NCBI GenBank assembly: GCA_023159155.1
Contig: JAJNNX010000017.1
Span: 806,001 to 870,000 of the forward strand
DNA from: Ustulina deusta
Lineage: Eukaryota > Ascomycota > Sordariomycetes > Xylariales > Xylariaceae
DNA: 64,000 bases
Reading direction: 5' to 3'
Numbering within the stretch: position 1 is the stretch's first letter; every line of letters begins with the position of its first letter. The notes below the pieces were generated by a model. The model worked only from the letters and a program-made list of their open reading frames with translations, had not been told where the DNA came from and searched no databases. Both the position numbers and the translations under genes were made by a program. This document shows positions 1-64,000 of this stretch, in pieces.

Positions 1-231
1 GCGCTGCCTTATTCGGGTTCTGGGATATACCATAATACCTGTTGGAGCTATCACCGATTTCAGAAACATTCTGGTATGTCCAGAGCCACTGTAGCGACAG
101 GACTCGAGGTTCGCGGGGCAAATATCAGTCCCTTTTGCTCATCACCGAGTTACACTCAGTGTGTAGGTAGTTGGTAAATGCCACTATCCACCGTTAGGGC
201 GAAATGAGGGCGTACTGGGAGATTAATAATC

Positions 232-1124
232 TCAACTCTGATCTTTTCGTCGCCAGTGGATTGAAGTGCTAGAGAATGTGGTATCGGCCTGGTTTTCTGG
301 AAACTTGGCCTTGGCGCAAACTTGATCTAGTTGCTTCATCCGAGTCCAGTCGAGGTTCTCAGCGCCGTGAAAGCTGTGCTATATTAGCTCAGGTGCGACA
401 TTTACGTCTAGGGCATCATCGGAAGATGGCCTGGAGGGTCACGGCAGACTCACTCTTCCCAAATCTCATAAGAAGTTCCAACGAACATGACAGGAATATG
501 CGCGGCGATGACTTGAGAGTAGATATCTCTGTACAAGTGAACGCCGAATACCAGGGTTTCGGGGTCGACGAGTTGGAAGCCGATAGGGGATTCCACGACT
601 TCATGGCCCATGCTCGCAATGAAGGCTTTGTCAACAGAGTTCAGTATGGGCTCCTGGAAGACACAGCGAATCCGGGGGCCCGCTTTGCTTTGGAGATGCT
701 CGACGACGGTGAGGAAGGCGGCTAATTGGATATGAGCCTTGCGCTTCTGTTCCCACGCACCGTCAGGAGGATCGAAAGTGCCCAGACCGAAGCAGAGGGC
801 CGTGGTCACACTACCGCCCATGCTGGCCGCATGGCTTGATAGTAGCTCTTGAAGGCGGCCATAGGAAGACGAGGATTTCCACTGTCCAGCAAGACGGTCA
901 TGGTCCTGCTTCACTTGCTCGAGAGAGAGGCTTGGAGGGCTCACGAGCAGAGTGCACGACACAGAGGCAGTCGAGGCGGGCTTCTTCCGTGAACGCCGTC
1001 CCTTGCGGCCGTGCACTTTCACCCATGCCTCCTGTGGCTCTTCTTCTGTAGTGAGCAACATGCTGTCTGAGATGAATTCCCACCGATCGTGACGAGGGTG
1101 AATTGGTTTCTCAAGCAGCCCCAT
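232..1124 (-). CDS. SRR1-like domain protein (2 exons)
   Basis: Exon 1 is 1124-454 and exon 2 is 373-232; the 80-bp intron 453-374 has a GTGAGT donor and a CACAG acceptor. The product is about 270 aa. The C-terminal half matches the SRR1-like domain of fungal proteins related to Arabidopsis SRR1: a GLGTF segment, then a CVFQEP strand, a GHEVVESP strand, and a GTSYEIWED stretch that runs across the splice junction. Residues about 45-60 are Lys/Arg-rich (KGRKGRRSRKK-like). The protein ends in IHWRRKDQS, a family-like tail, which supports exon 2. SRR1 proteins are tied to circadian and stress regulation in plants; the biochemical role in fungi is unknown. The first in-frame ATG was taken as the start; a later start is possible because the N-terminus is low in conservation signals. 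Confidence 0.8.
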
Positions 1125-3112
1125 AAATTCAGTGGGTGCCGAAGGGTTTGGTTGTCCATACCTAGGTACTTAGTAGTCATGCATGCATGGTACCTGTACG
1201 CCTGTGGGTATGTACCGAGGTACCGAGTCCACTGTACAAGGTAAATTGTGCAAATTACATATAAGGCTTACTGTCCACTTGATACAACGATTGTCGTATA
1301 CTCTTGACGGATACATCGTAAAAACAAAAAGACTGAAGGTTACGTCTAAGGTACCTAGCTACGTAATCCATCAAAATTCCTCTTTGTGGTTGGGAAAACA
1401 TTGTAAAAACATGCAGGCCGATAGTATTGCACCTCTCATTCTTGGGTACATGGCCATCTTCAGTACCTGATTACCCCTAACATAAAGTCTGATGCACTTT
1501 TGTGCGCATAATACTGTTTTTTTTTGATAAGAAACATGATGGATCGAGGTGGATTACATGAATGCGACCGACGGCTTCCTTTTCATACCATGATGCTACT
1601 CCAGAGGTCCAGCGAAACGAGCTCATGACTACCTTACCTACTTAGTAGATAGGTAACGCCAAACACGCGGACCTACATGGTAACCCGAGCGGTCACAAAT
1701 GCGCGACCAGAGATGCGACCGCTTCGGGAGCTATCCGTGCACTTGGCTTTCCTCCCGTTGTACAGAATAGAGCGTTTGCATATCCGCCTGCAAGGACATA
1801 GACTGCGCTGCTATCTCCATGTATCACGGTGAGCGGGTACAATTGGATCTCGTGCGGCTGTTTCTTGCCTTTCTCTTGTCTTGTCTCGCATTGACCCGTG
1901 GGTCAGACTCGGAAAGGCATCAAAGCATGAAAGCCACCTATCCTCTGATTCGCCGTTATTATTACCAGATGATGTATCCCTTAGCCTGGTGGTCATCCTC
2001 GACAAAGCGCAATACGCAATGGTCAGACTCTCACTCGAGCAAATTCCCAAAATAGTCTCGGGGGTTGCTATTCTGCTCAATCTCAGCACACCAGCTTGCG
2101 TACCCCGGGTACACAGGTAGTGAGTGTGTCTAGTCTAGTGGAGTCTATCTTTCCAACCTTCTCTGCCAAGCCCTGTGTCTTGGCTCCCGCTCAACGCATC
2201 GCGAGTGGAGATGATGGGCACGTTTGGTTTCCCAAGTTGGATAGCTCAGCGCTTAATGGTCGTCCTCTGTGTCGTTTTACTGGCCACGCGAACACCAAAG
2301 ACTGGCGACCCTTGAACAATGCCTTCCCGCTACTGCCCGCTTGCGAGGAAACCCTGCAGCTTACCTCCGGACCACAACCTCTTCCATGTTCATGCGAGGT
2401 TGCCATTGGCTAATACGCCCTCAAATCACGCCCCGCAGGCTCTCGATGCTCGGCGGCTCGCTCTGCTTCGTCGTCGCTCTTCCATTGGCCATCTGACAGG
2501 CCAGACGCACGTCGTGCACACCGTCCCGCCATCCTCACTGGTCCATCGAGGCTGGAAATGCCGCCCAGATGGATAGACCCCTGGAGCTATGGGGGCGGGG
2601 TGGTATCTGGTGGCCATGCAAGTTGTGATGAGAAGATGGCCCTTGGTCGCTGGTTGGGTCGCGCGCCCATTCTTAATGGCGACGTCTGCCCTCATATCAC
2701 CCTGCCTCGTTTCTTTATCGACTTTTTTATTCCTGCAACCTCTGGTTGAAGACTGACCTACCTGTGACTTGGAGTGGCTGAATCAATTCTTTAACCTTGA
2801 TCACCGCCTCAATTAGCCTATCATTGGTAATAAATAGTGTCTTTACTGGTGTCACGTCGCTCTATTTCCAACTTTCCCCAAACGCGAATTCATTTCGAGC
2901 CGGCAATTCCATTGAGATTGAGAGTGAAGCAACTTCAATCCCTGACAAAAGCTCGATACTGCGGGGCGTCATATCGAAACGTCAACACCCACGGCGGTTG
3001 GAGAGGATAACCAGCCGACGGGGGAATAGTTCACAAAACTGCCCTCGCTTCCCTGTAGGAAGGGATTTCATATTGAGCCCTTAGTACGGGAGCGGTCCCT
3101 TAGAGTTGCAAA
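1125..3112. other. Intergenic, no supported gene
   Basis: Only short, overlapping, unrelated reading frames on both strands; none shows a recognisable domain or a convincing splice pattern. It carries a few copies of a CCTAGGTA-type palindrome (near 1160-1170 and 1640-1650). It probably holds the upstream regions of the two divergent flanking genes. Confidence 0.6.
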
Positions 3113-4066
3113 ATGCTGCCTTCACTATTTCTGGCCACAACGGCCGCCTCATTAGCATCGGCACATACAATCATCACATATCCCGGATGGCGAGGGAACA
3201 ATCTGCACCAGAATGAAGATTGGCCTTATGGCATGCAGTGGGAATATCCATGTAAGCGGCGCCCTCGCTCCCAATCCACCCATCTTCCATTGCGCTGCTT
3301 CTGAGGTCATACGAGCGACTAATAATTGAAAATAGGTGGTGGTATTCCCCTGACAACAAACCGGACATATTGGCCCACAACGGGTGGTGCGATAGCCTTC
3401 CAACCCGGCTGGTTCCAAGGACACCAGACCGCATTTCTTTACATCAACATCGGCGTCGGCGTCGACGGGCCTGACCACGGTCCGCTGAACATGTCCAACC
3501 CTATGATGCCTCCGTTTCAGCTCCTGGGTCCCTCGAACGGCCCCTACCCTGGCACCGTTTGCCTGCCGCAGGTACCACTGCCAACAAATTGGACTATGAA
3601 TCCCGGCGACAACGCGACACTCCAGATCGTCGAGATCGCGGCTCACGGCGCTGCTCTATTTTCGGTACGTTGTTTTCATTCCCGCCTTCTTGCCTTCCTT
3701 TCCCCTCAATGTCCGCTTTCCCAGTTGCAAAGGCAAAGACGAGCAAGAATACCCCACGGGGCATTACTAAGGAGGGATATTATCAACGTGATACCGCCCC
3801 GAAAGACATGATAGCTAACCCACCCGCGTCTCCAGTGCGTCGACATCACGTTCGCCGCGCCCGGCGACCCGAGGATCCCCGAGGTCAACGAGACCAACTG
3901 CTACAACAGCTCGGATCTCGGCTTCGCGAGCATCTACACCATCACGACGAGGGCCATCGGCGCCTCGGCCGACATGAACGTCAGCGGCGCCCCCACCTTC
4001 CGCGCCGCCGCCGCGTGGCTGGGCTATCTCCCCGTATTAGCGGGAGCCGCGTGGCTGCTGATGTAA
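3113..4066 (+). CDS. X325/BIM1-like secreted copper-binding protein, probable GPI anchor (3 exons)
   Basis: Exons are 3113-3251, 3336-3664 and 3836-4066 (introns GTAAGC...TAG and GTACGT...CAG); 232 aa. Residues 1-17 are a signal peptide ending in ASA, so the mature protein would start with His18 (HTIITYPGWRGNN), the hallmark of histidine-brace proteins. The sequence continues with the family signature WPYGMQWEYPCGG, His76 in GWFQGHQTAFLY, and Asp159 in CVDITF. In the X325 family (LPMO-like proteins, including Cryptococcus Bim1) copper is bound by the N-terminal His, a second His and an Asp; assigning these residues here is inference. The C-terminus is a small linker followed by a hydrophobic tail (WLGYLPVLAGAAWLLM), typical of a GPI signal. 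The expected role is copper acquisition or cell-wall copper binding rather than polysaccharide oxidation. Confidence 0.9.
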
Positions 4067-5202
4067 ACCAACGTGCCAATGCCGGATAACGAGAAAATGA
4101 AGAATCGCGTGAACCGTCTCGATTCGACACCACCACCGAGCGAGAATCACCATGGATACAAAACGAAAGAAAATCAAAACAACGAAATTTAGCAGGCCAT
4201 CAATTCGATAGACGAACGGAGGCGAAAGCTCAGGGCAGGCGGAGAGGGATGGGGGTTCAGGCTGCTTGTTGGAAAGAAACCTCTATACCCAATTATTCAA
4301 CTGTACATTTTTTTTATAACTTTTTCGTTTCTTATATAATAGCCTTTCCCGGCGTCGAGGCGAAGCTGGAGTTTATTGGGGGGGATCTGACACGACATGA
4401 ATACTTGTCTATATCGACTTAGTTTGAATCCATCTATCTAAGCATTATATCATCACTTTTCCGATGTCTGTATTCCAGTCCCTGACTACGCATGTGTGAA
4501 TGAAGGAGTGAATGAATGAACGAATGACTCAACTGAGAACAACAACCCTTTTTTTTTTACTTGTTCTTCCGCTCCGGGCACACATGCCGAGAACAGGAGA
4601 TGTTCATTTTCCTGCGAGGAACACGCCATGCGTAATCGAGTCAGCAAATAAGAAACCGCATAGCGAATACTATTCTTTGCGCCATGTATCTCATAATGTG
4701 CCGTGAATATAGATCCTAAGACGTAGCGCCGCGTACGGAGAAGATCCGGGCCAAGGCGCAACCTCGGTTGGGACACACTTGTTTGAAGACGCGCCGATTT
4801 GGTGATAGGGGTCGCCATCACAGCATTCAATGCCAGGCATGTAACCCGGGAGCTACGATACGGCCAATTCAAGGCTAGGTTGACATTTTATATGTTTCTT
4901 CCACCAACCCTAAAGTCATAGGGATGCTATTTACGACCAACCGGCTGTGACCTTGGATACATCAGAAGTCGCTCATTCGGATGACAGCCGAGCTAACTAG
5001 GAAACCGCCCTGAGCACCTCTGGCACAATAACGTGCTATTTGTAACGCCATTCTTGCAACTTTTACAAAAGAAGAAGAAGAAGAGGGGAAAAGTGCCTCA
5101 TGTTCCTGTCGGTTCCGACTATATCCCAAAAGTGTACTACTACAAGACAGGAACTAATAGCTTCTATGTAAATGACTTTCTGCTATAACCGATAAAACTA
5201 TC
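4067..5202. other. Convergent intergenic region
   Basis: Lies between the 3' ends of the X325 gene (+) and the Doa1 gene (-). It is AT-rich with T and A runs (4305-4340, 4548-4560, 5068-5085), as expected for polyadenylation regions. The short reading frames here look random. Confidence 0.6.
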
Positions 5203-7800
5203 TTAAGCTAGTAGAGAGAGACACTCGTTTGCTACTGTTTGGACCTTCGCCTCAGATACCTTGTCCTTGGCCGACTTTATTGAGGAGGATAAACTCTTAG
5301 CTTCGGGAGCAGCCTTGCCAATGACGGTGATAAGTGTGCCAACAGCTATGAGCGCTCTATAAATGACCTCGGAATCGGTTTGCTTCTGCAGTACCAAGGC
5401 TAGGGGCGATATCAGGCGAATCTGGTTATCTGCGGATATGCTGCCCAGTCGTTTTGAAGCTAAAACAGCGTAGTTAATAGATACTGTCGTCAGGGCAAGC
5501 AAGAGGTTTCGGTTGAAAGGGCCGATAGCAGGCTGACCCCGGAGTCCAACTACTCGGCCGATGAACGAAAGGGCGGCAGAGATCTCAGAAGGCTGCGCTA
5601 GCACTTTTCTCCCTTCCGCGGTCTTAAATAGGTTAGCAATTGTCCGTAGTGCCATCATTGCACAGTTCTCGTTGGGCTGACTTCCATCAGGGACGCCTTC
5701 GAGTACTGCAGAGATGGCTATTTTGACTATGCTATCGTCTCCTGGTGATCTGAACTTGGCGGCACTCGGCGATATCGCAATACACCGGAGTAAATCTAGA
5801 GGAGCCACTCTATCCGAGTAGTCCCATTGCGTGCACATCATGACAACCAAACTAATAGTGAGTTCATCCGTCACGGGCTGGTTGGATTCCAGTGCCAGTC
5901 TAAGAGCATCAATGGCATTTTGCGAGGAAGGGTTAAGAGAGATGCTTTTGCGGCCGGCGGCAACAAGACCAGCATTGACACTCAAAATCTTCTTGAACAT
6001 GGCTGCAGAGACTTAGTATAATGTTGGAGCAGAAAAGAAGCTAGGGGGTACCAACGCTCATATTTGGCAACAGTGATGTCTAGGTAATCGCCGACGGGTA
6101 GGATTTTCGGGGTCTTGGTCTCCCCTCCAGGTCGATACCGAGACTCAGTGCCATATGGGTCTGGCCCCGAAGCTTCCGAGGTTTGTCCAATCGTTGCACC
6201 TTGAGTATTAGAGACAATAAATTGGGCCACCTGGTCCAGAAAATTCCCAGAAAGTTCGTTGTCGTCGATGAACTTTTGCGCCCGAGCGTAAGGGTTTTCG
6301 GATAGGTTATAGGGTAGCTTGAGAGAGGGCTGACCTTCCTCAATCGCAACATCGAAAACATAGTCATAGGACTGGCCGTTGTACTCAACCTTTCGGCCAC
6401 TACTACCAACAGCGTCGACAACAGTACCGACGTTGATCCATTGCTGCTGACCAACTGACCATTGGTGTGCCGTCACAGACCCGTCGTCTTCTTTGATCAT
6501 CTGAACTTGACCTTCTTTAGTGCCGGATTTTGTCTTTAGGAACTCGGGGCCGGGGAGTTTTTCCTTGTTGACGCCACCAACCTGCTGCTGGGGAATGGAG
6601 GAGGACTTGACCGACTCATCAAAATGAGCTAAAGTCTCGGGGCTAGCGACACGCTCTGCACTACGCGAAAAGACGCGGACGACACCGTCACTGGCGCCCG
6701 ACACGATGTCGCCATTTTCAGCACAGGCTGCGACAGACCATACTGAGATGGCAGGATGTGTAATAGTCTGAATGCACTCGGAGCCACGCCATATTCGAAT
6801 TGTACGGTCCTCACCGGAACTGACAAGCTCACCAGAGGGTAGTGAGGTGAGCGAATAGATGAAACTTTGATGCCCTCTCAGTTCGCCAACATTCTGGCCA
6901 ATGAGGGTCCATAAGCGTATGATACCGTCATTGCTAGCGCTCGCGATGTCGGCGCCGCTTGGATGGCCTCTGGGAACTTGACAAAGGGCGCGCACAACGT
7001 CTGGGGTATAGATGGTGGATCGGGGCTGAAGTTGGCCGGCGACAGCCTTTCCAAGTTCAAAGATCCGGATGTTCTTATCAGCGCAGCCCGTAATGATGAG
7101 GGTTTCACTTAGAGCCAAGACATCCCAAACCGCACCCTCATGGCCCTCCAGAACAACCTCAGTCTCCCAGTTTCCAACACTCCACACACGGGAAGTGCCA
7201 TCCCAGCTGCCGGACACGATGAACTTGGATCCTGGGACAAGGGCTAAAGCGCATACGTTTTGAGCATGGCCTATCAGCAAGCGTTCGGCATTGTCGGAAG
7301 GACCAGCAGTGAAGGGTCTAACGTCGATAATGGCATCGGTGCCAGCAGATATCGCCAAGCCCTTTGGGGAAGCAGCAGAGGGTGGCAGGTAGGCCAAGCT
7401 ATTGACGAAATCGGAGCCTTCGGTCACAACATGGGGTTCGAAGGCCGGAGGCGATAAGGCGGTTCGGGACCAGGCGCGTACTGAATGGTCTCGCGAGGCC
7501 GACAGGACGAGATCGGGGGCGGGAAAGCTCACAGCGCGAACCTGTTTAGACAGCAGCTTAGATGGCAGGTTCAGAGGAGAGGGACCGGCACGGATTTAGG
7601 TGTGTTGCCAGGGAATGTTCTATGTATGTATGTATATGTGTATACCTATATATTATTTCGACTAGAGGGGTAGGTGATGGGCGGAGGTGGTGGAGGCGGC
7701 GGAGGAGAAGCTATGGATGGGTTGGAAGAAGACTAGATATTGGAATACATACGTCGGCAGTGTGAGCGGCCAACTGCGCAGACAGCCTGAAGGTAGACAT
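5203..7800 (-). CDS. doa1: Doa1/Ufd3/PLAA homologue: WD40-PFU-PUL ubiquitin-binding Cdc48 cofactor (3 exons)
   Basis: Exons are 7800-7753, 7541-6056 and 6002-5203; introns run GTATGT...ACAG and GTTGGT...GCAG. The product is 777 aa, normal for the family. Exon 1 encodes MSTFRLSAQLAAHTAD and splices in frame to VRAVSFPAPDLVLSASRD, the first WD repeat. Seven WD40 blades occupy about residues 10-310. The PFU ubiquitin-binding domain is at about 345-460 (contains GQQQWINVGTVVDAVG). The armadillo-like PUL domain starts at about 495 (DYLDITVAKYEPMFKKILSVNA) and reaches the C-terminus. Known role: Doa1 binds ubiquitin through WD40/PFU and Cdc48/p97 through PUL, and acts in ubiquitin homeostasis, ER- and mitochondria-associated degradation and endosomal sorting. 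It is divergent from the STRAP-like gene across about 1.9 kb. Confidence 0.95.
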
Positions 7801-8159
7801 GACCTGCTGCAGAGACGGCGGACAACACGAGGATTGATTGTTCTTGTTCTTGTTCTTGTTATTGTTGTTGAGGTGGTGCTGGTGGTGTGGTGGCGTCGTC
7901 CACAGCTTGCAGGGATGGGAGGATGACCAAGGATAGCTAATGTCCGATAGCTATGAATGTGTTTACCCCGCCAAACCAGTTGCCGATCAAAAGATAGACT
8001 GAAAAAATGGATGCACCGTTTTCTCTACTTTTTATTTAGCTTGCCGAGCGAAGCGGATTTGTAGTACCTAGGACGCGGCTCGAAGCGATGCTCGATGTTG
8101 TGCAAGAGGTATATCCCACGGTAAAGGTGTGAGAAGGAAGAAACCAAGAATGCCGTCAC

Positions 8160-9010
8160 AGCATGCCTAATGCCTAACCTACCTCCTAGGTAGGCACTGA
8201 CTAACTAGGTAGGTACCTCACTGAGGAACATCTGGTCTTGCAGCTGCGCTTGAACCTTAGAAATGATAGGAGTATCGTGCAAACAGGAAGCGACCTCTAC
8301 AACCTACCTACCAGGAAGGATCTATCTAGGTAGGTAGGTACACTACACCTAAGGTACAAAGGTACAGTGGCTCAAAAAAAGTCCTGTCCGCGTTTTTTAA
8401 GGCCAAAATATTTTTGTTACACGGAGTACAATTTCTGCCTTGATTTGTAAAAAAAAAAAGTTTTTTTTCTAAAAGATAACTTATTTTTTAATATAAAATT
8501 TATTTTTTTCATCTTTTTAGTTCTAAAACCTGTTAGATATAAGTAAGTACTTCTGGGTAGGTACCATGTTGCTATTGAAAGGTTCAATGTTGTTACTGAC
8601 CCCTCAAGTCACTCCTGAAACCCCACTACCATGTGTGCCGTACCTTGCGTAGGTGCCAATGGTGTAGTACATTAGGTATGTATGCCTACATGTACTTACC
8701 TAGGTCGTATGTTAGGTGTGTTATGTACCTGTAGACACTTGCATTACCTAGGTAAGTATGTACTTTGGTATTTGTCTGATGGGAATTCATCTTAGGAGGT
8801 AGATACGAATACCTACTGTACCAGTAGAGCTCTCAGGCCGCTCCAATCGAGAATCAACAGCGGCTTCCCCACAGAGCGCAGGATGTAGGTGCTTTAAGAC
8901 GTGCCTGCAATAGGTTAAGTATCTAGGTACCTCCATATGGCTTGGTAGGTGCTTGTGGCAGTTTACAGGGGTTCGGCCGTTTTAGACTACCTGGTCTACC
9001 TAGGTAGGTA
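8160..9010. repeat. Cluster of short CCTAGGTA/TACCTAGG palindromic motifs
   Basis: Recurrent blocks such as CTAGGTAGGTACC and TACCTAGGTA occur around 8180-8220, 8315-8360, 8555-8570, 8690-8760, 8925-8950 and 8995-9010. Isolated copies also occur elsewhere in the window (near 1160, 1640, 11890, 25945 and 34095). The core is self-complementary and often extended by GGTA repeats. The copies are dispersed, not tandem, and lie only in non-coding DNA. The function is not established from sequence. Confidence 0.6.
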
Positions 9011-9152
9011 ACCCAGACAGACAGAGGACTTCCATCCATCAATCAATCAATCGCTCCATCTGCATCTGTGCGACGGCATCTTTTTGTCTCTTGCGCATCA
9101 TCTTCCAAACCACCTGCGCAGAAGCTGTCTCGCAACCACGCAACCACGCGAC

Positions 9153-9250
9153 CTCATCCTCCTCTTCCGTGCCGTCCCCCCTCCCCTCTCTGCCTCTCTC
9201 CCTCCGTCCTCTCCTCTCCCCGTGTCTATCTCCAATTCGCCTCTCTGCTC
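9153..9250 (+). promoter_or_regulatory. Pyrimidine-rich tract upstream of the STRAP-like gene
   Basis: A nearly continuous C/T stretch (CCCCTCCCCTCTCTGCCTCT and similar). A second CT tract (CTTTCTCTCTCTGTCTCTCTC) lies at 9481-9503. CT-rich tracts just upstream of transcription starts are common in highly expressed filamentous-fungal genes; assignment to this gene is by position, about 480-580 bp before its ATG. Confidence 0.45.
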
Positions 9251-9731
9251 TGGGATCGCCTCTTTGGTTGCGCTCGAGTTAGAAGCAGCTTTTCTTTTCT
9301 CTTTTGGCCTCAATCGGCAGTGGCTGGCACTCACAAACTTACTTTTTCTTTCCTTCCTGACGATCTGCACGACATAACGAGACAAAACGATACCAATTGA
9401 TGCGAACGATATCTACCGACCCGGACGGAACGAGCAACACAGGCCAAATAGACTAGATTACATATACATACTGGCAACGGTCTTTCTCTCTCTGTCTCTC
9501 TCTTGTTTTCTCTTTTCGTCTCTCAAACCCGCCCAACTTGCCCACTCTTGCGACGGCGGATTCTGTCGTTTTTACTCAGCCTCTCGAGGGCTGCGGCCAC
9601 CGTCACCGGACAACTGTTGTGACTGCCTCCCTCGCCTTTGCGCTCTCATCATCGACTTGCCTCTGCCTTGCGCCCCCATCCCGACTAGCTTTCCTCGTCA
9701 GACTGTGCCGTAGCCGTCATTTGTTCTCCCC

Positions 9732-10998
9732 ATGGCTGCTACCGCTTCCGATACCCCTAGGCAATACGTGCCCTTGACCTGCCATGGCCACTCACGCCCC
9801 GTCCCTCACATCAGCTTCTCGCCGCTTGAGAAGGAGGAATCCTACTACCTCATCTCGGCCTGCAAGGGTATGTTTGCTGCTCTCACATCCTGAACTCGTG
9901 GTGTGGATCTAGGCATTGATGAAAACGGGTCTAGATGGTAATCCCATGCTTCGTGATGGCCAGACTGGTGACTGGATTGGAACCTTTATAGGTCACAAGG
10001 GTGCTGTGTGGCAAGCCAGACTAAGTCCTGATGCCAGCACGGCTGCTACTGCTTCTGCTGATTTCACTGCGTAAGCGTCTTGTCATCTATTTGCATGGCA
10101 GACGGCTCACCGTTGTCCACAGGAAAATTTGGGATACCCACACTGGCGAAGTCCTTTGCACCCTTCAGCACGATCACATTGTCCGCGCCGTCTCGTATCC
10201 CCCCGATAGTTCTGACCTTCTCGCAACTGGCGGAGTGGAGAAGAAGCTCCGCATCTTTGACTTAACCAACGTGGCGCCAAGGGAGACCGGTGAAGCGGTA
10301 GCCCAGACGATCCCAGCCTCGGCAGGTTTCGAGATTGGCCCAAATGTTCATAACGCATCCATCAAATTCATTGTTTGGACTAGGGACCCCAACATTTTGA
10401 TTACGGCCTCCGACAACGTTCTGCGGTGGTTTGATCTTCGCACGCGAAAAGTTGTCAAGCAAGAAACCTTAGATGGAGAGATTGGTTCTTGCGAGCTTTG
10501 TGGTCTAGCCCCTGAGTTGATGACTAGGCTGGATATTGGGGAGGGCTTGCCCGTGCTGGCTGTTGCTGCTGGGAAGTATGTCTACTTTTGGGGAGGAATG
10601 AGTGCCACCAACGAACTTAAACGCCTCAAAATGGACTACCAGGTCGCCAGTGTGGCTCTGGACCCCAAGGGCAGAAAGATTGTCGTTGGAGAAGACAAGC
10701 CCGCAACATGGGCCAGAGTCTACCGATGGGATGATGGTGCTGAGATAGGTGAGTTCGTGAGCGCTTACTTTTTGGTCCCACACGTTAATAGCAGATAGAC
10801 ATTCACAAAGGCCACCATGGGCCTGTCTGGTCCGTTGCATTCTCTCCAGACGGCAAGCTATATGCGACAGGCTCAGAAGACGGAACTATCAAAATGTGGA
10901 AAAACTGCGAGGGCGATTACGGGCTCTGGCGTGGTGGAGCGGGTGGGAATGGGAATGGGAATGGGAATGGAAATGGAACTGAACGATTTGCTGAGTAG
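9732..10998 (+). CDS. STRAP/Unrip-like WD40 repeat protein (4 exons)
   Basis: Exons are 9732-9867, 9935-10070, 10123-10748 and 10799-10998; 365 aa. Start context is CCATGGC. The N-terminus ([20 protein letters not shown]) and the blade sequences [53 protein letters not shown] and [30 protein letters not shown] fit the serine/threonine kinase receptor-associated protein family, a seven-bladed propeller. Human STRAP/Unrip works with the SMN complex and in TGF-beta signalling and translation control; fungal orthologues are general WD40 scaffolds. The C-terminus (residues about 342-358) is a Gly/Asn run (GGNGNGNGNGNG) encoded by a GGGAAT microsatellite. In the last intron the AG at 10797-10798 is the acceptor that keeps frame; the nearer CAG at 10793-10794 does not. 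Confidence 0.92.
10945..10974 (+). repeat. GGGAAT hexanucleotide microsatellite within the STRAP-like CDS
   Basis: Four perfect GGGAAT units followed by degenerate GGAAAT. It encodes Gly-Asn repeats near the C-terminus, so length changes by multiples of six stay in frame. Confidence 0.85.
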
Positions 10999-12509
10999 AA
11001 TGGCGCATCGTATCATGGTCCTGTGTCCGCCCTAGGCCTTTCCAGTGCCGAGATCCTTGACAACTCGTCATCCAGCGACTCGCACTGGGATGTTGTCCCC
11101 CTCTTCCCAGAAGTGAAGAGCAACTAGTGTGCAGTGCGCGATATAGCCCAAACCTGAATTGGGGGGGGGGCTTATGGCCAGACTTGCACCAGGCAGCGAG
11201 TCGGTAATACACCATCTCCAGCTAAGCCCTTTGCTCATTGTGTTTTCATATTGGCAGAAAGTCAATAAGCTGATCATGCTCTAAAGACGTCAGAATCATC
11301 AGGTACAATTCCCTCAAGCCTGAGGTTTCAGGAGGTATTGTACCAAACGTACGTAGAGCCCGCTAGCATCAACAAACGAATGAGATAGCAATATAAGTAT
11401 CCAGTTCATCAATTTACCTACTAAGAGAGCCTCAGCTACATATCTGGTTATCCGTCTACTTACTCCACCCTAAATGGATTCTTCGGAGGCAATATAAGTG
11501 AGAGGTGGTGCATTGTAGATGGCTAGGCCAGCGGGATTAGGATACACAGTAGGTCAACATCTGAATGAGATTTATCTTTTTTTTAACGACAGACAGGCTT
11601 CTCTGTACCATACTCGTAGACCACCTTGAGCTTTCTAGTACCCAGTTCTAGCTCCGGCCACAAGCCACATAGCAGGATTGTTTGCCATTGAGAGGTAGTC
11701 AATGGGAAAATCTACCTATTGTCTAATTCTGACTCGACTTGTGTTGGTACATATCGGTACCAGCTCACCCCGCGTCCACCTAGGGAGCTATTTGTACCCT
11801 GCTTGTACACACAAATGCCTAGCAACGCGTCTCGAGAGGCGGGTGGCTCGCCTGTGTGTCGAGCAGTCCACATACCTATAGCTTCATACCCATCTACCTA
11901 GGAATCTATTGAATGGCGAATACCTTTGGAAGGGTGATAGCCATTGAATACCTGGTACATACCCATTGAGAAGACAACATTCCTACCCCCCTCTTCTTCC
12001 CAACCTCCCTCAGCTTCATCACCATCTTCTCTACTCAAATCCGGTATTGGCAAGACACTGCCCCGACTAGAGACTGCATCACAATCTTTTCCGGTCTACT
12101 ATTCCTACGATCGTGCATTCTCCTCTTGCCTTTGGTCTTGCTCTGGTTAGTATCCGGTCTTATGCTCCTGCTTGTCTCGTGTTGTTGCATGTTCACGAAA
12201 ACACAACACCTACACCATCTATCACCATCGATCACCACCCCCATTGTTGCATCCCCAAACAGCATAAACATATTTTCCCCGTCATCTCAAACAGGTGCAG
12301 AACAGGTAAGTCATTATGGAATAAGCACAAGCAGCTGTCATGCTAGTTTATTCCTCGGTTGTTATGTTCTGTTATCGTGTACCAGTGAACACCCTCCTAC
12401 CACATCCCCTTGTCCTCACCAGTCCGACACTCTCTCCTTTCTTTATGCCCTGGCTTATCAATAGCAATGCTAGGAGGATCCTAGTTTCTCATGATTGTGA
12501 ACTACGAAC
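10999..12509. other. Intergenic, no supported gene
   Basis: Contains the 3' region of the STRAP-like gene (including a G9 run at 11161-11169) and the upstream region of the next gene. CT-rich stretches at 11985-12045 and 12170-12300 could be promoter or 5'-UTR sequence of the gene at 12510. Confidence 0.5.
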
Positions 12510-13535
12510 ATGGAATCGGACCAGCTAGGCTCACCTTTGAGTGAGGCCCCCCTTGTATCGCCGAGTGCGAGCAATGAGAGTACTCCTCCTGCCCAAAAGC
12601 GCAAGGCACCCCATGAGTATTCCACGAACGCGAATACTCTCCGTGTCCGCCAGCGCAACGCGAAGCTGACACCATACCGACGTGCCGTGGAGCGAGCTAA
12701 ATCCAACGATCTAAAGGCTGTCTCGACCGCTTGGAAAGCACGCATCAAAAGCGAGAGCTTCCAGGAAGTTTCCGAGTCCATGAAGCAGACAATCCTCGAG
12801 GAAATCGAGAATGACGTCATGAACCGTCGACGCCTCAAGAAGATCGATGCTGATTCCAAGATCGCTGCGCTCAATCAGCAGTATCTGCCTGGCAATACTG
12901 TCCCTGCCCCTCCTTCTGGTGTCCTTGCCAACTCGGCCGCCGCCAAAGCTGTGCCGCCAATGGCTCCGCCCGGTTATGTGCCGTTCCCTGCCCAAGTCAT
13001 CCCAGATCTCATGGTCGCATCCAAGGACACGCCGCCGCAGCATACTGACCCGACCACTCCGGCCTCGGCCGTCACCCGCGACGAAGGCAGGCCAGTTCAG
13101 CCTATGTCGGCGGCTCCCGCCGATCCTATGACCAGCTCTCACAACCCTCAGATCGGCGCCGCTATCGATCGTCTCGAGGAACGGTTCGAGGCTGAGAACC
13201 GCCATTTTAAGGAAGAGTTTAGACGACTGGACGCAGGGATGCAGGAAATCCGAGGTATTATGGGAACCCTTATGCAGCAGCTGGACGCCCTTATCCAGGC
13301 CAGACGCATGCCCACTCCATATTACGCGACTCCTCATCCCATGCCCCATCCCACTTACACGCCTACCCTTACCTACACAGATACTCCCCCACGCGTCCAG
13401 GAACACACCCCTAGCTGTGAGGATGGTTATCCTAAGGCGGATAACGCCTACAATTACAGCTCCGACCGCGAGGAGGATAATGCCTACAATTACAACCCTG
13501 ACCGTGAGAAGACCTGGCTAGGAGGAAAGCATTAG
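12510..13535 (+). CDS. Hypothetical coiled-coil protein with Tyr/Asn-rich C-terminal duplication
   Basis: Single exon, 341 aa, not recognised. Residues 1-40 are Ser/Pro-rich with a KRK motif (QKRKAPHEYS). Residues about 45-135 are a basic, strongly helical block (KLTPYRRAVERAKSNDLKAV, MKQTILEEIENDVMNRRRLK). Residues about 140-220 are Pro/Ala-rich and probably disordered. Residues about 222-265 form a heptad-like coiled coil (AIDRLEERFEAENRHFKEEF). The last 100 residues are Pro/Tyr/His-rich and end in a tandem 12-residue repeat (DNAYNY-SDRE / DNAYNYNPDRE). No zinc knuckle, enzyme motif or membrane segment is seen. The helical basic part could bind nucleic acid or oligomerise, but this is a guess. 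Codon use resembles the neighbouring genes. Confidence 0.6.
   Translation: MESDQLGSPLSEAPLVSPSASNESTPPAQKRKAPHEYSTNANTLRVRQRNAKLTPYRRAVERAKSNDLKAVSTAWKARIKSESFQEVSESMKQTILEEIENDVMNRRRLKKIDADSKIAALNQQYLPGNTVPAPPSGVLANSAAAKAVPPMAPPGYVPFPAQVIPDLMVASKDTPPQHTDPTTPASAVTRDEGRPVQPMSAAPADPMTSSHNPQIGAAIDRLEERFEAENRHFKEEFRRLDAGMQEIRGIMGTLMQQLDALIQARRMPTPYYATPHPMPHPTYTPTLTYTDTPPRVQEHTPSCEDGYPKADNAYNYSSDREEDNAYNYNPDREKTWLGGKH
13437..13508 (+). repeat. Two tandem 36-bp units inside the hypothetical CDS
   Basis: 13437-13472 and 13473-13508 share most positions (GATAA-GCCTACAATTACA core) and differ mainly at third positions and in the SS/NP codons. They encode the duplicated AYNY motif. The divergence shows an old, selected duplication rather than recent slippage. 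Confidence 0.8.
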
Positions 13536-14338
13536 GAAGCGGCGGGAGTTGGCCTGCAAAGGCGGTGGACAGCTTGCCCCGATATCGGTTTAAGCTGTCA
13601 AGATTCGATCTGACGGTTTTGGATGAAGGCACCGTAGGTCCCGTTGTGAGACCTCGTCACTCCTCACCGCCAACATTCGAACCGAGCACGAAAAAAATCC
13701 CACATCCCTTCATGCCCTTAATGCTGTAATACCCTCCATCTCTTTCAGTCTGCATACAGTTCGAACAAACTGGTTGAAGTGGTTTTGCTAATTGTATGGA
13801 TATACACCGCAATGCAAGGCGAAGAAGACTTTTGCTACAACTGTTTATATAGATCCATAGCCAGATAGAACACTGGAACAAATGGATCGATCGATCCGCC
13901 AAAATTATCTGCCCCGGACTGGAAGGTGTCGTAGTTGTGCATCGTGATGGGATAAATACCATACCAAGTTTACCTGTGTGTTGCCGTCTCCCTTCCAAGT
14001 CGTCAATCTACGTGACACGTAGCTATCACTTACTCAAAAAAACCAAACATCAAGGGGATTCCGAACGGGAGGGTCTGACTTCAATTGAGGGTTTCCTTGT
14101 AGAATTCAGCGCTTGTGAAGCATTCTGAAATGTTTTTTTTTTTTTGCTTCTTGTTTCTAAATTTTACGGATTTGATATAATTCTCAACCAGCACCAGCAA
14201 GTTGAACCACCTCCATCCATCCATCCATCAATAGATACATGCATCCCCACCATCCAAACCTCCCCATGAAGACTCATCCCTCTCTCTGTTTCTCTCTCTC
14301 TCTATATATATCTATATACACCAATCCAGACGCACCCT
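13536..14338. other. Convergent intergenic region
   Basis: 3' flanks of the genes on either side. It includes a T13 tract at 14133-14145, a CATC microsatellite (14212-14227), and CT then TA repeats just 3' of the next gene (14278-14310). No coding signal. Confidence 0.5.
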
Positions 14339-15725
14339 CTACACCACCCCAGCAGCATGCGTCCGCACGGTGAAGATCCTCGACACCCGCGACCTCCAGC
14401 TCCAGCGGTCGACGGTCGCCAGCTCGGCCGGGTTCTCCTTGGTGCCGTAGGCGTGGGAGCTCCCGAGCTCCGGCAGCGGGCCCTCGGTGCCCAGCTCCGC
14501 GTCCGGCATCTTCCACCACCGCCTCCGTCTGTCGCGCTCGTCCCCTCCCTTTTCGTCGTCTTCCTCCCCCTCCCCCCCTTTCTTCCTTCCTCGGCGGCGG
14601 ACGAAGAGGATTAGCCTGCGCACCCGCGCCTCCGCCCGCAACACGAAAAACTCGGCCGTCTCCCCCGCCCGGTACCGTCGGTACCGCCGCAGGACCGAGT
14701 ACCCCCCGTACGCCGCGATGATGCTTATCAGGATCGCCGTCAGCACTATCGCGGCTACGGTGAAGTTCGAGGATGAGCTCCCGGTGCCGCGGCCGTCGGG
14801 TGTTTGTGATGGGGTGCCTATGTTGGTGCTTTGTTGTTGTCCGCTTGGCGGTGCGCTTGTTGTCGTTGGGGTCGTGTTTGCTTGGCTTTCTTGCGTCGCT
14901 GGTGATAGTGCGGGTGCGGGTGAGGATGATGATGATGATGATGATGATGGTGATAACGATGGTGATGACGATAACGATGATGAGAGTGAAGATATTGCTG
15001 TCGTTTCTTTTAATGGGATGGTAGAGAAGACTGGTATTGCTGGTACGTCTGTTGTCGTTGTCGTTGTCGTTGGTGGCGTAGAGGACAACGTCGAGGTAGT
15101 CGTTGGATCTGATGTGGAGGAGTCCTCTATCGTTGTCGAGGTCTCGACAGGAGGAGCCTGGGTTGAGCTGGGCTGAGTAGTTGTTCTCGGTCCAGGTGTA
15201 AGAGGATCCGTCTCGAGGTTGGTAAGATCTGCCTCACGCCACCGAATCTGGATCGCCGGCCCAACCGTTACCTGGGCGCCGCTCGCAGTAGCTGTGCGTA
15301 AGACGCCCCATACGCCACCACGAAAGTCGGACGTATCGGATGTGCATGTGTGGTCGCTAGGAAAGGCGTCAGTAAAGGCGTCAATTTGCTACCGATCATA
15401 TGGCGTGTGGTGCCTACATTGGTACACAATATGCGGCTGTCTCACCGCCTTGGATAGCGGGAAATCCTTGAGCTGTCCTTGGGTTTGTCACGATGCATGA
15501 TGGCCCGACGAAGAATCCGCTGGGACAGATGGCAGGCGAGTAATATTCGAATCCGCGGTCCGCGACATAGTTATCCCAAGAAGGCGGATCGCAGGATGCA
15601 GGCGCACCTGTGGGAAACGGAGGAATCTGAGAGGGCACCTTCGTGGTCGTGAGAAGCCATGTTATCGGACACGGCGGGGTGAAAATGGTGGTGAGAGGGG
15701 CGAGCGGCGGCGTAAAAGTCGCCAT
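14339..15725 (-). CDS. Ser/Thr-rich single-pass membrane protein with Cys-containing ectodomain (2 exons)
   Basis: Exon 1 is 15725-15418 and exon 2 is 15356-14339 (61-bp intron, GTAGGC...CTAG); 441 aa. The N-terminal part (residues about 1-150) has the fungal pattern seen in putative cell-surface proteins: SCDPPSWDNYVADRGFEYYSPAICPSGF and GETAAYCVPIDHTCTSDTSDF. A long Ser/Thr/Pro mucin-like stalk follows (about 165-295), including poly-Thr and a poly-Ser run encoded by a TCA/ATG-type trinucleotide repeat (14927-14950). One transmembrane helix is at about 300-322 (FTVAAIVLTAILISIIAAYGG), then a basic cytoplasmic segment (RRYRRYRAGE) and a charged tail. The architecture resembles fungal surface sensors, but no WSC domain is present. 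The N-terminus is not a classical signal peptide, so topology is inferred from the helix and flanking charge. Confidence 0.75.
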
Positions 15726-17961
15726 GATGCCGACGATTCACTAAGTCCGGGCATCCAGTGCTCGAGACACAAGTTCATCAAGAACCTGGTGGCGAAATCG
15801 AGTATCGAGTCACCCCGCCACTGATTCTCTTTTGTCAGTGAAAAAGGTCTATATGACGTCCACATCAGCGATCGGCTACGGGAGATCGATCGCCTCGCCA
15901 GCTGAGACAGACACAGATACGAAATAGTATAGATCTCCGAGGCGGATTGTCCAGGTAGTATAGCTCGGGCAAGCTCCTGGCTCTCTTGAAGAATCTGCCT
16001 ACGGAGCAGATCAGTGGATTCATTCCGGGCTCACAACGTCCGGATCTACTGTTAGTTTTACGATGACAGGCGACCTTGAAGGCGATCATACATCGCCTCC
16101 GCCCAATTCGACGAAATCGCTGGCCCGGCCAAGGTCGGGTTGGCATGCTACTGGGCCCGTCTCATAATTCTCACAACTGGCAACCTCCTCCCCAAAACAG
16201 GGTCAAAACGTCGCTTTCGGCCCCTGAGAGCTCATCTCACCCTCGTGGCCCTGCATCATGATATTGTTGAGCAGATTGCAATCGCACCTAGTGTGTATCG
16301 AAATAAATTGATTGACTTATGAGAATATGCGAGCGCTGCTTGCCATCCTCGCCCTTCGAATACACCAGCTGTAAGTATACGACTGAGTTCTTTTGATGAT
16401 GTAAGTATACAGCTCCCCCGCTTCAAGGAGCGAACCCATGCTACCCATCTCCTCAGGTTTCACAACAAGGTCACAAGCATGCAAGGACCATGCAGGGGGG
16501 AAATCACAAAGTCGCGACGCCGGCCACTGACGCGGTGGCTTGGACCCAGCACGGCCATGACACAAGAGCTTGCAGGCTTGGCAGGTCGGCTCTGGGCTTG
16601 CCGTCATCCCATGAACTGTTGCCCTTTCCTTTCTGTGCGATTCGAAAGCAACACAGGATGTCCGGGGCGAGAATTGAGGTAGCAGTCTTTCAATCCAATT
16701 TCCGTCGGAGCCAAGAACAGCAATTAGATGTGCGGCTTCATGAACATTACATTTCAGGGCTATGGGTGGTTGTGAGGCCGTCCGACCTCTCGCCAAGACC
16801 TCACTCCGACACTGTGACGGTAGCTGGATCGTCTCATCTTGTTTACTCAATAAAACGGCGTGCAATCACACTTCAGACATGAGTATCCACTATATTACCG
16901 CAATAGACGAAGATGTTACAAAACAGCTCGTTCTCATTCTACTCTCCTGCAATATCCTGCTCACAATCCACCGGGAGACCATTGGACTACCTATTTCCGC
17001 GAAGAATGGAAGAATGTGACGTGGCCGGATCATCCACGACCGACTGCCTCGCTTGAATCGCTTACTCCCTACACTAACCTGCTGTGTAATACCGCACGAG
17101 TGTTCTTCCAAGCAGTCAAGGCGAGACTATTGAGAACATGCTTCGAAGAAGAGCAACATCGCTCTTTTGCCATTCGCAGGGCGGTTCGAAACCGTGCTGC
17201 TTGCTCATAGTACATCATTCAGTGTGATTGGTGAAAAGTAATACAGCAATGCGCAATCTCATGCGCGACATTCAGTTGATCGGATGAAATCTCATATCGA
17301 GTCATTCGCTCCAGCACAATCCAGCCTCAAGCATATATAATATATTCGCTTCGTTTCTCATTTATTGTCACTGTTCACAACGTAAGGAAGTGGGGATGAG
17401 CTCTTCAAACAAATACACTGACAATTGTGACGTGTTGGCTTGATGGTACGTTCAACCCTACTTGTTACATGTGGCGTATTTCAAGAAGAGAGCCTTTTCT
17501 TCTGCCCAGAATAGCCTCAGAAGACGAATTGTCAATTTCTGCCGACTGTAAGGGTATGTGTAAGGATTCACCTGAAGCAAACGTGTGCATGAGAGCATCA
17601 CCGTCCTCATAGTATCAACAAACCTTCCATTCCCCATTATTCCAATGAAATCAAGATGCGTCATGAGAATAGAAGTCACATCTTCTCCCGAACTCCCACT
17701 GCCATCAAATATATTTAGCAATACAACGTCATTTCACTATTATGGCGCCTCTATAGCTCCGTAGCATATAATGTATACCTACCTTGTGTTATTTTCCTCA
17801 CGGTCTAGGCCAGCGAGCAGCCCAAAGAAACACGTCAAGCTCTTACGAGATTTCGACAATATTCCTTCCGCGTGCCCCTGTCGTACAAAAATGAGTCTCT
17901 GGGACACATATAAGCGGTCGCTTGCCCTAGATGGCAAAGGAGACCTCTGAGGTCCAATGGA
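15726..17961. other. Intergenic, no supported gene
   Basis: Only short frames. The longest, 183 codons on the minus strand at 16317-16865, has no domain similarity or typical composition. The segment is of normal GC content and ends at the TA target site of the Fot1-like element. Confidence 0.5.
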
Positions 17962-17963
17962 TA

Positions 17964-18005
17964 AGCTAACACCCCCCCTTGCGAACCACCCCATTGCGAC
18001 CCAGC
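17964..18005 (+). repeat. Left terminal inverted repeat of Fot1-like copy A
   Basis: 42 bp, AGCTAACACCCCCCC...GCGACCCAGC, with one mismatch (CCATTGCG instead of CCATCGCG) to the right TIR. That C-to-T change is RIP-like. Confidence 0.9.
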
Positions 18006-19840
18006 CACCAAAATAGCCACCCACCAACTTTCGAAGCCATTATTCATAGCACAACATAGTATTTATAGCCAACCTTAGTATTTTTATTAAATATTAAGAC
18101 GTTCTAACCTTAATTATATTTTTAGTTTTTGTTTTTTTTGCTTTTAGTATGTTTTTATTTCTAGTTTTATTTATATATAGCGTTCGCTATTATAATTTTT
18201 GTTTAACTTGCTATATATAGGTTATATAAATAAAATAATAACTAAGTAGCAATTTAACTAATTTATGCTTTAATATAATCTTTTTAACTAGTTTAGCTTT
18301 TAATAGCTTAATATATGCTTTTAAAATTATAATTTTTTTAGCTTTCTAATTAAAAACTTTGCTAACTTTTATAAAAAATAATTTTTATAATAAGTTATTA
18401 AAAAAAAAATATTTAATTAATTTCTAAGTTATATATTATAAATTTTAGTTTTTTATAAATATTATAATTTTTATTTAGCTTAGTTTAAACTAATATTTAA
18501 ATATTTTAAATTAATTAATTCATATAAATATTAATTAAACTTTATAAGTAATATTTTTATTTTTAAATATAATATATTTTAAAAATAATAATAATTAAAT
18601 ATTTTTTAGCTATATTTTAGTTATTATTTATATTTTTTTAATAATTTTTAGTAATAAAATAGTATTATAAGCTTATTTATATACTATAATTATATTTTTT
18701 TTTAAAAATATAATATTAAAGCAGTTTTTAAATATTTTTTTAATTTTATTTTTAAACTTTTTTTTTAATAAATTAAAAACTTTAATATTTAATATTTATA
18801 TAATATAGCTATAATATAATTTATAAAAAATAAGCTATATTTTATTTAAAAAATAAAGTTATAAAAAATTATTATTTATATATAAATTATAATTATTATA
18901 TATTAATATAACTTATATATTATTAAAACAGCTTTAAACAAATAAATAAAAATATTAATAAATTAATTAATAATAATAAAATTATAAATTTATTTATTAA
19001 GTAAAGTTTTAAACTATTAGTTTTTAAATAAACTATAATTTATATTTAAAAACTATTAATTTTAAATATTAATTTTTTTAAAAATAAGCAGTAGTAATAA
19101 AACAATACTTTTATTACTAATATACTTAAAAAATATTATTTATTTGTTTTTTTTAATATTTTTTTTAAAGCTATATATATTAAAGCTTTATAAATAATCT
19201 AATAACTTTTTTTTATGCTTTAACTAATATTTATTTTATTAATATTAAAAAATTGTTTTAAAAGTATATTTGTTAGTTCGGAAGCTTTAAAACGTTTAAA
19301 AAATAGCTTAATATTAATTATAGTTGTTTTATTAATATATAAATAACTAATAAATATTAATTTAGCAATCTTTAGTTTAAAATTATAAAAAAAAAACATA
19401 TATATTATAATTTTTTAAATATTTTAAAGTTTTTAAAAACTAATAATATATATTTAGCTATATATTTAAATTTAACTATTAAAAGTATAAAGCTTAGCCT
19501 AGCCTAATTTATAGCTTAATTAACTAGTTTAATTTTAAAGTATAAAAATAAGATTTAAAAGTATTAATATAACTATTTTTTAGTTAAAATATTATTAAAG
19601 CAGTAATATATATATAACTAATTAATACTCTATTAAATAGCTGCTTATTTTTATAAAGTACTAAGTTAAGTAGTACAAACTATAATTATTATATATTATT
19701 AGTTGCTATATAAAAATATTACAATAAAAAAGAGTTAATTTTAAAGAAAATAAAAATAAAAAAAGAACATAAGAACTAAACGCAGTTGCATTATTTAACA
19801 ATTTTTAATTGAGGTGGTTGGGGTTAGTAGTGCGTTTTTA

Positions 19841-19882
19841 GCTGGGTCGCGATGGGGTGGTTCGCAAGGGGGGGTGTTAGCT
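19841..19882 (-). repeat. Right terminal inverted repeat of Fot1-like copy A
   Basis: 42 bp, reverse complement of the left TIR except one base. It contains an outward ATG and open codons (MGWFARGGVSL), which create spurious or chimeric reading frames at every TIR in this window. Confidence 0.9.
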
Positions 19883-19884
19883 TA

Positions 19885-21395
19885 ACGACGTTGTATTCTA
19901 AGCCTGTCTACGAGCCTGGTCAAGTCGGAACTTACCCCCACGACCGCCCAAGCAATCTCCGTATACGTCGCTATCTCGCCCCCCTATATCGTGGACCCAG
20001 CAACCTTCACCGACTCGACCACCAGCACCAGGAGAAGAGCCAGAAACCATGAATGCGCAACCCAGACGGAGAGAAAAACAGACGCGAGCCGGACAAGCTG
20101 AGTGAGCCCGCGGAGACGAGCTCTCGGAGGAAGACCTCGAGACGCTCGCTGTTCTTGCGGAACGAGGTCACGGGCGCTGCGCCGAGGGCCGTGTTACGGA
20201 GGGTCGAGCTTCAGAGGCCGATGCGCAGCGGGAGGATCGTGAACCTGGGTGGTGAGCGCCGGGCCGGTGGGCTGGAGGAATGAGGCGGGTTTGGGGGGTT
20301 TTCTAATCTGCGCTACGAGGATGCTTGGCAAGGCTGGTGATTCCAAAACCCGGTCTGCGGATCGCGCGTCCTTTTGAGGAAGCAGATCTAAGCACTGCTC
20401 GGTAGTTGGGTCAATCGGCTGCATCGTAGGCTTGATTTATGGTTGCTAATACCACCGACCGAATGCGTTCGTCTCGGGTTCTCTGGTTTCACTCCGCTCC
20501 GTGGCCTCGATGGCCTTCACTGGTATAAGAACTCGTGCTATCATCCAAGTCCTGATCCGAGTGCTGCTTTCATGCTATATCTTTTCACAGTGGTGAAGTA
20601 TGCGCACTGCCTTTTTTATTCCATCGTCGCCATTATAGTTCAAAGCATAATAAGTTCACATATCTCGATGAAGGGACTGTGACCATGCTCGTTCAATATT
20701 CCACAACCCCCCCTCCTCCCCCAAACCAAAAAAACTCATAGCCGTCGACAATAACACCCGCGTCATCTACAAGCGAGAGGATAACCTCTTTGTCTCTAAC
20801 TCCTCCCCCACAAAGCCCGTTGTGAGACCTATCAAAGTGCCAAATCCTTTCAGGGCAGCAACAATACCCTCTTCAGACAAGCGAAAAGCACTCGGATGAG
20901 AAAATTCAATGCTGCTATAAATAACCCCTTTCACCTCGCTGGGGCAGTACAAATATTGGATAATCCGCTGCCTCGTCCTCCTAGTCTTCCGCCCTGCATA
21001 CTCCCCCCCTCCAGGTAAGGCAAGGAGGAAACATTCTGTGCGACGAAAAAGACGGGACAAGGTTCAGCCCAGTCAAGCATTTGGCAGCGAGCATACTTGA
21101 TCGGCTTGAAAATTGACTTCGTCTTTTTTTTTTTCTTTCTTTTATATGTTTGAATTTTGTTTCTCATTTTCGAATTTGTTTTTTTTTGCCCCAAGATTCT
21201 ATTCAGCTCGCTTCGATCTATCCCTAGGACTCAGGAGTCGCAAGTCGATCTCCGAAGCGTCGAGAGAGACGTCATTCACCTGTTCTGTTCTGTTCAGTTC
21301 AGTTCTACGCGCCTCAGCACAAGCTAAGCTCATCCTGCCCATCCCATCACATCCTTCTCTGCTAGCGCGCCTTTCTTGAGCCGCCCTGCGAAAAC
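19885..21395. other. Intergenic, no confident gene
   Basis: A 76-codon Arg-rich frame at 20053-20283 (+) has no recognisable domain, and its upstream frame is closed by TGA at 20050. Poly-T and CT-rich DNA at 21120-21190 and a repeated TTCTG/TTCAG tract at 21285-21308 resemble a promoter and 5' UTR for the gene at 21396. Confidence 0.45.
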
Positions 21396-21941
21396 ATGGC
21401 GCCTAAACTCAGACTACAGACCCGTCTCCCCCACCCCCGAAGTCTAAACCTCGCATCGAGGCCTCACGCCCTCGCCCTCACGCGGACCCGACACCAAGAC
21501 GACACAAGCGAGCTCCAGCAGAGGCTCAGCGCCGTCGTGAAGCGTGTAACGGGCGTCTCAGTGCCCTCGTCCTCGCCCAACACCCCATCCACCGACGACT
21601 CCGACGACTCGGACTACGGCGAAGAAGAAGAAGAAGAAGAAGCCGACACACGGCGAAAGCACCGCGAACCCCTCGCGTCGCCCTCGTCCCTATCGAGCGC
21701 GAGTTCCTACATCTCGCTAGCCTCTCTCAACCCGTACGTCGTCGACGCCGAGGACCTAGCGCAGCATCTCTCGTTGCTCTCTCCGTCGCCAGTGGGGGTG
21801 GGGGTGGGGGTGGAAATACAGGACAGACACGAGCAGGACTCGGCGCGGCTGGCGCGCCAGCTCGACCATGCGCACGCCGCCGTCGTGGCCGAGGAAAGCG
21901 CTGCGCTGAGAGTTCTGAGACAGCAGGCGGGGCTCCGCTAG
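21396..21941 (+). CDS. Hypothetical small protein with acidic Asp/Glu tract
   Basis: Single exon, 181 aa, not recognised. Start context AAAACATGGCG is a good fungal initiation site. Residues 1-35 are basic and Arg-rich (RLQTRLPHPRSLNLASRPHAL), which could be a mitochondrial or nuclear targeting region. Residues about 68-82 are acidic (DDSDDSDYGEEEEEEEAD). A Ser-rich stretch and the segment LNPYVVDAEDLAQHLSLLSP follow, and the C-terminus is an Ala-rich helix (LDHAHAAVVAEESAALRVLRQQ). A Gly-Val run at about 131-137 is coded by a GGGGTG repeat. High GC at third positions supports coding. Confidence 0.5.
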   Translation: MAPKLRLQTRLPHPRSLNLASRPHALALTRTRHQDDTSELQQRLSAVVKRVTGVSVPSSSPNTPSTDDSDDSDYGEEEEEEEADTRRKHREPLASPSSLSSASSYISLASLNPYVVDAEDLAQHLSLLSPSPVGVGVGVEIQDRHEQDSARLARQLDHAHAAVVAEESAALRVLRQQAGLR

Positions 21942-22871
21942 TCGTGTTGGAAGCACACTTGATCTGCTGACGTTGAGTACGGTGAGTAATTAGAGAAGAG
22001 CCGACGAGGTGAGCGCTTGGCGTCTATGCCATATGATTTGGCTACAGCAGAGGGGTACGTAGGACAAGTTAGTTAAGAGGTAAGGATGTTTTTTTCTTTT
22101 TTCTTAAAAAAAAAAACTCCTTCATAGACAGTGCGGTAGAATGGATGTTTGAGAGTGGAATACGAATTTTGTTTACGCGTCTACTGTTGCGTCTTTGACT
22201 GAAGTTCTCCTAAATTAGGTAGTGGCTAGAGAACAGTTGGAAAGTAAACCCACCGAGACTTGCCCATGGTTGTTATCAAGAGCTGTAGCTCATTTATATC
22301 ACATGTATTCCAAAATAGTGAGCGCCAAGATCATCAACTATGCATGTTGGAGCATCAAAACCACTTATAATAAATAACGCCAGGCCAAAGTCAGTCGTAT
22401 GCCGAACATTGTAATCATTAGTCATGGAGAGTCTGCGTCAGAGTCACGAACCCTCCGTGGGAGGTTTCCCAAGTACCTGAGTGCAAGCTTCGTCTTCTGA
22501 TTACACTTTATTATATGTGTCAAAGTATGTTTCAGAAATGCCAGGCAGCGATACCATTGTCGCTACGAACAGGCGCCATTTCGATAAACTCCGAGTCGTT
22601 CCGTTCGCCGCTCGTTCCACGAGATCAATAGCTTCAGAATTCCCCCGAGTCCAATGTGTATATATATACCCATGCCTTTCCCGCCAGAATAAATATCATG
22701 AAAATAGCATAAAAAATACCAACGCCGGTTGCCCAAGATTTTTATCTTGGGGGGAATCATTTATGCCGTTAGTTGTCTAGAGGCTTCCATGCGCATGGTA
22801 CTGTACAGTTTTCCTTCTTTCTAGCCGAAGAGGTCAATAACGTGCGTCGAATAAGGGCTAGCCTGGGCAAA
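21942..22871. other. Convergent intergenic region
   Basis: 3' flanks of the hypothetical gene and the glucanase gene; mixed sequence with T and A runs at 22090-22120. No coding signal. Confidence 0.5.
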
Positions 22872-24548
22872 TTAGACCGTCTTGCCGTCGCAATCGGGGA
22901 TTTTGACACCATTTTTCAACTTTCGGTTGACGTCTAAAATGCCCCACTGATCTTCCCATTCCTTTCCTGGTGTATCGAAGCTGATCTTCCAGGGTTCATC
23001 GAACATCTCGAACCAGAAATAGTTCGTGCCGTTATTTAAGGCCTGGCAGACCCAAGTGTCAAGCAGCGTGTTGAGTTCATCGATTCCAGCCACGGCCCCG
23101 TCTTCACATGTCGTCGCCCCGCCACAGTCAGTGCCACCTTTAGTTGGCCATCCGATCTCCGAGATAACGTTTTTCTCTGCGTCAGACTTGAAAAAAGAAC
23201 CGGCTTTGTTCTCCCAAAATGTCCAAGTCCATGACGCCGCCACTTTGGAGTCTTGACCTGCGAAGAACGGATGCACGTTGCCCATGATATAGTCGCTGAC
23301 CTGCGCTAAACTTGCATCCCAGTTATCACCCAAATCGCTAGTAGCCACGGGAAGGTCCCAATCATGCCTACTGAGGTTCGAGCGCACATCAGCTAGCAAG
23401 TTTCCTAACTCTTGAATCGTCATTTGCTGGCGGAACAGGATCTCGTTGCCAACAATCAAACCCTTAAATGGTTTGTCTCCGTACTGGTCTAGGATTGTCC
23501 ACATGCGATCGAGCTGGCGGGTGTTAGTCTCGTTATTTTCATCTTGCCATACGCCAAGCCAGATTTTTATCTCGTCTTGCATCTTCAACTGGTTAATGGC
23601 GTGGAGGGTCATCTCGGTCTGGTTGCAGTCAGTCCCATACAACCGGATTGTGTTGGTCAGCTGTGAGAGGATGGCGACATCGCGGGTCACATTATTCTGG
23701 GAAGGGGGGTTCTTTAAGCAGTCGGGGTATTGCACGTTTATAGGCGTGTAGTCCACGCCAGGAAACACCTTGTGAAGATTGGGATTGTTTAGCAGAGCTT
23801 GAATCTCGTCCGAGTCGATGCTGAGATCTCCATTCTTTGCAGAATCGTCGCCCGCTGATTGTCCGGATGAGTTGGGTGAGTCGCTCCTAGAGCTCTTATT
23901 CGCATACATTGATCCTAAGACACCCCCAACGACGGCGCCGGCGACAACGAGGAGAACGACAATAGCAGTGATCCATTTCCATTTCTTTTTGCTGCTGCTT
24001 TGTTTCGTTATCCACTCAGACTTCTCCGCCCTGGGGCCGAGGTCAAATTCGCCAATACCTCCACCCTGCTGAGTAGTAGTCGGATTCTGCACTGGGTCAT
24101 AGTTGATAGCACTATTCCGATTTCGTCCTATCAAGCTGCCGAGAACGCCACCTGCTGTCGCACCGCCGGCGGCAGCGGCGGCAGCGGTGGCAGCAGAGGT
24201 ACCACTTGCGCCCCGACTACTCGAGTTACCGAGACTTAACATACTGTTTCTAGCAGAGCGTCGATACTCAAGGCCGTCATCACCGTCGTCGTCGATGTCG
24301 TTGGGATTGAACTGACCTAACCTTGGGTCCATCCATTGGCCATAGGCCATCTGTGGATCTCGAAAAGGATCACTGTGGAAGCTATTCAAACTTCGCGTAG
24401 GAGTAGACGCGGCAACCGGCGGGGCAAGATGTGACGATGAGGCATGACTACCTGGGCCCTGATAGCCTTGGTCGTGCCCATAGGGTTGCGCTTCCGCGTA
24501 TGGGGGATTTTGGGGTTGTGCTCGCTGGTAGACTTGAGGATATGGGGG

Positions 24549-24583
<35 letters not shown>

Positions 24584-25118
24584 GGTACTGCTGCGCAGCT
24601 CTCATGGCCTCGACACCGCTCTCTCGGGCGTGCCGCTCGGCAACACTCATGGCAAGGCCGGGAATACCACCAGCGGCGGCCTCGCTGAAATTATCGGCGC
24701 CGGGGGTGATACTGTTTGGGTGCGATTCGTGTCCCCAGGTGCGCTCTACGGGGTCGCGATGAGGCGGTGGTATAGGCTGCGCTGCTGCTGAAGAAGCGAT
24801 CCCTTGTGTGCTGACGCCCTGGGCTCTATCCTGGCGCAACCGAGCGAAGGCCGAGTCGGGGTGGGTATCGGGGCGAGCTGAATGTGCTGGCGGTTGTGGT
24901 GGGCTTGAAGGGTGGTCTCTGTAAGGCGACACGTCGTCGCCGTATTGCGGCTGGGGTGGGTCGAGGTCGTATAAGGGACGAGCTGGGACTGAATGGCGCT
25001 GTGGTGAGGAAGGTGTGCCGTCAGCGCGATTGTCGCGGAGAGCATATGAGGAGTTGTCCAGAGGCGCGCGTTCGCCAGCATCGGAGTCAAGGGAGTAACG
25101 AGGGCCCATGGTGCCCAT
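22872..25118 (-). CDS. btgC: BtgC-type glucan endo-1,3-beta-glucosidase (GH17), type II membrane protein
   Basis: Single exon, 748 aa from the ATG at 25118; a second in-frame ATG lies 3 codons later at 25109. The frame stays open upstream to 25361, but that part looks like 5' UTR. Residues 1-375 are a long disordered cytoplasmic region, rich in Pro/Ser/Gln, with a poly-Gln run of about 12 at 179-190 encoded by a GTT/CAA repeat. One transmembrane helix is at about 382-405 (WITAIVVLLVVAGAVVGGVLG). The GH17 catalytic domain is about 440-748: DYTPINVQYPDC, TIRLYGTDC, acid/base Glu559 in IVGNEILF and nucleophile Glu654 in SEIGWPTKGG. This order matches Aspergillus BtgC, which acts on cell-wall beta-1,3-glucan. 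Confidence 0.93.
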
Positions 25119-28100
25119 GTCTCGACAGGGCTCTTGGGCGTTGATATGAGCGTCGCGCGTACGGGGTGTGTGTGGGTCAACAAGACAGGACAAAGAGGCA
25201 ATGCCAATCAGTTTGGCAGTTCTATGTTTGTCTGTAATGTGTGGAGGTTGTGCGTAGGCTGTTCCGGAGTGCTGGGCTGATAGGCCGTCTCGTCCGTGGC
25301 AACAATCAATACGAGAGAGCGTTCGAGAGGCGCTTAAGTGGGCAGCCCTCGAAATGTGCACAGGCCCAATCGCCTCGCTGCCTCGCGTTGGACGAACCCG
25401 TACTGTACGGACGTAGCTGGGGCACTTGGAAGGGGCGCGAATATATAGCTGTGGTATGGTATACGGCTAGATAAACTTGCAGACGAGAGACGTCAACGGG
25501 CGTCGAGTTGGCGAACACACACACCCGACCCGACGACCAACAGCCACTGGATAGTCTGGGCAATGGGCAATATTTCTAGGAGGGTCAGAAGCGAGGGTTG
25601 GATGAATAGATAGCAGTGCACTACCTGTCACAAAGTGGCTTCGGGAGGCGCAGTGTCTCGTAAAATGAACTCAAGTGTACAGTAGGTAATGCAGAGAGTT
25701 GAGGCTGCACCTAGATGGCGGTCCCGAGACGAGATGGGAGCGATGCAGTCCTACGTGCGTCAATTGACATTGAAAACATGGAAGGCGGCCAAACCTGGAC
25801 CTAGCTTGACCGTTATTTTTGATACGAGCAAGAGTGCAGCGTGGAGGCATGCAGCTGAGACAGGCAAGGCACCTGGCGAATAGGGTTAGTCCGATCGATC
25901 TCCATCTCTTCGGCCGAAATAGGAAAGCTCTCTGACAGGTGTGCACTAGATACCTACCTAGTAGAGGCACAGAAGCTATCGGAAGGTTCCTAGTTACTTA
26001 CTACCTGCTAACGCTATCTAGTGCAGTGTCGACACTTCCCACCGATTATTTCTCGTATTCACGAAACCAAGACGTATTCCGATCTCCTAGGTAATTAATT
26101 GCACAATGCACGAACTGAATGGATACATACTGGCCACACAATCTCATGCGCTTTACTTGATTGTTTGCAGCGAATAAGTACTTACTTGGCTGAGATCTAC
26201 CCGCACACATCTTGCAGGGCAAGTACCAGGGACGAGGGAGTAAACGAAGAACGGGATGGATGGGTTCAGGACCCCAAGCAGCCCCCAGGGCGGCGCTTCC
26301 AAGGGGCTTGGCCGGCAGAGCTGGGTGCTGGGGATACTGGCATGCCCCTGTCAACAGGGCAACAAGAAAGACGGTATAACAAGGACTGCTGCGGTTGTAA
26401 CTTTAAGGTACCATTCTAGACGATCACCCCTCTTCAAAGTATCACTCATCGCCAGCACTCTACCTCCCGATTTCCCGTCTATCTACAATGCAGCTGCTCC
26501 TGGTGCCCAGAATGGACTGCCGAAACGCATACAACGTTACCACTCCAACTTGGTAAAACGCACACTGCCGCCGAAAAGGGCATGATGAGAACATCAATCT
26601 GTCTTTCAACACCTTATTCTTCGCTTCCTGCTAGTAGCTACCAGGCGCCTATTATATGTACCCAAGTATGTACCCAAGTATAATAGTGTCCACTAACGGC
26701 ATCCCCTAGCCCGTCAGCCAGACTACTAGCCCACCTACCTGTCAGCCCATCTTCAGGCAGGCTACCGACTAAGGGTTCCATCTTATTCGGTCCGGAGTCA
26801 TGCCTTACGCTCTTTATACTCTGTATTGAGCAGGTACACGAGGTCTTCTCCCTGATTCCGACGAGGTTCAGCTTCGTGGAGCCTGGCGAATGCCATCTCT
26901 GGCGTGATCCTTCCACTATTTGTGCGCCATACAGCAGCCTATGCGTATTAAACCACACTCTCCCTCGTATTGGAAAGGGATTCTCAAAAGGGAAATGAAA
27001 GAAGCGCCTTCGCTTGAACTTCCTGATCACGCGGTTTTCTGTCGAGTCCATGAGCCAAACTGTTGGGTTGATGGCCACATGCCAACCACCATCTTGTGAT
27101 GCTCTAGTTTTTTCCCTTCTTTTTTTGTTTCTTCTTCATGCACTTCTTTTCGAGTGACGTCTTGTAGCTTGTAGCTTGCAGCCGCCAACTGTCTGAGACA
27201 AAAATAGCATACCTAGTACAGTACCAGGTAACCTGCAAACAATCCTGCCATCCCAAGTACCGGTAGTTAGACCTATGCAAACCACTCTGATGCGGCTTCA
27301 AACGCACTGCACAGCAGCACCATCAACATACACAGGCAGCTACTAACTTCTTCGATGACGAGACTCCATCTTAAAACCTTGCTCTTCCCTTCACCCTTGA
27401 TTCCTCATGACAGGACAGTCGAGCCGAAACACTACGATGGTCGAATAGCATCTTGCTTGCATTAAATGTGCGAGCCACTTTCTAGATTGGAGAAATGGAA
27501 GATTTGCACAGCCACAGTTACTTCATCAGTCCCTTCAAGCCACGGATGATGTCATGATGTCATCGACTCCTTGTCTTTCGCTTTCTGCCTCAGAGAAGAA
27601 GAGGTAAGGAACGAGCAAGGTCAGAGCAGAGGACAACGCAGCCTAATGCCAATCGGGCCACTTCCTTGCTATCTCACCAATGCCGTCACTATGTTTTACA
27701 TTTCAGAAACTCGAAACTCGATGATCGAAGATCAAATCCACCCGAGATCGACTACCTAACTGCCGAACACGACAGGTTTCACATGCAACTACTGTATGCA
27801 TGGTCGCGCAGAGTTCAGAAGAAAGACTGCAGACCGTCTAGAAACCGTTGCGACTATTGGAATGGATACACTGTGTGGTAGCTACCTTATGTAACCCTAC
27901 TATACACCGAGCCAATACCCATCAACCTACTACGTAGTGAGGAATCTCGTTGTAGAACACCACTTTCACCATCTTTTATCCAGTTTTTTTTCGCTGCATG
28001 TAATTGTGTTGTATTGCGATCGCGATAGCTCCCAAATAATTAATCTAGTTATTGCACTAGAAAATGTAGGTTCGGTCTATCTCCTTGTCGGCGGGCAAAG

Positions 28101-28491
28101 TGAGAGTACCCCTTTCTTGAACTTACTCACATTATCTCCATTTCACGATTAAGCTTCCATCATGCATACATCCCAAGGCCTAGTAGCATCCGTCCACCAC
28201 TCGCTGGCTTGATTAATAAGTAACATGATGTCAAACTGTAGATCCGCGCCGTGGTTGTCCTATCACTAGTAAAACAAGGCGACAAGATGGTGGGTATTGA
28301 CATCATGGATACATAGGGGACCCTACAATTTACATCGTCGTTGGACGTCGTTGACGTATAAACCTCACATTCCGCACAACATCGGAGAGAAATCATACAT
28401 CTCGTGCACACATCTATATATCACTTGCACGATCAAAACAACATTCCCAGAGCATATACCGTAGTAGATACCGAATATCACAAAAGCCATC
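25119..28491. other. 3.4-kb intergenic region, no supported gene
   Basis: Begins with the upstream region of btgC. Several frames of 80-146 codons exist on both strands (for example 26638-27078 on the minus strand), but none has domain motifs, credible introns or neighbours in the same frame. A local 12-bp direct repeat (GTACCCAAGTAT, 26656-26680) and CCTAGGTA-type motifs near 25945-25960 are present. Confidence 0.5.
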
Positions 28492-29016
28492 ATGTCTGCC
28501 AACCGAAATCCCGACTCCCTACAGGGCGAGTTCCACAGCCGCGTCCCGCCTTCCAAACCACTAGAAAAGGGGGGACATAAGCCCGGAGTTCTAGTCGGCA
28601 AGGACAGGGTTCCCGAGTTCCACGCCGAGACATATCCCCCGGGCACAGCCCCACGCGAAAACACATTCCAGCCCCGGCCCGCGGGCGAGTTCTCCGCCCA
28701 AGCCTACGGCTCAGCGCCGAGTGCAGGAGAGACCATGTCGGGCGCCACTTCACAAGATGTCTACCGAGGCCTGGGGAAGCCGCTCCAAGGCCAGGAAGCT
28801 CGCGAGATCAACAAACCTCACGGCAGGCACAACAAGAAACCGGGCACCGGATATGCAGGCGTTGGGGGTGTTGAGGGAGTCGACTTCGCACGAGCCAAGG
28901 ATGCCGTTCCGCTTGAAGGTGCACACAAAGGCAGGCGAGAAAGTAGAACTCACGAATATCCTGCTGCTGAGGATCGCGAGCCCGCAAATGCCGAGGAGAC
29001 TGCCTCTAGACGCTAA
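28492..29016 (+). CDS. Hypothetical hydrophilic protein, probably disordered
   Basis: Single exon, 174 aa, start context CATCATGTCTGCC. Rich in Gly, Pro, Ala and charged residues, with no hydrophobic core, signal peptide or membrane segment. Segments such as SQDVYRGLGKPLQGQEARE and GVDFARAKDAVPLEGAHKGRRE resemble the short conserved blocks of fungal small stress-type proteins, but I cannot name a family. GC-rich third positions, a good start context and clear contrast with flanking DNA support it as a real gene. Confidence 0.65.
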   Translation: MSANRNPDSLQGEFHSRVPPSKPLEKGGHKPGVLVGKDRVPEFHAETYPPGTAPRENTFQPRPAGEFSAQAYGSAPSAGETMSGATSQDVYRGLGKPLQGQEAREINKPHGRHNKKPGTGYAGVGGVEGVDFARAKDAVPLEGAHKGRRESRTHEYPAAEDREPANAEETASRR

Positions 29017-30502
29017 GCACCGAATGAGCCTACGACTGCACACAATCGAGATGAGATGCTATGGTTGGTTTGACATATCACAGCACGTACATCATAGCTG
29101 TAGATGGTCAAATTCCCGACTTGGCCGCGTTCTGTTCCATGGCACGGTATGAGGTTGTACTACTAGTAATGAGGAAAAGAATACAACGAATGATGAAACT
29201 ATATTTGCTCGTCAAATTGCATCGTATGCAACTTGGTGACAACATAACATTTTAAACGTGAAGATTGTGTGTTGTGAAGTGCGTGGATGATTCTTTTGTA
29301 TAATGCCTTTTGATCGTTGATATCCCTTGAAGCTTTTAGGATGCTAAACCGACGGGAAGGGACTTGGTACCCCGTAGAGTAATATTTTTTTAAAAAAGAA
29401 ATCCAGATAATATGAATATGTAAACCTCCTAACCAAGAGGGGGTGGTTCAGGAATCAATACTAATACCCCCTATACTTCGACCTGCTAGCTGCCTATTAG
29501 TGACCTTTTTGTAACCTATCCTCACTCCGAAGAAAGCCTCCTGACGAAGTTGCCTAAGGTGTGTCGACGAAGAGATACCATAAAATGCAATTTTAGCCAG
29601 AGGTAGAATAGAAATAAAATGCTGCTCAGACTAAATATATTGCAACGAGTTTCTAATGGCATTTACAACGCTACCTTAGGATAGATATCCTGTGTACATA
29701 GGACTCTGCTTCCTTTCCCTTTATCATACAGAGGCGATGTCGATGTAAGAGCCGAAACAAAGTGAATCCTGTTGTCCATTATCTGGCATGCAAGAAATAT
29801 TTGTTCTCGAAGTCAACTTTTCAAAGTGACCAATGAAAAACCCAGTAGTTGTGTTTGCAATCTCTATTCACTTCATCCCTAGCGAAATCATACCAACAAG
29901 ATGACTGGGAGAAAAAAAAATTTTCTTCTACGCCACGACCGTGGGGATCAGTAACGTGTTGTTTGTGTAGCTTTGGTAATTTCTGTGAATGTGAAGTCGT
30001 GTATCTGCCTTCATTACCTCCACACTGGAGTTGCGGGCCAATACTATTTGAGATCCAAGATACAAGTCTGGTACATGGCAACAAGAGCCACAGTATTCCA
30101 TGAGAAAGTAGCAAATAAATATATCGACTGTGAGCAAGTTATTTCCAGGGATCCAAGTTGTTGCCTGTCTTGACTGCCAGCTTTCCAGATCACTCTCCTC
30201 TTTGCATTTTACATAAATAGCAGTGTTTCCTCCCAACCCAACTTTGAACACACCCTCTCCTACTTCCCACCCATCCATTTCTGCTAGGCACAACACTGCA
30301 TTTCTAACATCTTCTGGTATATTTTTCTTTTCTCTTCTTCCACCACCTGACACAGAGCCCACGTTCTAACATTCCTATCACCACAAACCACTTCTTGAGT
30401 TTCCTCTTCTAGATTCCATCAACTTGATTTGGTCTAGTAGTAACTGATCTCACAAAAGCACATCTTCTACCAGCTCGCACCCTGAATCCAACACCTTTCG
30501 CC
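29017..30502. other. Intergenic, no supported gene
   Basis: AT-leaning DNA, no domain-bearing frames. The pyrimidine-rich stretch 30230-30420 immediately upstream of the next gene is probably its promoter and leader. Confidence 0.5.
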
Positions 30503-31030
30503 ATGCCTGACAAGATTAAGGCCGACGATTTCACCGACAAGGAAGCAATGGTTCTCATTGACGGATGGATGTGCTTCTTGACACAGCCCAAGGTAAACAC
30601 TAACCAAATCTCCCCCCATTCCTTTTTCTTCTCTTCCTGTAGTATGAATAGTTGCACTTGCTCACTCGTTGCAGCTTGACTGGGTCAAACTCACCATGCT
30701 CTTGGGCTACAAGAACATTGGTAGCACCAAGAACACTTACTACTGTAAGCTCATTATCCCGTAATACCCTGACATATAACTTGGATGGTGATGACAAAGC
30801 GACATTTTGGACTAATATTCTATTCCTTTTTTTTTTTCTGTGTAATAGCTGCCAAGAAGAAGGTCGACCGCTTTATCCGTGAGGCCTTCGATGCTGCCCA
30901 GCCCGAGGAGCCCGCCGCTGCCGCTGTGAAGGGCGAGAAGAAGCGAGTCTTCCAGGCCGACGAGGATGACGAACTCCCTGCCCCCAAGATGGTCAAGAAG
31001 ACCCCTGCTCAGTCTTCCGCCGAGATCTAA
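30503..31030 (+). CDS. Small conserved-looking protein with acidic/Lys-rich tail (3 exons)
   Basis: Exons are 30503-30592, 30675-30744 and 30849-31030; introns GTAAAC...GCAG and GTAAGC...ATAG. 113 aa, frame maintained through both junctions. Residues 1-60 form a compact domain (FTDKEAMVLIDGWMCFLTQPKLDWVKLTMLLGYKN), followed by STKNTYYSAKKKVDRFIREAF. This pattern of a helix plus an ALLGYKN-type motif is frequent in short ascomycete proteins with a Myb/helix-turn-helix-like feel. The tail is Ala/Glu-rich, with KKRVFQADEDDELPAPKMVKK. Chromatin or DNA association is a guess from composition. It has a strong CT-rich leader and good start context (CGCCATGCC). Confidence 0.82.
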
Positions 31031-32570
31031 GTCTTTGGTCTCCTTCCTCCATGTCGATCCCTACCATCATGCGACTGGACTGGACTAGCACTTTGCGCGT
31101 ACTGCACACACACGTATACAGAGGTATATGAGCCGGTACATACTTTTAGAGGAAGGGTTTCACACTACGGGTTGATCACACGATCGTAGATAGAAAATGC
31201 ACTCTCCTCCTGCCTGACAAAACGAGATAACTGATATAATCGTGATGGTGATATTTTTTTTTTCTTCCCCTCTCTAGATTGGCGATTTCTTATTTCTACA
31301 GGTGAGGTGGTGATAGTATTGTATTTGCAAATGGTACCTTGCGGTGCCTATGATACTTATGTGCTTCACGTGCTGAGCCCTACATGGACCTGAGCCCTAA
31401 TCTCTGATCCTCGAGCTCAAACCCGCAGTTTTACCGCGTTGTCTAGGCACATGCTACATTGAGCTACAAACCAGGGAAAGTTCGCCATTTGGTACAACAA
31501 CCCATTGATATATATGCTACCACTACCATATCCTACCGGTTGATGATACCTCACATTGTGACTCATCTTGTAAGGCGAGGGAATTTAAAGGATTTCTGGG
31601 AAATCGCACGAGTACCATTTCGGTTGACTATCTCCGTACTCCCGGAGAAGTTGGTTTGTGCTACCTGTAGCTCAAACCTTCGCAGCTCCTGCATTTTGCT
31701 TGATGCAGGTAATGCCATTTACATGGATGCAAACTTAGGTAATGAAGGACATCAGTGAATATTAATACGTCCACTACCATTCCATTACAATTCATCGGGG
31801 TTGGGTTGGGAATAAAATATGGTTGAGTCGAGTGTTATGTTGTGTTGTAGTTGCGGATGGGGATGGGGATGGTGTTTTGGAACTGTCCGGAACCCAAGCT
31901 CGGAACCCAAGCTCGGAACCCAAGCTCAGAACCTGGAGTCTACATAGCACAGGCCTTTGCTGTGAGCTGTATGTATATACACCAATTTGCTCCTTGTAAA
32001 TAGCAATAGTTGGAACTATCAGTAGTGCGAACTGTAACAATTGGGCTGAGTTGAATTCTAATTGCAGCTCGGACTTAGGGTGCCATGAATATTGAAATTA
32101 CTAATCGCTGACCAATATTGAAATACTGCTGAACAGGTTGAGACTTAATAATCGACTATCCTTTCTGTTGCGGTGTAAAATATGGGGAAGTTGTCCGAAA
32201 GAGTGACGACATTGTGGGGCTAATGTGGTTAGTTTCGAGCACATGTGAAGCAATCAACTGCTTTGAGAGGAGAGGTCAACGTTGATTGGGTACGCATACG
32301 TCATTACCCAGGTACAACTTGTTTGTTGTAATGCTAATATCAGTTCACAATAGCACCATCACACCCGAATATTAATATAGTAGGGCGACAAGCTAGGATC
32401 TACCTATTCGCCTTGAGAGAAAATCAATTTCTGTCTCTACATTATACAAATCAATCATATCGAGAACCTCATCTACACATACATACCTATACCTAGTACT
32501 TTCTCGAGAGCGCGGTGATATTCGATACCAAGTCCCTAACCATATTCGCCACACACCCATACCAAGCACC
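31031..32570. other. Intergenic, no supported gene
   Basis: 3' region of the small gene, then unannotated DNA with a short tandem repeat (separate entry) and a GGATGGGGATGGGGATGG run at 31855-31872. No credible coding exons. Confidence 0.5.
31889..31927 (+). repeat. Three tandem copies of a 13-bp unit
   Basis: GGAACCCAAGCTC repeated at 31889-31901, 31902-31914 and 31915-31927, followed by a degenerate start of a fourth copy (AGAACC). Non-coding. Confidence 0.95.
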
Positions 32571-32888
32571 ATGTCGAGCAAGATTGTAGACGACGTAAAG
32601 ACAGGCATCAAGGGCGTCCGCGGCGCCGGCGAAGCCCTGCGTGGAAACTTATTGGATGCCGCGGACCAAGCCTTCGACACCAACCAGAACCACCCCGACA
32701 CGCAGGCGTCCAAGCTCAAGAACCAGACTATCGCCGAGAAGGGCAAACGCGACATGCAGGCCGTGGACGACAGGCTCGCCGACCACGAACAAAAGCGCGA
32801 GGCACGAAAGTTGAACCAACCTGGCCTCGCTGGGAATGGCGCCGGTGCCGCGAAAGGCACTGGCCATCACCCTATGCCCTTACAATGA
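32571..32888 (+). CDS. Small hydrophilic amphipathic-helix protein
   Basis: Single exon, 105 aa, start context CACCATGTCG. Residues 1-45 (DDVKTGIKGVRGAGEALRGNLLDAADQAF) form an amphipathic helix like those of fungal glucose-repressible or stress-type small proteins. The middle is highly charged (EKGKRDMQAVDDRLADHEQKREARKL) and the tail is Gly-rich. No membrane segment. The type is common in ascomycetes, usually as an unnamed hypothetical; induction under starvation or stress is only an analogy. Confidence 0.72.
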   Translation: MSSKIVDDVKTGIKGVRGAGEALRGNLLDAADQAFDTNQNHPDTQASKLKNQTIAEKGKRDMQAVDDRLADHEQKREARKLNQPGLAGNGAGAAKGTGHHPMPLQ

Positions 32889-35142
32889 GCTCCGATTGGG
32901 ATTAGGGGATGGATCTCGGGCTGGCCCTGATGCGAAGACGGTGGAGGGGGATATACACTGCGGTTGATTGCGACTACGGAGTTGACTGGGGAGTTCCAAG
33001 GCAAAGGTGGCGACAACGAGAGTGAAACAATAATAGAAAGAATGAATAGGATAAAAAGAGCTGCAGCAGTCACCTGGACTGGTATTCTATTAGTTACAAA
33101 ATAGAATCATAGGGCTTACGCTATACTCAACGTCCATGAATCGGGAAGCCCTTGAATGCCTATGGCCCTCTCTCTGACACAAGAGTTTGTCCTGGCAATC
33201 TCTTCATTACTAATCCACCGGGATGGTAGATGGGAATGAGTGTTGGAAGACTACACTGTTGTTTTGGTTTATAACACTGTAACTGACCTAGGTAGCTGCC
33301 TTGTGTCTACAGTCATATTTAGGCGCGTCTTGGAGGTACGATGAATTTGGACGGCTCTAATTCGACTTCGGTTTGTCTGGACATGACGGAAGATTATGTG
33401 TTTGATGCCCGTGACATGTTGGCGCGGCTTCGGTAGCTAAACCGCACTCGACATGTTATGGTATAATTAGTTGATGCGTGATGAAACTCCATGGACACTG
33501 ATTCTCCGTGACAGTTGGAACTGACAAGACACTTATATATACACCATTATACCGCTAGTAGGCAGGTGTCAGGTACATGAAATTTTGGCCTACTAGTGGT
33601 AGGTGTGATTTATGTGCGACCGAGACCGCTGGGAAGCGATGGATGGGGGCAGTATCTGTAGAGCACGACACGTGGTCAGTCGAATGTTTGGAGGGGCAAC
33701 TAGGCCGACGCATTGCCAATGTGTCGTTGGAGATAGGAACCATATCCTGGCAAATGGGAGGGAAATCCGGGAAGCTTATCGTACGACCTGATGTGCATTC
33801 TTGGCTCTTCCAATCAGGAATTCGATGTACAAATGTGCATCGCCTACCATCATACACTGATAATGCTCGTCGGGTAGAAGATTGTACTTCAACTCTAGAA
33901 CTATGCCTCGGTTTTAATAGAGTTAAGCCTGGGCTAGCATTATTCTCGTGCATATTTGATTCAACCACTCTTTTCAAACTACTGCAATCTTTGAGCTGTC
34001 TCGATTTGAATCTATGTGCCTTATATAAGCCGAAGATCTCCTTTGGCACCGCCTAGATGCGGCTGGCTGCAGGTGGGTCGGGGAATGTGGTAGGTATGCC
34101 TACCTAGCATGATCCCTACGCAGTCAGCTACACATTCTAGGATATGATCAATATACGATAGGTTCGACTGATCGTCATGTCAAGTTTATATCCCTCGGGT
34201 CAATCCTAATTACTGCAATGTTCCTTGCCCTACCTGTGATTTGCTCGGCTATTGGCAACCGTATGACATCGCCTGGAGACAAGCAGAACCGAGTCCGACA
34301 ACGGCTGATACCCCTGAAGCAAGGGGTATTTGGTGTTATAGCTTCAAGCTTTAACTGCTAATATTGTACGATGAAGATATTTGTTGGGACGCCGATCCGA
34401 TATGATTGAGGATATCGCTAGGTAGGTGTAGGAATATATCATGGTGGCGTCGGGTTGCTACAAGCCAAACCCTTTTTACTTTGATGACTCTTTGTTTTGG
34501 AAGGCTTTGGTGTCTCCGGACATTACGATTGATAATTTTCCATCCCATTCCACAACTCAGCTCAGTGCTGAGCTGAGCTGCAAATGATACCCCACCTTCA
34601 CGACCTTATCTACCTAGAACAGAGGGAGTTGGGGTGACCTGACCAAGCCTGTTCTGCTCTAATCAGGACCCTTGATGATAATAGCCGGTCCCGATAGGCT
34701 GGTTTCTTGGTAATAGCGCGCCATGCAAATCGTCTCGTGCGCGAATATACCGTAGATCCGATCTCTATTTAGTGTAGTGTACGCGCAATTAATTCTACGC
34801 ATAAGACTTGGCTTGCTGTTGTTTCAGCCAAAACAACGCCGAAAATTGCCTAATCTCCTTCATGCCACTAAGATGCCTTTTTTCATGATCGACGATTGAC
34901 GGCTCGGGGAATTTCGCAGTTAGCTCCCGTTAGTCCTATCGACTAAACCAACAATGAGATAGCAGGACAATCAGCGGTGAAAGGGTCTCACGAAGGCCTA
35001 GAGGGAGTCCGATTCACGCGGCGTAACGGAATATGAATTTATGAGGAGGCTCCCCGCATTGAAAATGACACCTTAAACCATCGTCGTCTTGTCTCTCGTT
35101 CTCGTATCCGCTAATGGTGTTTGTAGGCTAGGTATTGATAAA
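32889..35142. other. Intergenic, no supported gene
   Basis: Overlapping frames on both strands at 33555-34056 lack any family signal. It contains a perfect inverted repeat at 34556-34577 (separate entry) and CCTAGGTA-type motifs near 34095-34105. Confidence 0.5.
34556..34577. promoter_or_regulatory. Perfect 10-bp inverted repeat with 2-bp spacer
   Basis: CTCAGCTCAG-TG-CTGAGCTGAG, followed by further GCTG. It lies about 570 bp upstream of the S33 hydrolase ATG. The symmetry fits a dimeric transcription-factor site or a small hairpin; no known factor is assigned. Confidence 0.4.
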
Positions 35143-37401
35143 ATGGACGAGCGGGAGTTGCAGCAACTGGAGTTGGGTTCCAAGGTTAGGTTGCCGACCA
35201 AAAGATCGTCTACACAACAATGGCCTGGATGGTGGCAAGCTGCAAATGTCGTGGTTTTGGTGCTGTTTATGATGGGCTTTGTCTTCTATCAGTTGCATGA
35301 GGACGAGGGAGTTATGCCTTGGTTTACCGTGAGCCATAAAAATCAGAGTTCTGGCCGGAGCTCTCGCCAGCAAGCAGATGTCCAAGAATGGAGCATGATC
35401 GAACCGAGCCGAGACCTGCAATGGCACTCCTGCTATGATGGCACATACGACTGCGCTCGCCTTGACTTGCCCATGGACTGGCTGGATCCCTCCGACGAGG
35501 AGCGAGTATTTCTAGCCATCATCCGACTTCGCGCAACCGAAAAGGACGACTACCGTGGACCTGTCATTTTTAATCCTGGGGGACCAGGGGGAAGCGGTGT
35601 GTTCTCTCTCAAAGACCACGGCGCAAGTTTACAAACCATCATCGGCCGAAACTACGACCTTATATCGTTCGACCCGCGGGGAATTGGAGCTACATTACCT
35701 AGGATTGAATGCTGGGATACCTCGAGGCAAAGACAGTTATGGGATCTGCAGGATGTTGGCGTGATAGATGCACACCCTGGCATTATCTACGACGTGTATG
35801 CTCGAGCGGCAGCTTTCTCTGGAGCGTGCGAGGCGCATATGATGGGCAAATCGAATATACTACGTTATGTTGGCACAGCATCGCATGCCAGAGATATGCT
35901 TGAGATTCTTCATAAGCTAGGACATGAAAAGCTAAAATATTGGGGTTTTAGTTACGGCACCGTACTTGGCGGTGTTTTTGCAGCGATGTATCCAGATAAG
36001 GTCGAAAGGCTTGTCAGCGATGGTGAGTCCTGATGCTTCGGATCCCGAAAAGTAGTAATGTGCCCAGTAGCCCACATCTGATACATCATAGGCAATGTCG
36101 ACATTCGAGAATGGCACTACCAAACGTATATCAACTTTTTACGAGACATGGACAAAGTAATGGACGCATTCTTTGATCTTTGCCATAAAGCTGGCCCGAG
36201 AGGATGCGACTTTTATGCCGGCACTCCTGGGTTGATCAAGCAACGTCTTGAAAGCCTGCTAGAGAAAATCCGCAAGCACCCAGTCCTCGTCACAGCAGAT
36301 GGATCATTTCCAACAACCGGGCAAAATATGCCGCAGCTCATTACTTGGTCACATATCCGCCGACTCACTTCAGCTGCACTATACCGGCCCATGCTCTTGT
36401 TTAAGAACTATGCCACAGTGCTGGCTGCCTTGGAAGCCGGAGACGGGCGTCCCTTTTACACCTTGAACAACAACTTGTGTAAGTGAGCTTTAGGGTTATT
36501 CAATACCCACTTGTGACCCTAATTTCTTAATATCGAGAGTTGAAATATCGCCTCGTTCAACCTTAGCGTTTACACAGCTCTTAGTATCTTCTTCACTAAC
36601 ATTCATCATGAAGATGAATCTGAGGGACCTCCGCCATCCATCTGCTCGACCGAGACCATTCCACCCGACGTACCTCGGCTGGAGGAAGGAAACAACGAGG
36701 CATTTCCAGCAATCATGTGTTCGGATCTACCTCCTATTAATGGAACAGTTGACGAATTCATTGATTTTGCCCAACAGCTTAGTGAAATTAGCAAAGCCGC
36801 TGGGGATGTCAATGCCCTCTTTCGTCTTGCTTGTGTAGGCCGAACTATAAGGCCTAAATGGCGTTTTGACGGTATGGCGATCTCGACGAGCAGTTGCAAT
36901 ACTGCGGGTAGGATACTGACCTGTGAGAAGGACCATTTGAAGGAAATACTAGTTTTCCTATTCTGTGAGTGGCTAGCTTTAAAACATTATCCCTAATACC
37001 CAGACGACTTGCAACTAACGCCACTTTGAACAGCTATGTGAATAATATTGCCGACAACGTCGCACCACTTGCGGCCGCCACCAACAATTCTCGGGGGTTT
37101 CCTGGATCCGTCATTCTAGTTCAAAACTCTTATGGGGTGCGCTAACACACCTACACCGTTGTATGAATATCTGCTGACTCTCGAAATGTAGCATACCAGT
37201 TTGGCTGCAGCCTCGACTTGTACCGCTAATTACATTCGTGACTATTTTCAACACGGACGACTTCCTGAGCCGGGAACAACATGCGATCCAGACTACTATC
37301 CGTTCGAGGAACCTAGCCCGATGGATGATGATGAGTTGGCCACAGCGCTCAATAAGTTGTCGAAAGCCAACTGGGGCTTCGCGTCCAGCTTAAATATCTG
37401 A
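35143..37401 (+). CDS. Membrane-anchored alpha/beta-hydrolase, S33 / tripeptidyl-aminopeptidase-like (6 exons)
   Basis: Exons are 35143-36022, 36092-36478, 36578-36871, 36931-36964, 37034-37136 and 37192-37401; 635 aa, frame intact. One N-terminal transmembrane helix (residues about 33-50, NVVVLVLFMMGFVFYQL) suggests a type II protein or an uncleaved signal anchor. Oxyanion loop is NPGGPGGSG (144-152); FDPRGIGAT follows; nucleophile Ser270 lies in GFSYG. The C-terminal TAP-like domain holds Asp539 (NIADNVAP) and catalytic His567 (GHTSLAA). The 34-bp exon 4 was needed to restore the family block PFEGNTSFPILYVNN. The family hydrolyses peptides or related esters and amides; the substrate is unknown. 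The triad appears complete. Confidence 0.88.
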
Positions 37402-37588
37402 TTTATGCACCACAAGTGACCGTTGAAGAGACTTTGTCGTGATCCCCCCTCTTCAATGACTAACCGCGAACTGAAATGAACATTTATATAACCCTCTCGG
37501 CTTTTTACGGTTTCGTATTATGGCTCTCATGATTACATATGTTAACATCTCAGCCTCGTCTGTCATATCCTCAATAATTTAAAATCCC

Positions 37589-39382
37589 TTAATGAATATG
37601 CACAAACCGCTGATTCTCTATCCTACTACCAACCGCTTCACCTTCCATGATTCCCGGAACGAACACGTCCCCTCTGAACGTGTAATGATACGAAGAATCC
37701 TGACTTTTTACAGCGGCGTCGTTCGCATCCAATGGCCCAAGCAAGAATGGAGATCTGCCTCCCGACAACACCCAGACCTCGTCTCCAATTGATGTTCCGG
37801 ATGGACCCAAGCCCACTGCCCCGTTCTCCGTGATGAACAGTCGCTGGTGTCTAAGCATCACCCCACGCCAATACGCGTCACCATTTACTCCCTCGATTAT
37901 TTCCTCCGAGTCCGCGTAGTTCCCTTCTATAATATCAACTAGCGCCTCCTGCCAGTAGACTTCCGATATGACGCGGAAACGAGGCTCTTCGGTCAGGGCC
38001 TTAGCTATCACCTCGGCTACCATTTCGTACAGCCGGTCTCCCTCTTCTCCCCTGGCGATGACATCGCTGCAAACTAGGATCTTGTCAAAGAACACGCCGT
38101 TCACATTCAACACATCCTCGCCGAGCTCGGGCGAAATCAACTGATCTAGATCTAGCATCGGCAGTCCCCTATCCGCTGTGTAGTTGAGCCAGAATTTGCT
38201 ATGTTCCCAGAAAGCCGCCGTCTCCTGCTCCGCTGGCTGACGTGTCCAATCAACGACCCAGCTGGGCAGCCCCGGGACGCTCTTCCGCTCGCCGCGGAAC
38301 CCGATCATGACTCTGAGCCCGGACCCGTAGCGGAGCAAGTCGAGCATGACCCTGCGGTACAGGACCGCCGTGTTGAGGGTATAGTCGCTGGAGCGCACGC
38401 TCGGCAAGGGGTACGTCCCCTCGGCCACCAAGTTGAGAATCACATACACCTTGTCACGAGGATCCGTCGAGTCGCGATACCGAAAGCGATAGAGCATGTC
38501 GAACGGCGGGTGAGGTTGCACAACCCACCCAGATGCCCATATCAGACCGATGATTGGCGCCGTGAAAAAGCTGTAATTATCAACGAGATCGTTGGTGTTG
38601 AGCCGCTCTACCGGCGGGTACTGTCCCCAAATCAACTTCTCTGTCGCCTGCTTCATGAAGCTCCAGGGAAGAGAAAGGGACCCCCAGAGAACGGTTGCGT
38701 TTTTCGGCGACGTCGCTTCTTGGACAGTCCAGATCCGACTCCACCATGGCGAGGACATCAGTGTTTTGAGAGCTGTGCCCGCCTGAGCCCGTTGGGTCTT
38801 TGTAGCGAGGGAAGAGGGAAGTGCCGGAGAATAACCGGATTGCGTCTAGGGCGCCCTCTGCCGCCGCTAGGGCTTCCGACTCTGTCGTGCCCATGGTGGT
38901 GGCATCGATGTTGCCCAACCACATATAGCATTGCAGGCAATTAGAATAAATTTTGTGCATCATATCCACCTGCGCCGTTTTCTCCGCGCCGTCCTCTTGG
39001 TTAATACATAGCGCGTCTACCCAGAGATGACGGGGCTGGGTCTCGTGTCTTATGCGTGTCAGGGCGTCGAAGAGATTGTCCGTCAATTCCGCTTCCGTCC
39101 CTTCAACGACAATGGTTCTCCTCCCTTCCATCTTACCCCAGACGTACGATAGGGTTTCATACTGTACATCTCCATCGACAGTAGCAATCTGATACGAACA
39201 TCGAATGACCTCGCCGTCCCGCCCGGGCTTGATCTTGAGAAGCCGGATCTGGCCGCGACTGCTATCTATGGGGAGGAACCCAAAATCTGGCAAGGTGGTG
39301 AATAAACTCCGCCTCGGTACTTGCGGGATTCGGAATACGTACGAGGCGCTAGACAAACTGGAGATCGTGGATCAGTATCCAT
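37589..39382 (-). pseudogene. HET-domain (heterokaryon incompatibility-type) gene with apparent frameshift
   Basis: A HET domain is clear: FLPIDSSRGQIRLLKI, YETLSYVWG, HLWVDALCINQED, MMHKIYSNCLQCYMWLG, then SSPWWSRIWTVQEA. The N-terminal part (to about 38778) and the rest (38780-37589) are in different frames, offset by one base near 38777-38785; the expected text ALKTLMSSPWW is in the second frame. No convincing donor/acceptor pair explains the shift, so it reads as a 1-bp indel or a sequencing error. Frame one has no ATG before FLPID; an upstream exon from an ATG at 39382 with a GTACGT...CCAG intron (39342-39287) gives a plausible start. The C-terminal region (about 390 codons) is open, with VNGVFFDKILVCSDVI and IGDEVWVLSGGRSPFLL typical of HET proteins. 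If functional, it would trigger incompatibility-type cell death. Confidence 0.75.
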
Positions 39383-40573
39383 CCCGTCTCGTGTACATCG
39401 AAAAAGTTGGTTCGAGTCTGAATTCAATGTTGTTGGGCCCTTCCGTCTCGTGAAGACTCTGGGGAGCACCCGCTTCTTGTAAGCAAGGCGGCAAAAAAAG
39501 CGGCCGCTTTATCGTCACGGCCTAAGTTTAGGGGAATAGGTAGAGTCCATTGCGATAATGAACAGAACTTGCCCCCATATTCGCGTTCGGCTGTGCTTAT
39601 AAATCCGTCCATGCCATCTTGTCCGTATTACCGAAGTTATGTTGTGAACTCACTATACCTAGAACGATTTACTAGCTTGCGGGGCGAGAAGGAAGGGGAT
39701 TACCGCGAACTATACCGTATTTGATCAATATGTCGCGGAACTATATTGCACCCAGCCCCTGAGACCGGGGGCCAGGGCGGCACGGACCAAGGCCCGTACC
39801 AAATATATACTAGTACGCAGACTCTGCCAGCTCAGATAGAACCTCCCCCTTCGTGCAATAACAATAAGTCAATACTGGAACGACCAGCGGGCTAACTGGG
39901 ACACAAAAGATAGGAACGCGGAGATGGGGAGGTCCCACTCGATGCTAACTACGTAGATCCGAGTAAGAAGGGACGGTCCATCTCGAACATAGCCAGTGCA
40001 AGCAACTAAAAGCTCCTTGTGGATATAATTAGTTGATCCCGCCAGCCATGACAGCTCCAAGTTGCGCGTCGGATATCGCTTTGACAGAATCTAGGTAATT
40101 CTCTTGGCATTTCTGGTATTAATCACTCGGCATAGTCTATAGACAAGAAGAAATAGATCAAATTAAGCAAAGAATTTCAGTTATTCGCAGTATATGCTAA
40201 CTAGTTTGGTAGTTGTTATTAAGTATAGGAGTGAAGCTAAGTGGTAATAGTGGCAAGTCTGGATGGAAGTGTCAAGATCTAGGGCGATTTTAGACTTACA
40301 TAGCCACAGGTGACTATATAGGTTACTTCAGGTGCACTTTGGGATAAGGTTGAGTGTGAGGTTATGATTTATGACTAAGGAATGGGGCAGGAGTTCAATT
40401 ATGTGCTGGATTAAGATGGTTTAATACGTGTAGCGTCACGATAACAACCCAACTCAACCCAACCCCTTCAACGTAGAAAATGGGCAAATCCAATTAATTT
40501 CAATGTAAATTCAAATCAAAGGTCACTAATCAGCGTGTTCCAGGTTAGGATTCACGTCATGGCCTGTTACACC
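39383..40573. other. Intergenic, no supported gene
   Basis: Mixed DNA upstream of the HET gene; AT-richer from 40130 to 40560. No domain-bearing frames were found. Confidence 0.5.
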
Positions 40574-40883
40574 CTAAGCTAAAACCCTCCAATTGAATCT
40601 CCAAGTCGTGACAATTCCCAGAGATGCCCGCTTTCTCTCGCTGCCCGGGAGCTTTCTATTCGCGAACCTAGAATTTCCCCTACTGCGCAACTGGTACGCG
40701 GACAATGGCAGGACCTGGAGCAGTGTTGGAATGCCCTTCTTCTGTACCATGTCGTCAAAATTCGCCCGGTCTCTCATTCTCTTAGCCCTATCTAGGAACC
40801 CGAAGCCAGTAATTGCTGCGTTCGGGAAGCAATCTCGAGGGAGACGCGTCACAGAAGGGCACAGAAGCCCCCAGAGCACTGAC

Positions 40884-41053
40884 CTGGAAAATTTCGTATC
40901 ATACTTTTCCAAATCATCCAGAAACGCATGTGGCTCAGTCCAAGATCCGCCAAAGTTCACCAGCGGAGACCCATTGAAGTCATCCACCTTGATGTTCATA
41001 TTGCGTATCTTGAGAGAATTGTTGAGCAGATATACACTCTCTAGCGCCTTGTG
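40884..41053 (-). pseudogene. Fragment resembling a fungal protein-kinase-like C-lobe
   Basis: An open stretch reads ALESVYLLNN-SLKIRNMNIKVDD, then GSPLVNFGGSW and LEKYDTKF, ending at a possible GTCAGT donor. It resembles the catalytic loop plus DFG region of fungal kinase-like proteins (pattern HxD-N-I-x-VDD-xxPV-IDFGS), but the HxD is replaced by IRNMN and DFG by NFGG. An in-frame TGA lies just upstream, and no flanking kinase exons were recognised. It is most likely a decayed remnant; chance similarity is possible. Confidence 0.35.
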
Positions 41054-41734
41054 AATATTTCACGCATTGGAATTCTTTGGAATTCGCTTAATATGTTTCG
41101 CAATCGCTCGAGCATACCACCCTGAGTGCCTCAAGACTACTATGACGGGCCCCAGCATTATCTCTAGCAGTTTGCATACACATGTTGAAGGGTTAGTGTC
41201 ACGGGAAAACGACGCCGTTAATTTTGTGGGAGAATTAACGGTATATAAGGCACTCCGCGACAGTTGGTATGGGAGCCTCCAGGACTGGAGGCTTCGGGAT
41301 CCGAAAATGGACTCCCCTATACCACCTGTGACCCACAGGGGTTACACCTTCACATGACCCTTTACTCTATGAAGTCTGGCTAAAAGTATCAATTCAAGTT
41401 ATTATCATAGCGCTTACTTCATATTAAGTTATAAATATTACTAAAAATGAAATAGCATAACTCTTACTTTAAGCTACAGCTAGCTAGCTAAACCTTTTAG
41501 CTCAACAGTTTATTAAGAAAGAACGTATTAGTAGTGGCAAGCCATTAACTACTTATATAATCAACCAACTATATTTAACCCAGATCTCCCTACTGAGGAT
41601 CGGAAACCCTATACTCCGAGGAACACGAGCATTAGCGGAAACTGGCCGGTTCCACCACCGTCATTACACATCATCGACCATCACGGCGTCTAACATTGCT
41701 CACCACTTCCCTCATATGCGTGATACCTGGGGCG
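41054..41734. other. Intergenic, AT-rich
   Basis: Nothing coding recognised. 41380-41580 is AT-rich with TAGCTAGCTA-type sequence and may be a small degraded repeat. It is the 3' flank of the NLR gene. Confidence 0.5.
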
Positions 41735-43501
41735 CTACGCGCCAATTTGGACTTTCTCTGCTTCTCGCCAGCAGCATTTCCTACCCCACCTAAATCTGAA
41801 ATGTTCTCCCAAAGCCAAGGGAATGCAGGGGTTCCAGCGAAATAACTTGGGATTCATTGCTACGAAGTCACTTACCGACACGGCACCGTGGCCCGGGATC
41901 ACCCATGGTGAGAGATCTCGAACATCATCCGAGAGAGGGTCAAGTCTGTCCGTATATCTTTTGACAGTTTCCTCGTCCGATCCCAGCAGCTTCAGCACTA
42001 AAACGAGGAGACATATCCCGAGGTAATAGTCGGCACTATGCGTAAGCTCTGCTTCATGTGCTTGATCGGTCGCTCTCGTGAAATGGTTCCTGGCCAGCAC
42101 CAGAGACTTAGGACCCCCTTTCGAGGCGGCCACCAATGCCATGATGAGGTCACACGCAAATACCAAGGGGTGTTTATCACCAATGGATAGTTGAAGTTTG
42201 CTTTGTATAATGCTGATTGCTGACTCTGCGTATTCGAAATCTCCGCGCGCAGCTCGGGTTCTAGCCTGGTTCAGAGCCACGGTCAAAGTGCAGAAGTGGT
42301 CTGAACCAGCTATACTATCGAGTCCTCTATAGGCTTCGTCAAAGTAGTCCAGGGCATTATCGGTTCCCACCGCCCAGCATAGTCTTCCGAGGTTGTTCGT
42401 CGTCATGAGATAATGTGGGTGTTGTTTCCCAAGAAGCTCTTGCAGGGTATCATGACATTTCTGATACAATTGCCGAGCATCCTGATACTTCCCTTCCGCA
42501 TGGAGGAGCTCACCATAATCATTCGCAGCAACTAGAGTGTACGGGTCGACCCATCCAAGCATCTTGTGAAATCGATCATAAGCATTCTTCGACATGTTTT
42601 CAGCAGCTTTAAGGTGGCCCATCCCCCGCCTGGCAACTCCAGATGCGTCTATGAATCGAAATGTCACTGGATGGTCTTTTAGATCGTCCACAGATAGACC
42701 TATGGCTTCCTCAAATGCTTTATTTGCCGATTCAAGGTCCCCCTTCGCATATAGAACTTCTCCGAGATCGTATAAGACAGCGATTGTCTCGTAGTGCTCG
42801 CGACCGTATAATTGCGCCACGACATCGAGACATCCTCTAACCATATCTTCAGCTTGCTTAAATGCGCCTTGTTGTCGACGAAGACCGGCGAGATTACAGC
42901 GTAAGCGTATGGTAAGAAAGTGGTCAAACCCGAGAACCTTGATGAACGAAGGCAGCGCTTTTTCGTAAAGCACCCGTGCTTCTTCTAGTCTGCCTTGATG
43001 ATCAACTGTCGTAGCAAGGTTACTGAGAGTCTTCAGAGTGCCGACATTCTCAATACCAAGTCGTTGCTCTGACGGCTCTAATGCAATGTGGTAGATATGC
43101 TCGGCCTCATTTAAGCGACCCTGATTGTGATAACAAAGCCCAAGGTTATGAGCCGCGGCCATTGTGTTGGGGTCGTCATGGCCTTTGACTTCGTAAAGCT
43201 GGTAAAGCGACTTGAACATCACCTGAGCTTCCCTGAGTCTTCCAGCTCGTTCAATTAGTGATGCCAAGTCATTCAACACCATCAAGGTTTCCGAAGCCAG
43301 AGGACCCGATGTTTCTTCTTGCAGCTTGAGGGCCTGGCGATAAAGTTCTTCGGATGCTCTCATGTTGCCGGCAAATCTGTTCGCTTGTGCGAGTTTATGT
43401 ATGAGTGAGACAGTCCTGGCGTTTTTCAAGCCGAGATTATCAATATACACCGGCAGTGCTTCCTCAAGTTGCGAAAGGCCTGTGACCACAGCGCCATGGG
43501 A
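41735..43501 (-). pseudogene. 3' half of disrupted NLR gene: TPR repeat region
   Basis: 589 codons open from the TA target site to the stop at 41735. It contains about ten tetratricopeptide repeats of the kinesin-light-chain/TPR_10 type (about 42 residues each), for example HDDPNTMAAAHNLGLCYHNQGRLNEAEHIY-like and KVLGFDHFLTIRLRCNLAGLRRQQ-like units. The C-terminal ~90 residues have no repeats. It lacks its own start: the upstream sequence is the TIR of the 14-kb insertion. The 5' half lies at 57567-60208 on the same strand, and deleting the insertion plus one TA joins codon GTA to TCC in frame. In STAND receptors the TPRs are the sensor. No stop or RIP damage is seen in the TPR part. Confidence 0.9.
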
Positions 43502-43503
43502 TA

Positions 43504-43545
43504 AGCTAACACCCCCCCTTGCGAACCACCCCATCGCGACCCAGC
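43504..43545 (+). repeat. Left TIR of Fot1-like copy B
   Basis: 42 bp starting AGCTAACACCCCCCC, identical (inverted) to the right TIR at 57525-57566. Confidence 0.92.
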
Positions 43546-43981
43546 TAAAAACGCGCTACTGACCCCAACCACCTCAATTAAAAATTATTAAATAACGCGA
43601 CTGCGTTTAGTTTTTATGTTTTCTTTTTACCCTTATTTTTTTTAGAATTAACTTTTTTTTATTGTAATATTTTTATATAGTAACTAATAGCATATAGCAG
43701 CTATAGTTTATATTGCTTAACTTAGTACTTCGCAAAAATAAACAACTATTTAATAGAATATTAACTAGTTATATATATACTACTGTTTTAATAGTATTCT
43801 AACTAAAAAATAATTATATTAATATTTTTAGATTTTATTTTTATATTTTAAAACTAAACTAGCTAATTAAGCTATAAATTAAGCTAAACTAAGCTTTATA
43901 TTTTTAATAGTCAAATTTAAGTATATAACTAAACATATATTATTAGTTTTTAGAAACTTTAAAATATTTAAAAAATTATAA

Positions 43982-44113
43982 TATTATAATAGTATTAACT
44001 ACGCACAAGGCTACTGCCAACTACATACAAGACTATTCATACAACACTAACAATTAGCTATTGGTCCAATTGCATAAGCGGTATATATATACAAAATTCT
44101 CTTACTATATATG
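43982..44113 (+). repeat. Truncated 5' LTR of copia element 1
   Basis: Matches the first ~132 bp of the 3' LTR (TATTATAATAGTATTAAC for TGTTATAATAGTATTAAC) and then abruptly diverges at 44114, so the last ~118 bp of the LTR and the primer-binding site are missing. Confidence 0.8.
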
Positions 44114-44345
44114 TCATGAATGGGAAGTTCACAAGGTCAGGTACAATATATGGAAGGATAAGTTGTATATTTGGTAAGGTTGGCTTACAAGACTAAAGCT
44201 TATAAAAAGAAAATTCTCTATTAAAATAAGAGCAGATATAGTACGTATATATAGCAAATATATATTAGTCCTAGTATGCCTAGCATAACAACTATTCTTC
44301 CTTTTTCAATCAGGTTATTTTTAACTTAATATATATAAGTGTACT
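44114..44345. other. Less-degraded sequence of unknown origin replacing the end of an LTR
   Basis: Begins TGTCATGAATGGGAAG at the exact point where the copia-1 5' LTR breaks. It retains normal G content and lacks the dense TA pattern of its surroundings. A TGTCA start is common for Ty3/gypsy LTRs, so it may be the end of a third inserted element; no second copy was found in the window. Confidence 0.4.
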
Positions 44346-47285
44346 AAATATAAGGAATATAAAATAGGGGGGTAATAAAAGTACATATAAAAAAGGGTTA
44401 ATTTAGGTATAGAAGTGGTAAAGGATTAGGAATAATATAAATATAAGTATATAAGTATATAAGTTATATATAGGATAAGTAATATTATTATTATTATTAT
44501 TATTGTTAGTATTATTATTACTATAAAGGTTATTATTATTAGTAATATAAGTATTTTAGTACTTATATAATATAGTTAATTAGGAATTTTAATATATATA
44601 TAATGCTATATTTTAGGTACTTAAGTATATTATAAATATTAAAGCTAGTAATTTAAGCATAGACTATATATAAATTGCTTATAAAACTAATATATTTATA
44701 TATAAATATTTTAGCTTGTTTTTTTTTTTTTTTTTTTTTTTAGCTACTGCTATTATTTTAGTTAGTTTTAGCTACTCTTTTACTTCGCCACTATCGTTTC
44801 TTACTTTCTCCGCACTTTTTTTACCTTTTTTTTTTTTTTTTATGTTAGTATTACTATATCTAACACTAACTTTATTACCTTTTTTTTAAATAATAAACTT
44901 TTTATTATTTATTATAACTATTATTTCTAGTATAAAATTTATTAAAAAATAATTAATAGCTATAACTACTATAATTATAAGCGCTATATATACAAATAAA
45001 GTATATACGCTAAAAATAAAGCATATAAGCATAGGGCTACTAAAGATTTAGTTTATAAAATATATACGTATTAATACTATTTTAGCAATATTTATAATAA
45101 AGCTTAGCCCAATCTTAGCCAGCTTATTTAAATTGTTTATATAATAAAAAAAGCAAAAGCCTCCTTTTGTAATAAATACCAAAAAAAATAAAAAAATATA
45201 TAAGCTAATAAATATAATTATATCTATTTTATATTAATATTTTTATTAATTTAAATATATTATATAATTAGGTTCTAAGCTTAATATTTTTTAATAAGCT
45301 AATATGTTTCTGCTATATATAAGTTAAATTATATTACTATACAAAAAATACCTAAATTAAAAACATAAAAAATAATAGTATATAACTAGTATAGCTAATA
45401 GTAATATAAAAGAAATATAGCTAGCCAAAAAAAAAACCTATTATATATTTATTATATAATACCTAAATATTATAGATCTTTTTAATTATAAAAGAATATT
45501 AAGCTTTTAAACTAACAACTAAGCTTTATATAAATAAGATTATTATAACCCTTAAAAAACTATTTAAAAAATCAGATATAATAAAGATTAATAAACTTAT
45601 TGTATAAAATATTTTTAAGTTTATTATATATAACCTAAACATATATAAAAAAAAATATATTTTTAAATCTTGCTTTATATAAAAAATAAAAAAAAAGAAT
45701 ACCAAGCTATACAAAAAGTTAAAACTAATTATATAAAAATATAATAATATTAAAAAAAATATAATTTTAACCTAATTGCTAATAATCTAACAAATAAACT
45801 AATAGTTAATTTTAGCTTTTAGACCTACTTTTATATATAACTTTAAAATATTATATAAGTTTAAAAATATTACTTAAATTTATATTTAGTTAAAAAATAA
45901 GCTATTATATAATATTTATATTTGTCTATCCCTAGAGCTAAAAAACAAATATTTTTTAAAAACTATTTTATAAATCATCTAACTTTTATATAGCTTAGCT
46001 AAATCTAAGCTATATTAGTTCAAAACTTATTATTAATACTACTAAAAAAAACTTAAAATATAAATATTTATATATAACTTATATTTATTATTTATATATA
46101 ATAGCCCGGACACTTTTAGAATAACTAAAATATAAACAAATAATACTTTAAGCTTTATAACTCTAAACTTTTTAATATAAAAAAAAAAAAAACTTTAGCA
46201 AGTAAAACTTTATATAAAACCAAAAAAAACTCTATTTTTTAACTATTTAATCAAATTTAATAATAAAAATTTTTTTTTATATAAATATAATATTATAATA
46301 ACCTAAAAAAGCTAAACTAAAAATTTAGCTAAGATTAACCTTTATATAAAAAGGTTTACTTAAGCTTATATTTTCTAATAAGCCTAAAAAACATATATTA
46401 GTAATATATACTAACTAGAAGCTATATATAACCTTATTATTATAGCTTAAATAACTAAGCTATAATTATATAATATTAAAATATTAAACAAATAAATTAA
46501 ATAATAAAAAAATAACCTAACTTAAGAACTTATATTTATTTTATTTAATTTTTATTATATAAAGCTATTTATTTTTATAAACAGCTTGTTTATAAATAAT
46601 ATAAATATGACTTTTTAGTTTAACTTTATTATTATACTAGCAATTAAAACTTATATAAAAAATATAATAAACCTAAACTTTAAAATTAAAAAAAATATTA
46701 TATACTAAAATTTAAATAAATATAAACAAGTTATATAAAGCGTTCTAACTAACAAATTATATAATATAATAAATAACTTTAATAGTACTATTACTTTTTG
46801 TACAATTTTTTAAAAAGTTATAAAAATACTTAACTTATTTCTAATACTTACTATTTTATACTTAGACTTAAAATTATTATATAATTATTTAGTTAAGCTA
46901 AAAATAATAATAAAAAAAAAACTAATAATTAATATTATATTTTTTTAAAAATTATACAAAAAAAAAAAATTTCTAAAGTATAATAAATTAATAATAAAAA
47001 CAATCCAATAAATATATTTATTAAACATACTTTAAACTAAGCACTAAAAACTTTAGTTTTTATTAATAAGCTACTTATATAAATCGAAATATTTATTAAA
47101 AAACTATAAAAAATATATTTATATAATAAAAAATAACTAATAACTAAGCTATATATAAAAAAACAAACATTATATATAAATATTAAAAAAAATAAAAAAG
47201 CATAAAAAAAACAATAAAAATTTATTTATATCTTAAAGAACTAACATATAACTATTTTTTTTTTTTTTAGATAAAACTCCTCTTT

Positions 47286-47480
47286 TTTTTTTCTAACTGC
47301 AGTTAAAGCATCGCGCTCCATACAAACGCTAAACATAAGCGCTACACATACCTCCCTAAAAACTAGGGACCTAACAACACGCTAAGAACAGCACTCTAGT
47401 ATAATAACAGTAGCTGCCGCATAAACTATCTATACAAGGCAAAAATACCACTTTCTAACTTTGGACTAAAATAATCCAAA
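47286..47480. other. Lightly RIP-affected island inside copia element 1
   Basis: About 195 bp downstream of the pol remnant with many C residues (CTGCAGTTAAAGCATCGCGC, ACCTCCCTAAAAACTAGGGA), in contrast to the >85% A+T flanks. It lies between the end of pol and the 3' LTR. No coding potential recognised. Confidence 0.4.
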
Positions 47481-47840
47481 AATAGCTTTTTTAATAAATA
47501 AACTTAGCTTAAACGTTTATAAAAACGTTTAATAATAATATTTAGAACATAATATTAATAAATAAAACAATAACAATAATACTTTTTTTATCTTATTATA
47601 TAATAAAACATATTAGCTATTAAACATACTAAGAATTATTTATACAAAAATAAAAACTAAAAATATATATATATTTATATAAAAAGTCTATATAAAGGCC
47701 TAGCAGGCCTAACTCCTTATAAAAAGGCTATATATTTTTATGCGGCTATTATCCTTTGTATAAACAAAATTTTAAAACTATAAAACGTTACCTAGAGCAA
47801 GCAGCACTAAATACAGGTAAGCAGAAGCAGTAGCAAATAT

Positions 47841-48021
47841 ACTACTATTACTACTACTACTAATAATATTACTTAAATTACTATTAGTATAACACTTAAA
47901 ACAACAAAAAAGCTTTATATATAATAATAATAGTAGTAGTAGTAGTAGTAATAGTAGTACTACTACTATTATTAATACTATTACTACTACTACTACTATT
48001 ATTATTATTATTATTATTATA
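47841..48021. repeat. TAC/GTA trinucleotide microsatellites in inverted array
   Basis: Runs of (ACT/TAC), then (AGT/GTA), then (ACT/TAC) and (ATT) units follow each other, so adjacent GTA and TAC blocks near 47936-47970 are self-complementary and could form a hairpin. A pure AT dinucleotide run follows at 48093-48120. Confidence 0.75.
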
Positions 48022-48089
48022 TAACAATTATTATTTTTAAATTAATATAACCTTAAAATAATAGCTAAAATATATATATAATATGTATA

Positions 48090-48125
<36 letters not shown>

Positions 48126-48473
48126 CCTAAAAAAAAAAAAAGAAAAGCAGTATAAAAACGGCCCGTTTTATATACAACAGCTATAAATATTACGCCTTAT
48201 CTAATCTTAAGCACTTTTAAACAGCATACAAAAAATAGTTATATATAAAAAGTAATTATATATAAAAAGCAGTTATATATAGAAAGCAATTATATATAAT
48301 AAACAAACTATAAAAAGCTTTTTAAAAAAATAGTAATTTAATATATTATTAAATAATTCTATTAGTTATAGATTAGCTATATATTATAATCTATATTTTT
48401 TTTACGTTTAAAATTTTTTATTTTTTTAGCAGTTATATAAAAATATGCTACAATTAAAAAAAAAAAAAGCCAG

Positions 48474-48723
48474 TGTTATAATAGTATTAACTACGCACAA
48501 GGCTACTGCTAACTATATATAAGATTATTTATACAATACTAACAATTAACTATTAGTCCAATTATATAAGCGGTATATATATGCAGAATTCTTTTACTAT
48601 ATAAGAATCTTCCGTACAAAAGTATTACTTTCGTATAAATAGTTAGAAAGATAGATCAATATATATAGTTATTTATCTCACCCCTTTGTTACGTACAATA
48701 TTGTACCCCTTGGCCACCTAATA
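48474..48723 (+). repeat. 3' LTR of copia element 1
   Basis: 250 bp. It begins TGTTATAATAG and ends CCACCTAATA, the CA terminus being mutated to TA. The downstream half is relatively G/C-rich (CACCCCTTTGTTACGTAC, GTACCCCTTGGCC), showing lighter RIP than the interior. Confidence 0.82.
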
Positions 48724-49277
48724 TATAATATATATGTTTTTTTTTTTATAATCTTAAACTAAAAACTACTAAATTAACGTTTATTAACTATTTATATATT
48801 AATAAAGCAATTATAATTAATATTAAACTATTTTTTAAATATTTTAAAGCTTTTAAACTAGCAAATATATTTCTAAAATAATTTTTTAATACTAACGAAA
48901 TAAATATCAGCTAAAATATAAAAAAAAATTATTAAGTTGTTTATAAAGCTTTAATATATATAGTTTTAAAAAAAATATTAAAAAAAACAAATAAATAATA
49001 TTTTTTAAATATATTAGTAATAAAAGTATTGCTTTATTATTATTGCTTATTTTTAAAAAAATTAATATTTAAAATTAATAGTTTTTAAATATAAATTATA
49101 ATTTATTTAAAAACTAATAGTTTAGAACTTTGCTTAATAAATAAACTTATAACTTTATTACTATTAATTAGCTTATTAATATTTTTATTTTATTTATTTA
49201 AAATTATTTTAATAATATATAAATTATATTAATATATAATAATTATAACTTATATATAAATAATAATTTTTTATAGC

Positions 49278-49564
49278 TATTGAATAAGCTATGTATAATA
49301 TTGTATGTAAAAACAAATAAACACGCGTTAATAAAATATACTGTATTGTATTATATCTAAATCCTGTACTAAAAAAAAAAAAAAAAAAAATGCTTTATAT
49401 AAAACAGAATTTCTTTTAAAAAAAAAATTCTACTAGCGTACAAACTAAAATAATAAAAAGAAATAAAGTTTTTATAGCTAATAGTTTTTATATAAAAATA
49501 TCTGTTTACTTATATAATACGCAGGTGTACAATATAGTTATAACTAATATTAGTTATTCTAATA
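49278..49564 (-). repeat. LTR of copia element 2 (3' LTR in element orientation)
   Basis: 287 bp from TATTGAATAAGC to TTATTCTAATA, more heavily AT-mutated than its partner. Confidence 0.85.
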
Positions 49565-52500
49565 CTAGCTATTTTTTTTTTTAGTTATAACTACTTATTA
49601 TATAAAAAAAAAAAAAAAGTAATTATATACTATATAACTAACTAAAATATACGTGTAATATTTTATCTAATAAGCGTATTAATTAGATTAGCAATCTAGC
49701 TTTATATATAATAGCTAAATTATTTAGTTGTTTATTTTAAATATAATTGCAAAAAGCAGAATTATAAAGCTAATATTTTAGCTATACGATTAGCTAAAAA
49801 TATAAGCTAAGGGTTACTTAGTAGCTATTTGGATCGAAGCTAAACCAGGTACTTCTAATTTATACGCTAGCAAAGTTTATAATTAGCTAACTTGTTTAGT
49901 TGGTAGGCTTTGTACAAGCAGTTACTAGTTAAAACTTTTAGTATAATACATATATAGCCGAATTAATAAATATTTTTTATATAGAAAGAACGTAAAAATA
50001 AACAAATATATATTGTTTTATATAAAAAAAACGCAAAAGTAGTAAGCAAATATATATTGTTTTATATAAAAAGAACGCAGAAATAGGCAAGTATATATTA
50101 GCTCGTATATAAAAAAGCCCGAACATAAAAAGCACTCAAGTTTTTTACTGTCCTTTATTTTTTATTGCTTTTATAATCTACTGCTTCGTACGTTAGTCCG
50201 TCCTTATATATATATATATATATATATACCTGCACCCACACATATATATACATATATATATATATACACACATACTTATATAATAAACACTATCTAACTA
50301 TTTAGCAATAATAGTTGTATGCTTATTATTATTAAACAAAAGCCTAGATATAACATTATATTACTACTAACAAATAATCCAAACAATTATTGCTTTTTTG
50401 CTATGTTATACATTAATATAAATATTTATTTTTGCTTTATATAATACATTCATATGTATTACTAATATATTAGCTTTTTATATATAAGCTAATAAAGCCT
50501 AGGTTGCCGCTTTACTTTCGGTTAATATTTAGATTTAAGTATTATTAACTAAACTGCTTATACTTATAATTATACAAATCTTTTGTTATAAAGGTTACTT
50601 TTATATAGTCTTTATCTAGTTACGTAGTACTATTATTACTGCTTATATATAGAATGCTTATACGGCCTATAATAGCTTCCTATTCTATAGCTGTTGCTAG
50701 ATTATTAGATTCTAAAATAACGCTTGCGCTACATACGTATAGCAATTATATAGTGCTTAATATAGTTACTATATATATATAAAAAAAGGTTTTGTAAAAG
50801 GGGGGTTCTTAATTATATAATAAAAAAATAAATACTTAAAAAAAAAAAAAATAAAGTTTGTATTATTTTTATTTAGAGTTAATACATTATATATTATTTT
50901 TATTATTCTGATTCTTTTTTTTTTTATAAATGCTATACTTATATAATAACTTTTTATATTTGTTTAATAAATACTTTAATTTATATAGTTAGCTTATTTA
51001 TTAAAACAAAGGTTTTTAATACCTGGTTTAGCGTTTGTTTCGTAAATATATCGGCTAGGTTATCTTTTCTATTAATTTATTATACTTTAAAAATTTCTTT
51101 CTTTTTATACAACTTGCAAAAAAATATAATATTAATTATTAACTGCTTTTTTTATATTATATTTAGCCTTACTAAACAATTATATAATAACTTTAAATCT
51201 AAATATAAAATAATTAAAATTAAAAGTAATTCTAGCAAAGCTATAATCTTTTAAAATATTATACAAAAAGTAATAATACTATTAAATCTATTAATTATAC
51301 TATATAACTTATTTATAAATATGTTTTTAATTATTTATTTATATTTATTTAAGTTCTAGTATATAATATTACTTTTAATTTTAAAGTTTAAATTTTTTTT
51401 TATATAGCGCTCTATACTTAGTATAATAATAAATCTAAGCTAGGAAGTTATATTTATATTATTTGCAAATAATCTATTTATAAAAATAAATAGTTTTATA
51501 TAGTATAAATTAAATAGTATAAACGTTAAGCTATAGTTATAATTATTTATTTATTATTAAATTTTTTTATTTAAATTTTTAATATTATATAATATAAAGT
51601 TTATTATTTAAGCAGCAATACATAAATTATATACTATTTTTAATTAGTAGATACTACTAATATATGCCTCTTTTACCTATTACAAAATATATTTTTAAAT
51701 AAAGTTAGTTATATAAAAATTAACCAAGTTTAGTTAGTTTGTTTAGCCTTTTTAAATCAAAATAATCTTTTTTTTAAATAATAGTATAATTTATTTATTA
51801 TTAAACTTTATAAAGTAGTTTTACTAAAGTACTTCTTTTGGCTTTATATAAAACTTAGTTTATTAAAATTTATATTTTTTTTTTCTAAAAAGCCTAAAAT
51901 TATAAAATTAAACATATTATCTGTTTATAAGCTAATAATATTAAAGTTATACAATAGATTTTTTATAAACAAAAAACATAGGTTATATATAAAAATAGTT
52001 ATCTTTAGTTTTTTGTAGTAATATTAATAATATGTTTTGAACTAGTATAGCTCTAATTTTGCAAGTCCATATAGTAGTTATATAATTTAAAGAATTGTTT
52101 TATCAGAATATTTCAACTTTAGTTCAGATAGCAGTTATATAATGATTTTTTTGGCTAGTTTATCTTTTAACTATATATATACCTATATAATATTTCGGAA
52201 CTTGCTTAAAGCATTAAAATTATAGATTAAAAAAAAGCCTAATATAAGAAATAATTGCTAGCTTATTTATTAAATCGTAAGTAACTAGATAAGAACTATT
52301 TCTTTGTTTTTATTGTTATAGCTTTATATAATAAGTCGGGATTTTTTATATAGTTTAGTTGTTTTTTTTTTAATTTTTTATATAAGCCAGAACTTAAAAA
52401 TCTAAGTATTATTATATTTAGCCGGGTTATATTTTACAAACTAAAATATGCTTTATATAACAAAATTATTAATTTTTGTAACGTCTGATTTTTTGAATAG

Positions 52501-55500
52501 TCCGTTAGATATATTAATTATGCTATTTTTATATAATTTAATAATTAAAGTACAGTTCTATTCTTTTTTAAAAATTAAAAATAACTAGCTAATTTATTAT
52601 ACAAAAGTTATAAAAAATTGTATGGCTTTTTAGAGGTATCTTTGTTTTTTTTATATATTAAGCTTTTAGAAAAATTATATATTTTTTGCTTTTTTGTTCT
52701 AATTATTTAAAAGTATTTTTTTAGTTATATAGTAATAAAGCTTAATTTAGGTCTATTTAAACCGTATTAAGCTATTTATTAAATTAATAATTATATTTAA
52801 CTTTTTAATAGATTTTATTTTATATAGTCTATTCTAGCTTTTTTTTTTTTGTTATATTAAGATTTTGCTTCAGAAAAAAAATAATAATATATTATATAAA
52901 ACTGGTCTATTGCATTAGTTAATTATATAGTTAATTTTAATTTTTGCTTTTTTTTTATGTAACATTTTTATAGCCTTTTTTATAGCTTTTACTTTTTATA
53001 TAATATCAAGCAAAAGAAGTAAGTCCTAGTTAACTTTAAGGTATACTTTAAAGACTAAAAAAGTTAATATAAAGCTATTTGGCTTAATAATATTATTTAG
53101 AACTTTAATTACTATTTATAAAATTAATTTATTTTTTATATAATAATTAATTTTAGCTTTTAATATATTATATATATAATAAAGTAAGCTATATGCTTTA
53201 ATAAGTATTATATAATACTAAAAGCTTATAATTCTAGCTTAGTTCTAAAACTTTTTAAATAAAAAGTTTATACTTAGGTTATATATAATATTATTAAAAG
53301 GTCCTTAATATATATTAATCTAATATTTATATAGTGCTTTTTAAACGTTTTATATAAATATTAATTTAAAAAATATTACTACTTAGAACAATATAGCAGT
53401 ATTAATTATATAAAAGACTTGTTTATTGTTTATTTATATAGTATTAATTATTATTTTATAGTTAAAATTATAATTATTTTTAATTAAAAACTTAAAATAT
53501 TAGAGTGCTTATTTATATAACTAGTAATAATAGCAAAACTTTTAGATCTTTTTTAGAATTAAATAATTAATATTATACCTCGTACAACTAAACATTTTAT
53601 ATAGTTTTTTTGTACAAAAGTATTTAAATTAGCAATAAAACTATTATAGTTCTGTTTTTGTAAAAAATATGCTAGCTTTATGCGGTTTAATATTAAAAAA
53701 TAAATATTTTTATTTATATATAATAAAAATAGTCTTACTGTTTTTTTATATAATAATATTTTTTATATTATTAAAGTATGCTTATAAGCGATTAGCGTTC
53801 TTTAAAAAAAACAGAAATAGTATTGGGCTATTTAGAATATAATATATTGTTATACTAAGGGTATTTTTTATTTGTATAGTACTTATAGCTAAAATTATAC
53901 TATTACTACTGAACCTGATATGTGCGGTTTCTGGTGTCTAATTAACCTTTGTACAAGGGTACAATCTAATATAGGCTTTTAATTATGTTTTTTTTATTAT
54001 TAAATAGTTCGAAGCGCTTATATTTTATAGTTCGCTTTAATATTCCATACAATACTAATTATTTAAGGTAAACTAGTTAAACAGAATATCTGTTTTATAG
54101 TTTTAAATATTTTTTCTAGTTGTATAATATATAAACATATTATTTATTAAAAATTAAGTAAACTAGCTTTTAAATTTTTTGTTTATATTTTTATTACTTT
54201 TATTTAACTTTAAGTACTTTTTATATTTTATTAAATATATTAAAAATTCTTTAAATATAGGTTTAATATTATATATTATTTCGTATAAATTAAAGTACTA
54301 GCTTTTTATATAAGCTTATTCTTAAAAAATATGTTTTATTAACTAATATTTTTCTTTTTAGTATATAAAGCATTTCTTGTTTATATAGTTGCTTTTAAAG
54401 TTCTAGTCCTTTAAATAGTTTTATTATATGTTTAGCTTGTTTAATAATCTAAAAAATCTAAGTCAGTAGCCTTTTATATAATAACTTTAGTTATATCTTT
54501 TATTAATAAAATAAATATTATTATCTTTTTATATAAAATATTTTAGCATATTATCTATTATTACTTAAATATATATTTAAAAATTAAAAAAAAAACCTTC
54601 GTACGTTAGCTTTTAAAATATAAGTACTATAGCTAGTTCAGGTACTTCTTAATATATTTATATAATAGTTATGCCTAGTTAGATTTTTTTTTAGTAGTTT
54701 ATACTAAGTGCTCGTTATACTTTTGTAAGTTTATTAATTATAAGTTTTAGTACTTTGTATAATACTAATTCTAAGTTTTTTTTTTTTATTTATACAAATA
54801 TAATTAAAGTTTAGTTAGCTTAATATTAATTATAGTTTATATTATTATTAAAATAACTATTTATTATATAATAGATCTTATACTATATTTTTTCTGGTTT
54901 AATATAATATATATAATATTTTTTTGTAAAGTTTTCTAAAATGCTTGGAAATATAGCGTAGTATTAGTTTTTTGTTATTTCGAACTATTAATAAGCGTTT
55001 ATAAATAAGCGTGCCTTATTATAAAATAAATTATATAAATAGCTTATATAGTTCTTTTTTTTTTTTTATATTTTTAAAAAAATAGTATATTTTTTAAATA
55101 AAAATAATCTGTTTTATATATTCTTTATAAAAAATAAATCTAAAAAAAAACTATTTAATATAAGTTTTAATATTATATAAAAGTACGCTTGTAGTATAAA
55201 AGTTTAAAAAAAGTTATAAACTATAAAATACTTATATATTAGTTAGAAGTTTAGTTTATAGCCTGTTTTTAATATATAATTATATATTATTTCTAGTATA
55301 TATTAAGTTTTTATAGTTAGTTATATATACTTAAAGTTCTAGTCTTTATAAAGTTAGAATTATATATTCTAGATAAATATTAGTTTAAGCTATATAAGTT
55401 CTAGTTATTTGATTTTTAATTTTAGTTCTGTTTATATAATAAATTAAAAGGTTAAAGTAAGCTAAAAAGTTTTTTAAAAAGTAGCTTAGAGTTATTAACT

Positions 55501-56378
55501 AAGTATAAAAAAAACTAATAATTATTATATAATAAATATTTAAGTTGTTTAGGTTAGAAATCCTAAAAATTTAATAATTTTAAATTTGTTTTATATAATT
55601 GTAGCAAGTTATTTATAAGCCGCATTTTTTTTAACTAACCTTTATATGCTTTTTTTTTTAACTATTATTATAAACTTTATATATATATTTTAGTAAATTA
55701 TATAAAAATAATCCGCTATTTATTTTTTAAAGTTTTTTTAAACGCTTTTTAGAATAGCTATCCGGACCTTTTTATGTTTTAATATTTAACAAATTAATAA
55801 ACAAACTATATATTTATTATAACTTTACTTATATAAAATTTATTAAAGTTTTTATTTTAAAAATTAAAGTTAATATAGTTTTGTATAATTTTTGTACTAA
55901 TATTAATATTTTTAGCAAGTTTTTTATATATAAAGTTCAAGCGTAACTTAGTAGACTCTGCTAAAGTGCTTAATGCTTCTTGTGCTATAATAAAAAAAAA
56001 AAAAAAAATTAAAAAGTTCGTTTAGCTATTATATAACAATATGGTCAAAAATAACACAATTACGTACTATTTTTTTTTTTTTTATATAATACTTCGTTAG
56101 TCCGAAAAAAAAAGTTATATTATATAATAAAAAAATAGATTTTTTTATTCTTTATACAATAAACAAATATCCCGTTAGTCCAAAAAAAAAAGTTATATTT
56201 GCTTTATTTTCGAACAATACATATTAACTAATTAAAAAAAATAATTGTTATATAGTAAAAAAATAAAATACAATATAAAGTCTTTCTTGTTTATAAAAAG
56301 CTTAGCTCCGTTTTTACTTTTGCTAATTTATAGTACTTTTATAGTTAGGTTAAAAATATTTTAGCAATTACTAATTAG

Positions 56379-56665
56379 TATTAAATAAGCTATATATAAT
56401 ATTATATATAAAAATAAATAAATATGTATTAATAGAATATACTATATTATATTATATTTAAATCTTATACTAAAAAAGAAAAAAAAAAGAATGCTTCGTA
56501 TAAAACAGAATTCTTTTTAAAAAAAGAATTCTGCTAGTATACAAACTAAAACAATAAAAGGAAATAAGGTCCCTACAGCCAATAGTCTCCGTACAAAAAC
56601 ATCCGTTCACCTGTGCAATGCACAAGTGCATAATATGGTTATAACTAATGCTAGTTATTCCAACA
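56379..56665 (-). repeat. LTR of copia element 2 (5' LTR in element orientation)
   Basis: 287 bp from TATTAAATAAGC to TTATTCCAACA. It keeps many original G/C bases in its right half (GGTCCCTACAGCCAATAGTC, GTTCACCTGTGCAATGCAC). Confidence 0.85.
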
Positions 56666-57524
56666 ATAGCTTTATTTTTTAAATAAAATATAACTTGTTT
56701 TTTATAAACTATACTATAGTTATATTATATAAATATTAAATATTAAAGTTTTTAGTTTATTAAAAAAAAATTTAAAAATAAAGTTAAAAAAATATTTAAA
56801 AGCTGTTTTAGTGTTATATTTTTGAAAAAAAATATAATTATAGTATATAAATAGATTTATAACGCTATTTTATTACTAAAAATTATTAAAAAAATATAAA
56901 TAATAATTAAAATATAGCTAAAAAATATCTAATTATTATTATTTTTAAAATATATTATATTTAAAAATAAAAATATTATTTATAAAGTTTAACTAATATT
57001 TATATTAATTAATTAATTTAAAATATTTAAATATTAGCTTAAACCGGGCTAAATAAAAATTGTAATATTTATAAAAAACTAAGATTTGTAATATATAACT
57101 TGGAAATTAGCTAGGTATTACTTTTTTTTTAATAATCTACCGCAAAGGCTATTTTTTATAAAAACTAGCAAAGCTTTTAACTAGAAAGCCGAAAAAATTA
57201 TAATTTTAAAAACACACATTAAGCTATTAAAAACTAAACTAACTAAAAAAACTATATTAAAGCATAAATTAATTAAATTGCTATTTGGTTATTATTTTAT
57301 TTATATAACCTATATATAGCAAATCAAGCAAAAATTATAATAGTAAACGCTATATATAAATAAAGCTAGAGATAAAGATGTACTAAAAGCAAAAAAAAAA
57401 AAAACTAAAAATATAATTAAGGTTAGAACGTCTTAATATTTAATAAAAACACTAAGGTTAGCTGTAAATACCATGTTGTGCTATGAATAATGGCTTCGAA
57501 AGTTGGTGGGTGGCTATTTTGGTG

Positions 57525-57566
57525 GCTGGGTCGCGATGGGGTGGTTCGCAAGGGGGGGTGTTAGCT
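57525..57566 (-). repeat. Right TIR of Fot1-like copy B
   Basis: 42 bp, perfect reverse complement of the left TIR. The adjoining inner sequence (TGGCTTCGAAAGTTGGTGGG) matches the inner left end of copy A. Confidence 0.92.
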
Positions 57567-60208
57567 TACATTGGCCTGGCCACTGAGTGCCAGTAGTGTT
57601 ACATATTGAGTAGGCGGAAATGCTTTAGCCTTCGCTTGGTTGATGAGGGCTATACACTGCGGAAGACATAGATCAACCCACGCCCGATCCTTGGCTGACG
57701 TGTCGTCAACAGGAAACATGTGGTACATGACACTCAATCCATGTAATATCAACATGCCAACCTCTGCGGATGGAACCGAGGCACGAACTGTGACTTTGGT
57801 AAGGTCGTGCATCCAAAGGCACTTCCGATTGTTGTCGGCCCGACGCACCAGATTGAGGTCCCAGAGTTTACCAATGGCCGCTTCCCGTCTGACCTCATCC
57901 TGGAATATGTCCTCTAGGAGACTAGGGGGCGTGTGAACCTTCTCTAGTCTGGCTTGGGCAGGCCTTTTTTGCTGACATCTGCGTCTTAAACAAACACCAG
58001 AAGGCCAACACATCCGATTTTTATATGCAATGACAGATTGTGACAAGTGAGCCTCGTTACTTTTTCTCAAATCGGGCCCCTCGCCAATTCGATGCCATAT
58101 GTCGAACGAGGGGATGGCTTCAAGTTCTAGGATAGAGTAGAATCTCAGAACCTCTAGAGAGTCAGGGTATGACTGCTCAAGCGTCTGCAAAATGAGCCCG
58201 AAGTGTTTTGCAATGGAAAGTCGATGATGCGTGTAATCATCATTCCAATCCAACACCTATAAGTACATTAGGCCAATTACAAAGTAACAAATAGTTAGGA
58301 GAACAAATGATCTTACTTGATTTGGCATTCGATTGTATCTAGCAAGAAAAGTATCCAGGTCTAAGTTGTTGAACTTGATGTATGACGCCACTTGATCAAT
58401 AGCATGTGGTAGGAAGCCCAATTCCCTAACGATGCCAACGGCTGACCGAATATTAGCTTCTGATTCCTCACATCCAGTGGTGATCATGAAAATCTCGACA
58501 GTCTCGTCGAGCCCAAGTTCCTTGAGCTCCAACGTGTTATTGGCCGGAAGAGCCAACTTCTCGGTTACCAATCGGAGTTGGGAGCTGACAATGACATGTC
58601 CCGAAGCGTCAACCGGGAGGAGACGACGTATTGTGTCGACTTCTTCTCTTCCAACATTGTCAATCAGGAGAAGCCAATTCTGGATCTTCGACACTGTTCG
58701 GAAGAATAATTGAATCATGGCGAGGTCATCGGAATTAGTATCAGGGGCCGAATTCATTTCCTGCAACATCTCCTGGCACGATGCAGCTAGTTTGGCATGG
58801 GAACCAGCACTGAGGAAAAGCTGACTATAGTAGATGTCCCTGTGTCTTTTCTCATACTCAAGCATCTTATAATAGACATATTAACACGTGGAGTAAGAGG
58901 CGCTCAACGAGCAGGCCTGGGAAGAGATTGCCAATGACTCGAGGGGACTCACCAATTGCGTTTTACCAACACCCGTCATACCGTGAATGCCCACGCAGCA
59001 TCCAATCGCCTCCCCATCAACTATATTGAGTTTATCTTCAAGCCAAGACAGTTCGTCAGCTCTACCTGTGAAGCGATGGGACAGCAGACCCGGCACATAC
59101 GGTAGCCCGAGACTTTGATGGTGGATGCCTGGGACATGGTACGATTTCTTGGGAGGAAATTAGTCACGGCGTCGAGGATAATATCCATTTTATCATGCAG
59201 TTCTATGCTCCTCCATTAGCAGCTTCACGAAAAACACTTTATGACGGATACAGACGGACCGCCAACCTCGAGATAGGTCATAACAGACGTCAGTTGATGG
59301 ATGAGGGTTGCCTTGGCGTCGATGATCTTAAGACAATCTTGAAAGGGGTTTCCAGACTTCGTGATGATCTGCAGAGTGTTGCCTATGAGGTATTCAGCCA
59401 GTACGGTGGAAGGGGTCGCCGCATCCCGTGACCACAGTCAGGTCATGACTTACCGATGCTGGAGGCGGTCACCCTCCTCACGTGAATGCAAAATGTAAGA
59501 TATTCCATATAGATTTCGATAAGATAGGGAAGCAACGGACAAACAGTCTGAGTCCTAACGCTCAGGCAATCCTTATATTTGCTATAAGCAGGAAAGGAAT
59601 CCTGAAGTTGTTTGATGCTGTCGATCACAATGACGGGGATCGATGACACTTCTCTGGCCACCTAGCATAGGATGAGAAGGTTAGACAAGGCATGGCAATG
59701 GAAAGGGAAGCAGTGCAGCGTGTAGATGCTATGCAATAGTCATGAACCGAATCGACTCACAGTACCTATAGAATGGAGCTGAAAAGCAAAGAGAAGGGGC
59801 GGATGATTGGGTACATACTAAAATCAAGACCTTTAAAGAACCCCAGATGAGACAAAAAGTTGAATTGGCCTGGGAAAGAGTATCTAGGGCAGTCGCAATG
59901 AGTCTCAGAGGCTCGAAGAGAGCATTCAGTCTGTGGAAAAAGCGGTGGAATGAGGTCTTGTCGAGCTTGGCGTGGCACTCTCTCTCGACTTTGTCCAATT
60001 CGAACTTGGCCTGCTTTAGAGTTGTGCACGACTTGCTCGATTCTACAAAGGAATCAAATTCGGCCCTTGAAATGACACGACCGACTTTAGCCTCGAGTTG
60101 CGCTATCGCCTCCAAGTATACGTCGTGTTCTAGATCGACACTGCAGAGCGGGGTATTACTACAATGTGCCCCCTTTGCAACACCGAACGTATCATTGACC
60201 TTCCTCAT
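57567..60208 (-). pseudogene. 5' half of disrupted NLR gene: fungal STAND N-terminal domain plus NB-ARC
   Basis: Proposed exons are 60208-59819, 59661-59454, 59382-59267, 59147-58953, 58865-58317 and 58256-57567; all junctions keep frame, with two AAG acceptors less certain. The N-terminal helical domain ends LIWGSLKVLILVAREVSS, the pattern of the domain that opens many fungal NLRs. NB-ARC: FTGRADELSWLE, P-loop GMTGVGKTQL (about 58982-58953), Walker B NWLLLIDNVG, GLPL-like LGFLPHAIDQVASYI, and an MHD-like LWMHDLTKV. The last codons LSGQANV meet the TA of the insertion; reading on gives only one more codon (AGC) before a TAA inside the TIR. The TPR half is at 41735-43501. Joined, the gene encodes 1304 aa. 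Known role of such receptors: non-self recognition and incompatibility-type cell death. Confidence 0.88.
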
Positions 60209-60720
60209 AGTAACCAAGCATCTAAGCAAAGCAAAAAAAGGGAAATGGGTGGCGATGGTGGGGTAAGTGGAATGAGTACGCGATCGGATGAGCTACACTA
60301 AACCATTTCACGAATCTCGGGACAGTCGACAACATCATGGTGGTTAGCTTTGCACCACCTACACATCTTATATGTCAGTAGATATCTACTGAGACAGATA
60401 TTGGGTACCTATGCGGTCAGGATCACCATCCATGAGCTACATGCTGTTGCCTCGCACCGTTCGCCTATTGCCCGATGTTGGTGTTCCATTGGTGCTGTTA
60501 CATCGCGACTCGAGCCTGATAGAGGGGAGGGGGATCTTATTTCGGCTCCGGTACCATCTACTCCTGTCGCAAAGCGCACTTAGCAGGCATTGAAAGGACT
60601 TGAGCCGCACTGTCAGTTCATGGCTCTACGACTATCTCAGCTTGTTCTGCAGCGTTCATGCAACGCTGGCGATAACAATGTCAACACGGCAAATCACAGT
60701 TTCAACACCCTATACCCCTC
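60209..60720. other. Divergent intergenic region between the NLR and the CmcJ-like gene
   Basis: 512 bp with no supported gene; probably the promoters of both neighbours. Confidence 0.45.
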
Positions 60721-62419
60721 ATGAAGGACTCATTCACTGGGCAGTCATGTGTACGGGACGAAGGCTTAGAACAACTTGCATTGGCGAAGCATAATGGACT
60801 ATCGGCCTTGATAGTTCGCGAACTAGGCCTACTAGTTCTAATAACCAAACATTTCGGTGCCCAAGGCTATCTTCCCTTCCATCCATGCCAGCCAACACCC
60901 GGCTCGCAATCACTCCTCAAACTTTGTGTGCCACACGTGGTTGGTATCATAGGCATGGCTCGTTTGGCACTCCCGTTTCTAGACGCCGTCAGCGAGCCTG
61001 ACGAGCATGGGTCTCGTCATCAAGCACTGCTCAGACCCTGGAAGGCATACTGGCCGCCAGAAGAAGGAGGCGAACTACACAGGCTCCTAGATCAGACGTG
61101 CCCCGAAGTCCTCACTTGGCGCTTCCGTTCGGATAGACCTTTCGACAAACCTTGGCAGAAATGGAGCAAGCAAGCAATGCTCATGGGAAAAACTTGCACA
61201 TCTCAAGTCATACCACCCAACGTCGCCCAGCGCGACGCTATCAACCACGGCAATGGCCAAGGAGACGGCGGATTGGCAGTCGGTGAACACCATTGTGGGA
61301 GCTGTCGAGATCGGGTTACAGGGTCGCAAACGATCGATAAGGTAGTAACAGAGCTTGGTCTTAGAGCCGTCAACCCTTCGCAATTCAATTACCTCTCACC
61401 CGACGCTCTGGCCAACTCCGTGAAGCCTTTCCATACTCGTCTCCCATTCCTGGGGCAAATCAAGCGCAGCAACATCGTTGCTCAAGCCTACTCTGACATC
61501 AAGGTCTTCGATATTCATGAACATGAGGATAAATTCATATTGTCAACATCTGGCTTCCAGGTCGTTCGTGTCCCGCGGCACTGCGACCAGTGGACAGATG
61601 GATCTGTGAGAGAGGTTTATTTGCCCGCTATGAGTACATGGTTACAAGAGTTCTTCAGATGCAGGAAGGTAGTCATCTACACATACACGGTAGGTGGCAG
61701 TCTCCATGTCTGAGAGTCCTTCGATCTCTTACATTCTCGGTTTCGATGCGCCGACCAAAACAGAACGACGACAGAACCATGGGTTGGACCGTACATGCGC
61801 GCACATTGTGGTGAGAGTTCCGGGGGTTTCCAACAGGCTCTTATTCTCGTCGAGTTGAGGAGTTGTTTTGACAAACCAAACAGATGTCACCTTGAATTCA
61901 GGCCTGCGAAGACTCGACCTCCATGTGCCAGACGAGGCAGACGAGATACGAAAAGGGCGATTCAGATTCATTAGGTAACGAATCGCAATATCTTACGTTT
62001 GGTGAAATTCCCTAGGATACTAACATGATTGTATAGCGTGTGGCGACCGCTGACTACACCTTACCAGGACCGACCACTCGCTATGCTGGACGGCCGTAGC
62101 TTGTGTCAAGACGATCTTATTGGGGCTGACATCGTATTTCCACACTACTGTGATGAAGGTTACGAGCTTCTACATAGCCCGCATCACCGCTGGTTTTACA
62201 AGCAGCGCATGGATACCGACGAAGTAATAATGTTCAAGCTTTATGACAGCTCACCCGAAGAGGTTCGTTGTAAGTGTTATTGTCTTGTTGCATTAGCCGA
62301 GTATGATCTGATCGGTTCAACGTCTAGTCTGTCCACATTCCGCATTCATCGACCCTTCCGTGCCGCTAGACACACCACCTCGTGCTAATATCGAGATCCG
62401 TGCGTTGCTAGTTGATTGA
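60721..62419 (+). CDS. CmcJ/NvfI-family oxygenase-like gene with in-frame stop and unexplained N-terminal extension
   Basis: Recognisable from about 61370: FNYLSPDALANSVKPF, then DIKVFDIHEHEDKFILSTSGFQVV, VREVYLPAMSTWLQEF, metal-ligand-like RAHCDVT (HxD), VPDEADEIRKGRFRFISVWRPL, SPHHRWFYKQRMDTDEVIMFKLYDS, and CPHSAFIDPSVP near the end. This order is that of the CmcJ (7-alpha-methoxycephem synthase-like) hydroxylase/methyltransferase family common in fungal secondary metabolism. Downstream exons are clear: ...61810, 61884-61974, 62037-62269 and 62328-62419, with canonical sites. The first segment carries TGA at 61711-61713 in the frame that resumes at EPWVGPYMRAHC; the only intron that would remove it is about 27 nt, too short. 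The gene may be a recent pseudogene. The open 200 codons before 61370 match nothing I know. Confidence 0.6.
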
Positions 62420-62507
62420 TACGTGCGACACACGTCACGACAGTCTGGCATTTGGGGATGAAGCGAGTGATTAGGATCAGGAGTTCGCAATGCGTTGTAT
62501 TTACTCA

Positions 62508-62787
62508 TTAGTTGTTTCCTAACTGCTTCATCTGTTGGATGCGCCTGATCTCGGAATCAACCATTTCTTTCACAAGCGCCTTCATACTCGAATGTTAGCA
62601 TAACCGATCATCCCAGTTCTACAGTTTGCTGCCTTACATGAAAGGACATCGTAGGACTCCAACCGATGAAATGTCGTGCCTGCGCGTCATCGCCAAGAAG
62701 ACATTGTACCTCTACAGGCCGTCGAAGTGCGGGGTCGGCTTGTACAAGCACTTCGCCAGTGTCGACGTCAGAGGCCCAGAATGCGCA
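62508..62787 (-). pseudogene. 3'-terminal fragment of GDP-mannose 4,6-dehydratase
   Basis: CAFWASDVDTGEVLVQADPALRRPVEVQCLLGD-AQARHFIGWSP-type sequence is the C-terminal signature of GMD (VLVxVDPxxxRPxEVxxLLGDxxKAxxxLGW). It splices through a GTAAGG...GAAG intron (about 57 bp) to ALVKEMVDSEIRRIQQMKQL and a stop at 62508. Upstream of about 62787 the frame is no longer GMD-like, and by 62900 the DNA becomes AT-rich, so the first ~300 codons are missing. The remnant includes an intact intron, so it derives from genomic DNA, not a retrocopy. GMD makes GDP-4-keto-6-deoxymannose; this piece has no catalytic core. Confidence 0.72.
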
Positions 62788-63549
62788 AGCGCTGCTGCTA
62801 GACCAACTGTAATATTGGACATACCATGGCTTTTTCGTAGACATGGGACACAATGTAAGCACTACATACTTACCGAAGGTTGATGCCCACATGCTTAAAC
62901 GTTCTTATTAATAAAATGCCTCGTTTTTAATCTAATATTAGTAATTTCCGCAATAAGATTACTATATCGTACAAAGCTGGAACTTCTATTTCTGATATCC
63001 TTAGCTATATTAATCAGAATGGCTGTTATTGTACCTTTCGTACGCTAGAGGGAGCCCCAGGCGCTGTGTCGTTAGTCCGTACGAACGGCCGGCAGTACGG
63101 CCGCTAACCCCATTATTCTCTAGGTTAGTATAATTAATTTCTTTTATTGATTTTATTTTGTTTTGCTTTATTTTTTTGCCGATGAAGCTCAAGTGAGTAG
63201 AGGCACCAAAACGACTACCGGGCACCTTCACGTGGTGGTTTGGGTTAGTAACCAGTCATACGATTACTCTGGTGAAACTAAGACGCGGTAAATAAATAGT
63301 TCAAATAGTTCACTAGATTTAATTGATCTATTGCTTCGTACGGTAACATCTGTGTTGACCCCAAATGCCAAGTGCCAGGGTGCCAAGTGCCAAGTCACAA
63401 ATCACAAGTTTGGAGTTTTGGTGGAAGTGGCACTTCATACTTGCATTGAGGCTCCGTGTGGATTGCATGGATCACATCGATCTTACTAGTCAGATCTGAC
63501 TGGATTATGATTACAAAAAGCAACACAAACTACATAAATGAATGGCGCC
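62788..63549. other. Degenerate intergenic region
   Basis: AT-rich flanks (62900-63020, 63120-63180) surround a GC-rich block (63045-63105) containing CGTACGAACGGCCGGCAGTA. This may be a fragment of a degraded mobile element. A near-direct repeat (TGCCAAGTGCCA) is at 63366-63392. No genes. Confidence 0.4.
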
Positions 63550-64000
63550 TCAGCCCCTGGCTGGTATGCACGGCCATCTCACATCCTCACTCTCTTTACC
63601 ATTGCCAGCTTCTTCCAACGCCCGTTTCCAAGCCTTGACAAGGGGCCTAGGGGGTGGACCACTCATTTCCTCGTCCCGAAGCCATAGTCTCAAGATGTGA
63701 CGCTTCGCCTGCGCACCATCGCTGAACCCTTCTCGCCCGTGGAGGATCCGCCGGTTGTTGAAGAAGACGATGTCACCCTTCTGGTATGCGACGGTGCACA
63801 TTGTGGACGTGGCGGCTAAATGCACTGCATCGAGCGCCATGGATTGGACTCTCGTAAGATCAGGGATCCCCTGCGGGCGGAATCCGTGGGGGGACCTGAT
63901 GAGCGCACCCCTACTAAACATCATTTCGGGCTCTCCAGATGCCCCGAAAAACATGACCGGACGTCGATCGTATGCACCTCGGTTATCTGGAGGTCTGAAG
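63550..64000 (-). CDS. TauD/TfdA-family Fe(II)/2-oxoglutarate dioxygenase, C-terminal part (continues beyond window)
   Basis: Open from the window edge to the stop at 63550 (about 150 codons visible). Contains DRRPVMFFGASGEPEMMFSR, then a helix (LTRVQSMALDAVHLAATST) and the C-terminal block GDIVFFNNRRILHGREGF and KRHILRLWLRDEE. This carries the second iron-ligand His (ILHGR) and the 2-oxoglutarate-binding Arg (RHILRLWLRD) typical of the TauD/TfdA superfamily. The first HxD pair would lie in the missing N-terminal part. Fungal members oxidise taurine, sulfonates or small carboxylates, or act in secondary metabolism; the substrate cannot be told. The 5' end is outside the window. Confidence 0.85.
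   Translation of the reverse strand, partial: FRPPDNRGAYDRRPVMFFGASGEPEMMFSRGALIRSPHGFRPQGIPDLTRVQSMALDAVHLAATSTMCTVAYQKGDIVFFNNRRILHGREGFSDGAQAKRHILRLWLRDEEMSGPPPRPLVKAWKRALEEAGNGKESEDVRWPCIPARG

Follow-up and report, generated by a model that had tools for sequence, protein, structure and literature searches.

Our analysis shows an NLR gene of Ustulina deusta lying in two parts on either side of an AT-rich insert. The best explanation is that this NB-ARC/TPR gene was split by the insertion of a Fot1/pogo-type transposon of about 1.93 kb, in which two LTR-like elements are nested and on which RIP followed, and we give this reading a probability of about 0.92. A preliminary description of the same DNA had proposed that a TA-flanked insertion naturally disrupted a STAND receptor of NB-ARC/TPR type, and in this it was right. 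All coordinates below refer to the window, that is, the whole stretch of 64,000 nucleotides analysed here.

The two halves of the NLR gene

The N-terminal and NB-ARC part of the gene consists of six exons on the minus strand. By tblastn with the homologue P0121, exon 1 (59819..60208) covers the N-terminal region with 64% identity, its limits being set by length and splice ends, exon 2 (59454..59661) has 67.5% identity and intron ends GT..AG, and exon 3 (59260..59382) is likewise bounded by splice ends. Exon 4 (58953..59202), found by tblastn and three-frame translation, carries the P-loop GMTGVGKTQL and an internal change of reading frame; exon 5 (58317..58865) is the NB-ARC region, on the basis of a profile match and tblastn; and exon 6 (57567..58256), placed by tblastn and by comparison of homologue boundaries, terminates at the insertion site with ...LSGQANV, its last bases being TA 57567-57568. 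The NB-ARC match (C33:864383-865012, window 58383-59012) reaches 27.6 bits, above the cut-off, with one stop read through, while the single exons scanned separately with Pfam give no NB-ARC match, and for exon 1 the scan yields just one match, below the threshold. The TPR part (41735..43501, minus strand) starts past TA 43502-43503 with SHGAVV and runs to the stop codon. Its 588 residues are 83% identical to P0002 with no net gaps, and its C-terminal TPR array is matched by TPR_12 in seven stretches (1.3e-54).

Among the 174 proteins compared, 20 are matched by both halves. Of the 20, 18 run straight across the break, the end of the N half and the start of the TPR part sharing one residue boundary with 0 residues between; these include named proteins from Xylaria, Nemania, Podospora and Penicillium. 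The two exceptions, P0006 and P0017, are gapped or partial models. When five homologues are aligned to the pieces before joining, the result also agrees with the halves belonging together, as had been proposed. Such contiguity in single homologues, and the exact transposon terminus with TA at both ends of the insert, make it extremely improbable that an assembly artefact has joined unrelated stretches. The break had been placed exactly between NB-ARC and TPR; its coordinates stand, while the wording is loose, for the NB-ARC match in P0121 extends no further than residue 501 and the break falls after residue 757. In homologues the NB-ARC domain scores 32.5 bits (P0121) and 32.6 bits (P0122), and DUF7708 is barely above the cut-off in both (26 and 27 bits, respectively). 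No paralogue with more than 40% identity was found in the host genome; the NLR at the break is the sole close copy found there.

The outer transposon

The insert is 14,063 bp long. It is flanked by a TA target-site duplication (43502..43503 and 57567..57568) and bounded by perfect terminal inverted repeats of 42 nt, 43504..43545 on the plus strand and 57525..57566 on the minus strand, as found by a repeat and end-motif search. With the TA included, the inverted match (43502-43545 and 57525-57568) is exact over 44 nt. The break coordinates and the TA given for each side in the preliminary description are confirmed. A plain blastn of a short copy of the transposon family against the insert gives about 60% identity nearly throughout the AT-rich DNA, and we therefore used a family profile built from 29 copies together with a reversed-sequence control (best E 0.76). 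By this profile the insert holds one reversed, TA-flanked family copy of about 1.93 kb in three minus-strand pieces that tile the profile length of 1929, namely 43504..43981 (profile 1447-1929, nhmmer 1.9e-145), 48724..49277 (883-1454, 1.7e-124) and 56666..57566 (1-904, 3e-255). A second, un-nested copy of the same family lies at 17964..19882 on the plus strand, as identified by end motif, blastn and nhmmer.

The family is resident in many copies. Its 24-nt end motif occurs four times in the window with at most 3 mismatches (0.00 expected), and genome-wide there are 67+67 matches with at most 2 mismatches (backward control 0). TA stands on both sides in all 32 copies fetched whole, as well as in both window copies. 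A transposase of the same genome, L079, is matched by two Pfam families, DDE_1 with 87.8 bits and HTH_psq with 35 bits, with no CENP-B-like DNA-binding domain among its matches at E 0.01. Among the 12 best of 205 tblastn matches to family copies, it aligns over residues 5-563 or 16-563 to several copies and partially in others (best E 2.4e-96, reversed control 2.1). DDE_1 is not recognised in the copy itself, Pfam finding 0 families in the six frames of one copy (L039). On these grounds the outer element is assigned to the pogo-Fot1 group of Tc1/mariner.

The nested elements

Two further pieces lie within the transposon. The first (43982..48723, 4.74 kb) has an LTR-like direct repeat, matched over about 130 nt, and TATAA at both edges; in the second (49278..56665, 7.39 kb) the direct repeats, again LTR-like, span about 290 nt, and ATAGC stands at both edges. 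The repeats are 87% and 79% identical, with scores of 105 and 196 against shuffled maxima of 24 and 41, respectively. That of the first is incomplete: the match stops after about 130 nt, although the right edge of the element is some 120 nt beyond. Pfam detects no gag/pol or other transposon domain when the nested elements are scanned in 12 read-through frames, the sole match being Proteasome with E 0.093, which is below the cut-off and at chance level. Since neither these elements nor the scanned transposon copy yields a Pfam domain, the evidence for their kinship consists of the repeats, the edges and the match by tblastn; from repeats and edge duplications, both nested pieces are described as LTR-like. 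An Rfam scan of the window gives 0 matches.

The insertion had been described as 14 kb in size; the length holds, while the element that entered is only about 1.9 kb and the rest is two nested insertions. We have considered whether the 14 kb could instead be one large TA-targeting mobile element, as the perfect ends enclose all of it and some other end pairs of the family are 8-22 kb apart. This is most improbable, because it contains a complete family copy divided into three tiling parts, with both seams marked by 5-bp repeats, and because 29 of the 38 end pairs that can be formed from 100 listed ends, the present pair included, are 1.9-2.2 kb apart; a giant single element was rejected on the tiling. 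Two other candidates were also rejected. A composite of two transposons around a cargo fails because a search allowing up to 3 mismatches shows no family end in the interior. As a spliced intron, the insert offers GTAAGC and then CTAAC at the N side and TTAG at the far side, which by hand count would shift the frame, and 14 kb far exceeds the known size of fungal introns.

RIP-like mutation

The whole insert is RIP-like in its dinucleotides and has a G+C content of 17.5%, and the adjoining gene stretches have 47.7%; the composite RIP index is +0.86 in the insert, whereas the gene stretches on its two sides give -0.44 and -0.65. All 29 short family copies examined are RIP-like as well. Across their 406 pairs, 98% of the differences are transitions (76,147 against 1,608 transversions), and the closest pair is 92.7% identical, showing no recent copy of a copy among the 29. 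The sparing of the ends is graded: 0 of 11 C/G columns are mutated within the first 20 columns at each end, against 6 of 7 and 6 of 6 in columns 80-99, which looks like an edge effect. DNA-methylase matches occur on three contigs, none of them identified as RID. The mutations agree with the pattern typical of RIP, C:G to T:A transitions with CpA depletion in repeats but not in single-copy flanks, and we infer RIP as the mutator.

Taken together, a transposon of about 1.93 kb from the resident multi-copy family would have entered a TA in the sixth coding exon of the NLR gene, two LTR-like elements would then have inserted into it to give the present 14.06 kb, and RIP would have rendered the insert AT-rich while sparing its extreme ends and the exons on either side. 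In this series RIP probably came after the nesting.

Frame offset in exon 4 and the state of the gene

The exons, for which no list was supplied, had been proposed to total 3915 nt with no internal stop, which we could not reproduce. Guided by homologues, they total 3977 nt, and this is not divisible by 3 because exon 4 shifts frame by one nucleotide at about 59096..59108 on the minus strand, upstream of the P-loop, where tblastn frames -3 and -2 meet, as three-frame translation also shows. The frame change appears against four of the five homologues compared (P0121-P0124), while the model of P0125 starts at about this point and is silent on the upstream frame. The offset could be a second lesion, an assembly error or unusual splicing. 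For the last, a 35-nt GT..AG stretch (59100-59066) would bypass it by hand count, but its removal would delete residues conserved in P0121-P0125, and the other introns, five in number, are all longer (57-157 nt).

Judged from this offset, the NLR may have lost its integrity earlier than the transposon insertion or by a separate event. It is conceivable, though we think it unlikely, that the gene first became a pseudogene through the frameshift and that the transposon later landed in unconstrained sequence. Apart from the offset, which may be an assembly error, the tblastn alignments to homologues show no further frame change and no stop outside introns, and the TPR part keeps its 83% identity without net gaps. 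Such an order of events would alter the sequence of steps, not the nature of the insert.

The receptor is expected to be null, since a stop stands as the second codon read from the inverted repeat, and the TPR sensor has been cut off. Gene callers had been expected to report pieces here, which holds for the TPR half, listed for the window as P0001 (542 aa). This protein, and a 599-aa open frame in the ORF list (41735..43534, minus strand) whose ATG lies within the inverted repeat and which might give a TPR-only product, could mean that each half now serves as a gene of its own, one giving an N-terminal piece and the other a TPR-only protein from the repeat ATG or from an internal one. We regard this as very unlikely: the N half shifts frame before the P-loop, both parts sit in one protein in the 18 relatives above, and 14 kb of RIP-like DNA would be expected to silence the locus. 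Very unlikely indeed is the further idea that the repeat ATG, being in frame, frees a 599-aa TPR protein with 11 transposon residues and that alleles with and without the insert are kept as a receptor polymorphism like nwd2/het-s.

Comparison with known systems

The locus offers a base-resolved view of NLR loss in a filamentous fungus, with transposon entry, two nestings and mutation of RIP-like type that stays within the insert. Should the empty site occur in other isolates, the locus would test whether NLR loss alleles are maintained. Moreover, automatic NLR counts may take in TPR-only fragments of broken receptors, as with P0001. Fot1 is about 1.93 kb long with 44-bp ends. The present element resembles the Fot1/pogo-type Tc1/mariner elements, as outlined in parts of PMC7325037, in its TA duplication, short terminal repeats and pogo-type transposase; it differs in that all 29 short copies are RIP-like and the one copy scanned has no Pfam domain.

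In Aspergillus flavus, PMC9910759 describes insertions that are rich in AT, measure from 400 bp to 14 kb and show Mariner/Gypsy homology and RIP-like mutation. The present insert is likewise AT-rich and RIP-like; those insertions were compared between strains and described there as non-coding, whereas here a coding exon is hit in one genome. Fungal NLRs combine NB-ARC preferentially with a following TPR, according to passages of PMC4986451 and PMC12258605, and our gene has this order; its intact relatives have a possible DUF7708-like N-terminus, and the present copy is broken. For Sordariales, PMC12258605 found that the number of NLRs is not strongly linked to mechanisms of repeat defence, so that RIP-linked loss here is a statement on a single locus. 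The closest parallel is the STAND gene nwd2 of Podospora anserina, which in het-s isolates has been inactivated by the transposon REPA, according to PMC3321046. In both cases a fungal STAND/NLR gene is knocked out by a transposon; nwd2 has, in that account, a known partner locus (het-S) and data from several wild isolates, while the present case concerns a single genome in which the gene is of NB-ARC/TPR type and the insert is nested and RIP-like. NLR loss by a transposon is thus a kind of event already known, of which this gene is a well-preserved further example.

The two parts of the NLR gene

In the assembly searched here (56.06 Mb, 123 contigs, the window being C33:806001-870000), homologue-guided modeling places six coding exons of the minus-strand NLR gene from 60208 to 57567 (the N-half) and a seventh piece, the TPR part, from 43501 to 41735. 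Exon 6 and the TPR part are separated by 14,063 bp of DNA with 17.5% GC and RIP-like dinucleotides, the composite RIP index being +0.86 in this insert and -0.65 and -0.44 in the two gene stretches.

A set of 174 homologous proteins was gathered by searching with the TPR part (120 of 144 matches listed) and then with one contiguous relative, P0002 (59 matches). When blasted separately, both pieces match the same 20 of these proteins, and in 18 of them the N-half ends and the TPR part starts on a coinciding residue boundary, the two exceptions (P0006 and P0017) being gapped or partial models. This contiguity across the break supports the preliminary description, which had taken the halves as parts of one gene. 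At identities of at least 35%, the TPR matches lacking the N-half are only P0001, the window's own piece (542 aa), and P0003, a 557-aa open frame, which speaks neither for nor against a natural boundary at the break because it begins inside the TPR part. Full-length relatives of 1312 aa with DUF7708, NB-ARC and TPR matches are found in Xylaria sp. FL1777 and X. arbuscula. Relatives do carry intact copies of the gene. Within the genome, P0002 matches 26 other places at 24-40% identity, mostly in short TPR stretches, and therefore no close paralogue is seen among the best-scoring candidates of that search. As for the surroundings, the window's GH17 protein shares 84% identity over 90% of its length with a protein of Xylaria sp. 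FL0064, and its next named matches come from Xylaria species and one Xylariales isolate, which places the host within Xylaria or close to it.

The exons had been summed to 3915 nt, a figure that we revise to 3977 nt, since exon 4 changes frame. Relative to the homologues P0121-P0124, it carries a one-nucleotide frame change at about 59,096-59,108, just ahead of the P-loop; P0125 starts at this very place and says nothing about it. The offset may have arisen by mutation, earlier or later than the transposon's entry, or may be an assembly error, or else a very short intron, as a 35-nt GT..AG stretch there would restore the frame by hand count, but its excision would lose conserved residues.

A HET-domain gene (PF06985, 92.6 bits) is located at 37589-39356, 2.4 kb past the TPR part; its coding sequence seems to be spread over two frames that overlap, by way of an intron or a frameshift. 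A 1280-aa open frame with a further NB-ARC match (C33:881308-881526) lies about 11 kb to the right of the window, and there is possibly a small NLR/HET cluster in this region.

The break and the transposon family

The insert (43504-57566) sits at a TA within exon 6. This exon contains 29 of the 170 TA sites in the coding exons, so a break located between NB-ARC and TPR is no surprise. The NB-ARC match of P0121 finishes at residue 501, and the break comes after residue 757. The open frame of the N-half terminates in A-N-V-S-stop, where the stop is the second of the codons that the inverted repeat contributes; on the TPR side an ATG inside the inverted repeat, in frame with the TPR part, gives a 599-aa open frame.

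The two ends of the insert, TA included, are inverted copies of each other over 44 nt without a mismatch. The first 20 nt of the inverted repeat have 67 genome matches per strand at no more than two mismatches, versus none for the backward control, and among the 134 end-motif places the 100 listed are all exact. We took 28 short pairs and four long pairs as whole copies, together with pieces of others, and TA flanks both sides in all 32 whole copies. Another copy, un-nested and with intact ends, is present in the window at 17964-19882 (1919 bp, about 12% GC). With it, the 29 short copies have a mean identity of 90% (86-93%), and their 406 pairs differ by 76,147 transitions vs 1,608 transversions. 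The outermost 20 nt of these copies are without RIP-like mutation, which climbs over about 80 nt. Three of them (L039, L049 and L060) exceed the usual 1925 bp by about 180-275 bp; in the alignment they occupy 253, 271 and 275 additional positions.

The 29-copy profile matches the insert in three reversed pieces, at profile positions 1-904, 883-1454 and 1447-1929. Private to these pieces are 3 transitions and 1 transversion, along with 2 missing positions, against averages of 3.5 transitions and 1.4 transversions per short copy, and thus the insert's copy resembles the other family members. The family transposase is pogo-type: the genome also has an open relative, L079, which bears DDE_1 and HTH_psq and can be aligned over almost its whole length to several AT-rich copies and in part to others. 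No CENP-B-type match is seen in L079.

Two elements are nested in the insert, with edges judged by eye: one at 43982-48723 with TATAA on each side, the other at 49278-56665 with ATAGC on each side. Uninterrupted family sequence, also judged by eye, has TATAA and ATAGC once each at the respective seam points. Direct repeats close to the ends of the two elements are 87% and 79% identical and score 105 and 196 vs shuffled maxima of 24 and 41. Their structure fits LTR retroelements, although no protein domains are recognised in either and the left repeat of the first is matched over only about 130 nt. They have about 1.4 kb in common in inverted orientation (45819-47274 and 50813-52242, 76%, with no shuffled control and against a high AT-rich background), and may therefore be related retroelements.

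Other ends of the family pair up at distances of 8-22 kb (L066-L077; length, GC and RIP index were taken for the interiors of four), so that these small transposons may often grow by nesting in this genome.

Proposed course of events and known cases

Most likely, a transposon entered the NLR gene, two further insertions nested in the transposon, and RIP acted on the repeated DNA while sparing the single-copy gene; the relative order of RIP and nesting we infer. The gene is expected to be null.

Transposon knock-out of a fungal STAND gene is already known, and the present locus is a good new example. In Podospora anserina, the REPA transposon has inactivated the STAND gene nwd2 in those het-s isolates that were analysed (PMC3321046). 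For Aspergillus flavus, PMC9910759 describes AT-rich insertions reaching 14 kb, with relatives of Mariner and Gypsy that are RIP-like, and our insert resembles them in being AT-rich, RIP-like and on the 14-kb scale.
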